This document shows, in pieces, positions 1 to 37,363 of a stretch of DNA of 37,363 bases. The DNA is from Phycisphaerae bacterium (GTDB taxonomy: Bacteria > Planctomycetota > Phycisphaerae > Phycisphaerales > UBA1924). The notes under the pieces were generated by a model. That model was given only the letters and a program-made list of their open reading frames with translations, was not told the DNA's origin and made no database searches. The stretch lies in contig JAUIFD010000012.1 in assembly GCA_030429485.1 (NCBI GenBank), positions 1 to 37,363 of the forward strand, given 5' to 3'. A program made the position numbers and the translations under genes. How positions within the stretch are numbered: position 1 is the stretch's first letter; each line of letters starts with the position of its first letter.

Positions 1-205
1 GAAGCCACATCGCGCCCTGCGAATCGAGCATCGTCGAGTAGAGGACGCGCTCGTGGTCCGCGGCTTCGTACCGGATCACACCCGAGTCGATCGTGAGCTC
101 GACGTCCTTCTGGGGGAGCGGCTCGGGCTGGATCACCTGGGCGTGCCCCAGCGACGTACAGGCTGCAGCGGCGAGCAGCGACAACACCATGGACGGACGG
201 TTCAT
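1..205 (-). CDS. Secreted protein, N-terminal part only (cut by window edge)
   Basis: The reverse strand reads open from an ATG at 205-203 to the window edge, giving 68 residues. The start is MNRPSMVLSLLAAAACTSLG, a typical signal peptide: positive N-terminus, Leu/Ala-rich core, and probable cleavage after His-Ala-Gln. The mature part begins VIQPEPLPQKDVELTIDS. A good Shine-Dalgarno (GGAG, in GGAACGGAGACCAGA) precedes the ATG and supports the start. The remainder lies outside the window, so no family can be assigned. It is followed on the same strand by two dockerin-tagged secreted proteins, so an extracellular or periplasmic role is plausible but inferred. Confidence 0.7.
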   Translation of the reverse strand, partial: MNRPSMVLSLLAAAACTSLGHAQVIQPEPLPQKDVELTIDSGVIRYEAADHERVLYSTMLDSQGAMWL

Positions 206-331
206 TCTGGTCTCCGTTCCCTTGCAACTGGATGGCGAGACAGCGCGGGGAGACCGCGCTCACCAGAAGATAGCCCGGAACCCGCGAGCGCCCCAAACGG
301 AAATCGGCCCGCACGTCCCAAGGTCGGCAAA

Positions 332-365
332 GAGGCCAGATTAGACCAGAGTTATCCCTGGCCTC
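332..365 (-). terminator. Possible terminator hairpin after the beta-propeller gene
   Basis: A perfect 8-base inverted repeat (GAGGCCAG at 332-339, CTGGCCTC at 358-365) with an 18-base loop lies just downstream of the minus-strand stop at 376. On the minus strand the stem is followed only by TTTG, not a real T-tract, so this is a weak candidate. Confidence 0.3.
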
Positions 366-375
366 GGGGCCGCCG

Positions 376-1650
376 CTAGCACCCGATCTGGTACGCCGCG
401 AGGAAGGCGAAGAAGTCGTTGGTGTTGATGTCACCCTCGCCCGTGAAATCGGCCCTGGGGTCCTGTGCCTGATAGAGCGCGAGGAAGGCGAAGTAGTCGT
501 TGGTATCGACGTTGCCGTCGCCGGTGATGTCGGGCGCGCAGGCGTTATCGCCGCCGGGGTTCCACACCGCGATCGGCCCCTCGGGGCGCGGCGTGCCGGT
601 CGGCACGACATCGCCGATCTGCGTGAGCGTGCCGTCGGACGAGGCGCGGAAGACATAGACACCGGAGATGCCGTCAATGGCGGTCGAGTCGTCCAACACA
701 AAGAACAGATCGCCGATCGAGCCCATGCCGCCGACCGAGCCCTGCAGTCCGACATCAAAGCTCCACCCGGTTGCCGTGAGCGCTCCGGTGGCGCCGTCCA
801 CGAAGTACGAGTGGATGGTCGCATCGCGCCCGTGCCCGAGCAGGGCAAGCGAGCCGTCCTCAACAAACGTGATCCGGAATGGCGAGTCCCCAGCGCTCGC
901 GAATGGCTGGCCGGGGATGTCGGTGAGGAAAGGCACGGCATCGTGGATCTCGAAGCCCATGACGACATCGCCCGAGATCCCGCCGTTGCCGTACAGGTGC
1001 TCACCGAAGGGGTCGACCTCGAGCCCGAGCGCAAACTGCGGCGCCGTCGAGATCTGATCGACCTGCGTGATCGAACCACCCGCATCGATCCGGTACGCGT
1101 AGATCCAATCGGAGTTGGAATCCTCCGCGAAGAGCAGGTCGTGCTGCTCGCTGTAGGCGAGTGACGCGGAGAACCCACCCGTGCCCACCGACCCGGTCTG
1201 TGTGAGCGTGCCCGAAACGGGGTCCACGTCGTAGATGATGACGCGCGAGTTGGAGAAGTCCGTGTTGAGGATCGCGACGCGCGTGTCGGTGATGAACTGC
1301 AGGTCGAGCGGGCTGTTGGGGATCGCGTTGTCCCGGAGGACGGTGAGCGTCGCGTCGGAGTTCACGTGCAACACCCAGGCGTAATCGATCGACGACGATC
1401 CGTCGCTTGAACCCGCCGCGTTTCCGGTGACGATCGTCGAACCGTCCGGCGAGAGCGTGAGGGCCGACATCCACACACCAGCGGGCTCGCTATCCGCTTG
1501 CGTGATGACGCCCGTGTCCACGTCGACCGTGAAGGACACGACGTTCGCGCCAAGGCTGTAGTAATGCGGCACGAAGATCGCGGGCTCGTCCGACTGAGCG
1601 AAGACGCCCGTCGCGAGCAGCATCGCGGCGATACCTGTGATTCGACGCAT
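376..1650 (-). CDS. Secreted beta-propeller (lactonase-like) protein with C-terminal GC-type dockerin tag
   Basis: A 424-residue exported protein. Residues 1-19 (MRRITGIAAMLLATGVFAQ) form a signal peptide. Residues about 25-365 hold repeated blades of the kind seen in YVTN/6-phosphogluconolactonase-like propellers ('ALTLSPDGSTIVTG', 'VDPVSGTLTQTGSVGTG', 'VDGATGALTATG', 'RASSDGTLTQIGDV'). The last about 54 residues are two dockerin-like repeats, each with a Ca-binding-type DxxGDGNVDTND or GEGDINTND loop followed by a FFAFLA helix, ending in Gly-Cys. No catalytic residues can be assigned; the propeller may bind or serve as a scaffold. The start is set by GAGGGAG seven bases before the ATG. It lies downstream of another tagged gene on the same strand with a hairpin between them, so it may be transcribed separately. 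Confidence 0.88.
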   Translation of the reverse strand: MRRITGIAAMLLATGVFAQSDEPAIFVPHYYSLGANVVSFTVDVDTGVITQADSEPAGVWMSALTLSPDGSTIVTGNAAGSSDGSSSIDYAWVLHVNSDATLTVLRDNAIPNSPLDLQFITDTRVAILNTDFSNSRVIIYDVDPVSGTLTQTGSVGTGGFSASLAYSEQHDLLFAEDSNSDWIYAYRIDAGGSITQVDQISTAPQFALGLEVDPFGEHLYGNGGISGDVVMGFEIHDAVPFLTDIPGQPFASAGDSPFRITFVEDGSLALLGHGRDATIHSYFVDGATGALTATGWSFDVGLQGSVGGMGSIGDLFFVLDDSTAIDGISGVYVFRASSDGTLTQIGDVVPTGTPRPEGPIAVWNPGGDNACAPDITGDGNVDTNDYFAFLALYQAQDPRADFTGEGDINTNDFFAFLAAYQIGC

Positions 1651-1697
1651 GGTGTCTCCCTCGATTATTTACGAGAGCGTAGCGGCGCAAGCACGCA

Positions 1698-1724
1698 TCC
1701 GAGAAATCCCCGATTGTTCTCGGA
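1698..1724 (-). terminator. Perfect 8-bp inverted repeat after the sugar dehydrogenase gene
   Basis: TCCGAGAA (1698-1705) and TTCTCGGA (1717-1724) are exact complements with an 11-base loop. They sit 16 bases beyond the stop of the 1741-3090 gene and before the start of the next minus-strand gene. There is no T-tract; it may be a terminator, an RNA-stabilising hairpin or an operator. Confidence 0.3.
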
Positions 1725-1740
1725 CCCGCCGACTTCGGTT

Positions 1741-3090
1741 TCAGCATCCCTGCTGGTACAGGTCAAGAAATGCAAAGAAGTCGTTGGTGTCGATGGCGCC
1801 CTCACCGGTCGCGTCCGCACCGGGATCACCGGCCTGGTAGAGCGCCAGGTAGGCGAAGAAGTCGTTGGTGTTGACCGCGTTGTCGTCGTCCACATCGGCG
1901 ACGAAATCGGCGGTGTCGAGGCGGAAGACCGTGCCCCCGACGGTGCAGACGTACACCCGCCCACGCGCATCTCGCCCGAAACTCGAGATGTTCGAGAGCG
2001 ACCCGCCCGTCGCCGTGATCCGCGAGTTGATCTGCTCGTTCTGGAACGCCCCATGGGCGATCTCGCGGATCGCGTAGAACCGGTTCGAGCAGTAGTCCGC
2101 GTACAGGAACGCGCCGTTGAGACTCGGGATCCGGCAGCCGCGCACCACCACTCCGCCCGTGATCGAGCAACCAAAGTCGGGTGTGCTGTGGTTGTACTCG
2201 TGGATCGGGAACACCACGTTCGACGGACACCCGCCGAACCCGTTGCTGCGGGAGCCCTCCCAGCAACGCCACCCGTAGTTCTCGCCGCCCGCGCTGTTGC
2301 GCCGCTGGAGGTTGATCTCCTCGCGCTGCCCCTGGCCCACGTCCGCGATCCACAGATCGCCGCCCGCCGGATCGAAGTCGTTGCGCCACGGGTTCCGCAG
2401 CCCGATCGCCCAGAGCAGAGGGTCGGCGTTCGGCACGCCGACAAAGGGGTTGTCAGCGGGAGCGGCACAGTAGCGGTTGGGGTCCGCCGGGAACGCGTCG
2501 CCCGAATCCACGTCGATCCGCAGCATGCACCCGAGCGGCACCGCGACGTTCTGCGCGTTGTTCCACGGGTCGTTGCCCGACCCGCCATCGCCCATCGCGA
2601 CGTACAGGTAGCCGTCCGGCCCGAACGCGATCCACCCACCGTTGTGGTTGGTCTGGTCGTTGGGCTGATCCACGACGAGCACGGTCGTGGGCGGCACGTT
2701 GATATCCACGCGATTCGGGTCGTTCTGATCGACGGCGTACTCCGCGATCACCGTGTCGCCGCCGGGGCGCGTGTAGTTGACGAACACCCGCGACGGCTCG
2801 GTCGGGTGAAAGGCCATGCCGAGCAACCCCTGCTCGCTCGCGGTCGCGACCGAGACGTTGAGGAAAGGCGACGCCAGGAGCAAGTTCGTCGTGAGGTCGT
2901 AGACGCGCACCCGCCCCGTGCTTCCCGCCCGCTGCTCCACGATGAAGATGCGCGAGTCATCGCCCGGAGCATGCGTGACCAACACCGGACGCGCGAGCCC
3001 CGTCTGGATCGCCCTCGCCTCGTACCGCTGCCCCTGGGCCGGCAACGCCACCGAAGCGACCACGCAACACCACGCCCACAACTCTCGCAT
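1741..3090 (-). CDS. Secreted PQQ-dependent sugar dehydrogenase (GSDH/sorbosone type) with GC-type dockerin tag
   Basis: A 449-residue protein starting MRELWAWCCVVASVALPAQG, a signal peptide. The body matches the soluble glucose/sorbosone dehydrogenase six-bladed propeller: 'IQTGLARPVLVTHAPGD' at the front, 'EQGLLGMAFHP' (family signature), 'NHNGGWIAFGPDGYLYVAMGDGG' region, 'AIGLRNPWRNDFDP' and 'DVGQGQREEIN'. These are the motifs that carry the catalytic His and the Ca/PQQ-binding residues of this family; periplasmic or extracellular oxidation of a sugar with PQQ is inferred. The C-terminal 50 or so residues are two dockerin-like repeats ending QQGC. The frame stays open upstream to 3207, but that would run into the neighbouring gene, whereas GGAAGGAGCGTGTG before the ATG at 3090 gives a strong ribosome site followed by a signal peptide. 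Confidence 0.9.
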   Translation of the reverse strand: MRELWAWCCVVASVALPAQGQRYEARAIQTGLARPVLVTHAPGDDSRIFIVEQRAGSTGRVRVYDLTTNLLLASPFLNVSVATASEQGLLGMAFHPTEPSRVFVNYTRPGGDTVIAEYAVDQNDPNRVDINVPPTTVLVVDQPNDQTNHNGGWIAFGPDGYLYVAMGDGGSGNDPWNNAQNVAVPLGCMLRIDVDSGDAFPADPNRYCAAPADNPFVGVPNADPLLWAIGLRNPWRNDFDPAGGDLWIADVGQGQREEINLQRRNSAGGENYGWRCWEGSRSNGFGGCPSNVVFPIHEYNHSTPDFGCSITGGVVVRGCRIPSLNGAFLYADYCSNRFYAIREIAHGAFQNEQINSRITATGGSLSNISSFGRDARGRVYVCTVGGTVFRLDTADFVADVDDDNAVNTNDFFAYLALYQAGDPGADATGEGAIDTNDFFAFLDLYQQGC

Positions 3091-3184
3091 CACACGCTCC
3101 TTCCGCCGCCTCAGCCTACGGACGGACCCCGCCGATCCATCCCGGGATTCCTCATGCGGGTGATTCCCCGGGGGGCGCGGCGGG

Positions 3185-4153
3185 CTACGCGTCGCTCGGC
3201 GCCGCATGCTCGGGGACTTCGCCCCTCAACACACGCCACACGTCGCGCACCACCCAGCTCATCCCGAGCTTCGCCGCCCGCGTGCCCCCCGCGATGTGCG
3301 GCGTGAGCACCGCGTTCGCAACCCCGAGCAACGGTGAATCCGGCGCGATCGGCTCCGGGTCGTGCACATCCAGCATCGCGCGCGCGCCCGGGTCACGCGC
3401 GAGCCACGCCGCACACGCCACCGGGTCTACCACCATCCCCCGACTCGAGTTGATCAGCACCGCACCCGCCTTCATCCGATCGAGGAACGCGGCGCCGATC
3501 AGCCCCCGGTTGCTGGCCCGCCCGTCCACGTGCACCGTTACGACATCGCTTGACGAAGCGAGCGCTTCGATCTCGACCGGCTTCGCGCCGAAGCGCTCGC
3601 CCCCCGGAATCTCGGACACATCGGTGTAGATGACGCGCATGTCGATCGCCGAGGCCGCCCGCGCCACCTGCTTCCCGATGCGCCCGAGCCCGATGATGCC
3701 GAGCGTCGCGCCCGCGAGCTGCACCGGCGCCCCAAGAGACGATCGCAGCTTCTTCCACTCCGCGAGCGGGAGCGCGCCGGTCACCCGCTCGCGCGGGCGC
3801 AGCGCGTCGAGCATCGACGCGAGCACAAACTCCACTACCGCTCGCGTGTTCGCGCCGGGGGCGTAGACCACCTCGACCCCCCGCGATCGGCACGCGGGCA
3901 CGTCGATGTTGTCGAGCCCCACGCCCGCCCGCGCCACCACTTTGAGCCGCGGCGCCGCATCGAGCAGCGCCCCATCCACCTGCGTGTACGTGCGCACGAT
4001 CAGCCCGTCCGCCTCGCGCACCCGCTCACCAAAGCCCGGAGCCGCACTCGAAATCCGCTCGACCGCGCAACGCTCCGCGAGCCACGCCTCCGGCTCGCGG
4101 TCGAGCTCCTCCGTAATCAACACGAGGTGATCCGGACCGGCGCCCGCCGTCAC
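3185..4153 (-). CDS. D-isomer-specific 2-hydroxyacid dehydrogenase (phosphoglycerate dehydrogenase-like)
   Basis: A 322-residue NAD-dependent dehydrogenase of the SerA/2-hydroxyacid family. The Rossmann motif GLGRIG is at residues 155-160. The catalytic triad is present: Arg238 in INSSRGMVVD, Glu267 in DPEP, and His286 in LTPHIAGGT. 'RAGVGLDNIDV' (75-85) is the usual substrate/cofactor-region motif. There is no C-terminal ACT domain, so it is the short form; 3-phosphoglycerate oxidation for serine synthesis is one option, another 2-hydroxyacid is equally possible. The start is a GTG whose GTGA overlaps the clpS stop codon by four bases, so the two genes are probably translationally coupled. 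Confidence 0.9.
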   Translation of the reverse strand: MTAGAGPDHLVLITEELDREPEAWLAERCAVERISSAAPGFGERVREADGLIVRTYTQVDGALLDAAPRLKVVARAGVGLDNIDVPACRSRGVEVVYAPGANTRAVVEFVLASMLDALRPRERVTGALPLAEWKKLRSSLGAPVQLAGATLGIIGLGRIGKQVARAASAIDMRVIYTDVSEIPGGERFGAKPVEIEALASSSDVVTVHVDGRASNRGLIGAAFLDRMKAGAVLINSSRGMVVDPVACAAWLARDPGARAMLDVHDPEPIAPDSPLLGVANAVLTPHIAGGTRAAKLGMSWVVRDVWRVLRGEVPEHAAPSDA

Positions 4154-4503
4154 GCGTCGCCCGCCGGCTCCAGCACCGCCCGCATCGGGCCCAGGCTGCT
4201 CGCAAGCAGTGGATCGGCCCCAAAGCCGTGGATCAGATCGCGTTTGAGTTCCGCAAGCTCACGGTGCGTTGTCAAGCACACCGCCCGCCCGTCCTTGTCC
4301 ACGCGCTTCGCGATCTGCACCCCGCGCTCCGCCGCGTGCCCGAAGATCGAGCACATCATCCCGATCACATACTCGTACGTGTGATCGTCGTCGTCCAGCA
4401 GCACGACGTTCCACTGCTCCAGCGGCTTCGGCTCGGGGCGCGGCGCCTCACGCGTCGCGACCGCGACCCTCATCTCCGCCCCGTGCGCTTCGTGATCGGG
4501 CAT
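4150..4503 (-). CDS. clpS: ClpS-family adaptor of the Clp protease, divergent N-degron pocket
   Basis: A 117-residue protein matching ClpS from about residue 30 to 90: WNVVLLDDDDHTYEYVIGMM, a short AERGVQIAKRVDKDGRAVC block and HRELAELKRDL. ClpS binds the ClpA/ClpC N-domain and delivers proteins with N-degrons. In Escherichia coli ClpS the residues holding the substrate amino group include Asn34 and His66; by alignment both are Asp here. So this is a ClpS-like fold with a changed pocket, possibly a planctomycete paralogue with another substrate. I chose the ATG at 4503; a TTG two codons upstream (4509) lies inside a TACCAT box and there is no Shine-Dalgarno. Its stop overlaps the dehydrogenase start (GTGA). 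Confidence 0.85.
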   Translation of the reverse strand: MPDHEAHGAEMRVAVATREAPRPEPKPLEQWNVVLLDDDDHTYEYVIGMMCSIFGHAAERGVQIAKRVDKDGRAVCLTTHRELAELKRDLIHGFGADPLLASSLGPMRAVLEPAGDA

Positions 4504-4508
4504 CCCCA

Positions 4509-4514
4509 ATGGTA
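4509..4514 (-). promoter_or_regulatory. TANNNT box 5 nt before clpS start (candidate -10, leaderless)
   Basis: TACCAT followed by TGGGG and then ATG (4503). No Shine-Dalgarno is placed at a usual distance. The same arrangement recurs before other starts lacking a ribosome site in this window. Confidence 0.4.
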
Positions 4515-4521
4515 CACCGCC

Positions 4522-5565
4522 TCACTGGCGCGGCATCACGCCCGAGGGCGGCTCCGAGATGAACAGCGACGGAACGATCTGCGCCACAGTCCCCGCCATC
4601 ACCACGCGCCCCGTCACCTCGAACGTCCACGACTCGCCGAGGCGAGCAGCCGTCCGCTCCATCAGCTCGAGCGCTCGGCAGGGGACGATCGGCATCGGCG
4701 CCTCGCGCGCGTCGCCGTCCTGGTCAAACGCCACCGCCCACCACCCGTCCGGTAAGCGCACCATCCGCCCGCGCCGGCGCACGACAAACCCGGTCTCCGC
4801 ATCCGCGGAGATCGGTGCTGCGCTCTCACCCGCTTGGGCCTCGCGATCGAGCGTGGGGGTCAGCCCGCGCTGGCGCTCACGCTCGCGACGCAACTCCGCC
4901 TCGAGCGCCGTCACGCGCGGGTCGAGCGCCTGCGGGTCGTCCTGATCCGGCGCTTCGGTCGTCGGCTCGACCCGCCCGTCCCCCTCGTCCGCCCCCTGCG
5001 GCGCGTCGACTTCCCCGTCTACCGCTGGCGCCACGGGCTCCACGTCGGCGGCCGGTGCGTACGCCGTCGGCAGCAGCAACACCCGATTGTGGTAGAGAAG
5101 CACTTCGCCCGTCAGCGCCGCGCGAGTCGAATCTCCCTCGCCCATCACCTCCGCGACCCGCCGCCTGACGTCGGACCGCACGAGCACCATGCCGGGCGAT
5201 TCGGGATCGTCGGGGATGAACGCCAGGTCGGTGTCGCCGATGCGAACCACCTCGCCGACCATCCGCACCACGAAGGTCCCCTCCGCCGGTCGTGAGCCAG
5301 AGGGCGCCTCCGGCCCGAGCACGTCGAGCGCAGCATGCACCGGGTCGGCACGCGGGTCCGGGGTTGGCGCGAACTCGTCATCAACAACCGGACGCCCATC
5401 GACCTCCGCCACCAGACGTTCCAGGCTCGGATCACGCAGCTGGGGGTCGCCCGGCATCTCCAGGGGCTCTGACCGCGGCTCGGCTGGCTCCAGCGGCTCG
5501 TCCTGGGCGAGCGCCCCCACCGTCACCGCCACAACCGCCGCCAAGCTGATCCGGAACGCGTCCAT
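4522..5565 (-). CDS. Secreted protein of unknown function with two related domains
   Basis: A 347-residue protein I do not recognise. Residues 1-20 (MDAFRISLAAVVAVTVGALA) are a signal peptide. A Pro/Glu/Asp-rich linker follows (21-95). Residues about 95-170 and 260-340 resemble each other: each opens with a basic strand (VVRMVGEVVRIGDTDLAF; VVRRRGRMVRLPDGWWAVAF), has an acidic stretch and a helix starting after a 'lVr/ivPcR' element, and ends with a hydrophobic 'tGeVllyhnrvlLlPt' or 'tGrVvmagtvaqivPs' strand. Between them (175-240) lies an acidic linker and an Arg/Glu-rich helix. It looks like an internally duplicated beta-rich fold. The start is supported by GAGGCAGC before ATG. It is a single gene with clpS 18 bases downstream. 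Confidence 0.8.
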   Translation of the reverse strand: MDAFRISLAAVVAVTVGALAQDEPLEPAEPRSEPLEMPGDPQLRDPSLERLVAEVDGRPVVDDEFAPTPDPRADPVHAALDVLGPEAPSGSRPAEGTFVVRMVGEVVRIGDTDLAFIPDDPESPGMVLVRSDVRRRVAEVMGEGDSTRAALTGEVLLYHNRVLLLPTAYAPAADVEPVAPAVDGEVDAPQGADEGDGRVEPTTEAPDQDDPQALDPRVTALEAELRRERERQRGLTPTLDREAQAGESAAPISADAETGFVVRRRGRMVRLPDGWWAVAFDQDGDAREAPMPIVPCRALELMERTAARLGESWTFEVTGRVVMAGTVAQIVPSLFISEPPSGVMPRQ

Positions 5566-5668
5566 GCTGCCTCATCGTCCCACGCTGCCTCTCTCCTGTC
5601 GAATCGAGGCCCCCCGCGCACGCCGGAGCATTGCCCCAGGCCCCTAGCCCCGATACGGTTCGAGTCTC

Positions 5669-5742
5669 GGCCGCGTACCCAAGTGGACCAAGGGAACGGA
5701 TTGCAAATCCGTCATTCGTGGGTTCGAATCCCACCGCGGCCT
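5669..5742 (+). tRNA. tRNA-Cys (anticodon GCA)
   Basis: Full cloverleaf: acceptor stem GGCCGCG (5669-5675) with CGCGGCC (5735-5741); anticodon stem ACGGA/TCCGT around a 7-base loop TTGCAAA with GCA at 5703-5705; a 5-base variable loop; T stem GTGGG/CCCAC around TTCGAAT. The discriminator base is T (5742), the U73 identity element of tRNA-Cys. The 3' CCA is not encoded. A TTGCCC (5631-5636) with a TACGGT 17 bases later could be its promoter, but this is weak. Confidence 0.97.
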
Positions 5743-5749
5743 CTCCCCC

Positions 5750-7510
5750 GTGCCGGACGCCAACCCCCATGACCTCGAACGACTGGCCCGGGATGCCCTG
5801 GCGACCGGGCTGCCCGCTCGCCTCTTCGAGATCACGCGCGATGAGGACCTCGGCCCCGGCGGCGTGCCCGGCGACATCACCGCGGCGGCATCCGTCGACA
5901 CCTCAACGCTCGCCATAACAGAAGTCCGGGCGCGCGAGGGGTGCGTCGTGGCGGGGCTGGCGTTCGGGAGCGAACTCGTCCGGGCCGTTGCGCCCGACGC
6001 CACGTTTGAGCCGATCGCCCGCGATGGCGACCGCGCCGAGCCCGGCGCGAGCCTCGCAACACTCCGCGGCCCGGCGCGGCCGGTGCTCGCCGCCGAGCGA
6101 CCGCTTCTCAACCTCCTCTCGCGCCTCTCGGGCGTCGCGACGCGGGCCAGCGAGTTTGTCGCGCTCGCATCCGGCACGCGGGCGGCGATCTGCGACACCC
6201 GCAAGACCACACCCGGATGGCGTGTGCTCGAGAAGTACGCCGTCGTGTGCGGCGGCGGGGTCTCTCACCGTGCCGGGCTGCACGACGCCGTGCTGTTCAA
6301 GGACAATCACGCTGCCGCGCGCGCGCCCGGGCAGAGCTTCGGCGAGTGGGTCGCCCTCGCAGCCCAGCACGCGAGGGAGGCCCACCCCTTCCTCGCCTTC
6401 GTCGAGGTCGAGTGCGACACGCTCGGGCAGTACCGCGAGGTGCTCGCGCTCCCGCGCGGGCTTGTCGACATGGTGCTGCTCGACAACATGACGACGAGTG
6501 ACCTCCGCCGAGCGGTGCGCGAGCGCGACGACGCCGGGTCGTCCATCCTCCTTGAGGCGTCGGGCGGGGTGACGCTCGATACGGCGCGCGACATCGCACA
6601 GACCGGGGTCGATCGCATCTCCGTGGGCTCGATCACGCACGGCGCGCGCTCGGTGGATCTGGGCCTCGACGCGGTCGCGCGCGCCGAGGCGCACCCGTCC
6701 CCACCCCTTTCTGATTGGGCCGACGGGATCGAAGCTGCGATTGACGCCAGAGAGAACGCGGATTGCGCGATCGCCCGAGTCGCGGTGGTCGAGTCCACCG
6801 GATCCACGCAGGACCTCGCACGGCGGATGGTCGGCGGGGGCCCGGGGCTCGCCGTCGTTGCGGGGCGTCAGACAGAAGGGCGAGGACGGCTCGGACGCGT
6901 CTGGCACGACACGCTCGACTTGGGACTCGCGATGACCCTCGCGATCCGAACGCCGATGCCCTCTGATCGCCTCGCCCTCGTCGGGGGCGTCGCGCTGGTT
7001 CGGGCGGCCAACGCACTGGTCGGGGAGCCGCTCTTCGCCCTGCGCTGGCCCAACGACGCCGTCCACTGCGCGTCCGGGCGCAAACTCGCGGGGGTGCTCA
7101 TCGAGCGGGCAGGCGAGACCACATTCGTCGGCGTCGGCATGAACATCGCCCAGCGCGCGCACGACTGGCCTAGCGAACTCGCGCCCCACGTCATCTCGCT
7201 GCGCCAGGTTGCCTGCCCGGCACATCGGCTTGAGGCCGCACTCGCGTTGCTCGGAGCATTCGAGGTCGCCCTCACCGATTCCGACGACGCGCTCGAGGCT
7301 GCCGCCAACGGGGCGAACGCCCTCGCGGGACAGCGCCGTACCTTCCGCACGCCCGGGGGCGAAGTCGAAGGCGTGGTCGACCGCATCGGACCCGATGGCT
7401 CGCTCGTGCTCACCTGCGGCAGGTCGCTCCCGGGCTCGTCCACGTCGCTTATCCCCCTTGCGGAACCCGCACACACCCCCGCGCGTCGCAACAAAGACGC
7501 CGCGGGGTGA
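5750..7510 (+). CDS. nadC-birA: Fusion of quinolinate phosphoribosyltransferase (NadC) and biotin-protein ligase (BirA)
   Basis: A 586-residue two-enzyme protein. Residues 8-313 are NadC, which makes nicotinate mononucleotide from quinolinate and PRPP: GDIT (41-44), ERPLLNLLSRLSG (116-128), DTRKTTPGWR (149-158), GGGVSHRAGLHDAVLFKDNH (168-187), VEVE (218-221), LLDNM (243-247) and EASGG (269-273). Residues about 340-572 are a biotin-[acetyl-CoA carboxylase] ligase: ESTGSTQ (348-354), the biotinyl-AMP loop GRGRLGRVW (377-385), RWPND (432-436), KLAGVLIE (445-452), GVGMNI (461-466) and a C-terminal SH3-like domain with GxVxxIxxDGSL. No N-terminal helix-turn-helix repressor domain of the E. coli BirA type exists; NadC takes its place. 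The start is GTG, 7 bases after the tRNA, without a clear Shine-Dalgarno. There is no stop or frameshift at the junction, so this is a true fused ORF. Confidence 0.93.
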   Translation: MPDANPHDLERLARDALATGLPARLFEITRDEDLGPGGVPGDITAAASVDTSTLAITEVRAREGCVVAGLAFGSELVRAVAPDATFEPIARDGDRAEPGASLATLRGPARPVLAAERPLLNLLSRLSGVATRASEFVALASGTRAAICDTRKTTPGWRVLEKYAVVCGGGVSHRAGLHDAVLFKDNHAAARAPGQSFGEWVALAAQHAREAHPFLAFVEVECDTLGQYREVLALPRGLVDMVLLDNMTTSDLRRAVRERDDAGSSILLEASGGVTLDTARDIAQTGVDRISVGSITHGARSVDLGLDAVARAEAHPSPPLSDWADGIEAAIDARENADCAIARVAVVESTGSTQDLARRMVGGGPGLAVVAGRQTEGRGRLGRVWHDTLDLGLAMTLAIRTPMPSDRLALVGGVALVRAANALVGEPLFALRWPNDAVHCASGRKLAGVLIERAGETTFVGVGMNIAQRAHDWPSELAPHVISLRQVACPAHRLEAALALLGAFEVALTDSDDALEAAANGANALAGQRRTFRTPGGEVEGVVDRIGPDGSLVLTCGRSLPGSSTSLIPLAEPAHTPARRNKDAAG

Positions 7511-7560
7511 GTACAACACTGCGACGCCTCACCGCGTCTCGTTCTGCGGAGAAAGAAGTC

Positions 7561-8442
7561 ATGATGACCATCCAGACTCTGCTCGCCCTGCCGATCGCGA
7601 TGTTCGTCGGCGTTGGCGTCGCGCCGGCGCAGGAAGCCGCGCCGGCGCCGCAGCCAGCGGAGCACGCGAGCCCCGAGACCGCCGACGAGTTGCTGATTGC
7701 ACTGGAACGCGCCGATGAGAGCCTCGACCGCCTCCAATCCGACATCACCTTCATCAAGGAGTTCGAGATCGCGGGCGACCTCGAGGTGCGCAACGGGCAG
7801 CTCGTCTATGAGCGCACGCGGGACGATGACGGCGAACCGCGCAAGCGCTTCGCCGTACGGTTCGACAAGTTCCTCACGGGCAACCGCGTCGGGGACGACC
7901 TGCGCGAGTACGTGTTCGACGGCGAGTGGTTCGTCGAGAAGTTCATCTCGGACAAGGAGTTCGTCAAGCGCCAGGTCGTGCCGCCCGGCGAGCAGTGGGA
8001 CCCGATGAAGCTCGGCGAGGGACCGTTCCCGGTGCCGATCGGCCAGCGTCGGGCCGACGTGCTGCGCGAGTGGGTCGCGGAACTCGCGCCGGCGACCGAG
8101 GGCGTGGACCACCCGAAGCTCGTGGAGCAGGCTGTCGATCACATTCAACTGCGTCTCGTGCCGCGCCCCGAACTGGCCGATAAGGCGGAGTACGAGGAGG
8201 TGCGCGTGTGGTACGACCGCAAGGACCTGCTCCCGCGGATGCTCAAGGCGACGAACTTCGCGGGCGACTCGACAACGGTCGTGCTGCGTCAGATCGCGTG
8301 CAACGAGGACGCCGCATTCGGGGCAGAAGCGATCTCGACCGCACCGCCCCGCGAGGCGGGATGGAACGTGACGATCGAACCGTGGCAGGGCACCGGTTCG
8401 ACGCGGGTCGACACGCGCGTCGAGGTCGAGGGCGGGAAGTGA
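7561..8442 (+). CDS. LolA-like periplasmic protein
   Basis: A 293-residue exported protein. The frame begins earlier with GTG at 7507, but GGAGAAAGAAGTC precedes ATGATG at 7561 and the following MMTIQTLLALPIAMFVGVG is a signal peptide ending near APAQ, so the later start is preferred. The mature part has the pattern of LolA/outer-membrane lipoprotein-sorting folds: a leading helix 'LIALERADESLDRLQSDITF', then alternating strands ('GQLVYER', 'RFAVRFDKFL', 'EYVFDGEWFVEKF', 'VRVWYDRKDLLPRMLKATN', 'STTVVLRQI'). LolA carries lipoproteins across the periplasm; whether this one does is inference from the fold. It overlaps the next gene by 4 bases (GTGA), suggesting the two are made together. Confidence 0.8.
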   Translation: MMTIQTLLALPIAMFVGVGVAPAQEAAPAPQPAEHASPETADELLIALERADESLDRLQSDITFIKEFEIAGDLEVRNGQLVYERTRDDDGEPRKRFAVRFDKFLTGNRVGDDLREYVFDGEWFVEKFISDKEFVKRQVVPPGEQWDPMKLGEGPFPVPIGQRRADVLREWVAELAPATEGVDHPKLVEQAVDHIQLRLVPRPELADKAEYEEVRVWYDRKDLLPRMLKATNFAGDSTTVVLRQIACNEDAAFGAEAISTAPPREAGWNVTIEPWQGTGSTRVDTRVEVEGGK

Positions 8443-11162
8443 ACCGCCCGACGCAGCGCGCTTGTGCGCTGCTCGTGCTCGTTGCTTCCGCGCTTTGTCC
8501 GGCGCAGGTCGTTCGACCGCTCGACGAGCCGGAGCCCGCGCCAGCCATGATCGATGCGCCCCCCACGGCGCGGGCTGTGGTGCAACTGCTCGCCGCGCCC
8601 TACCTGACCGACGAGGAGCGGGCATCGCTGCGCGTCGAGCACGGGCTCTGGACGCGGGCTGACGTGCTGAACCCGCGTCACGCCGCGCGGGCAGCCCTCA
8701 TCGATGGACGCCTGGATGCCCCCGCGCTTTCCAGCCCCGAAGCCGATCCGCTCGATCGCGCCGAAGGCATGGCGCGTCGCGGCGAGTTTCGAGCGGCCCT
8801 GTCGGCGCTCGAGGGCGACCCCTCGATCCGGGCCATGCGATTGCGTGCCGAGGCGCACGAGGCCCTCGGCGAACACGCGCTCGCCGACGCCGCGGTCGAT
8901 CCCGTCGTGACGGCGCTGACGGGCCGAACGACATCCGACGCGGACGAGATCGTCGATGGCGTGCTGGCGTTGATGGTGCGGACGCGCCTGCGCGGGCCCT
9001 CCGCCGCAGCCGACGCCGGCGCGGACTACCGCACGATGCTCCAACTGCTGGGCGAAGCGCACCAGAAGATCGACCGCGTCAACTGGCGTGCCCGCCTGGT
9101 CGAGGCGCGCCTGCTCGCGGAGAAGTCGAACCCCGGTGAGGCACGCGACGCAATCCTCGAAGCGCTCAAACTCAACCCCCGGATCGCCGACGCGTGGACC
9201 CTGCTCGGACAGCTCGCGATCGACTCGTTCGCATTCCCGGAAGCGGAGGCCATCGCGGGCACCATCGGCGCCCTCGCGCCGGGCTCTCCCGATGCCGCGA
9301 TCCTGCGCGCCCGCGCTCGCCTTCGCCAGAACGATCCAGACGGCGCTTGGTCGATCATCGAACCCGCGCTCGGGCGCTTCCCCGATCATCGCGAGCTGCG
9401 CGCCGTCGAAGCCGCGATCGTCGCGTCGTGGTTCGATGCGGAGCGCCTGTCCGAGACGCTTGCCGCGTTCGACGAGCGCAACGGCACCGAGGGCTCGCCC
9501 GACGCGCTGCTCGAGGTCGGCATCCGTCTCGCGGAGGCGCGCCAGTACGCCGAGGGAACGAAGTACCTCCGCCTCGCCATTGACCGAGCCCCGAACCGGG
9601 CGGACGGCTGGACCGAACTCGGGCTGATGGAACTCCAAGCCGGGCGCGACTCGGCGTCCCTCGACGCGTTGCGCCGCGCCGCCGCGCTCGACCCGTTCAA
9701 CACGCGAGTGACCAACACACTCAAGCTCGTGGAAGAGATGATCGCCTGGCCGACAATCGAATCGGAGCACTTCGTGATCCGGTATCAGCCGGGGATCGAC
9801 GAGGTGCTGGCCCGCGAGATGCCCCGCACGCTCGAGCGCATCCACGACGACGTCGCCGGCGCGTTCGACCACGAGCCCGGGTTCAGGACCACGATCGATC
9901 TCATGCCCGACCACGCGGCGTTTGCCGTGCGCATCACCGGCATCCCCCGCCTGCACACCGTCGCCGCAGCGACAGGGCCCGCGATCGCGATGGAAAGCCC
10001 GCAGCGTGGACCGGGGTTCAGCATCGGGTACTACGACTGGGCGCGCACGCTCCAGCACGAGTACGCGCACACCGTCACGCTCTCGCGCACCCACAACCGC
10101 ATCCCGCACTGGTTTACCGAGGCGGCCGCGGTGTGGGCCGAGGCCGGCCCGCGCGCTTCGTCTTGGTGGGACCTGTTGTCGCGGCGTTTCCGCGAAGGCA
10201 CGCTCTTCTCGCTCGACGAGATCTCGGTGAAGTTCGTGCGCCCCGACGGGCCGGACGACCGCACGCTCGCGTACGCCCAAGGCCACTGGATGTACGAGTT
10301 CATGGTCGAGCGCTGGGGACCGCGAGCGCCGCTCGAACTCATGGACCGGTACGCATCGGGCGAGCGCGAAGCGTCGGCGATGGAGGCGGTGCTGGGTGTG
10401 CCGCCCGAGATCTTCACCGCCGCGTTCATGCGCTGGGCCGAGGGTGAACTCCGCGAGCGCGGACTCCTCCTGCCCGATGGCGTGCCGGGACTCGAGACGC
10501 TCGTGCTGCGCGAAGCGGTCAACGCGCAGCTCGCGGAGGCACGCGTTGAGCAGATGACGGACCTCAGCGCAGCGGGCGGCATCGACGCCCTGACGCAGAG
10601 CTTCGACTCGCTCGAACGAGCCTGGACCAACGCGACGCAACCGACGCGTGCGCAGCTCGATCGTTGGCTCGCGCGCTATCCGGGGCATCCCGACGTGCTC
10701 CTCGCGCTTATCGCCACCGAGCTTCGCCTCAACGACGGCGAGGCGACGCCCGACCTCGTGCCGCTGCTTGAGCAATACGCCGAGGCTCGTCCCGAGGACC
10801 CGCTTCCGCATCGCACGCTCGCGCGCCTCGCGCTGGAAGGGCGCCTTCCGGGCGGGGCCGAGGCGGCGCTGTCCGACCTGGAGTTCCTGAGCGAGCGTGA
10901 GATGTATACGCCGGCGTATGCGCGCGCCCTGGCCGAGCGGTACGCCGAGTTAGGCGATCTCGATCGCGCAGGTGCGGAGGCGGAGCACGCGGTCGGCATC
11001 GCGCCCTTCGACGCCGAGACGCGCGAGTTTGCGGCGCGGGTCGCGATCCAAGCGCAGCACTGGGACGACGCCGAACGCCACTTGCTCGCACTCACGGGGA
11101 TCGAGCCCGACCGCGACATCCACCAGCGCCGCCTCGACCGCCTGCGCGAGATGCGGAAGTAG
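8439..11162 (+). CDS. Secreted TPR protein with HExxH (gluzincin-type) metallopeptidase domain
   Basis: A 907-residue protein beginning (GTG) MNRPTQRACALLVLVASALC, a signal peptide ending near CPAQ. The frame extends further upstream but only through the previous gene; GAGGGCGGGAA and the GTGA overlap mark the start. Residues about 80-430 are TPR-like helices ('ALKLNPRIADAWTLLGQLAI', 'RADGWTELGLMELQAGR'). Residues about 440-620 form a zinc peptidase: 'IESEHFVIRYQPGIDEVLA', then HEYAH at 540-544 and a third-ligand Glu561 in PHWFTEAAAVWAE, the gluzincin arrangement. Further TPR-like helices run to the C-terminus. Probable periplasmic/surface peptidase; substrate unknown. It is coupled to the LolA-like gene. 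Confidence 0.87.
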   Translation: MNRPTQRACALLVLVASALCPAQVVRPLDEPEPAPAMIDAPPTARAVVQLLAAPYLTDEERASLRVEHGLWTRADVLNPRHAARAALIDGRLDAPALSSPEADPLDRAEGMARRGEFRAALSALEGDPSIRAMRLRAEAHEALGEHALADAAVDPVVTALTGRTTSDADEIVDGVLALMVRTRLRGPSAAADAGADYRTMLQLLGEAHQKIDRVNWRARLVEARLLAEKSNPGEARDAILEALKLNPRIADAWTLLGQLAIDSFAFPEAEAIAGTIGALAPGSPDAAILRARARLRQNDPDGAWSIIEPALGRFPDHRELRAVEAAIVASWFDAERLSETLAAFDERNGTEGSPDALLEVGIRLAEARQYAEGTKYLRLAIDRAPNRADGWTELGLMELQAGRDSASLDALRRAAALDPFNTRVTNTLKLVEEMIAWPTIESEHFVIRYQPGIDEVLAREMPRTLERIHDDVAGAFDHEPGFRTTIDLMPDHAAFAVRITGIPRLHTVAAATGPAIAMESPQRGPGFSIGYYDWARTLQHEYAHTVTLSRTHNRIPHWFTEAAAVWAEAGPRASSWWDLLSRRFREGTLFSLDEISVKFVRPDGPDDRTLAYAQGHWMYEFMVERWGPRAPLELMDRYASGEREASAMEAVLGVPPEIFTAAFMRWAEGELRERGLLLPDGVPGLETLVLREAVNAQLAEARVEQMTDLSAAGGIDALTQSFDSLERAWTNATQPTRAQLDRWLARYPGHPDVLLALIATELRLNDGEATPDLVPLLEQYAEARPEDPLPHRTLARLALEGRLPGGAEAALSDLEFLSEREMYTPAYARALAERYAELGDLDRAGAEAEHAVGIAPFDAETREFAARVAIQAQHWDDAERHLLALTGIEPDRDIHQRRLDRLREMRK

Positions 11163-11213
11163 CTCGCGAGACGGATCCGAGCTTGCACACGCCAATCCCC
11201 TCGCTCGCTTCCA

Positions 11214-11219
11214 TACACT
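11214..11219 (+). promoter_or_regulatory. TANNNT box 5 nt before mutL start (candidate -10)
   Basis: TACACT, then GGGCC, then GTG at 11225. No Shine-Dalgarno is present. No good -35 hexamer is seen at 17 bases upstream. Confidence 0.35.
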
Positions 11220-11224
11220 GGGCC

Positions 11225-13120
11225 GTGCCCCCATCGACCCTCCAAAGACCCGCGATCCGCGTGCTCCCGCCGCTGGTGGCCGATCAGATCGCGGCGGGCG
11301 AGGTGGTCGAGCGCCCGGCGTCGGTGGTCAAGGAACTGCTTGAGAACGCGCTCGACGCGGGCGCGACGCGCATCGAGGTCGAGCTGGCGCAGGGCGGGAT
11401 CGAGCTCATCCGTATCACCGACGACGGCGCGGGCATCCCGCCGGACGAACTCCCGCTCGCGCTCGCGGCCCACGCCACGAGCAAGCTGCGCGACGCCGAG
11501 GAACTCGCACGCATCGGAACGCTCGGGTTTCGCGGTGAAGCGCTCGCGTCGATTACTTCAGTGGCGCGCGTGCGCATCCGGAGCGTCGCGCCCGGCCATG
11601 AGCCGAGCGAGATCGAGGGTGCGGGTGATCAGCGGTCCGCGGTGCGTCCCGCGGCGGTCGCACGCGGCACGTCGATCGAGGTGCGCACGCTGTTCTTCAA
11701 TACGCCGGCGCGTCGGCGCTTTCTCCGCACGCCGGCGACCGAGCAGACACGCTGCATGGAGGTCGTGCGCGACCTGGCACTGGCGCACCCGGCGGTTGCG
11801 CTTCGTGCATTGTGCGACGGGCGGGAGACGCTGGACCTGCGTGCCGAGCAGGGGCCGCGGGCGAGGGCGCTCGCGATCCTGGGGCGCGAGCTCGAGGACA
11901 ATCTGGTCGAGGTACACGCGGACGAGCAGCACGACGCACGCGGGGTCTCGCTCTGGGGGCTCGTCGGCACGCCCGCCGTGGCGCGATCGAACGCGCGCGC
12001 GCAGCGCGTATTCGTCAACGGGCGAGCGGTGCGTGACCCTTCAATCCAGCACGCGCTGCGCGAGGCGTACCGCGGGCTCATCGAGCCGGGGCGTTATCCG
12101 ACCGCGGTGCTCATGATCGACCTCCCGCCCGACGGCGTCGACGTGAACGTCCACCCCGCGAAGGCGGAGGTGCGCTTTCGCGACCAGGGCATGGTGCACT
12201 CGCTCGTGCTCAACACCGTGCGTGAGGCCCTTCGCCGTGCCGATCTGACGCCGACACTCGCCCACCGGACGGGCGCACGCCCCGCGATCTTCGGCCCGGG
12301 CGACGGACCCACCGACACCGCGAGCGACGCGCAGAGCTTCGCGGATTACTTCCGACGTGACCTCCCCGCGTCGACGGGCGGTCGCTTCGACTACCAGGCG
12401 GTGCGCGACGCGCTCGATCGCGTGTTGACGATGGGCTCGAAGGTGGAACCCGCGGGCGATGCTTCAGATGAACGCGAGAGGCCGGACCCTGCCTCGCCAG
12501 AAGCAGCGCCAGCCACTCCCGCCAGCCAACTTGAGGCCCTGCCGCGCCGCGACCACCTCCAGGTGCATCAGAGCTACGTCGTCGCACAGGACGACGACGG
12601 CGTGGTGATTGTCGACCAACACGCGCTGCACGAGCGAGCGATGTTTGAGGCGCTGCACGCGCGCATCACCGCGGGCCCACTCGAGAGCCAGTCACTGCTC
12701 ACGCCGGCGGTGGTCGATACCTCAAGCGAGCGTGTGACGCGACTCGAAGAGCTGACGCCGCTGCTCGAGCGCCTCGGCATCGACGCGGCTGCGCTCTCGC
12801 CGAGCACCGTGGGCGTGCGCGCGTTTCCGACGCTTCTGTTCTCGCGCGGTGTTGATCCCATCGACTTCATGAGCGAGCTGCTCGACCGCGCCGATGCGGA
12901 CGCGTTCGTTCCGGATTCGGAGGAGGCGCTACGCGAGGTGCTCGACATGATGGCGTGCAAAGCAGCGGTGAAGGCGGGCGACAGGCTCACCGACGCGGAG
13001 ATCGGCGCGCTGCTCGAGCTGCGCGGCTCGGTGGAGCGATCAACCTCGTGCCCGCACGGACGCCCGACCAGCGTGCGACTCACGCTGGCCGACCTCGAAC
13101 GCCTCTTCGAGCGGCGATAG
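11225..13120 (+). CDS. mutL: DNA mismatch repair protein MutL, endonuclease type
   Basis: A 631-residue MutL. The GHKL ATPase part shows KELLENALDAGA (catalytic Glu37, Mg-binding Asn41), DDGAGIP (67-73) and TLGFRGEA (99-106). The C-terminal part carries all motifs of nicking MutL proteins from bacteria without MutH: DQHAxxExxxxE (464-475), ACK (577-579, usual ACR), CPHGRP (609-614) and a terminal FER (628-630, FxR). So it should nick the unmethylated/discontinuous strand itself after MutS recognition. MutS is not in this window. I chose GTG 11225 because 'IRVLPPLVADQIAAGEVVERP' normally lies within about ten residues of the start; an in-frame TTG at 11183 is the alternative. Confidence 0.95.
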   Translation: MPPSTLQRPAIRVLPPLVADQIAAGEVVERPASVVKELLENALDAGATRIEVELAQGGIELIRITDDGAGIPPDELPLALAAHATSKLRDAEELARIGTLGFRGEALASITSVARVRIRSVAPGHEPSEIEGAGDQRSAVRPAAVARGTSIEVRTLFFNTPARRRFLRTPATEQTRCMEVVRDLALAHPAVALRALCDGRETLDLRAEQGPRARALAILGRELEDNLVEVHADEQHDARGVSLWGLVGTPAVARSNARAQRVFVNGRAVRDPSIQHALREAYRGLIEPGRYPTAVLMIDLPPDGVDVNVHPAKAEVRFRDQGMVHSLVLNTVREALRRADLTPTLAHRTGARPAIFGPGDGPTDTASDAQSFADYFRRDLPASTGGRFDYQAVRDALDRVLTMGSKVEPAGDASDERERPDPASPEAAPATPASQLEALPRRDHLQVHQSYVVAQDDDGVVIVDQHALHERAMFEALHARITAGPLESQSLLTPAVVDTSSERVTRLEELTPLLERLGIDAAALSPSTVGVRAFPTLLFSRGVDPIDFMSELLDRADADAFVPDSEEALREVLDMMACKAAVKAGDRLTDAEIGALLELRGSVERSTSCPHGRPTSVRLTLADLERLFERR

Positions 13121-13146
13121 CGCCCGCGCGTTCGAGCGTCCGGACT

Positions 13147-14394
13147 CTACGCCGCAGCAACTTCGATTCTCGGCCCCACCTCGGACGCGACCGCGGTGCG
13201 CCGTATCGCGAGGGCGCTCAGGTCGTCGCGCTGGTGAAGCGAGCCGCGTTGTTGGTCAACGAGCTCGGCGAGGTCGTGCAGGGCGGGCGCGACGCATCCC
13301 GCTTCCATGGTGCGCGAGCCGAACGCCTCCAGGTGCTCCACGTACGCCTCCGTGTCGACCTCGCGCGTCGAACCGGGGAACGCGAGCTCGAACCCGTCGG
13401 AGTAGAGCAGGAGCGTTGAGCCGATCGGGAGCGTCAACTCGGCCTCACCGAACTCAAGCTGATCGAACACGCCGAGCAGCGGGCCGTTGGTCTCAATGCG
13501 CTCGACCCTGCCGTCGGTGAAGACCATCGGCGGCGGGTGGCCTGCGACGGACACACGCGCGACGCCCGTTTCACAATCGAGCACACCCACGACGCCCGTC
13601 GCGAAGCGTTGCCCACTGGCGCATGCCGATGACAGAGCGCGGTTCAGATAGGCCATCGTCTGCGCCGGGTGCGCGCTCATGCCCGTGGCGCGAGCGACGA
13701 CCAGGGCACGCTGAATCACCATCGTGAGGAGTGCCGCCGGCACGCCGTGCCCCACGGCGTCGGCGAGCGCGAAGAGCAGTCGCCGGTCATCGAGCCACGA
13801 AATGTCGTAGATGTCGCCCGAGACATACGCCGCCGGGCGGAAGAGCACGCCGAGATCGACGCACGGGCGCGAGGGGAGCTCGCCCGGGAGGAACTCTCGC
13901 TGGACCATCGCGGCCAGATTGAGCTCCTCATGGAGCCGCGCCACCTCGCCCGTAAGCCCGCCGTGGGTTGCGCGAGCTGCGTTGAGCTCATCGCGGAGAC
14001 GGGTGACCGCGCCGTCGCGCGCGCACATTCCATAGAGCATCGCCGCGAGCACGCCCGCGTCGGCACCGTGCGATTCGACAGCCACACCGTCGCCCTGATA
14101 GGCGCGCAGCGCGCTGCTCGCTTCGGGCACGAGCACGAGCGCCGCCTCATCGCGTCCCTTCAGCGCATCGGCCAGCACCGCGACGACCGCACGCGAGAGA
14201 TCGTCGCCCCCGACGACAAGGAACGGCCCCGTGGGCGCGGCGCCGTCCGGCGCAACGAGCGCATCGATCGACGCTTCAACGACCGCGGGCGCGCTCGGGC
14301 CGGGCCACGCGGCGAGGATCGGTTCGAGCAGGCTCGCTCGCGCCGCGTCGCCCGTCTCGCCCGTCGTGACAAAGGTGATCCGCGGCGTGTCCAA
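13147..14394 (-). CDS. SpoIIE/RsbU-type PPM serine phosphatase
   Basis: A 415-residue cytoplasmic protein. Residues about 170-400 are a PP2C-like SpoIIE domain with all metal-binding aspartates: SGDIYD (Asp194), ADAVGHG (Asp212), YSDGFE (Asp333) and QRDDLS (Asp390/391). A helix (125-168, ending LNLAAMVQREFLP) links it to an N-terminal alpha/beta domain (1-122) that I cannot place firmly; it has the hydrophobic strands of a Rossmann or receiver-like fold (PFLVVGGDDLS, ALVLVPEASS), but no clear phospho-acceptor arrangement. Such enzymes usually dephosphorylate anti-sigma-factor antagonists; no partner STAS or anti-sigma gene lies nearby. The start is TTG, supported by AGAGGGG seven bases upstream. 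It converges with mutL. Confidence 0.9.
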   Translation of the reverse strand: MDTPRITFVTTGETGDAARASLLEPILAAWPGPSAPAVVEASIDALVAPDGAAPTGPFLVVGGDDLSRAVVAVLADALKGRDEAALVLVPEASSALRAYQGDGVAVESHGADAGVLAAMLYGMCARDGAVTRLRDELNAARATHGGLTGEVARLHEELNLAAMVQREFLPGELPSRPCVDLGVLFRPAAYVSGDIYDISWLDDRRLLFALADAVGHGVPAALLTMVIQRALVVARATGMSAHPAQTMAYLNRALSSACASGQRFATGVVGVLDCETGVARVSVAGHPPPMVFTDGRVERIETNGPLLGVFDQLEFGEAELTLPIGSTLLLYSDGFELAFPGSTREVDTEAYVEHLEAFGSRTMEAGCVAPALHDLAELVDQQRGSLHQRDDLSALAIRRTAVASEVGPRIEVAAA

Positions 14395-14438
14395 GCGATA
14401 ACCCCTCTGGCGACCACGCCGCCGAGAGGTTCATCGGC

Positions 14439-14981
14439 TTACTTCGCACGCCGTTTGAGCGCGTCGAGGTCAAGCTCGATTACCTGGCCCTCTTTCACGT
14501 CGAGGTTGTCGAGCATGCCGCCCTGGAGTTCGATGGCGAACTGAGCCGCGAATCGGCTCGGATAGCGCTTCAGGCGGTCCTCGTACTGCGCATCGGACTC
14601 GTTCTCGCCCTGCGGCTCTTCTTCCTTCATCTGATGCGTGGCGACCACGCGCCCCGAGGCGTCGAGGAAGATGATGTCGATCGGGATCGGGCACCGGCGC
14701 ATCACGAAGTAGCGCTTATCGGCCCTCGTGAAGACGAAGAGCATCCCGCCGTCGTCATCAATGAACGTGCGGTCCGAGAGCCCCTGGACCCGAGCGTTCT
14801 GGGTGTCCGCGATCTCGAGGTGGAAGGTCCTTCCGTTGATCTCGACGGTCGCGGTGTCGGCGTCGAGGCCCTCGGGAGGCTGCGAGCAACCGGGCAGGGC
14901 GAGCACCGCGGCTCCGACTGACGCAAGCCCGAGCAGGAGTATCGCCCAGAGCATGTTCACACGCATCCCTTGAGTAGCCAT
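14439..14981 (-). CDS. DUF192-family lipoprotein
   Basis: A 180-residue protein with a hydrophobic leader (10-29) and a lipobox LALPGC with the lipidated Cys at 32, so it is probably membrane-anchored on the periplasmic side. The rest is a DUF192 domain: 'INGRTFHLEIADTQNARVQGL', 'GGMLFVF', 'YFVMRRCPIPIDIIFLDASGRVV', and the closing 'ELQGGMLDNLDVKEGQVIEL'. The function of DUF192 is not established. A ~25-residue acidic insert (QMKEEEPQGENESDAQYEDR) sits after 'VVATH'. The start at 14981 is fixed by GAGGAGG six bases upstream, which makes the gene overlap the end of gluQ by 25 bases in another frame. Confidence 0.88.
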   Translation of the reverse strand: MATQGMRVNMLWAILLLGLASVGAAVLALPGCSQPPEGLDADTATVEINGRTFHLEIADTQNARVQGLSDRTFIDDDGGMLFVFTRADKRYFVMRRCPIPIDIIFLDASGRVVATHQMKEEEPQGENESDAQYEDRLKRYPSRFAAQFAIELQGGMLDNLDVKEGQVIELDLDALKRRAK

Positions 14982-15901
14982 CGATCGTCCTCCTCGGTGC
15001 ATACCACAGGATCACGCGGGAACGCCGCCATGTCCAGCCTAGACGCAAACTCCAGGGCGCTCATCCCCGCATCTGCGCCAGGGTCGACCCCCGACCACCT
15101 CGCGACGAGCCCGATCACGCGCTCGGGGGGCACGTCGGCCTCGCGGTACCGATCGACCCGTGTGTCGCCGTGTCGCTTGGCGAGGCGTCGCCCGTCGGGC
15201 CCGAGGACGAGCGGAAGATGCGCATAGCGCGGCACAGGGAGGCCGAGCGCGCGGATGAGCCGCAACTGACGCGCGGTTGAATCGAGCAGGTCGTCGCCCC
15301 GCACAACTCGGGTGACGCCCTGTCGCGCGTCGTCGACCACCACCGCGAGTTGGTATCCGGGTGCGCCTCGCCGTGTCCACAGCGGGAAGTCGCCGACGGA
15401 GACCGATGGATCGAGCGAAACGCGACCCGCGACCTCATCATCGAACGGCTCGTCCCCGGGGTCGACGATCAACCTCCAGTCGCTCTCCTGGTTGTGGAAC
15501 ACGCGCGGGGTCTCGCTCGGTCGCAACTCCGGCGGGAAGCGCACCTCTCCCTCGCCCGCGTGCGGCGCGCTCGATGCCAGCGCGATCTCGCGTCGCGAGA
15601 GCTCGCTCGGATACACGATCCCCTGCGCGGCGAGCGATCGCATCGCGCCGACATAGGGCGAGAGGTCTTGGGCTTGGGTGAAAGGCCCTTCATCCCAGTC
15701 CAGCCCGAGCCAGCGCAGCGTCTCCAGGCACGATGCGGCGGCGCCGGGCTTCGTCCGCGGCGTGTCGAGGTCTTCGAGGCGCAGCACGATGCGCCACCCA
15801 CGCTTGCGCGCCATCGCCCAGTTCACGAGGAACGTGCGGGCGTTGCCCAGGTGCAGCGCACCGGTGGGAGATGGCGCCAGGCGTGTGGTTTCGCCGTCCA
15901 C
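14957..15901 (-). CDS. gluQ: Glutamyl-Q tRNA(Asp) synthetase
   Basis: A 314-residue truncated glutamyl-tRNA synthetase homologue, with the catalytic half and no anticodon-binding domain, as in GluQRS, which attaches glutamate to queuosine-34 of tRNA-Asp. The class I motifs are RLAPSPTGALHLGNART (HIGH box as HLGN, 17-20) and LAKRHGDT (KMSKS equivalent, 240-247). RLEDLDTPR and RGDDLLDSTARQ are family blocks. The zinc site usual for this family (Cys-x-Cys after 'iYp') reads YPSELSRREI (97-106), with both cysteines missing. The start is GTG with no Shine-Dalgarno and TACGCT six bases upstream. Confidence 0.92.
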   Translation of the reverse strand: MDGETTRLAPSPTGALHLGNARTFLVNWAMARKRGWRIVLRLEDLDTPRTKPGAAASCLETLRWLGLDWDEGPFTQAQDLSPYVGAMRSLAAQGIVYPSELSRREIALASSAPHAGEGEVRFPPELRPSETPRVFHNQESDWRLIVDPGDEPFDDEVAGRVSLDPSVSVGDFPLWTRRGAPGYQLAVVVDDARQGVTRVVRGDDLLDSTARQLRLIRALGLPVPRYAHLPLVLGPDGRRLAKRHGDTRVDRYREADVPPERVIGLVARWSGVDPGADAGMSALEFASRLDMAAFPRDPVVCTEEDDRWLLKGCV

Positions 15902-15907
15902 GCGCGC

Positions 15908-15913
15908 AGCGTA
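15908..15913 (-). promoter_or_regulatory. TANNNT box 6 nt before gluQ start (candidate -10)
   Basis: TACGCT, then GCGCGC, then GTG at 15901. It lies in the 59-base divergent gap shared with the pterin dehydratase gene. Confidence 0.35.
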
Positions 15914-15960
15914 GACTGCGTCGGACCCCAGGGGACGCTCGGGCCCCGCGGAGTGCGATC

Positions 15961-16260
15961 ATGGTCACCAAGCTCGATGCCGACGCCATCAAGGCCGCCC
16001 TCGCGGAGACGCCCGAGTGGTCGGAAGTCTCCGGCGCGATCCAGCGGACGTTCCAGTTCGAGGATTTCGCCCGAGCGATGGCGTTTGTGCACAAGGTCGC
16101 CGACTATGCCGAGGACGCCCAGCACCACCCGGACATCCTCATTCGGTACAACAAGGTGACGATCTCGGTCAGCACCCACGACGCCGGCGGCATCAGCGAG
16201 AAGGACTTTGCGCTGGCCAAAGCGGTGGACCGGTTCGCGGACCCGCGCGACGACGCCTGA
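15961..16260 (+). CDS. phhB: Pterin-4a-carbinolamine dehydratase
   Basis: A 99-residue protein with the complete family pattern: Glu51-xxx-His55-His56-Pro57, Tyr63, His73 in STHDAGG and Asp82. The enzyme dehydrates 4a-hydroxytetrahydropterin, regenerating the cofactor of aromatic amino acid hydroxylases, and some members act in other pterin steps. The frame is open upstream, but GGAG seven bases before the ATG at 15961 and the family length (about 95-110) fix the start. It is divergent from gluQ. Confidence 0.93.
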   Translation: MVTKLDADAIKAALAETPEWSEVSGAIQRTFQFEDFARAMAFVHKVADYAEDAQHHPDILIRYNKVTISVSTHDAGGISEKDFALAKAVDRFADPRDDA

Positions 16261-16316
16261 CGAGTCCAAACGCCACCTACCCTCCACCCGCCGGTTCAAT
16301 AGACCCCGAGGTTCTT

Positions 16317-17909
16317 ATGTCTACCCCCGCGGGCGAGACCCGCTCTGAGTCTGTCAATCCGTCCGTCGACGGACCGCAACATCCGCTGCGCGAGATGCTC
16401 ACGATCGCGCTGCCGACCATCGTCACCATGACGAGCTACACCGTCATGCAGTTCGTCGATGGATGGATGGTCTCACGCATCGGTCCCGAACCGGTCTACG
16501 TCTCCGCCCAGGGCAACGGCGGTATGGCCGCGTGGATGGCGATCGCCGCGGTCCTCGGGCTCACCGGCATCATCAACACCTACGTGTCGCAGAACCTCGG
16601 CGCGGGCAAGCCCGAGCGCGGGGCGGCGTACGTCTGGAACGGGTGGTGGATGTGCGTCGCGGTCTGGGTCTTGGCGATGCTGCCCTACGCGATCGTGCTC
16701 CCGCACATCTTCGCGAGCTTCGAAGACCACAGCGAAGAACTCGTGCGCATGGAGCGCGGCTATGCCAATATCCTGGTGCTGGGCTCCATCCTCACAATGG
16801 GCGCCAAGGTTGTCGCCCACTACTTCTACGGCATGCACCGCCCGGGCGTGGTCATGGTCGCGGCGCTCACCGGCAACGTCGTCAACGTCTTCGCGAACTG
16901 GGTGCTGATCTTCGGCAACCTCGGCGGGCCGACGCTCGGCGTTGTCGGCGCAGCCTGGGGCACGCTCATCGGGACCGCGGTCGAACTCTCGATCCCACTC
17001 GCGATGTTCCTCGGCCCGATGCACGCCAGGTACGCGACGCGCCAGGCCTGGCGCCCGTCGATGCTGCACATCAAGGACATCCTCAAGCTCGGGTGGCCCG
17101 CGGGCGCGATGATGTTCTCGGAGATGGTCTGCTGGGGTTGGCTCATGGCGGTGCTCCTACCCAAGGCGGGAGCGGTCGCGGGCGACAACCCGGTGCATCA
17201 CAACACGGCCGGGTGGGTGGCTCTGCGGTACATGCACGTGTCGTTCATGCCGACCGTGGGCCTTTCCGTCGCCCTGACCGCGATCGTCGGGCGGTGCATG
17301 GGGATGCGCCGGCCGGACCTCGCGGCCGAGCGAACCTGGCTTGCGCTGAAACTCGCCCTCGCGTACATGGGCGTGTGGGCGGTGGCGTTCGTCCTGTTTC
17401 GAGAGCCGATGATCCGCCTGTTCATCCCGGAGACGATGAGCGAACTCGATGCGTCCGAGGTGATCCGCATCGGCGGCATGGTGCTGATCGCGGCCGCGGT
17501 GTTCCAGATCTTCGACGCGGTCGCAATCGTCACGAGCGGCGCGCTCCGCGGCGCGGGCGACGCGGTCTGGCCGGGCGTGGTCATGGCGACGCTGTCCTGG
17601 GGGTGCCTGCTCGGCGGGGGCACGTGGATCATCAAGGTCGCGCCCGGGCTCGGCTCCGTCGGGCCGTGGGCGATGGCGGCGACCTACATCGTGCTCGCAG
17701 GGGTGCTCCTGCTCGCCCGGTTCTCCAGCGGGAAGTGGCGGACCATGCGGGTGGTGCATGACGAGCCCATCGGCGAGGCACAATCGCTCGAGGGCGAGCC
17801 GGCAACGGTCCCGATCGCGGCGGCCGAGGAGTTGGGGTTCTCGGGTCCTCCGCCCGCTGCCCCGCCCCCCGCGCTCGAGACGACCGCCGACCCCGAACCG
17901 CCGCGCTAA
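16317..17909 (+). CDS. MATE-family multidrug/metabolite exporter
   Basis: A 530-residue polytopic inner-membrane protein with about twelve hydrophobic segments. The first helix region (LTIALPTIVTMTSYTVMQFVD, then GWMVSRIGPEPVYVSAQGNG) and the repeat in the second half (ILKLGWPAGAMMFSEM ... YMHVSFMPTVGLSVALTAIVGRCMG, then IFDAVAIVTSGALRGAGD) are MATE signatures. These transporters export cationic drugs or metabolites against H+ or Na+; the substrate is unknown. The C-terminal 55 residues are a soluble Pro/Ala/Glu tail. The start is supported by GAGG shortly before ATG; the long in-frame upstream stretch belongs to the phhB shadow frame. Confidence 0.92.
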   Translation: MSTPAGETRSESVNPSVDGPQHPLREMLTIALPTIVTMTSYTVMQFVDGWMVSRIGPEPVYVSAQGNGGMAAWMAIAAVLGLTGIINTYVSQNLGAGKPERGAAYVWNGWWMCVAVWVLAMLPYAIVLPHIFASFEDHSEELVRMERGYANILVLGSILTMGAKVVAHYFYGMHRPGVVMVAALTGNVVNVFANWVLIFGNLGGPTLGVVGAAWGTLIGTAVELSIPLAMFLGPMHARYATRQAWRPSMLHIKDILKLGWPAGAMMFSEMVCWGWLMAVLLPKAGAVAGDNPVHHNTAGWVALRYMHVSFMPTVGLSVALTAIVGRCMGMRRPDLAAERTWLALKLALAYMGVWAVAFVLFREPMIRLFIPETMSELDASEVIRIGGMVLIAAAVFQIFDAVAIVTSGALRGAGDAVWPGVVMATLSWGCLLGGGTWIIKVAPGLGSVGPWAMAATYIVLAGVLLLARFSSGKWRTMRVVHDEPIGEAQSLEGEPATVPIAAAEELGFSGPPPAAPPPALETTADPEPPR

Positions 17910-17918
17910 ACTTGTTTC

Positions 17919-17937
17919 GGCCGCTGGGAGTGCGGCC
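17919..17937 (+). terminator. Hairpin between the MATE and alpha-CTD genes
   Basis: GGCCGC (17919-17924) and GCGGCC (17932-17937) form a 6-bp stem with a 7-base loop, 9 bases after the MATE stop. There is no T-tract behind it, so termination is uncertain. Confidence 0.25.
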
Positions 17938-17967
17938 CGTCAAGACGCCGAACAGGTGGGAGCCGAC

Positions 17968-18900
17968 ATGAGCGATCCGATGGACATGATGATCGGGCTT
18001 GAGGGCGCGAAGCGCGACGCCGAAGCCGCCGCCGCCCACGCCGCAAGGGCGACCGAACTCGAGCAGGCGGGCGACCGCCCCGCCGCCGCGGAGGCCCTCC
18101 GCCAGGCGGTGGCCGCCGACATCACGAACAACGACATGGTCTTCCGCCTCGCCTACGCCCTCGACCTGCTCGGCGAGGAGGAAGAGGCGATCGCGCTGTA
18201 CGAGCGCATCTGCGAGACCCCGCCGGCGCCGATCAACGCGTTGATGAACTTGGCGGTGCTCTACGAAGACCGCGGGCAGTACGCCGCCGCCGAACGCTGC
18301 CTCAAGCAGGTGCTCGAGACGAGCCCCAACCACGCGCGGGCTCGCCTGTTCATGAAAGACGTCGTCGCGTCGAAGGACATGCACATCGAGGAGGACACCG
18401 AGCGCGACGCCCTGAAGCGCAAGGCCCTGCTCGACACGCCGGTAACCGAGTTCGAGCTTTCCGTCCGGGCGCGCACGTGCCTCAAGAAGATGAACATCCG
18501 CACGCTCGGCGACCTGCTCCGCATCACCGAAGCCGAGCTGATGAGCTACAAGAACTTCGGCGAGTCGAGCCTCTCCGAGATCAAGCGGATGCTCGCCGCC
18601 AAGGGGCTCAAGCTCGGACAGGGGCTCGAAGACGCCCACCGCGCCGCCCGACGCCAGATCATGGAGTCGCTCAAGGGTTCGGGCAAGGAGGGCGCGCTGG
18701 GCAAGCCCGTCTCCGAGTTGCAGTTCTCGGTGCGGGCGCGCAAGGCGCTCCAGCTGCTCAACATCCAGACGCTCGGCGACCTCGCGTCACACACCGAGGC
18801 CGAGCTCATGGGCGTGAAGAACTTCGGGCAGACCTCGCTCATCGAAGTGCGCGAGCGCCTCTCCGAGCACGGCCTCGCGCTGCGCGAACTCGATTCCTGA
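17968..18900 (+). CDS. TPR protein with two tandem RNA polymerase alpha-CTD-like domains
   Basis: A 310-residue soluble protein. Residues 15-135 are TPR-like helices ('ARATELEQAGDRPAAAEALRQAV', 'ALMNLAVLYEDRGQYAAAERCLKQVLE'). Residues 160-217 and 248-306 each match the C-terminal domain of the RNA polymerase alpha subunit: FELSVRARTCLKKMNIRTLG and LQFSVRARKALQLLNIQTLG, then 'TEAELMxxKNFGxxSLxEI'. The Arg equivalent to DNA-contacting Arg265 of E. coli alpha is kept in both (Arg167, Arg256), as are the Asn and Gly of NFG; Asn268 and Lys298 equivalents are changed. There is no alpha N-terminal domain. Binding to DNA, sigma or a regulator is a reasonable inference. The start ATG has GGGAG upstream; the earlier in-frame stretch overlaps the MATE gene. 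Confidence 0.9.
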   Translation: MSDPMDMMIGLEGAKRDAEAAAAHAARATELEQAGDRPAAAEALRQAVAADITNNDMVFRLAYALDLLGEEEEAIALYERICETPPAPINALMNLAVLYEDRGQYAAAERCLKQVLETSPNHARARLFMKDVVASKDMHIEEDTERDALKRKALLDTPVTEFELSVRARTCLKKMNIRTLGDLLRITEAELMSYKNFGESSLSEIKRMLAAKGLKLGQGLEDAHRAARRQIMESLKGSGKEGALGKPVSELQFSVRARKALQLLNIQTLGDLASHTEAELMGVKNFGQTSLIEVRERLSEHGLALRELDS

Positions 18901-18956
18901 CCTGCCGCACCCGGCCTGGTCGCGATTCCGTCAGGTTGGCCCGCTCGCGACCGGCT

Positions 18957-19127
18957 TCACCGGCTCGGCGGGTGCTTGCGCACACGGGCAGCCTGATCAC
19001 GCTCCCGGGCCGCTGCCTCGCGGAGCTGCTTGGGCGCATCGGGATCGTCCCGCAGGTCCCGCTTGGGAAACTCGACGCCGGTGTGACGGTTCGACGGAAA
19101 CTCATTCGACATCGGGAACGGCCGCAT
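18957..19127 (-). CDS. Small hypothetical protein (56 aa)
   Basis: A short frame starting MRPFPMSNEFPSNRHTGVEF and ending RVRKHPPSR. Its ATG is preceded by GGGAGG at seven bases, one of the best ribosome sites in the window, which is the main reason to believe it. The product is very polar (Arg, Asp, Glu, Lys), with a likely helix 'DAPKQLREAAARERDQAARVR'. No signal peptide, membrane segment or recognised family. It lies alone between the alpha-CTD gene (convergent) and the beta-helix gene (upstream on the same strand). Confidence 0.5.
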   Translation of the reverse strand: MRPFPMSNEFPSNRHTGVEFPKRDLRDDPDAPKQLREAAARERDQAARVRKHPPSR

Positions 19128-19334
19128 GGCTCAACCTCCCATTGACCCCGAGCTGGCTCAGGGCAGATACGCCCACCATGCGCCGGCGGGTCGGGCCGGG
19201 TGCCGGAAATTCTCCACTGAACACCTCGACCGACGGCGCCAGGGATGACCCACCGTCCGAGAGGTCCATCGCCCGCGGCGCGGATGGCGCCCTCCCGAAC
19301 ACGCTGCAAATCTCGAACTCGCCGGATCCGGCCG
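19128..19334. other. Intergenic region without a supported gene
   Basis: About 200 bases between the small ORF and the beta-helix gene. It holds a 12-base perfect palindrome GCCGGATCCGGC (19321-19332) directly after the beta-helix stop, which might act as a hairpin. Open frames crossing it show no ribosome site or recognisable protein. Confidence 0.5.
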
Positions 19335-20702
19335 TCAGCACCCCTGCTCATACGCGGCCAAGTAAGCGAAGAAGTCGTTGGAGTCGATGCGCTCATCGCC
19401 GTTGAAGTCGACCCACATGTTGCCCGCCGAGTGCCAGATCAAGAACTGGAAGAAGTCGAGGGTGTTGACGTCGTTGTCGAACACGAGATTCGTCCGGCAG
19501 GTCGAGTCGCACCGCGGCACAAAGGTGTTGCCGCCGTCAAGCGTGTAGAAGATGAAGTGCTGATCGAAGTTGTAGGTGTATTCCTCTCCACAGAAGGAGT
19601 TGTTGCGGAGCGGCACGGTGGACAAGACCCTGGCGTCGTTCTGCACGAAGCGACAGTTCTCCACCGCGCCGCTGTCGCCGACGAAGAACATCCTTTCGGC
19701 GCCGTTGCGCGCGAACTCGCTGCCTTCGACGTAGATGAAGTCGCGCCCCAGCAGTTCCACAGAGTGTGCGAGCGTCGAGCCCGGGGCGGTGAGGTCTTTG
19801 AACGTGCACCCCGACACCGTGATCGAGTCCGCAACCACCATCACGACATCGTCGGTGCCAGGCTGCCCCTGCACGCTCCCGCGATCGAACACGCACCGTT
19901 CGAACTCGGCCTCGTCGGCGCTCGCGAATAGGTTTTCGGTGAAGGAGGTCTCGCTCGCGACGAGCGCCCCGCGCTGCATGCGAATCGCCCCGTCCACGTC
20001 CGCGAAGAAAAGACCATGCCCGTTGTTTCGCACCGCGCAATGGCTCATGGTGATGTCGGTGTCGGCCGCCCAAATCGCCGACCCGTACTCCGCGTTGCAG
20101 GAACTGATGGCCGAGTACGTCATGACAAGCGTGCTGGAGTCGCAGTAGATCCCACCGCCGCGATCCGCTCCAAGATTCCGAATCGTCACGTCGTCGAGCG
20201 TCACCCGGCTATCAATCGCCGCGATCCCCGCCCCGGCCACCGTGTGGTAGGGGTCGGAATCGGTGAACACCGGCTCGATGTAGCAATCGCGCACGGTAAC
20301 AGCCGCGTCGATCGCCAAAACACCACCACCGCAGAACGAGAACTGCGACACCCAGGTTCCACGCCCACCCCTGAGCGCAAGCCCCTCGATGACGGCACCC
20401 GGCTCCGGGACACCCGTGCAGTCGAAGATCGTCGAGTCATCCTGCGCCCTCGAGTTGCCCTCCAGATGCCGCACTCGTGTCGTGCTCTTCGACTCCCCCC
20501 GCACCGTGATCGCCTTCCCGCGCAGGTGCACGAGTTCGTCGTACGTCCCCGCCGCGACGTGCACGACGTCGCCCGGCTCGGCTGCATCCACCGCTTCCTG
20601 GATCGTCGCGTACTGGCTTGGCACCAGCAGATCATCCGCCGCCACGACGCTCACCACCCCGGCGCACACCGCGAGCCACGCCCTCTGCACCAACGTCTTC
20701 AT
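19335..20702 (-). CDS. Secreted right-handed parallel beta-helix protein with GC-type dockerin tag
   Basis: A 455-residue protein starting MKTLVQRAWLAVCAGVVSVV, a signal peptide. 'VPSQYATIQEAVDAAEPGDVV' is the classic entry of pectate-lyase-like/NosD-type beta-helices ('yatIqeAidaA..GDtV.v..GtY'), followed by 'VHVAAGTYDELVHLRGKAITV' and many coils such as 'GLALRGGRG', 'VTVRDCYIE', 'VTLDDVTIRNLG', 'ITVSGCTFKDL'. The last about 48 residues are a dockerin-like pair ending EQGC; its first repeat is eroded (NDVNTLDFFQFLIWHSAGN). Catalytic residues cannot be named, so it may be a polysaccharide-active enzyme or a surface structure. The start at 20702 has GGAAGGGGAAGCT upstream; the frame is open earlier but the added residues have no leader. 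Confidence 0.88.
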   Translation of the reverse strand: MKTLVQRAWLAVCAGVVSVVAADDLLVPSQYATIQEAVDAAEPGDVVHVAAGTYDELVHLRGKAITVRGESKSTTRVRHLEGNSRAQDDSTIFDCTGVPEPGAVIEGLALRGGRGTWVSQFSFCGGGVLAIDAAVTVRDCYIEPVFTDSDPYHTVAGAGIAAIDSRVTLDDVTIRNLGADRGGGIYCDSSTLVMTYSAISSCNAEYGSAIWAADTDITMSHCAVRNNGHGLFFADVDGAIRMQRGALVASETSFTENLFASADEAEFERCVFDRGSVQGQPGTDDVVMVVADSITVSGCTFKDLTAPGSTLAHSVELLGRDFIYVEGSEFARNGAERMFFVGDSGAVENCRFVQNDARVLSTVPLRNNSFCGEEYTYNFDQHFIFYTLDGGNTFVPRCDSTCRTNLVFDNDVNTLDFFQFLIWHSAGNMWVDFNGDERIDSNDFFAYLAAYEQGC

Positions 20703-20785
20703 AGCTTCCCCTTCCAGTTGCCCCGCGAGAGCCGAAAGGGCTACCACCCGCACATCGGCGGGTTGCACCGAAGAACGGGTCATCG

Positions 20786-20798
20786 TGTGATCTTCACA
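20786..20798. promoter_or_regulatory. Small dyad upstream of the beta-helix gene
   Basis: TGTGA-TCT-TCACA, a 5-base dyad with a 3-base spacer, 84 bases before the beta-helix start. It could be an operator; no regulator can be named. Confidence 0.2.
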
Positions 20799-20822
20799 AC
20801 GCAACGAAGCCGAGGGTGCGAT

Positions 20823-23216
20823 TCAGAGGTACCCCTCGCTCACCAGCGCGCGGATCACCTGATTCGCGATCGGGCCCGCGACGCGGCCGCCGCTCCCGCC
20901 CTGCTCGATGAGCACCGCGATCGCGTATCGGGGCGAGGGCCGGCGCCCCGACAGGCCGACGGCGTCGGGCCCCACAAGGCAGACCATCCAGGCGTGGTCC
21001 CGCGGCTCGACGTGCTTCCGCCCGGTGGCGGGGTCTTCGATGGCGATGCGCACCGTGGCGGTGCCGGTCTTGCCGAGCACGCGCACGCCGGGCGTGTTGA
21101 AGATGGCGTCGTACCCCTGCGGAAAGTGCATCGCGTGCGCCGTGCCAAACTCGCGGTCATTGATAACCGCGTCGAGCCCGTCGAGCGCCGCGCGCGCTCC
21201 TTCAGGGTCGAGCCTCGTTCCTCCGGGCATCACCTCGGGCGCACGACCATCGAGCGTGAGCTTCGGCCGGAGGAGCGTGCCCGCGCGCGCAAGCGTGGCG
21301 TACGCGTTGGCGGCGTGCATGGGTGTCCAATCCACCGGGCCCTGCCCCATCGCCATGAAGATCGCGTCGGTGGTCTCCAGGTCGGAGCCGTCGCCCACGC
21401 CCCCGACGCGCCCCGCGTGCTCGAACCCCGCGCCGAGACCGAACCGCTGCCCGAGACCGAACATGTGGTAGACGTCCGAGATGGTCTCGGGCCCGAGGCG
21501 TCGGCCCAGTGTGTAGTAGTAAATGTTGCACGACACCATGAGCGACTCCCGCCCGTCCGGATCGTGCTCAAGCGTCTGCGAGTGCGTGAGAAAGTAGTTC
21601 TTCTCGCGGTAGATCCAGCATCGATAGATGTCGGGGCGCCCCTCGATCAGGTGACCGTTGCACGCGATCCGCTCGCTCGGGTCGTGCAGCCCAAGCGTCG
21701 TCGCGCCCGCGAGCGTGAGCGCCTTCGCGATCGAACCCGGGGCGTAGGCCGCCCCCACCGCCCGGTTCACCAGCGGGTGGTCCGGGTCGTCAGCCACCGC
21801 CTGCCAGTCGCGCGACACGAGCGCTCGATCCGGCTCCGGGCTCGTCACCATCGCGAGCACTTCCGAGGTCTCGATATCGAGCACCACCGCCGCGCCGAGC
21901 AGCGTCGTGCCCGTCGGCGTGTCGTGGTTGTTGTGCCAGTCCTGCACCACCGTGAGCCCGGCGCGCGGATCGAGCACCCCTTGGATGCGCGCCTGCAGCG
22001 CCGCGTCGATCGTCAGTCGCACATCGCGCCCGCTCTCCGGCGGCACGGCGAACCGCTCGTCGGTATCCACGCGCCACCGCTCAAAGCCCCGAAGCCCGCG
22101 CAGCTCGCTCTCGTGCGCCGCCTCGGCGCCCCACGCCCCGACCGTGTCGTCGGGTGCGTACGACCCGCGGTCGCGCGTTGCGCCGTTGTGCAGGCCCACC
22201 GTCGCGCGGGCCGCCTCGCCGGGGTGCGTGTCGAGATACGCGCGTCGCGCCTCCGCGTCAGTGTCGTAGGACCGGTCTCGCGTCCACCCCACCACATGCG
22301 CCGCCACGCTGCGCACATCGAGCGTGATCGGCTCATCGGAACGCACGGGAAGCGGATACGAGCTGCGGTCGATCGTCACCTCCTGCACGTCTTGCGGGTA
22401 GAGGCGATCCGCGCTGCGACGCACCGCGAGCCCGGGCATCAGCGGCACCTCGGTCGGCTCGCCCCCGCCGCGGTCCGGCAGCCCCACCGTCGCCTCGCTC
22501 GCCCGCATCATGTCGAAGGCGAGATCGTCCGATACGTCGGGCACGAGCGGGTGCGCGCGGTGCTCTTCGCGCACCGCTACGCGCGAGTCCTCGCGCACTC
22601 GGGCAGCAAGGCTGGGCGTGACCTCGCGGCCCGCCGCCTCAAGCTCGGCCAATCGCTGCCGCTCACGCACGGTGGCGACGTGATCCGAGATCGACTCAAC
22701 CCGCGCTACGATCGCTTTGCGCCGGTCGAGCAGCGTCTGTACGGGCACACGGCCAGCGTCGGCCAAACGTCCCAGCATCGCGTCCACGTGCGCTTCGAAC
22801 GCCGGCAACTCCGCTGCGCACAAACGCTCGCGCTCGGCGGGGCGGAGCACGCCCCACGCGTCCTCGTGCCGGCGCTTGGCTGCCGCCTCGGCCTGCCTGC
22901 GCGCCCACGTGCCGTCGAGCACGGCGTACTCAACCGCGAGGTCATAGCTCGCCCGATCGCGCGCGAGCACCCGCCCGCGACGGTCGAGAATCCGCCCGCG
23001 CACCGTCGGCGACCACTTCTCGCGATACAGACGCGACTCGGCCTCGGCGAGCAGCTCATCAGATTCCACGACCGTCAGGCGCGCGAGCTGCGCCGCCAGC
23101 GCGCCACCACCCACGCCGATCATCACGAGCAGCAGCACCAGACGACGGTGCGACTGCCGGGCGATCAGGCGGCGCTGCGGCGCGGTCGGGCGGAGGCTTG
23201 CGTCGAAACGAGGCAT
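20823..23216 (-). CDS. mrdA: Penicillin-binding protein 2 (peptidoglycan transpeptidase)
   Basis: A 797-residue class B PBP with one N-terminal membrane segment (25-47) and a periplasmic body. The transpeptidase motifs are complete: SIAK (Ser495-Lys498), SCN (562-564) and KTG (716-718). 'RGRILDRRGRVLARD' (73-87) begins the pedestal domain as in PBP2/FtsI. It crosslinks peptidoglycan, probably during elongation. It is longer than E. coli PBP2 (633 residues); the extra length is largely in the pedestal, with an Arg/Glu-rich helical stretch around 100-225. A ribosome-site-like GGGGGGCGGGG runs right up to the ATG. No mreB, mreC or rodA is adjacent; the next gene upstream is folE2. Confidence 0.95.
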   Translation of the reverse strand: MPRFDASLRPTAPQRRLIARQSHRRLVLLLVMIGVGGGALAAQLARLTVVESDELLAEAESRLYREKWSPTVRGRILDRRGRVLARDRASYDLAVEYAVLDGTWARRQAEAAAKRRHEDAWGVLRPAERERLCAAELPAFEAHVDAMLGRLADAGRVPVQTLLDRRKAIVARVESISDHVATVRERQRLAELEAAGREVTPSLAARVREDSRVAVREEHRAHPLVPDVSDDLAFDMMRASEATVGLPDRGGGEPTEVPLMPGLAVRRSADRLYPQDVQEVTIDRSSYPLPVRSDEPITLDVRSVAAHVVGWTRDRSYDTDAEARRAYLDTHPGEAARATVGLHNGATRDRGSYAPDDTVGAWGAEAAHESELRGLRGFERWRVDTDERFAVPPESGRDVRLTIDAALQARIQGVLDPRAGLTVVQDWHNNHDTPTGTTLLGAAVVLDIETSEVLAMVTSPEPDRALVSRDWQAVADDPDHPLVNRAVGAAYAPGSIAKALTLAGATTLGLHDPSERIACNGHLIEGRPDIYRCWIYREKNYFLTHSQTLEHDPDGRESLMVSCNIYYYTLGRRLGPETISDVYHMFGLGQRFGLGAGFEHAGRVGGVGDGSDLETTDAIFMAMGQGPVDWTPMHAANAYATLARAGTLLRPKLTLDGRAPEVMPGGTRLDPEGARAALDGLDAVINDREFGTAHAMHFPQGYDAIFNTPGVRVLGKTGTATVRIAIEDPATGRKHVEPRDHAWMVCLVGPDAVGLSGRRPSPRYAIAVLIEQGGSGGRVAGPIANQVIRALVSEGYL

Positions 23217-23228
23217 CCCCGCCCCCCT

Positions 23229-24032
23229 TTACGTCGCGCTCTTGTCCCTCGTGAGCTGCGCGTACGCGTTGTGCGAGTGGATCGACTCGAAGTTCTCCGA
23301 GTTGATCGAGTACCACGTGATCCTCGGCTCATCGTCGAGCGTGACCGCAAGATCGCGCACAATGTCTTCGACAAACTTCGGATGGTCGTACGCGTACTCC
23401 GTCACCCAGCGCTCGTCCGGGCGCTTGAGCACCGCGAACACCGGGCACGACGCCGCTGCCTCGAGCAGCGCCGCGAGTTCCTCGATCCACATCAGCGACG
23501 AGGTCTTCACCGCAGCCTCGATGCGGCAGCGCTGGTTGTGCGCGCCGTACGACGAGATCTCCTTCGAGCACGGGCACAGGCTCGTCGCCGGCGCCGCGAC
23601 CGCCATCACGAAGTCGGTCTGCCCGTTGGCGGTGCACTCGAACCGCACCGGGAAGTCCACCAGCCCGGGCTGACCGGTGACCGGCGCCTCCTTGCGGATG
23701 AAGTACGTGAACGACGCCTCGAAGTGCGCCTCCTGCGCGTCCAGACGCTCCCGGATCGCGCTCGTCAGCTCCGGGATGTCGTCGGGGGTGATCGGCTCGG
23801 CGGTGTGGTGGTTGAGCACCTCCAGAAACCGCGACATGTGCGTGCCCTTCTGGCAGTGCGGCAGGGCGACATACATGTTGATCGACGCCACCGTCGTCTG
23901 CTCGCCGCCCCCGGGCGTCCGGAGGCGGATCGGGTAGATGACGTCCTTCACCCCCACGCGGTCGATCGCGACGCGTCGCGCATCGGGCTTGCTCTGGACA
24001 TCCGGCAGCGAGTTGGCGTTGGTCTCGGACAC
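23229..24032 (-). CDS. folE2: GTP cyclohydrolase FolE2 (type IB)
   Basis: A 267-residue enzyme that converts GTP to dihydroneopterin triphosphate, the first step of folate and queuosine/pterin synthesis. Family blocks: VALPHCQKGTHMSRF (55-69), SLCPCSKEISSYGAHNQR (151-168, with the metal-binding Cys and the His) and SENFESIHSHNA (245-256). Type IB enzymes work with several divalent metals rather than only Zn. Start is GTG with no Shine-Dalgarno; a TACCCT box lies five bases upstream. PBP2 starts 12 bases downstream, so co-transcription is likely. Confidence 0.95.
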   Translation of the reverse strand: MSETNANSLPDVQSKPDARRVAIDRVGVKDVIYPIRLRTPGGGEQTTVASINMYVALPHCQKGTHMSRFLEVLNHHTAEPITPDDIPELTSAIRERLDAQEAHFEASFTYFIRKEAPVTGQPGLVDFPVRFECTANGQTDFVMAVAAPATSLCPCSKEISSYGAHNQRCRIEAAVKTSSLMWIEELAALLEAAASCPVFAVLKRPDERWVTEYAYDHPKFVEDIVRDLAVTLDDEPRITWYSINSENFESIHSHNAYAQLTRDKSAT

Positions 24033-24037
24033 GCCAG

Positions 24038-24043
24038 AGGGTA
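24038..24043 (-). promoter_or_regulatory. TANNNT box 5 nt before folE2 start (candidate -10)
   Basis: TACCCT, then CTGGC, then GTG at 24032. It lies in the 22-base gap behind the upstream membrane-protein gene, suggesting folE2 has its own promoter. Confidence 0.35.
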
Positions 24044-24054
24044 GGGGCGTTGGG

Positions 24055-24933
24055 TCAGGTCGCCGGCACCGCGTGCTTGTGCACCATCTGCTCCATCATC
24101 GCGACGCCCGCCGGAGCCCCCATCAGCCCTCCTGCAAGCCAGTCGAGACCGATCACGCTCCCGAATCCCGGCATGTGACCGGCGAAGGTCGCCCCGATCA
24201 CCTCTCCGCCCAGAATCACCTGAGCGACCACCGGCCCGAGCGTCGCGACAAGCGCGAGCCCCGCGAAGCACGCCGGCTCACGAGGCGGAACCCCAACAAA
24301 CGACGCCGCCCAGCACCCCGCCGCCGCGCCGACAAACGAGCCGAGCGCCGCACCGAAGATCGCTTGCCCCTTGAGCGGCTCAAGCACCACCACCCAGCAC
24401 ACCGCGCCAGCCACCACCGCCGTCACGAGCGCACAGAGCCCGAAGCCGACCCACCCGCTCTCGCCCCGAACCGTGCGCATGGGCGAGCGTGCGTCCTTGC
24501 TCGGCACCGCCATCACGAGGGCTGTCGCGAGCACCACGCCCACCAGCCCCGTCAGGAGCCCCTCGCCCGCGAGCGCGAACATGGGCGAGTCCGGGCGCGT
24601 GACATGCACCAGGTCGCCGAGCGAGGCCTGGCGCCATGCACCCCATGTCAGCACAAAGGCGCCGGCCCAAGTGGCGATGCGATAGTTGACAAACCGCGCC
24701 GTCGGGATCGCCACGATGGCCGCGAGCACGACCGTCGCGAGCATGGCGAGCACACCCATCGCCGGGTTCGCGCTGACGAGCGCCGTCGCCTCCGGGCCGC
24801 CGTCCGCGGCTCGAACCGAAGCGGTCAGCGCACCCGCGATGGGCCCGAGGACAAAGAGCGCCGCGATCCCCGGCACCCAACGCATTGCGGTACGGATCAC
24901 TCGTCCTGCCCTTTCGGAGGCCGAATCACTCAT
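24055..24933 (-). CDS. Multi-pass membrane protein of unknown function
   Basis: A 292-residue protein with about eight hydrophobic segments (for example WVPGIAALFVLGPIAGALTA, MGVLAMLATVVLAAIVAIP, LLTGLVGVVLATALVMAV, FGLCALVTAVVAGAVCWVVV, LALVATLGPVVAQVILGG). No family recognised and no catalytic motif. Gly and Ala are common in the helices. Its start overlaps the end of the upstream DUF4190-like gene by 8 bases, so the two are probably coupled and may act together. Confidence 0.75.
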   Translation of the reverse strand: MSDSASERAGRVIRTAMRWVPGIAALFVLGPIAGALTASVRAADGGPEATALVSANPAMGVLAMLATVVLAAIVAIPTARFVNYRIATWAGAFVLTWGAWRQASLGDLVHVTRPDSPMFALAGEGLLTGLVGVVLATALVMAVPSKDARSPMRTVRGESGWVGFGLCALVTAVVAGAVCWVVVLEPLKGQAIFGAALGSFVGAAAGCWAASFVGVPPREPACFAGLALVATLGPVVAQVILGGEVIGATFAGHMPGFGSVIGLDWLAGGLMGAPAGVAMMEQMVHKHAVPAT

Positions 24934-25618
24934 CGGGAATCAGCTTGACCGGCTTCCCGTCGGGCATCGGGGTGATGTGAAGGTCCTTCACGATGCCGGA
25001 GAGATCTGGGCTCTGGGCGTTGCCCGACTGATCAATGAGGACCAGGAGCAGCGCGTCGCCGTTCTGGAAGTGCATCGGGATCGGCATGACGTCGTTGCGC
25101 CCGCCATACTCCTGCATCGACTCACCGAGCGCGCCATACATCTTCATGAACTCAACGAACCCGGTCGGCGGCCCCTGCATCGGACCGAGCTGAGCGGTGT
25201 ACGCGTCCTTGAACGCCACGAACGCCTCGTCCGTGAGTTTGTCCTGAGCGGACGTCGTGAAGAGTGATCGTGCGGTGTCATAGTCGCCCACCTCGATCGC
25301 GGCGACTTTCTGGGTAATACCGCCCGCGATCTGCTCTTCGAACATCGACCACGCGCTCCGAGCGCCGACGCCGATGCCGATCCACACCAGCGAGACGAGC
25401 AGCCCGAGCACGAGCGCCGTGATCGCGATGCCCTTGCCCCCCAGCCGCCCCTGCGAGCCGGCGATCCCGACGAGCGCAAACACCGCGAGCAACACGCCCA
25501 GGAGCCCGACTCCAGGGATGAAACAGACCAATGCGCACACCAGCGCCAGGATGGCGAGCAGGCTCGTCCGCTCCGGGCCGGTGAGCGATTCCGACGGCAT
25601 CGCGTCAAACTGCGTCAT
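24926..25618 (-). CDS. Membrane protein with DUF4190-like N-terminus and soluble C-terminal domain
   Basis: A 230-residue protein. Residues 17-88 have two hydrophobic segments separated by a short 'GIAGSQGRLGGKGIAITAL' turn, the usual layout of DUF4190 (two helices around a G-x-G-x-A-x-x-G motif). Residues 95-230 are probably outside the membrane: 'GDYDTARSLFTTSAQDKLTDEAFVAFKDAY' resembles the DUF3887/DUF4864-like cystatin-type folds that follow such anchors, and it ends in 'DLHITPMPDGKPVKLIPDE'. Function unknown. ATG start without Shine-Dalgarno; TAATCT lies six bases upstream but overlaps the stop of the cysteine desulfurase gene. Confidence 0.78.
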   Translation of the reverse strand: MTQFDAMPSESLTGPERTSLLAILALVCALVCFIPGVGLLGVLLAVFALVGIAGSQGRLGGKGIAITALVLGLLVSLVWIGIGVGARSAWSMFEEQIAGGITQKVAAIEVGDYDTARSLFTTSAQDKLTDEAFVAFKDAYTAQLGPMQGPPTGFVEFMKMYGALGESMQEYGGRNDVMPIPMHFQNGDALLLVLIDQSGNAQSPDLSGIVKDLHITPMPDGKPVKLIPDE

Positions 25619-25624
25619 GCGGGA

Positions 25625-25630
25625 AGATTA
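25625..25630 (-). promoter_or_regulatory. TANNNT box 6 nt before the DUF4190-like gene
   Basis: TAATCT, then TCCCGC, then ATG at 25618. Its TAA is also the stop codon of the upstream gene, so half of the match may be coincidence. Confidence 0.22.
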
Positions 25631-26812
25631 GCCGGGACGCCCCGCACACGCTGGGGCATCCCACTTGGCGATGCACGCGGCCACGAGTGTCGCCGCCTCG
25701 ACCACATCCGCCTCGCTCGTCTGACGACCGATGCTGAACCGGATCGAAGCCTCCGCGACCTCCTCACAGACCCCCATCGCGCACAAAACCGGCGAAGCCG
25801 CGAGCGAGCCCGAACTGCACGCCGAGCCGGCTGAGGCGCACACACCCGCCTCGGCGAGCACGAGCATCAGGGCGTCGCCCTCCACCCCCGGAAAGCCGAT
25901 GTTCGCGGTGTTCCAGAGCTTCCAGGCGCCCTCGGTCGGGCTCTGGCCCCAGTGGCAGGGCCCGTTGACCACCGCCCCCGGACATCGCGCGAGCACCTCC
26001 CGCTCGAAGCGATCCCGCACCCGCGCCTGTCGCTCGCGGTTCGAGGGGTCTCGAAGCCAGGCGTCCGATTCCTCCGCCGCCACGCCGGCGCCCGCGATGC
26101 CCGCGACGTTCTCCGTCCCGCCGCGCCGTCCCTGCTCCTGCGATCCCAAGATCTGCGAGACGCACGCGACGCCGCGGCGCACCCAGAGCATGCCCACGCC
26201 CTTCGGCCCACAAAACTTGTGGGCTGAACACGTCAGCAGATCGCAGGGCGGCCCACCCTCGGGCATCGGCATCTTGCCCACCCACTGCGTCGCGTCGCAA
26301 TGAAACGGCACGCCCGCCGCCCGGCAGAGCTCGTGGATGCGGGCCACATCCTGCACCACGCCGGTCTCGTTGTTCGCCCACTGCACGCTCACGAGCCCGA
26401 TCGGCTCGCGCTCCAGGATGGCTGCAAGGTCGTCGAGGTCGAGCACGCCATGGTCCCCCGCCGCGAGACGGAAGACGCTGACCCCCTCACCCTCGAGCCT
26501 CGCCGCCAACTCGCGCACCGCCGCGTGCTCGATCGGATCGGTCACCAGCGACTTGCGGCTGCACCCGCACAGCACGCCCCGGATCGCAAGCCCGATCGAT
26601 TCGGTGCCCGACCCCGTGAAGACAATGTCCCGCGGCGACACGCGCAGGAGCCCCGCCACCTGCTTGCGTGCATGATCAACCACGCGGCGAGCAGCCAGCC
26701 CCGGACGGTGCAGGCTGGAGGGGTTCGCCCAGTGCTCGCGGAGCGCGATGGCCATCGCATCAACGACAGCCGGGCTTGGCGGGGTCGTGGCGTTGTAGTC
26801 CAGGTAGATCAC
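25628..26812 (-). CDS. Cysteine desulfurase (NifS/IscS class)
   Basis: A 394-residue PLP enzyme that takes sulfur from cysteine for Fe-S clusters and tRNA thiolation. It starts MIYLDYNATTP, as class I desulfurases do. The PLP Lys is Lys199 in CSAHKFCGPKG; His96 stacks on PLP; QWANNETG (144-151) and the loop with catalytic Cys332 (ASAGSACSSGSLAASPVL) are intact. Whether it is the IscS or NifS type is not settled: no iscU, iscA or iscR gene is beside it. Start is GTG with no Shine-Dalgarno and TACGAT seven bases upstream. Confidence 0.95.
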   Translation of the reverse strand: MIYLDYNATTPPSPAVVDAMAIALREHWANPSSLHRPGLAARRVVDHARKQVAGLLRVSPRDIVFTGSGTESIGLAIRGVLCGCSRKSLVTDPIEHAAVRELAARLEGEGVSVFRLAAGDHGVLDLDDLAAILEREPIGLVSVQWANNETGVVQDVARIHELCRAAGVPFHCDATQWVGKMPMPEGGPPCDLLTCSAHKFCGPKGVGMLWVRRGVACVSQILGSQEQGRRGGTENVAGIAGAGVAAEESDAWLRDPSNRERQARVRDRFEREVLARCPGAVVNGPCHWGQSPTEGAWKLWNTANIGFPGVEGDALMLVLAEAGVCASAGSACSSGSLAASPVLCAMGVCEEVAEASIRFSIGRQTSEADVVEAATLVAACIAKWDAPACAGRPG

Positions 26813-26819
26813 AGCACCA

Positions 26820-26825
26820 ATCGTA
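26820..26825 (-). promoter_or_regulatory. TANNNT box 7 nt before the cysteine desulfurase start
   Basis: TACGAT, then TGGTGCT, then GTG at 26812, in the 42-base gap after the TetR gene. Confidence 0.33.
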
Positions 26826-26854
26826 CGCGACGCGGGCCGATTCGCGGCCTCGGG

Positions 26855-27487
26855 TTATCCGGGGGAATCCGAGTCGGCCCGGTCACGCCCGACCAGCACG
26901 CGGGCGATGACATCCTGCACGTGCGTGCCCGATTCGGCGTCCACGCCGTGCCCCTGGATGCCGAGCGCCGACGAGAGCCCGTATCCGAGCCCCATGTAGA
27001 TCAGGAGCCAGGCGATGAGGTCCGCGCTGAATCGCGTGGTCACCCGCTTGGTCTCCTGCGCCTGCCCCACCTCGTGCTTGAGGAAGGTGTGCAACGCCGC
27101 GATGTGCTCGTGGACCGCATCGCGGATGGTCGAATCATCCGGGTCATTGACCTCCGTGATCGCCTGCAGAAACACGCGATAGGCCTCGCGCCCCTGCTCG
27201 GAGACCATCGGGTTGTCGCCGATCAAGCGGCGGAGGCGATCGCCCGGGTCGGTGGCGCCCTCGAGGTCTTGCTGCCACTGCTGAAGGGTCCGTTCGCCTG
27301 TGCGCGCGATCAGCGCCACAAACAGCTCGCGTTTCGAGCTGAAGTGACGGTAGATAATCGGCTCGGTCACCCCCGCGGCCCGGGCCAGCTCGGCTGTCGT
27401 CGCGCCGGCGTACCCCTTCCGTGAAAACAGCGCCGCCGCGCAGTCGAGCAGTTGCTCTCGGCGCTCAGCTGCGGGAAGTCGGCTCAC
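26855..27487 (-). CDS. TetR/AcrR-family transcriptional regulator
   Basis: A 210-residue regulator. Residues 8-54 are the TetR DNA-binding domain: 'REQLLDCAAALFSRKGYAGATTAELARAAGVTEPIIYRHFSSKRELF', with the helix-turn-helix at about 29-48. Residues 60-200 are the ligand/dimer domain, including a hydrophobic helix 'LIAWLLIYMGLGYGLSSALGI'. Its GTG start overlaps the yidD stop (GTGA), so it is co-expressed with rnpA and yidD, an unusual partner for that housekeeping pair. The target is unknown; a ligand-controlled repressor is inferred. Confidence 0.92.
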   Translation of the reverse strand: MSRLPAAERREQLLDCAAALFSRKGYAGATTAELARAAGVTEPIIYRHFSSKRELFVALIARTGERTLQQWQQDLEGATDPGDRLRRLIGDNPMVSEQGREAYRVFLQAITEVNDPDDSTIRDAVHEHIAALHTFLKHEVGQAQETKRVTTRFSADLIAWLLIYMGLGYGLSSALGIQGHGVDAESGTHVQDVIARVLVGRDRADSDSPG

Positions 27488-27801
27488 GCGTCAGGCTCCT
27501 CTGCCCCCTCGATCACCCTACCAACCCCGCACCCACCCTGCCCGGGCGGCAGCGGCACGGGGTCGTACCCGCCCTTGGTGAACGGCTGACACCGAAGCAG
27601 CCGCCACGCGGTCAGGCGCGTGCCCTTGATCGGGCCGAACGTCTTGTACGCCCCGAGCGCGTACCTGCTGCAGGTCGGCTCGAAGCGGCACTGCCCGCCA
27701 ATGAACGGCGAGAGCGTCGCCCGGTACGCCCAAATCGCCCACAGGAACGGGTACGTCGCGACCCGCCCCATCCACGACACCCTGTGCCCCTCACGCCTCA
27801 T
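27484..27801 (-). CDS. yidD: Membrane protein insertion efficiency factor YidD
   Basis: A 105-residue protein with the YidD hallmarks: 'YRATLSPFIGGQCRFEPTCSRYALGAYKTFGPIKGTRLTAWRLLRCQPFTKGGYDPVP', containing the three conserved Cys and the CRFxPTCSxYA motif. YidD is a small amphipathic inner-membrane-associated protein that helps YidC-dependent insertion. I start it at ATG 27801 (GGGGCGAG upstream), which overlaps the end of rnpA by 11 bases; ATG 27771 is an alternative. A C-terminal extension of about 20 residues (PPGQGGCGVGRVIEGAEEPDA) follows the family core. Confidence 0.93.
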   Translation of the reverse strand: MRREGHRVSWMGRVATYPFLWAIWAYRATLSPFIGGQCRFEPTCSRYALGAYKTFGPIKGTRLTAWRLLRCQPFTKGGYDPVPLPPGQGGCGVGRVIEGAEEPDA

Positions 27802-28198
27802 CGCTCGCCCCGCGTTTCGACAGCGCCGTGTGCGCCCGCGCCATCCCCTCAGCGAGCCAACGCTGGTAGTCCACGAGCGTCGCCGGCCCGTGCGCCCGAG
27901 CCGAGACCACCACGTCGTACGCCCCCTCGGCGGCACGTGGGAGCTGACCGCGCGACAGACGGAACGCCTCACGGAGCCTGCGCTTGAGCGCGACGCGACG
28001 CACCGCGCCGCCGACCTTCCGTCCCACCGAGAGCCCGAGCCGGTGCTCCTCAAGCCCGTTGGGGCGAAGGTGGATCATGAGCGGGCCCGCCGGCTTCCGA
28101 ACCCCCTCCCGAAACACCGCGGCGTAGGCATCGCGCCCCGCGAGGCGGTGCCGCCGCCGAAAGACGGGTCGCTCTGCTTCGCCCCGGGTCTCGGGCAT
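27791..28198 (-). CDS. rnpA: Ribonuclease P protein component
   Basis: A 135-residue basic protein that binds RNase P RNA and helps cut tRNA 5' leaders. The family core is 'RLGLSVGRKVGGAVRRVALKRRLREAFRL', the RNR-type RNA-binding helix, preceded by 'RRHRLAGRDAYAAVFREG'. I start at ATG 28198; longer frames have no support. The usual upstream neighbour rpmH (ribosomal protein L34) is absent: a membrane protein gene ends 8 bases upstream instead. yidD and tetR follow with overlaps. Confidence 0.93.
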   Translation of the reverse strand: MPETRGEAERPVFRRRHRLAGRDAYAAVFREGVRKPAGPLMIHLRPNGLEEHRLGLSVGRKVGGAVRRVALKRRLREAFRLSRGQLPRAAEGAYDVVVSARAHGPATLVDYQRWLAEGMARAHTALSKRGASDEA

Positions 28199-28203
28199 GC
28201 TTG

Positions 28204-28209
28204 AATCTA
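28204..28209 (-). promoter_or_regulatory. TANNNT box 5 nt before rnpA start
   Basis: TAGATT, then CAAGC, then ATG at 28198. Its TAG is the stop codon of the upstream gene, so part of the match is not independent. Confidence 0.22.
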
Positions 28210-28698
28210 AGCGCGCGCGTCGCTCGCTCGGGGCAGGACGCCGAGGAGCACGCACATCATCCCGCCAGCGATGAGCCAGAGGCGTCCGTGCCGGTCCGTC
28301 GCCCAACGCTCGAGGCGCGACGCCGCCTCATGCCGAGCGCGGAGGTGCGCCGGCGGGGGTTCGAGCGACGCCGGCTCGCCCACGCCCTCTGACGACACCG
28401 CGATCAGACGAAGCGGCTCACGCTCCGCCGGCGCGCGGTTGAGCTGGGCCGCCGCCATCGCCCGGACCACCTGGGGATCGTGCCCCTGGAGGGCCAGGGC
28501 GTAGCGCTCGTGACGGAAGACGCGTTCCCGCTGGACGCCCTCGCTCGCGAGTGCTGCATCGCGCCGCCACCGGAGGTCCTCCAGATCGCGCCAGGCAGGC
28601 AGGAGCACCGTCGCGGTCACCAGCGCGAGCCCCGCCGCGAGGAACATCCACCCCGAGGGGGCCCACGATCGCTTCGGTCCCTCCATCTCACGAGTCAT
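28207..28698 (-). CDS. Small membrane protein with two transmembrane segments, unknown function
   Basis: About 163 residues: MTREMEGPKRSWAPSGW, then a membrane segment (MFLAAGLALVTATVLLPAW), a charged helix (RDLEDLRWRRDAALASEGVQRERVFRHERYALAL) that could form a coiled coil, a middle region rich in Pro/Glu, and a second membrane segment near the end (LWLIAGGMMCVLLGVL). No family recognised; the single helix plus coiled coil is reminiscent of FtsL/FtsB-like septum proteins, but that is only a resemblance. The start is uncertain: ATG 28698, 28686 and 28749 are all open, the last overlapping the divergent KAS-like start. None has a clear ribosome site. Confidence 0.6.
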   Translation of the reverse strand: MTREMEGPKRSWAPSGWMFLAAGLALVTATVLLPAWRDLEDLRWRRDAALASEGVQRERVFRHERYALALQGHDPQVVRAMAAAQLNRAPAEREPLRLIAVSSEGVGEPASLEPPPAHLRARHEAASRLERWATDRHGRLWLIAGGMMCVLLGVLPRASDARA

Positions 28699-28733
28699 CG
28701 GCTCGGAAGCCGAGCCCGCTCGAAAGAGCGTCG

Positions 28734-28739
28734 TACCAT
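28734..28739 (+). promoter_or_regulatory. TANNNT box 8 nt before the KAS-like start
   Basis: TACCAT, then CGCGTTCC, then ATG at 28748. No Shine-Dalgarno is present. Confidence 0.3.
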
Positions 28740-28747
28740 CGCGTTCC

Positions 28748-30085
28748 ATGCGTCGCCGGGTTGTCATTACGGGGCTCGGGGTGGTGTCGGGGTACGGCGT
28801 CGGCGTCGGCCCGTTTTGGCGCGGGCTCGCCGAGGGGCGCTCGACCATACGCCCGATCGAACGGTTCGACGCGTCGGGCTTCGCGTCGAAGCACGCCGCC
28901 GAGGTCCCGGACTTCTCCGGCAAGGACCACATGCCCCGCCACTACCGCAAGGCGGTGAAGGTGATGGCCCGCGACTCCGAGCTGGCCGTCGCCGCAGCAG
29001 CATCGGGCGTGCAAGACGCCGGGCTCGTCACTCGGGCCGCGGAGGAGGGCGAGCCGACCTATCCGGGGCGGCGTGTGGGGTGCCAGATCGGCGCGGGCCT
29101 GATCGCAGCCGACGTCAACGAACTGGCGGGCGCGATGGTGACCAGCGCCGGCGATTCGGGCGAGATGTCGTGGCGTCGGTGGGGCGCGGTCGCCGAATCG
29201 GGCGGCGACGGCGCGATGAACAACCTGCCCCCCCTCTGGCTTCTCAAGTACCTGCCCAACATGCTCGCGTGCCACGTGACGATCATCCACGGGTGCGAAG
29301 GCCCGTCGAACACGATCCTCGCCGGTGAGGCCGCCGGGCTGCTCTCGATCGGCGAGGGCTCGCGCATCATCGAGCGCAACGACGCCGACGCGACGCTCTC
29401 CGGCGGAATCGAAAGCAAGCTCAACCTCACGTCGTTCATCCGCCTGCATCTGGCCGGGCTGCTCGCGCCATCAGCGCCAGACGATTCGCCGAGCGTCGCG
29501 CCGTATGACCAGGACTCGCCGGGCACATTCGCTGGCGAGGGCGGCGCGGTCATCGTCCTCGAAGAGCGAGGATCCGCGTCGGCCCGCGGCGCTTCGCCCT
29601 ACGCCGAGCTTCTCGGCTTCGGCGCCGGGCAGGAGACAGTCGGCCTCGGCTCCCTGGGCGAACCGACGCCGGAGGAAGGCGTCGGCGGCGCGTACGCCGC
29701 CGCCATCCGAGCGGCGCTCGCCGACGCCTCGTGCGATGCCGACGAGATCGACGCGATCGTGCCCGGCGCGCTCGGGCACGCCGAATCCGACGCCCGCGAA
29801 CTCGCCGCCCTTCGTCGCGTGTTCGCCGACCGGCTCGGGCAGATCCCCATTATCGCGACGCCTCCCCTCGCCGGCGCGTGCGCCGCCGGGGCGTCGGGGC
29901 TCCAGATCGCCGCTGGGGCGCTCGCCCTCCGCGATCAGCGCCTGCCCGCCCACCTGCTTCTGGGAGGCGACCGCAAGGGTCTGACCCCCGAGTCGGCCCG
30001 CGAAGCTCGCCTTTCGCGCGTCCTCGTGTGCGTCTGCTCGACAGCCGGGCAGTGCGTCGCCGCCGTCCTCGCTTTCGCGGGGTAA
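28748..30085 (+). CDS. Ketoacyl-synthase homologue without catalytic triad (chain-length-factor-like)
   Basis: A 445-residue thiolase-fold protein, starting MRRRVVITGLGVVSGYGVGV as FabF-type enzymes do, with matching blocks (GPSNTILAGEAAGLLSIGEGSRII, DADATLSGGIE, FAGEGGAVIVLEE). By motif alignment with E. coli FabF the active Cys is replaced by Glu194 (GPSNTILAGE versus GPSISIATAC), the first His by Ala341 (VPGALGH versus VNAHGTST) and the Lys/second His region KSMTGH by PPLAGA (Ala377). So it cannot do a normal condensation. Type II polyketide systems pair an active ketosynthase with such a partner (chain length factor, KS-beta), usually with Gln for Cys. An intact ketosynthase follows at 30775, so a heterodimer is a natural hypothesis. 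The reading frame is undamaged, so it is not a pseudogene. Confidence 0.88.
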   Translation: MRRRVVITGLGVVSGYGVGVGPFWRGLAEGRSTIRPIERFDASGFASKHAAEVPDFSGKDHMPRHYRKAVKVMARDSELAVAAAASGVQDAGLVTRAAEEGEPTYPGRRVGCQIGAGLIAADVNELAGAMVTSAGDSGEMSWRRWGAVAESGGDGAMNNLPPLWLLKYLPNMLACHVTIIHGCEGPSNTILAGEAAGLLSIGEGSRIIERNDADATLSGGIESKLNLTSFIRLHLAGLLAPSAPDDSPSVAPYDQDSPGTFAGEGGAVIVLEERGSASARGASPYAELLGFGAGQETVGLGSLGEPTPEEGVGGAYAAAIRAALADASCDADEIDAIVPGALGHAESDARELAALRRVFADRLGQIPIIATPPLAGACAAGASGLQIAAGALALRDQRLPAHLLLGGDRKGLTPESAREARLSRVLVCVCSTAGQCVAAVLAFAG

Positions 30086-30106
30086 TGATGCCATGTCAGG
30101 CCCGCT

Positions 30107-30122
30107 GCCCGGGCGCCCGGGC
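30107..30122. repeat. 16-bp perfect palindrome in the cassette's only gap
   Basis: GCCCGGGCGCCCGGGC reads the same on both strands. As RNA it folds into a 6-bp G+C stem with a GCGC loop. It sits 21 bases after the KAS-like stop and 32 bases before the next start; it may be a hairpin that adjusts expression or an operator. Confidence 0.55.
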
Positions 30123-30154
30123 GAGACGGCTACGCACCTCTTCAGGAGACCACC

Positions 30155-30775
30155 ATGTACGACGAACGACACGGGCGAGGCGGCGGGTATCGAGGCGGGG
30201 GCGGCGGTCGCCACGGCGGGGGCCACCATGGCGGAGGCGGCGGATACCGCGGCGGGCCGCGCGAGCATCGCGAACCACGCGGACGCCCGCTCTCCGAGCT
30301 CGACCCCGCGCTCACCGAGATGAGCCGCAAGGTCATCGGGTGTGCGATCGAGGTCCACAAGTCGCTCGGGCCGGGATACGCCCGCGAGATCTACCTCAAG
30401 GCGCTGTGTATCGAGATGGACCACGAAGAGGTCAGCTACAAGCTCGACCATGCGTTCGACGTCGACTTCGATGGCGACATCGTCGGACAGACCGTCGCGA
30501 CGCTCTACGTCGGCGACCGGTTCCTGGTCGAGGTGCTCGCGCGCGTCGGCGAGATCGGCACCGCGGAGCGCACCGCGCTGCGCGCCCAGCTCCGATCTGC
30601 GGACACCGAGCTTGGCCTCATCATCAACTTCGGCGAGCGTCGTCTGAAGGACGGTCTCGTTCGCGTGCTCAACCCCGACAAGCTCAACGAGCTCGACTCG
30701 GAGCACGACGAGGACGACGACGAGTACGAAGACGACGACTCGTCCGACGAGTCGGGAGAAGAGTCCGACGATTGA
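30155..30775 (+). CDS. Degenerate GxxExxY-family protein with Gly/Arg/His-rich head and acidic tail
   Basis: A 206-residue protein in three parts. Residues 8-34 are low-complexity Gly/Arg/His (RGGGYRGGGGGRHGGGHHGG), similar to RGG boxes that bind RNA. Residues 50-173 match the GxxExxY family (PDDEXK nuclease fold): 'VIGCAIEVHKSLGPGYAREIY', 'VSYKLDHAFDVDFDG' and 'LGLIINFGERRLKDGLVRV'. The nuclease residues look lost: the motif Glu is Arg77, the Asp expected near 116 is Thr, and the Lys of ElK is Leu128; Glu126 is kept. Residues 180-206 are nearly all Asp, Glu and Ser. AGGAG precedes the ATG; the stop overlaps the next start (TGATG), so it is coupled to the active KAS. Function unknown; RNA/protein scaffolding is a guess. 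Confidence 0.85.
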   Translation: MYDERHGRGGGYRGGGGGRHGGGHHGGGGGYRGGPREHREPRGRPLSELDPALTEMSRKVIGCAIEVHKSLGPGYAREIYLKALCIEMDHEEVSYKLDHAFDVDFDGDIVGQTVATLYVGDRFLVEVLARVGEIGTAERTALRAQLRSADTELGLIINFGERRLKDGLVRVLNPDKLNELDSEHDEDDDEYEDDDSSDESGEESDD

Positions 30776-32121
30776 TGCGCCGGCGCGTGGTCATCACGGG
30801 CATGGGGTGGGTCACGCCGCTCGGTGCGAGCATCGAGGGCGCGTGGGCGCGCCTGCTCGCGAGCGAGTCGGCGATCGGACCTCTCACGCGCTTCCCCGGC
30901 GAGACCTTCGCGACCAACTTCGCCGCAGAAGTGCGTGACTTCGACCTCGCCGACCACGCCGAAGGCGCAGCGTTGCGCTTCGGCGCGGGCGGGTGCCTCT
31001 CCACCGGCTTCGCCGTCGCCGCGGCGGCCCAAGCGGTCGAGCAGTCCGGCCTTGGCAGGCGTGACGGCTCGCGCGCCGACGGCGCACCGCCGCCACACCG
31101 CGTGGGTGTCTACCTCGGCGCAGGCGAAGGCTCGCCCGACTACCCGTCGCTCGACCACACCCACATGCGCACGTGGGACGCACAGGCCCGCGCTACCGAC
31201 GCCCCCGCGTGGGCGCGCGCCGCCGCCCAGCACATGGCCCACGCGCGCGAGTTCGAGCAGGAGCCGCACGCGACGCTCGCACGCGTCGCCGGCGCGTTCG
31301 GCGCACAAGGCCCGTCGCTCAACTGCATGACCGCGTGCGCCGCGGGCGTGCAGGCGATCGGCGAAGCAGCCGAGATCATCGCGCGGGGCGACGCCGACGC
31401 GATGCTCGCCGGCGGCGCGCACTCCATGATCCACCCGCTCGGCATGACCGGCTTCATCCGCCTCACCGCCATGAGCACGCGCCGGGACACCCCTCAGACC
31501 GCCGCACGCCCCTTCGATCGCACGCGCGATGGCTTCGTGATGGGCGAGGGCGCGGGCGTCGTCGTCCTCGAATCGCTCGAACACGCCGAGCGACGTGGGG
31601 CGGAGCCGCTCGCCGAGATCGCCGGGTATGGCTCCAGCGCCGACGCCTTCCGCATCACCGACATGCACCCCGAGGGCGCCGGGCCCGCCGACGCCATGGA
31701 GCGCGCCCTCCGACAGGCGGGCATCACGCCCGCCGAACCCGGGCCCGACAACAGACCGCCCGTCGACTACATCTGCGCGCACGGCACGGGCACCAAGGAA
31801 AACGACTCGATCGAGACCACCGCGATCAAGCGCCTGTTCGGCCCGCAGGCGTCCCGCATCCCGGTCTCGTCGATCAAGTCGATGATGGGGCACCTCATCC
31901 AGGCCGCCGGCGCGGTGGAGCTCATCGCGTGCGTGCAGGCGATCCGAACCGGTTGGCTCCCGCCGACGATCAACGTCCGCGAGCCCGACCCCGCGTGCGA
32001 CCTCGACGTGATCCCCAACACCGCCCGCGACCTGCGCGACAAGGGCGGCGTCGGCACATGCCTCACCAACTCGTTCGGCTTCGGCGGCCAGAACGACTCG
32101 GTGCTCGTCAGACGAACCTGA
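30775..32121 (+). CDS. Beta-ketoacyl-ACP synthase, FabF-like, catalytically intact
   Basis: A 448-residue condensing enzyme. The catalytic triad is present: Cys188 in LNCMTACAAGVQAIGEA, His336 in CAHGTGT and His373 in KSMMGHLIQAAGAVE, with Lys368. Other blocks: GDADAMLAGGAHSMI, FVMGEGAGVVVLE and TNSFGFGGQNDSVL. It extends acyl-ACP chains with malonyl-ACP. It lies in a coupled set with the KAS-like partner and the GxxExxY protein, so it may serve a dedicated lipid or polyketide pathway rather than general fatty-acid synthesis; no ACP, acyltransferase or ketoreductase gene is in the window. ATG start overlaps the previous stop by one base; the frame is open far upstream but only as a shadow. 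Confidence 0.93.
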   Translation: MRRRVVITGMGWVTPLGASIEGAWARLLASESAIGPLTRFPGETFATNFAAEVRDFDLADHAEGAALRFGAGGCLSTGFAVAAAAQAVEQSGLGRRDGSRADGAPPPHRVGVYLGAGEGSPDYPSLDHTHMRTWDAQARATDAPAWARAAAQHMAHAREFEQEPHATLARVAGAFGAQGPSLNCMTACAAGVQAIGEAAEIIARGDADAMLAGGAHSMIHPLGMTGFIRLTAMSTRRDTPQTAARPFDRTRDGFVMGEGAGVVVLESLEHAERRGAEPLAEIAGYGSSADAFRITDMHPEGAGPADAMERALRQAGITPAEPGPDNRPPVDYICAHGTGTKENDSIETTAIKRLFGPQASRIPVSSIKSMMGHLIQAAGAVELIACVQAIRTGWLPPTINVREPDPACDLDVIPNTARDLRDKGGVGTCLTNSFGFGGQNDSVLVRRT

Positions 32122-32463
32122 TCACGCCGCGGCGAGGCCCGCCGCCGGCGCCTCGAAGCGCACCGCCACCCGGTCCCCCAGGGCGCCGGGCACGACCCGC
32201 ACCACACGGGCGAGCAGGCGATCGTCGTCGCGGAGCAGTGCCCGCCTGGCGTCGTCGAGGATCACCTCGACCGTGTCGCCCGGGCGGATCGACCGGGGAG
32301 AGCGAACCTCCAGCATCGCTCCCCCAGCGGAGAGGTCCACCGCGAACCCAGGGGCGTACCGGATGCCCGCCTCGGGGCGGACCTTGCACGCGAGACCCGC
32401 GGGTGCGCGTGGGTGAGCTCGGCGTTCGGGGTCGGTGGGCCGTTTGGTCACGCCCGTGCGCAT
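32122..32463 (-). CDS. PilZ-domain protein
   Basis: A 113-residue single-domain PilZ protein. The cyclic-di-GMP-binding signature is present: RxxxR as R15AHPR19, then DLSAGG (43-48, D/NxSxxG), followed by the beta-barrel strands 'GDTVEVIL', 'RLLARVVRV' and 'RVAVRFEAP'. It should sense cyclic-di-GMP and act on a partner, perhaps the glycosyltransferase encoded divergently 76 bases away, but that is inference. Its stop directly abuts the KAS stop (convergent). No ribosome site at the ATG; GTG 32451 is an alternative. Confidence 0.87.
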   Translation of the reverse strand: MRTGVTKRPTDPERRAHPRAPAGLACKVRPEAGIRYAPGFAVDLSAGGAMLEVRSPRSIRPGDTVEVILDDARRALLRDDDRLLARVVRVVPGALGDRVAVRFEAPAAGLAAA

Positions 32464-32539
32464 CGGTCACGGCGCGGGTCGCAGACCAAAGCCCGGGCGG
32501 CGATCGCGCCGATATCGCCGCTCGGAGCGCAACTACCGC

Positions 32540-33547
32540 ATGGACCTGTCCATCCTCATCCCGACCCACGGACGTCCCGAGACCCTGGCCCGGTGCCTCA
32601 CCGGGCTCGCTCGCCACGCCGACCCCGACCTCGACGTGGAGATTCTCGTCGGGATCGACGGCCCGGACCACGGCGAATCCGACGCCGCGGTGGCGGCCCT
32701 TGATGCGATCGGTGTCGATCTCCCCCTACACCTCATCACCTGCGCCCGCGCCGGCCCCGCCGCGACCCGCAACCGCCTCATCGAACGAGCTCGGGCGCCC
32801 GTGGCGCTGTTCCTCAACGACGATGTGATCCCCCAGTCGGGGCTCGTCCGGGCCCACGCCGACGCCCACCTGCGTCTGTTCGCCTCCGGGCGCCGCGCGA
32901 TGGTGCTGGGCTCCGCGCCGTGGCTCGTGCACGAGCCCGACCGGCTCTTCGACCGCCTGGTTCGCGAGTCGTCGATGATCTTCTTCTACGACCAGATGAC
33001 CGACGCCGACCCGGAGCGCGACTGGGGCTTCCGCCACGCGTGGACGCTCAACCTCTCGGTGCCGACGGCGCTCGTGCGCGAGGGCGGAGGCTTTGACGAG
33101 CGTTTCGTGCGCCCATGCTTCGAGGACCTCGAACTCGCTTGGCGACTCGCGTGCCTCCACGCCACGCCGGTGCTCTACCTGCCTGAAGCGGAGGTGCTCC
33201 ACGACCATCGGTACGAGCCCGGCGTGTACCTGGCGCGCGAGCGCACGCTCGGCGCCGAGGCCTTCCGCCTCGCCCATACCCACCCGGCGTTCGCGCGCGA
33301 CGTGTTCGGCCGCGACCTCACCGATGGCGCGGAGTTGGCGTACGCCGAGGAAGCCCTCGCCCGCGAAAGGCCGCAGGCTGAGCAGTTGGAGCGGTCGTTC
33401 CTTGAGTTGGCTCACCTGCCCGCCGACGCGGTCAGCAGCCCCCACGCGCCGGCCCTGATCCGCCGGCTCTACGAGCACCACCTCCCACTGAAACGCTGGC
33501 ACTGGCGCGCGGGGCTGACACAGGCCGCCCTAAGCGTGCCCGTGTAG
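32540..33547 (+). CDS. Family 2 glycosyltransferase
   Basis: A 335-residue GT-A enzyme. It begins MDLSILIPTHGRPETLARCL, typical for GT2. The nucleotide-sugar region is 'EILVGIDGPDHG' and 'AALFLNDDVIPQSGL' (Asp94/95, DxD-like); acceptor-side blocks are 'AWTLNLSVPTALVREGGGFDERF' and FEDLELAWRL (ED at 195-196). A C-terminal helical tail of 100 residues ends 'HLPLKRWHWRAGL'. Likely adds a sugar to a surface polysaccharide or glycolipid; donor and acceptor unknown. The start is uncertain: the frame is open upstream, GGAG lies about 15 bases before the chosen ATG, and no better site is seen. Confidence 0.9.
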   Translation: MDLSILIPTHGRPETLARCLTGLARHADPDLDVEILVGIDGPDHGESDAAVAALDAIGVDLPLHLITCARAGPAATRNRLIERARAPVALFLNDDVIPQSGLVRAHADAHLRLFASGRRAMVLGSAPWLVHEPDRLFDRLVRESSMIFFYDQMTDADPERDWGFRHAWTLNLSVPTALVREGGGFDERFVRPCFEDLELAWRLACLHATPVLYLPEAEVLHDHRYEPGVYLARERTLGAEAFRLAHTHPAFARDVFGRDLTDGAELAYAEEALARERPQAEQLERSFLELAHLPADAVSSPHAPALIRRLYEHHLPLKRWHWRAGLTQAALSVPV

Positions 33548-33556
33548 CCTCACCGG

Positions 33557-33562
33557 TATATT
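33557..33562 (+). promoter_or_regulatory. TATATT box 6 nt before the MlaF-like start (candidate -10)
   Basis: TATATT stands out in this G+C-rich region, followed by CACCCC and GTG at 33569, so transcription would start at or next to the start codon. There is no Shine-Dalgarno and no convincing -35 hexamer. Confidence 0.45.
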
Positions 33563-33568
33563 CACCCC

Positions 33569-34444
33569 GTGACGGTCCACAACGGCACAACCCCGCACAC
33601 CGACCCCGCGCCCGACGCGCCCGCGATCTCGCTGCGCGACGTGAAGAAGGTCTTTGGGTCGCAGACGGTGCTCGAGGCGATCACGCTCGACGTGATGCCG
33701 GGGGAGACCATGGTGATCATGGGGGGGTCGGGCTCGGGCAAGAGCACCACGCTCCGCATGATGATCGGGAGCTTCCCTCCCGACAGCGGGTCGATCACCA
33801 TCCTGGGCAAGGACATCACCCACGCTCGCGGGCGCGAACTCGACGAGGTGCGCAAGCAGTTCGGCATCCTGTTTCAGTCGGGCGCGCTGTTCAACTCGAT
33901 GACCGTCGCCGAGAACGTCGCGCTCCCGCTGCACGAGCACACGGATCTCGACCCGGACATCATCGACATCCAGGTGCACATCAAGCTCCAGCTCGTGGGG
34001 CTGGGCGATGCCGCGGACAAGCGCCCCGACCAGATCTCCGGCGGCATGAAGAAGCGAGCCGGGCTCGCGCGGGCGCTCGCCCTCGACCCGAAGATCCTGT
34101 TCTACGACGAGCCCAGCGCCGGGCTCGACCCCGTGACGAGCGCCCAAATCGACCAGCTCATCATCGCGATGTCCCGCGAGCTCGGCGTGACCTCGGTCGT
34201 CGTCACGCACGAGATGGACTCGGCGTTCACCATCGCCGACCGGATGGCGATGCTCGACCGTGGACGCATCCTGAAGATCGAAACGCGTCATTGGTATGAG
34301 CACCTGCGCGACCTGAGCGACGCGGAAGCGAGCGAAAGGCCGGAGGACGAGCGCCTCATCCGCCAGTTCCTGCGCGGCGACGCGGAAGGGCCGATCACGC
34401 AGCGCGCGTCGGGTGACGCCTACCGCCAGAGACTCGGGCTATGA
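33569..34444 (+). CDS. ABC transporter ATPase, MlaF-like (MCE lipid transport)
   Basis: A 291-residue ATP-binding subunit. Walker A GGSGSGKST (52-60), Q-loop Gln103 in FQSGALFNSMTV, signature ISGGMKKRAGLARAL (156-170, with the Met typical of MlaF), Walker B ILFYDE (176-181), D-loop and switch His214. The MlaF/MlaD families move phospholipids between the two membranes; the adjoining MCE gene (14-base gap) agrees. The permease MlaE is not between them or elsewhere in the window, so it must be encoded outside. A ~70-residue tail after the core contains 'RHWYEHLRDLSDAEASERPEDERL'. GTG start. Confidence 0.93.
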   Translation: MTVHNGTTPHTDPAPDAPAISLRDVKKVFGSQTVLEAITLDVMPGETMVIMGGSGSGKSTTLRMMIGSFPPDSGSITILGKDITHARGRELDEVRKQFGILFQSGALFNSMTVAENVALPLHEHTDLDPDIIDIQVHIKLQLVGLGDAADKRPDQISGGMKKRAGLARALALDPKILFYDEPSAGLDPVTSAQIDQLIIAMSRELGVTSVVVTHEMDSAFTIADRMAMLDRGRILKIETRHWYEHLRDLSDAEASERPEDERLIRQFLRGDAEGPITQRASGDAYRQRLGL

Positions 34445-34457
34445 GACGGAGAACCGC

Positions 34458-35918
34458 ATGAGCATGCGCCAAGACCCCAAGATGAACCTGATCGCGGGCG
34501 TGTTCCTGCTCCTGGGGATCGTGCTGACTGTCGCGGCGACCTTCCGCCTCAAGAACCTCTCGACCGAGCCGACGACCACCTATCGCGTCGCGCTGCGCCT
34601 GAACACCGGGTCGGCCGGCATGGAGGCGCAGGCCGCGGTGCGGATCGGCGGGCAGCGCGTGGGCCGGGTCAACAAGGTCGAGACCAAGACGCGCGCCGAG
34701 CTGGGCGCGGACTGGGCGCGTGTGGAGGCGGCGCAGGAGGGGTTCCGCCAGCGGCGCGGGGTCGAGGTCCCGAGTGTGCCCAAGACGCTGCCCTCAGGGC
34801 GGGCCGCCCCGGAGAGCATCGAGGATCACGAGGGCCGCCCGAAGGACTACGACGCCCTTTTCGGCGACGGCCCCATCGTGGTGATCGAGATCGAGGTGCC
34901 CTCCAAGTTCGAGATCTACCAGGACGCGCGCGTCGACCTCGACGTGCCGTTGCTCGGCTCGGGCGCCTCGCTCAACATCCCGTACACCGGCAACCCCGAC
35001 GCCGGGCGCCCGCCGCTCGCCGACGGCGACTTCCTGGTCGGGCAGCTCGGCTCGCCGTTGCTCCTCTACCAGGCCGGGCTCGACCCCGAGAAGGTGTGGG
35101 AGATCGTGGACAACATCCAGGCGACGTCACGCCTGGTGCGCGAGGAAATGGCGCCCGACGCGAAGGACCTGCTCAGGAGCGTCCACGAGACGTGGGAGAG
35201 CGACGGCCGCGGCATCATCACCGACGTGCGCGACGTGACCTCGGGCGCGCGCGACGCGTGGCCGACGTGGAAGGGTGACATCGATCACACGCTCGCCAAC
35301 GCGCGCAACGCCTCCGATCGGTTCGACTCGACCATGGACAACGTCGAGCAGCTCACCGGCACCGCCCGCGATGGTGTCGACGCGTTCAAGGAAGGCGTCA
35401 CACTCGCGCGCGACGTGATCCAGGAGAACCGCGACAACGTGCGCGAAACCATCGCCTCAGCCAAGCGCACCATGCGCGACATCGAGACGACGACGCGCCC
35501 CAACGTCGACGAGACACTCGATGGGTATCAGGCCCTTGCCGAGCAGGCCGGCTCGTACCTCGCGCAGTACAAGCCCGTGCTCGACCAGGTGATGGCCAAC
35601 GTCCGGCTGGCCTCCGGCCAGCTCCGACTGCTCGCGATCGAGATCCGCGCCCAGCCCTGGCGCGTGCTGCACCGGCCCGACACCAAGGAGCTCGAGACCC
35701 AGCTCCTTTACGACTCGTCGCGGGCGTACGCCTCCGCGGTATCGGACCTCCGGGCGGCCTCGGAGTCGCTCGAGGCGATGCTCGACAGGGCGGACACGGG
35801 CGGCGCGGTCGACCCGAGCCAACTGCAAGGGCTCAACTCCGATCTCCAACAAGCCTTCGAGCGGTACCGCGACGCGGAGCGGGCCCTCCTGGACAGGATG
35901 ATCGAGGATTCGAAGTAG
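34458..35918 (+). CDS. MCE-domain (MlaD-like) lipid transport protein
   Basis: A 486-residue protein anchored by one N-terminal membrane helix (10-29, LIAGVFLLLGIVLTVAATFR). The MCE domain is split: 'TYRVALRLNTGSAGMEAQAAVRIGGQRVGRVNKVE' (41-75) and 'GPIVVIEIEVPSKFEIYQDARVDLDVPLLGSGASLNI' (138-174), with about 60 inserted residues. Residues 200-486 are long helices with 'TLANARNASDRFDSTMDNVEQLTG'-type heptads, the periplasmic coiled coil that forms a channel between membranes in long MCE proteins. E. coli MlaD has 183 residues, so this is a long form. The start has GGAGAACCGC upstream, 13 bases after the ATPase gene, so the two form an operon. Confidence 0.9.
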   Translation: MSMRQDPKMNLIAGVFLLLGIVLTVAATFRLKNLSTEPTTTYRVALRLNTGSAGMEAQAAVRIGGQRVGRVNKVETKTRAELGADWARVEAAQEGFRQRRGVEVPSVPKTLPSGRAAPESIEDHEGRPKDYDALFGDGPIVVIEIEVPSKFEIYQDARVDLDVPLLGSGASLNIPYTGNPDAGRPPLADGDFLVGQLGSPLLLYQAGLDPEKVWEIVDNIQATSRLVREEMAPDAKDLLRSVHETWESDGRGIITDVRDVTSGARDAWPTWKGDIDHTLANARNASDRFDSTMDNVEQLTGTARDGVDAFKEGVTLARDVIQENRDNVRETIASAKRTMRDIETTTRPNVDETLDGYQALAEQAGSYLAQYKPVLDQVMANVRLASGQLRLLAIEIRAQPWRVLHRPDTKELETQLLYDSSRAYASAVSDLRAASESLEAMLDRADTGGAVDPSQLQGLNSDLQQAFERYRDAERALLDRMIEDSK

Positions 35919-35928
35919 GAGCGACACC

Positions 35929-37233
35929 ATGGCCCGACGACCCCGCCTGGCGCCGCTCGCTGCTGCGGGCTCGATCGCGCTCCTCACAGCCCAGGCTGGG
36001 GCGCAGCCCTCGATGGGGCACATGGCGTCGGGCGCCTGGACCTCGATCGCCGGGTGGGTGGTCTCGACGTGGATGGGGTGCGTCAGCTGGACCTTGAGCG
36101 CCGCACAGGACGGGATCGACACCGCCCACGCCTTCGCGAGCCCCTCCACCGCCCTTGCGCCCGAGCCTGGGCTCTACCGACCGGTCAATCCCGCGAGCCC
36201 GTGCGGCAACCCAGCCCCAGGCTGGATGCTGTGCGAGGCGGACGACGCCCCAGACCGACTCGTGATCCTGGTCCACGGGCTCGACGAGCCCGGGTGTGTG
36301 TGGAACGACCTCGCGCCGGCGCTCGTGGAAGAGGGGTACGAGGTGGCGAGGTTCGAGTATCCCAACGACCAACCCATCGCTGACTCGGCCGCGCTGCTGC
36401 GCGGCGAGCTGGCTCGCCTGGGCGCCGCGGGTGTCGGGCACGTCGACTTCGTCGCGCATTCCATGGGCGGGCTCGTGCTGCTCGACGCCCTGACGCACCC
36501 CGGGGGAGCCAACTCGACGCCCGGCGCGATCATGCCACGGGTGGAGCGGGTCATCACCGTGGGCACCCCCTTCGAGGGTTCCCCATGGGCCCGCGCCCGC
36601 TGCGTCACCGAGGCGCGCGAGCAGTACACGCGGTGGAAGGCGGGCGACCACGCCTGGACGGACCTCACCGGGGGGCTCGCCGACGGACACGGTCAAGCAG
36701 GAACGGACCTGCTGCCCGGGTCGACGTTCTTCCAGCACCTCGTCGGGCGCTCCATGCCTCAGAGCGTGGAGTGGACAGCTTTGGTCGCGCGCCTCGTGCC
36801 GGATTGGACCGTCGAGCCCAGCACGTACCCCGCACTCGGTGCGCCGCAATCGGCGTGGAACAACTCGGTCGACTGGCTCGGCAACCTCGTAGGCGATGGG
36901 GTCGTCACCATGCGATCCGCGTCGGCGGCGCCCTCGGACGACGTCACCGCGGTGGCGAGCGGCCCCACCGGCCTCTGGGTTGCGACCCGCGCGGGCTACG
37001 CCCGGCTCTTCGCGGCCCATGGTTTCGAGATCGACGCCGATTCGCCGTCGCAGACCGTGCTCTTTCCGGAAATGGACGAAAGCGTCGAGGTGCCCGAGAT
37101 CACCACCGCCTGCTGGGACATCCTCGGCAAATCCCCCGACGCGGTGATGTGCGCCGGGAGCAACGCCCACCTCGCGCTCGGCACGACCTCCCCGATCCCC
37201 GGGGCGTTCTCACCCGTCGTCGGGCTGCCCTAG
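35929..37233 (+). CDS. Secreted lipase-like alpha/beta hydrolase
   Basis: A 434-residue protein with a signal peptide (MARRPRLAPLAAAGSIALLT, cleavage near AGAQ). The hydrolase core: oxyanion loop VHGLD (115-119), nucleophile elbow AHSMGG with Ser178, then TVGTPFEGSPWA (210-221, the lipase/PGAP1-like 'GTPhxGs'), and a probable catalytic Asp in GDGVV (Asp323). The His is not certain (His364 or His416). Residues 30-80 are an unusual Trp/Ser-rich segment. It starts 10 bases after the MCE gene with AGGAG before ATG, so it belongs to the same operon and may act on a lipid moved by it. Its stop shares CTAG with the converging gene. Confidence 0.88.
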   Translation: MARRPRLAPLAAAGSIALLTAQAGAQPSMGHMASGAWTSIAGWVVSTWMGCVSWTLSAAQDGIDTAHAFASPSTALAPEPGLYRPVNPASPCGNPAPGWMLCEADDAPDRLVILVHGLDEPGCVWNDLAPALVEEGYEVARFEYPNDQPIADSAALLRGELARLGAAGVGHVDFVAHSMGGLVLLDALTHPGGANSTPGAIMPRVERVITVGTPFEGSPWARARCVTEAREQYTRWKAGDHAWTDLTGGLADGHGQAGTDLLPGSTFFQHLVGRSMPQSVEWTALVARLVPDWTVEPSTYPALGAPQSAWNNSVDWLGNLVGDGVVTMRSASAAPSDDVTAVASGPTGLWVATRAGYARLFAAHGFEIDADSPSQTVLFPEMDESVEVPEITTACWDILGKSPDAVMCAGSNAHLALGTTSPIPGAFSPVVGLP

Positions 37234-37363
37234 CGCAGACGGGCCGCGTCGCGGAGCAGCTGCGAGAACGTGCCGACGACGAGCGACACGAGCTGCTCCT
37301 TCGGCACGCTGATCTTGCCGTCGAACTCCTCCTTGCCGATCGGTCCGTCGACCAGGAGCGAGG
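37230..37363 (-). CDS. C-terminal fragment of a minus-strand gene (cut by window edge)
   Basis: On the reverse strand a frame runs open from the edge to a TAG at 37232-37230, giving 44 codons: 'SLLVDGPIGKEEFDGKISVP', then 'KEQLVSLVVGTFSQLLRDAARLR'. The sequence is hydrophilic with a final helix. No stop interrupts it and it abuts the hydrolase gene tail to tail, as expected for a real gene end. Too short to name a family. Confidence 0.55.
   Translation of the reverse strand, partial: SLLVDGPIGKEEFDGKISVPKEQLVSLVVGTFSQLLRDAARLR

Follow-up and report, generated by a model that had tools for sequence, protein, structure and literature searches.

A protein of 310 residues, encoded by the tpr-actd gene in the window (the whole stretch of 37,363 nucleotides of DNA that was analysed), is the form, seen in Phycisphaerales, of a TPR protein that carries two detached alpha-CTDs of RNA polymerase (RNAP) and occurs throughout Planctomycetota, mostly in single copy. 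Both domains are alpha-CTDs by sequence and by predicted fold, and they are conserved throughout the phylum. The Arg residue equivalent to Arg265 of alpha is kept in both copies, and the acidic residues that face sigma are kept mainly in copy 1. No description of a protein with TPRs and two alpha-CTDs was found in the literature searched (open-licence PMC papers). The tpr-actd protein represents a variant of the alpha-CTD family that is new and occurs throughout the phylum. The original observation was confirmed and extended by the phylum-wide occurrence, the uneven retention of the sigma-facing acids and the links to ruvA and to phages; its interpretation was supported in part.

Domain structure and distribution of the protein

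The tpr-actd gene was delimited on the forward strand at positions 17968–18900 from the open reading frame, the Pfam matches and the genome search, with an ATG start codon at 17968 and the stop codon at 18898–18900. All parts of the protein lie on the same strand. The TPR module covers residues 18 to 138 approximately (18019–18381; helices H18-33 to H123-138) according to the Pfam TPR models, the AlphaFold2 secondary structure and VIA-align. Copy 1 of the alpha-CTD covers residues 150–210 (18415–18597; Pfam, genome search, PDB phmmer and Foldseek), and copy 2 was located at 18694–18867 by the genome search and PDB phmmer. The original prediction of two alpha-CTD copies fused to TPRs was confirmed by Pfam, in which RNA_pol_A_CTD matched twice alongside several TPR models. 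The predicted absence of the alpha-NTD was also borne out: the NCBIfam rpoA models matched through their C-terminal positions only, far below their cut-off, and the N-terminus of the protein is formed by TPRs. Hence, the protein cannot assemble RNAP as a subunit. The profile search of the window genome gave one further PF03118 match only, in an open frame of 381 residues on another contig, which is taken to be the true rpoA.

The AlphaFold2 model was computed with a family alignment of 81 rows as input, which held the window protein and 80 of the 151 available homologues (the 44 far ones in full and one in three of the near ones; the sequence of locus L033 was not included). The mean pLDDT was 90.9. 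The model consists of TPR helical hairpins followed by two small helical CTDs, with a helix at residues 220–235 in the linker between the CTDs. With a pTM of 0.58, the model does not settle how the domains are oriented to one another.

The PF03118 (RNA_pol_A_CTD) model matched the protein in two stretches with 131.7 bits against a curated cut-off of 23.8 and a whole-protein E value of 7.5e-39, the best stretch being residues 150–210. In phmmer searches of the PDB with each copy alone, all distinct sequences at E < 0.01 were named RNAP alpha (54/54 for copy 1 and 43/43 for copy 2). Among the 50 Foldseek matches listed was one alpha-CTD chain, 9zum_B (C. crescentus alpha-CTD on AT-rich DNA), with an rmsd of 0.7 over 66 columns and 52% identity; the aligned copy is not stated in this match, and the identity fits copy 1. 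A better match to a generic helix-hairpin-helix family would have refuted the original prediction, but the Pfam match to HHH_5 was weak (E 0.0034). It is all that speaks for a common helix-hairpin-helix protein that happens to resemble alpha-CTD, and this explanation was rejected as having a negligible probability, given the far stronger PF03118 match, the PDB matches to RNAP alpha only and the invariance of both Arg265 equivalents. The E values, the high confidence of the model and the phylum-wide conservation together exclude a chance likeness.

The protein thus resembles RNAP alpha (PF03118) in sequence, in predicted fold and in the set of Arg265, N294, G296 and E302, to which copy 1 adds the acids at 259 and 261. 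It differs from RNAP alpha in having no alpha-NTD, two CTDs in one chain and two clades of its own, and also in the Arg at position 267 of copy 1 (146/152) and copy 2 (143/152), a residue that is not among the four commonest at this position in 20 rpoA sequences. PRK07758 (NF005841), a hypothetical protein made of an alpha-CTD only, likewise lacks the alpha-NTD, but it is short, with a single domain and no TPR array. The BREX PglW kinase model (NF033442) has a stretch that matches the alpha-CTDs of the tpr-actd protein (E 2.2e-9), but it is a kinase model of 1391 positions and the match lies far below its cut-off.

The TPR assignment was established by TPR_2 (42.5 bits against a cut-off of 27) and by the array of helical hairpins in the model. 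VIA-align gave TPR-domain matches over model residues 16–139 and informs on the TPR part only, because TPR chains fill its match list. The best-kept polar residues of the module in the 81-row alignment were N94 (81/81), E100 (78), D101 (79) and D131 (79). By hand alignment to the TPR consensus, these residues fall on positions that line the groove, which suggests that the groove may be acidic and its ligand basic. TPR co-chaperones of the carboxylate-clamp type (PP5, RPAP3, CHIP and Sti1) share the TPR fold, with VIA-align Z scores of 15.8–17.1, although the fold shows no function. The clamp that holds Hsp70 and Hsp90 is formed by K5/N9, N6 and K2/R6; in a hand alignment, these residues are replaced in the tpr-actd protein by A25/T29, R60 and N90/N94, and a clamp of the Hsp type was therefore rejected.

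At a threshold of E <= 1e-20, a homologue was found in 277 of 294 Planctomycetota genomes, nearly always as one match per genome, and in 153 of the 155 genomes of high quality. Among 31 related genomes, the window's own included, 30 carry a full-length homologue; the remaining one, G001 (92% complete), gave an rpoA-type alpha-CTD match and TPR matches only. Genome G171 was missed at E <= 1e-20, yet three PF03118 matches are present in it. Of the 65 genomes searched with PF03118, 56 gave at least three matches, the number that rpoA and the two copies together would produce; the nine with fewer were G001, G038, G061, G066, G117, G120, G148, G204 and G269. Outside the window's order, the open frames are mostly 430–590 residues long with a longer TPR part, and the 310-residue form belongs to the window's order. 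A single scan of the genome_contigs collection, from which 80 loci were kept, returned records titled as planctomycetes, Phycisphaer-type bacteria and 'uncultured bacterium', together with one titled as a cyanobacterium, which is taken to be a mis-titled bin. The plasmid and phage collections gave rpoA-type matches, and the four inspected were complete rpoA genes (the unannotated phage records H26 and H27 were left out).

Conserved residues of the two copies

Residues were counted in 176 distinct sequences (152 with two domains, 20 rpoA and 4 with a single domain), obtained from 195 CTD-bearing open frames after two loci (L002 and L003) were set aside, leaving 193, and identical C-termini were removed. 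Only six columns of the 81-row alignment were invariant, namely N94, R167, L172, N196, G198 and R256, and R167, N196 and G198 of copy 1 correspond to positions R265, N294 and G296 of alpha. The assignment of Arg167 and Arg256 as the Arg265 equivalents agreed with their codons (18466–18468 and 18733–18735, forward strand). The original prediction was to fall if these residues varied among orthologues; Arg was found at R167 in 151 of 152 sequences and at R256 in 152 of 152, and both were invariant in 81/81 alignment rows. The sole exception was copy 1 of L033 with Gln, and R265 was the only column of copy 2 that was identical in all 152 sequences. The other residues of the DNA-gripping set were kept nearly as well in copies 1 and 2, respectively: N294 in 151/152 and 147/152, G296 in 152/152 and 147/152, and E302 in 151/152 and 151/152. 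The combination of R265, G296, S/T299 and E302 was found in 150/152 sequences of copy 1 and 146/152 of copy 2, and the alpha-CTDs of the tpr-actd protein hold the full set of Arg265, N294, G296 and E302. In the E. coli rrnBP1 complex, the side chains of R265 and N294 are inserted in the minor groove (PMC7822876).

As had been foreseen, other contacts differ between the copies. At the position of Asn268, the window protein has Thr170 (18475–18477, forward strand) in copy 1 and Lys259 in copy 2, and another residue stands in place of Lys298. Asn268 is a DNA contact of functional alpha-CTDs and no Pfam criterion, and neither window copy has it. Across the homologues, copy 1 of the near clade has T in 67, N in 40 and D in 1 of 108 sequences, copy 1 of the far clade has N in 43/44, and copy 2 has Lys or Arg in 145/152. 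The phosphate contacts K291 and K298 are missing from the commonest residues of both copies, and the Lys298 position is Thr in 19/20 planctomycete rpoA sequences as well. The N268T substitution in E. coli alpha abolished activity at PBAD, as reported in PMC11434276. Of the results that speak against DNA binding by the window protein, Thr170 weighs most, and it weakens the case for the clade as well. The binding of UP-like DNA that had been proposed may still hold, conservation of residues being the one line of support for it.

The acids that face sigma divided the two copies. Residues at both the 259 and the 261 positions were acidic in 149/152 sequences of copy 1, 31/152 of copy 2 and 11/20 of rpoA. 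In copy 1 of the window protein, the equivalents of D259 and E261 are Glu161 and Glu163 (18448–18456, forward strand). The 259 and 261 acids of E. coli alpha contact R603 of sigma70 (PMC5511352). Six planctomycete sigma-A loci were fetched, and the sigma Arg (HP[VI]R) was present in 5/5 of the C-termini read.

In an unrooted tree of 89 rows and 74 columns, which has several long branches, copy 2 ones among them, copy 1 formed one clade (96/88) and copy 2 formed another (98/92). All rpoA sequences grouped together (97/95), the 20 planctomycete ones with the 5 of other bacterial origin. Each copy forming a clade apart from all rpoA suggests that each has had its own long-kept role. The same pattern indicates that the two-domain layout is likely to be as old as the sampled Planctomycetota families. 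The idea that the host had lately captured the CTD of its rpoA was unsupported, since both copies stand apart from planctomycete rpoA and that of other phyla together in this 74-column tree. The spacing of the two Arg residues ranges from 77 to 114 residues in the far sequences and from 88 to 91 in the near ones. Copy 2 was altered at G296 in G079 (K), G166 (R), G210 (S) and G243 (K), each with copy 1 kept; it is absent from the protein of G117, in which copy 1 is kept, and is judged to be lost there. As a separate observation, family f50 (L161 of G117, L169 of G243 and L155 of G079) has an altered or lost copy 2; copy 1, the TPRs and the position next to ruvA are retained.

Free alpha-CTD proteins on viral contigs

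A scan of viral contigs with the 81-row alignment gave 13 loci. L206 and L207 (5001-5195) encode free proteins of 75 residues that scored best with the copy 2 HMM, at 98.4 bits against 76.5 with the rpoA HMM, and L208 (5001-5192) encodes one of 70 residues with 89.7 and 74.4 bits, respectively. These proteins grouped with copy 2 in a second tree (90/91, not starred), which lacks as many as seven of the rows with long branches that the earlier tree contained. L207 at least is a phage, as it carries a terminase large subunit; a dUTPase was found on L208. The likeness to copy 2 points to planctomycetes as the probable hosts of the three contigs. PHROGs held no family for these free domains and none for the window protein. 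The remaining viral contigs, L209-L218, encode small alpha-CTD proteins that differ in their N-terminal parts; in L213, L216 and L217, two such genes stand in a row, and their products have cysteine-rich, zinc-ribbon-like starts. Two planctomycete genomes were also seen to encode an additional small protein with one alpha-CTD (L172:2036-2434 and L173:2047-2313, both on the reverse strand). All these small open frames (L172, L173 and L206-L218) share with the tpr-actd protein an alpha-CTD without an alpha-NTD, but they are short, with one domain and no TPR array.

Possible functions of the detached alpha-CTD pair

DNA binding, contact with sigma, binding of a TPR ligand and an effect on transcription are predicted for the tpr-actd protein from these sequence features. 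The reading that we favour, tentatively and at somewhat less than an even chance, is an auxiliary pair of detached alpha-CTDs acting in trans, with copy 1 facing sigma, copy 2 on the neighbouring groove and the TPRs recruiting a partner. One of the two alpha-CTDs of RNAP lies beside sigma region 4 and the other lies further upstream. Both copies of the tpr-actd protein keep the DNA grip and only copy 1 keeps the sigma-facing acids, so that the two would be arranged in the same way, with copy 1 as the domain next to sigma and copy 2 as the upstream one. Copy 1 would insert its Arg/Asn pair into the A/T-rich minor groove beside the -35 region and touch sigma region 4 via the acidic 259/261 surface, and copy 2 would grip the neighbouring minor groove. 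The TPR groove, with its conserved N90, N94, E100, D101 and D131, would bind a partner and bring it to promoters or anchor it there. If the domain offers a useful hold on the transcription or the DNA of a host, free domains of the copy 2 type on viral contigs are what one would expect to see.

A more specific proposal, which we regard as rather doubtful, is a trans-acting promoter pair with copy 1 proximal and copy 2 distal to sigma and the TPRs coupling it to a regulator or RNAP, in which phages carry copy 2 to interfere. If this proposal is true, the protein would be an initiation factor for transcription with a new architecture, present throughout the phylum.

It is unlikely that the protein instead bridges A/T-rich sites in the manner of nucleoid-associated or chromosome-organising proteins, with no relation to RNAP. 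Such a role would suit two domains of the DNA-binding type on one chain with a linker of variable length, a near-universal and mostly single-copy occurrence, and the mean net charge, which is +2.1 for copy 1 and +1.5 for copy 2 against -0.6 for the planctomycete rpoA CTDs. However, copy 1 keeps the sigma-contact acids better than rpoA does, and a pure nucleoid protein would need none.

The gene neighbourhood bears on a further possibility, which is more unlikely still, that the protein acts in recombination or repair, its alpha-CTDs holding branched or A/T-rich DNA and its TPRs recruiting RuvAB or another repair machine. Outside the window's class, tpr-actd is often the first gene of a ruvA row. 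By a hand count of coordinates, 24 of the 51 genomes searched, 45 of which gave a RuvA_N match, have ruvA as the next gene downstream on the strand of tpr-actd, with ruvC between the two in G166 and G210 (order tpr-actd, ruvC, ruvA). The order tpr-actd, ruvA, ruvB, queH, spoIID-like, tgt, yajC, secD was read in L169 and L155, the domains of L169 being assigned by Pfam. Furthermore, RuvA also has helix-hairpin-helix motifs (HHH_5). On the other hand, the tpr-actd domains resemble alpha-CTD and not the motifs of RuvA, and position is weak evidence because the cluster also holds genes for tRNA modification and secretion. Among the genomes searched, the ruvA link was absent from those of Phycisphaerae, the window's included, and from those of family f32, although these retain the protein. 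Moreover, RuvA_N was not found in 6 of the 51 planctomycete genomes, the window's (G000) among them. Separately, the RuvA_N matches in the window's class are weak, and RuvC is present in 37 of 38 genomes searched.

In the window itself, a MatE-family transporter gene lies just upstream of tpr-actd (16311–17909, forward strand; Pfam MatE). This neighbour is conserved in Phycisphaerales, being found directly upstream on the same strand in 62 of the 80 genome_contigs loci, which are of Phycisphaerales type. The 18 loci without an adjacent MatE gene comprise 11 with no match despite 8 kb upstream, 4 with MatE elsewhere and 3 that are cut short. The genes for pterin dehydratase, a GluQ-like protein and two other window genes were found in 3/80 loci, and the pectin-lyase-like open frame and the PBP of the window in 0/80. 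A functional operon of the window neighbours was accordingly rejected, since the conserved MatE pair suggests no mechanism and the others are rarely or never found nearby. Neither the ruvA nor the MatE link fixes the function of the tpr-actd protein or bears on transcription.

The least probable of the functional readings, and quite improbable in itself, is a protein-protein adaptor or decoy that would use its alpha-CTDs to draw sigma or activators away from RNAP, with no binding of DNA; competition with real alpha-CTD for activators had been raised as a possibility in the original prediction. The acidic 259/261 pair of copy 1 and the loss of Asn268 from copy 2 and from copy 1 of the window protein would agree with it, as would E286, which we take to be part of the activator-facing surface of alpha and which is kept in 145/152 sequences of copy 1 and 142/152 of copy 2. 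Nevertheless, Arg265, N294, G296 and E302 are among the best-conserved residues in both copies, a pure decoy would not need them twice, and copy 2 is mostly without the sigma-facing acids.

The alpha-CTD is the main handle of bacterial RNAP for reading upstream DNA and receiving activators. The near-universal presence in planctomycetes, whose cell biology is unusual, of a protein that has two such domains but no part for assembling the polymerase suggests that promoter control has a further, unstudied layer there or that the domain has been put to a new use. The difference in residues between the copies leads to a precise and testable prediction, and the phage-borne copies of one of the domains suggest that this domain may be a point of attack.
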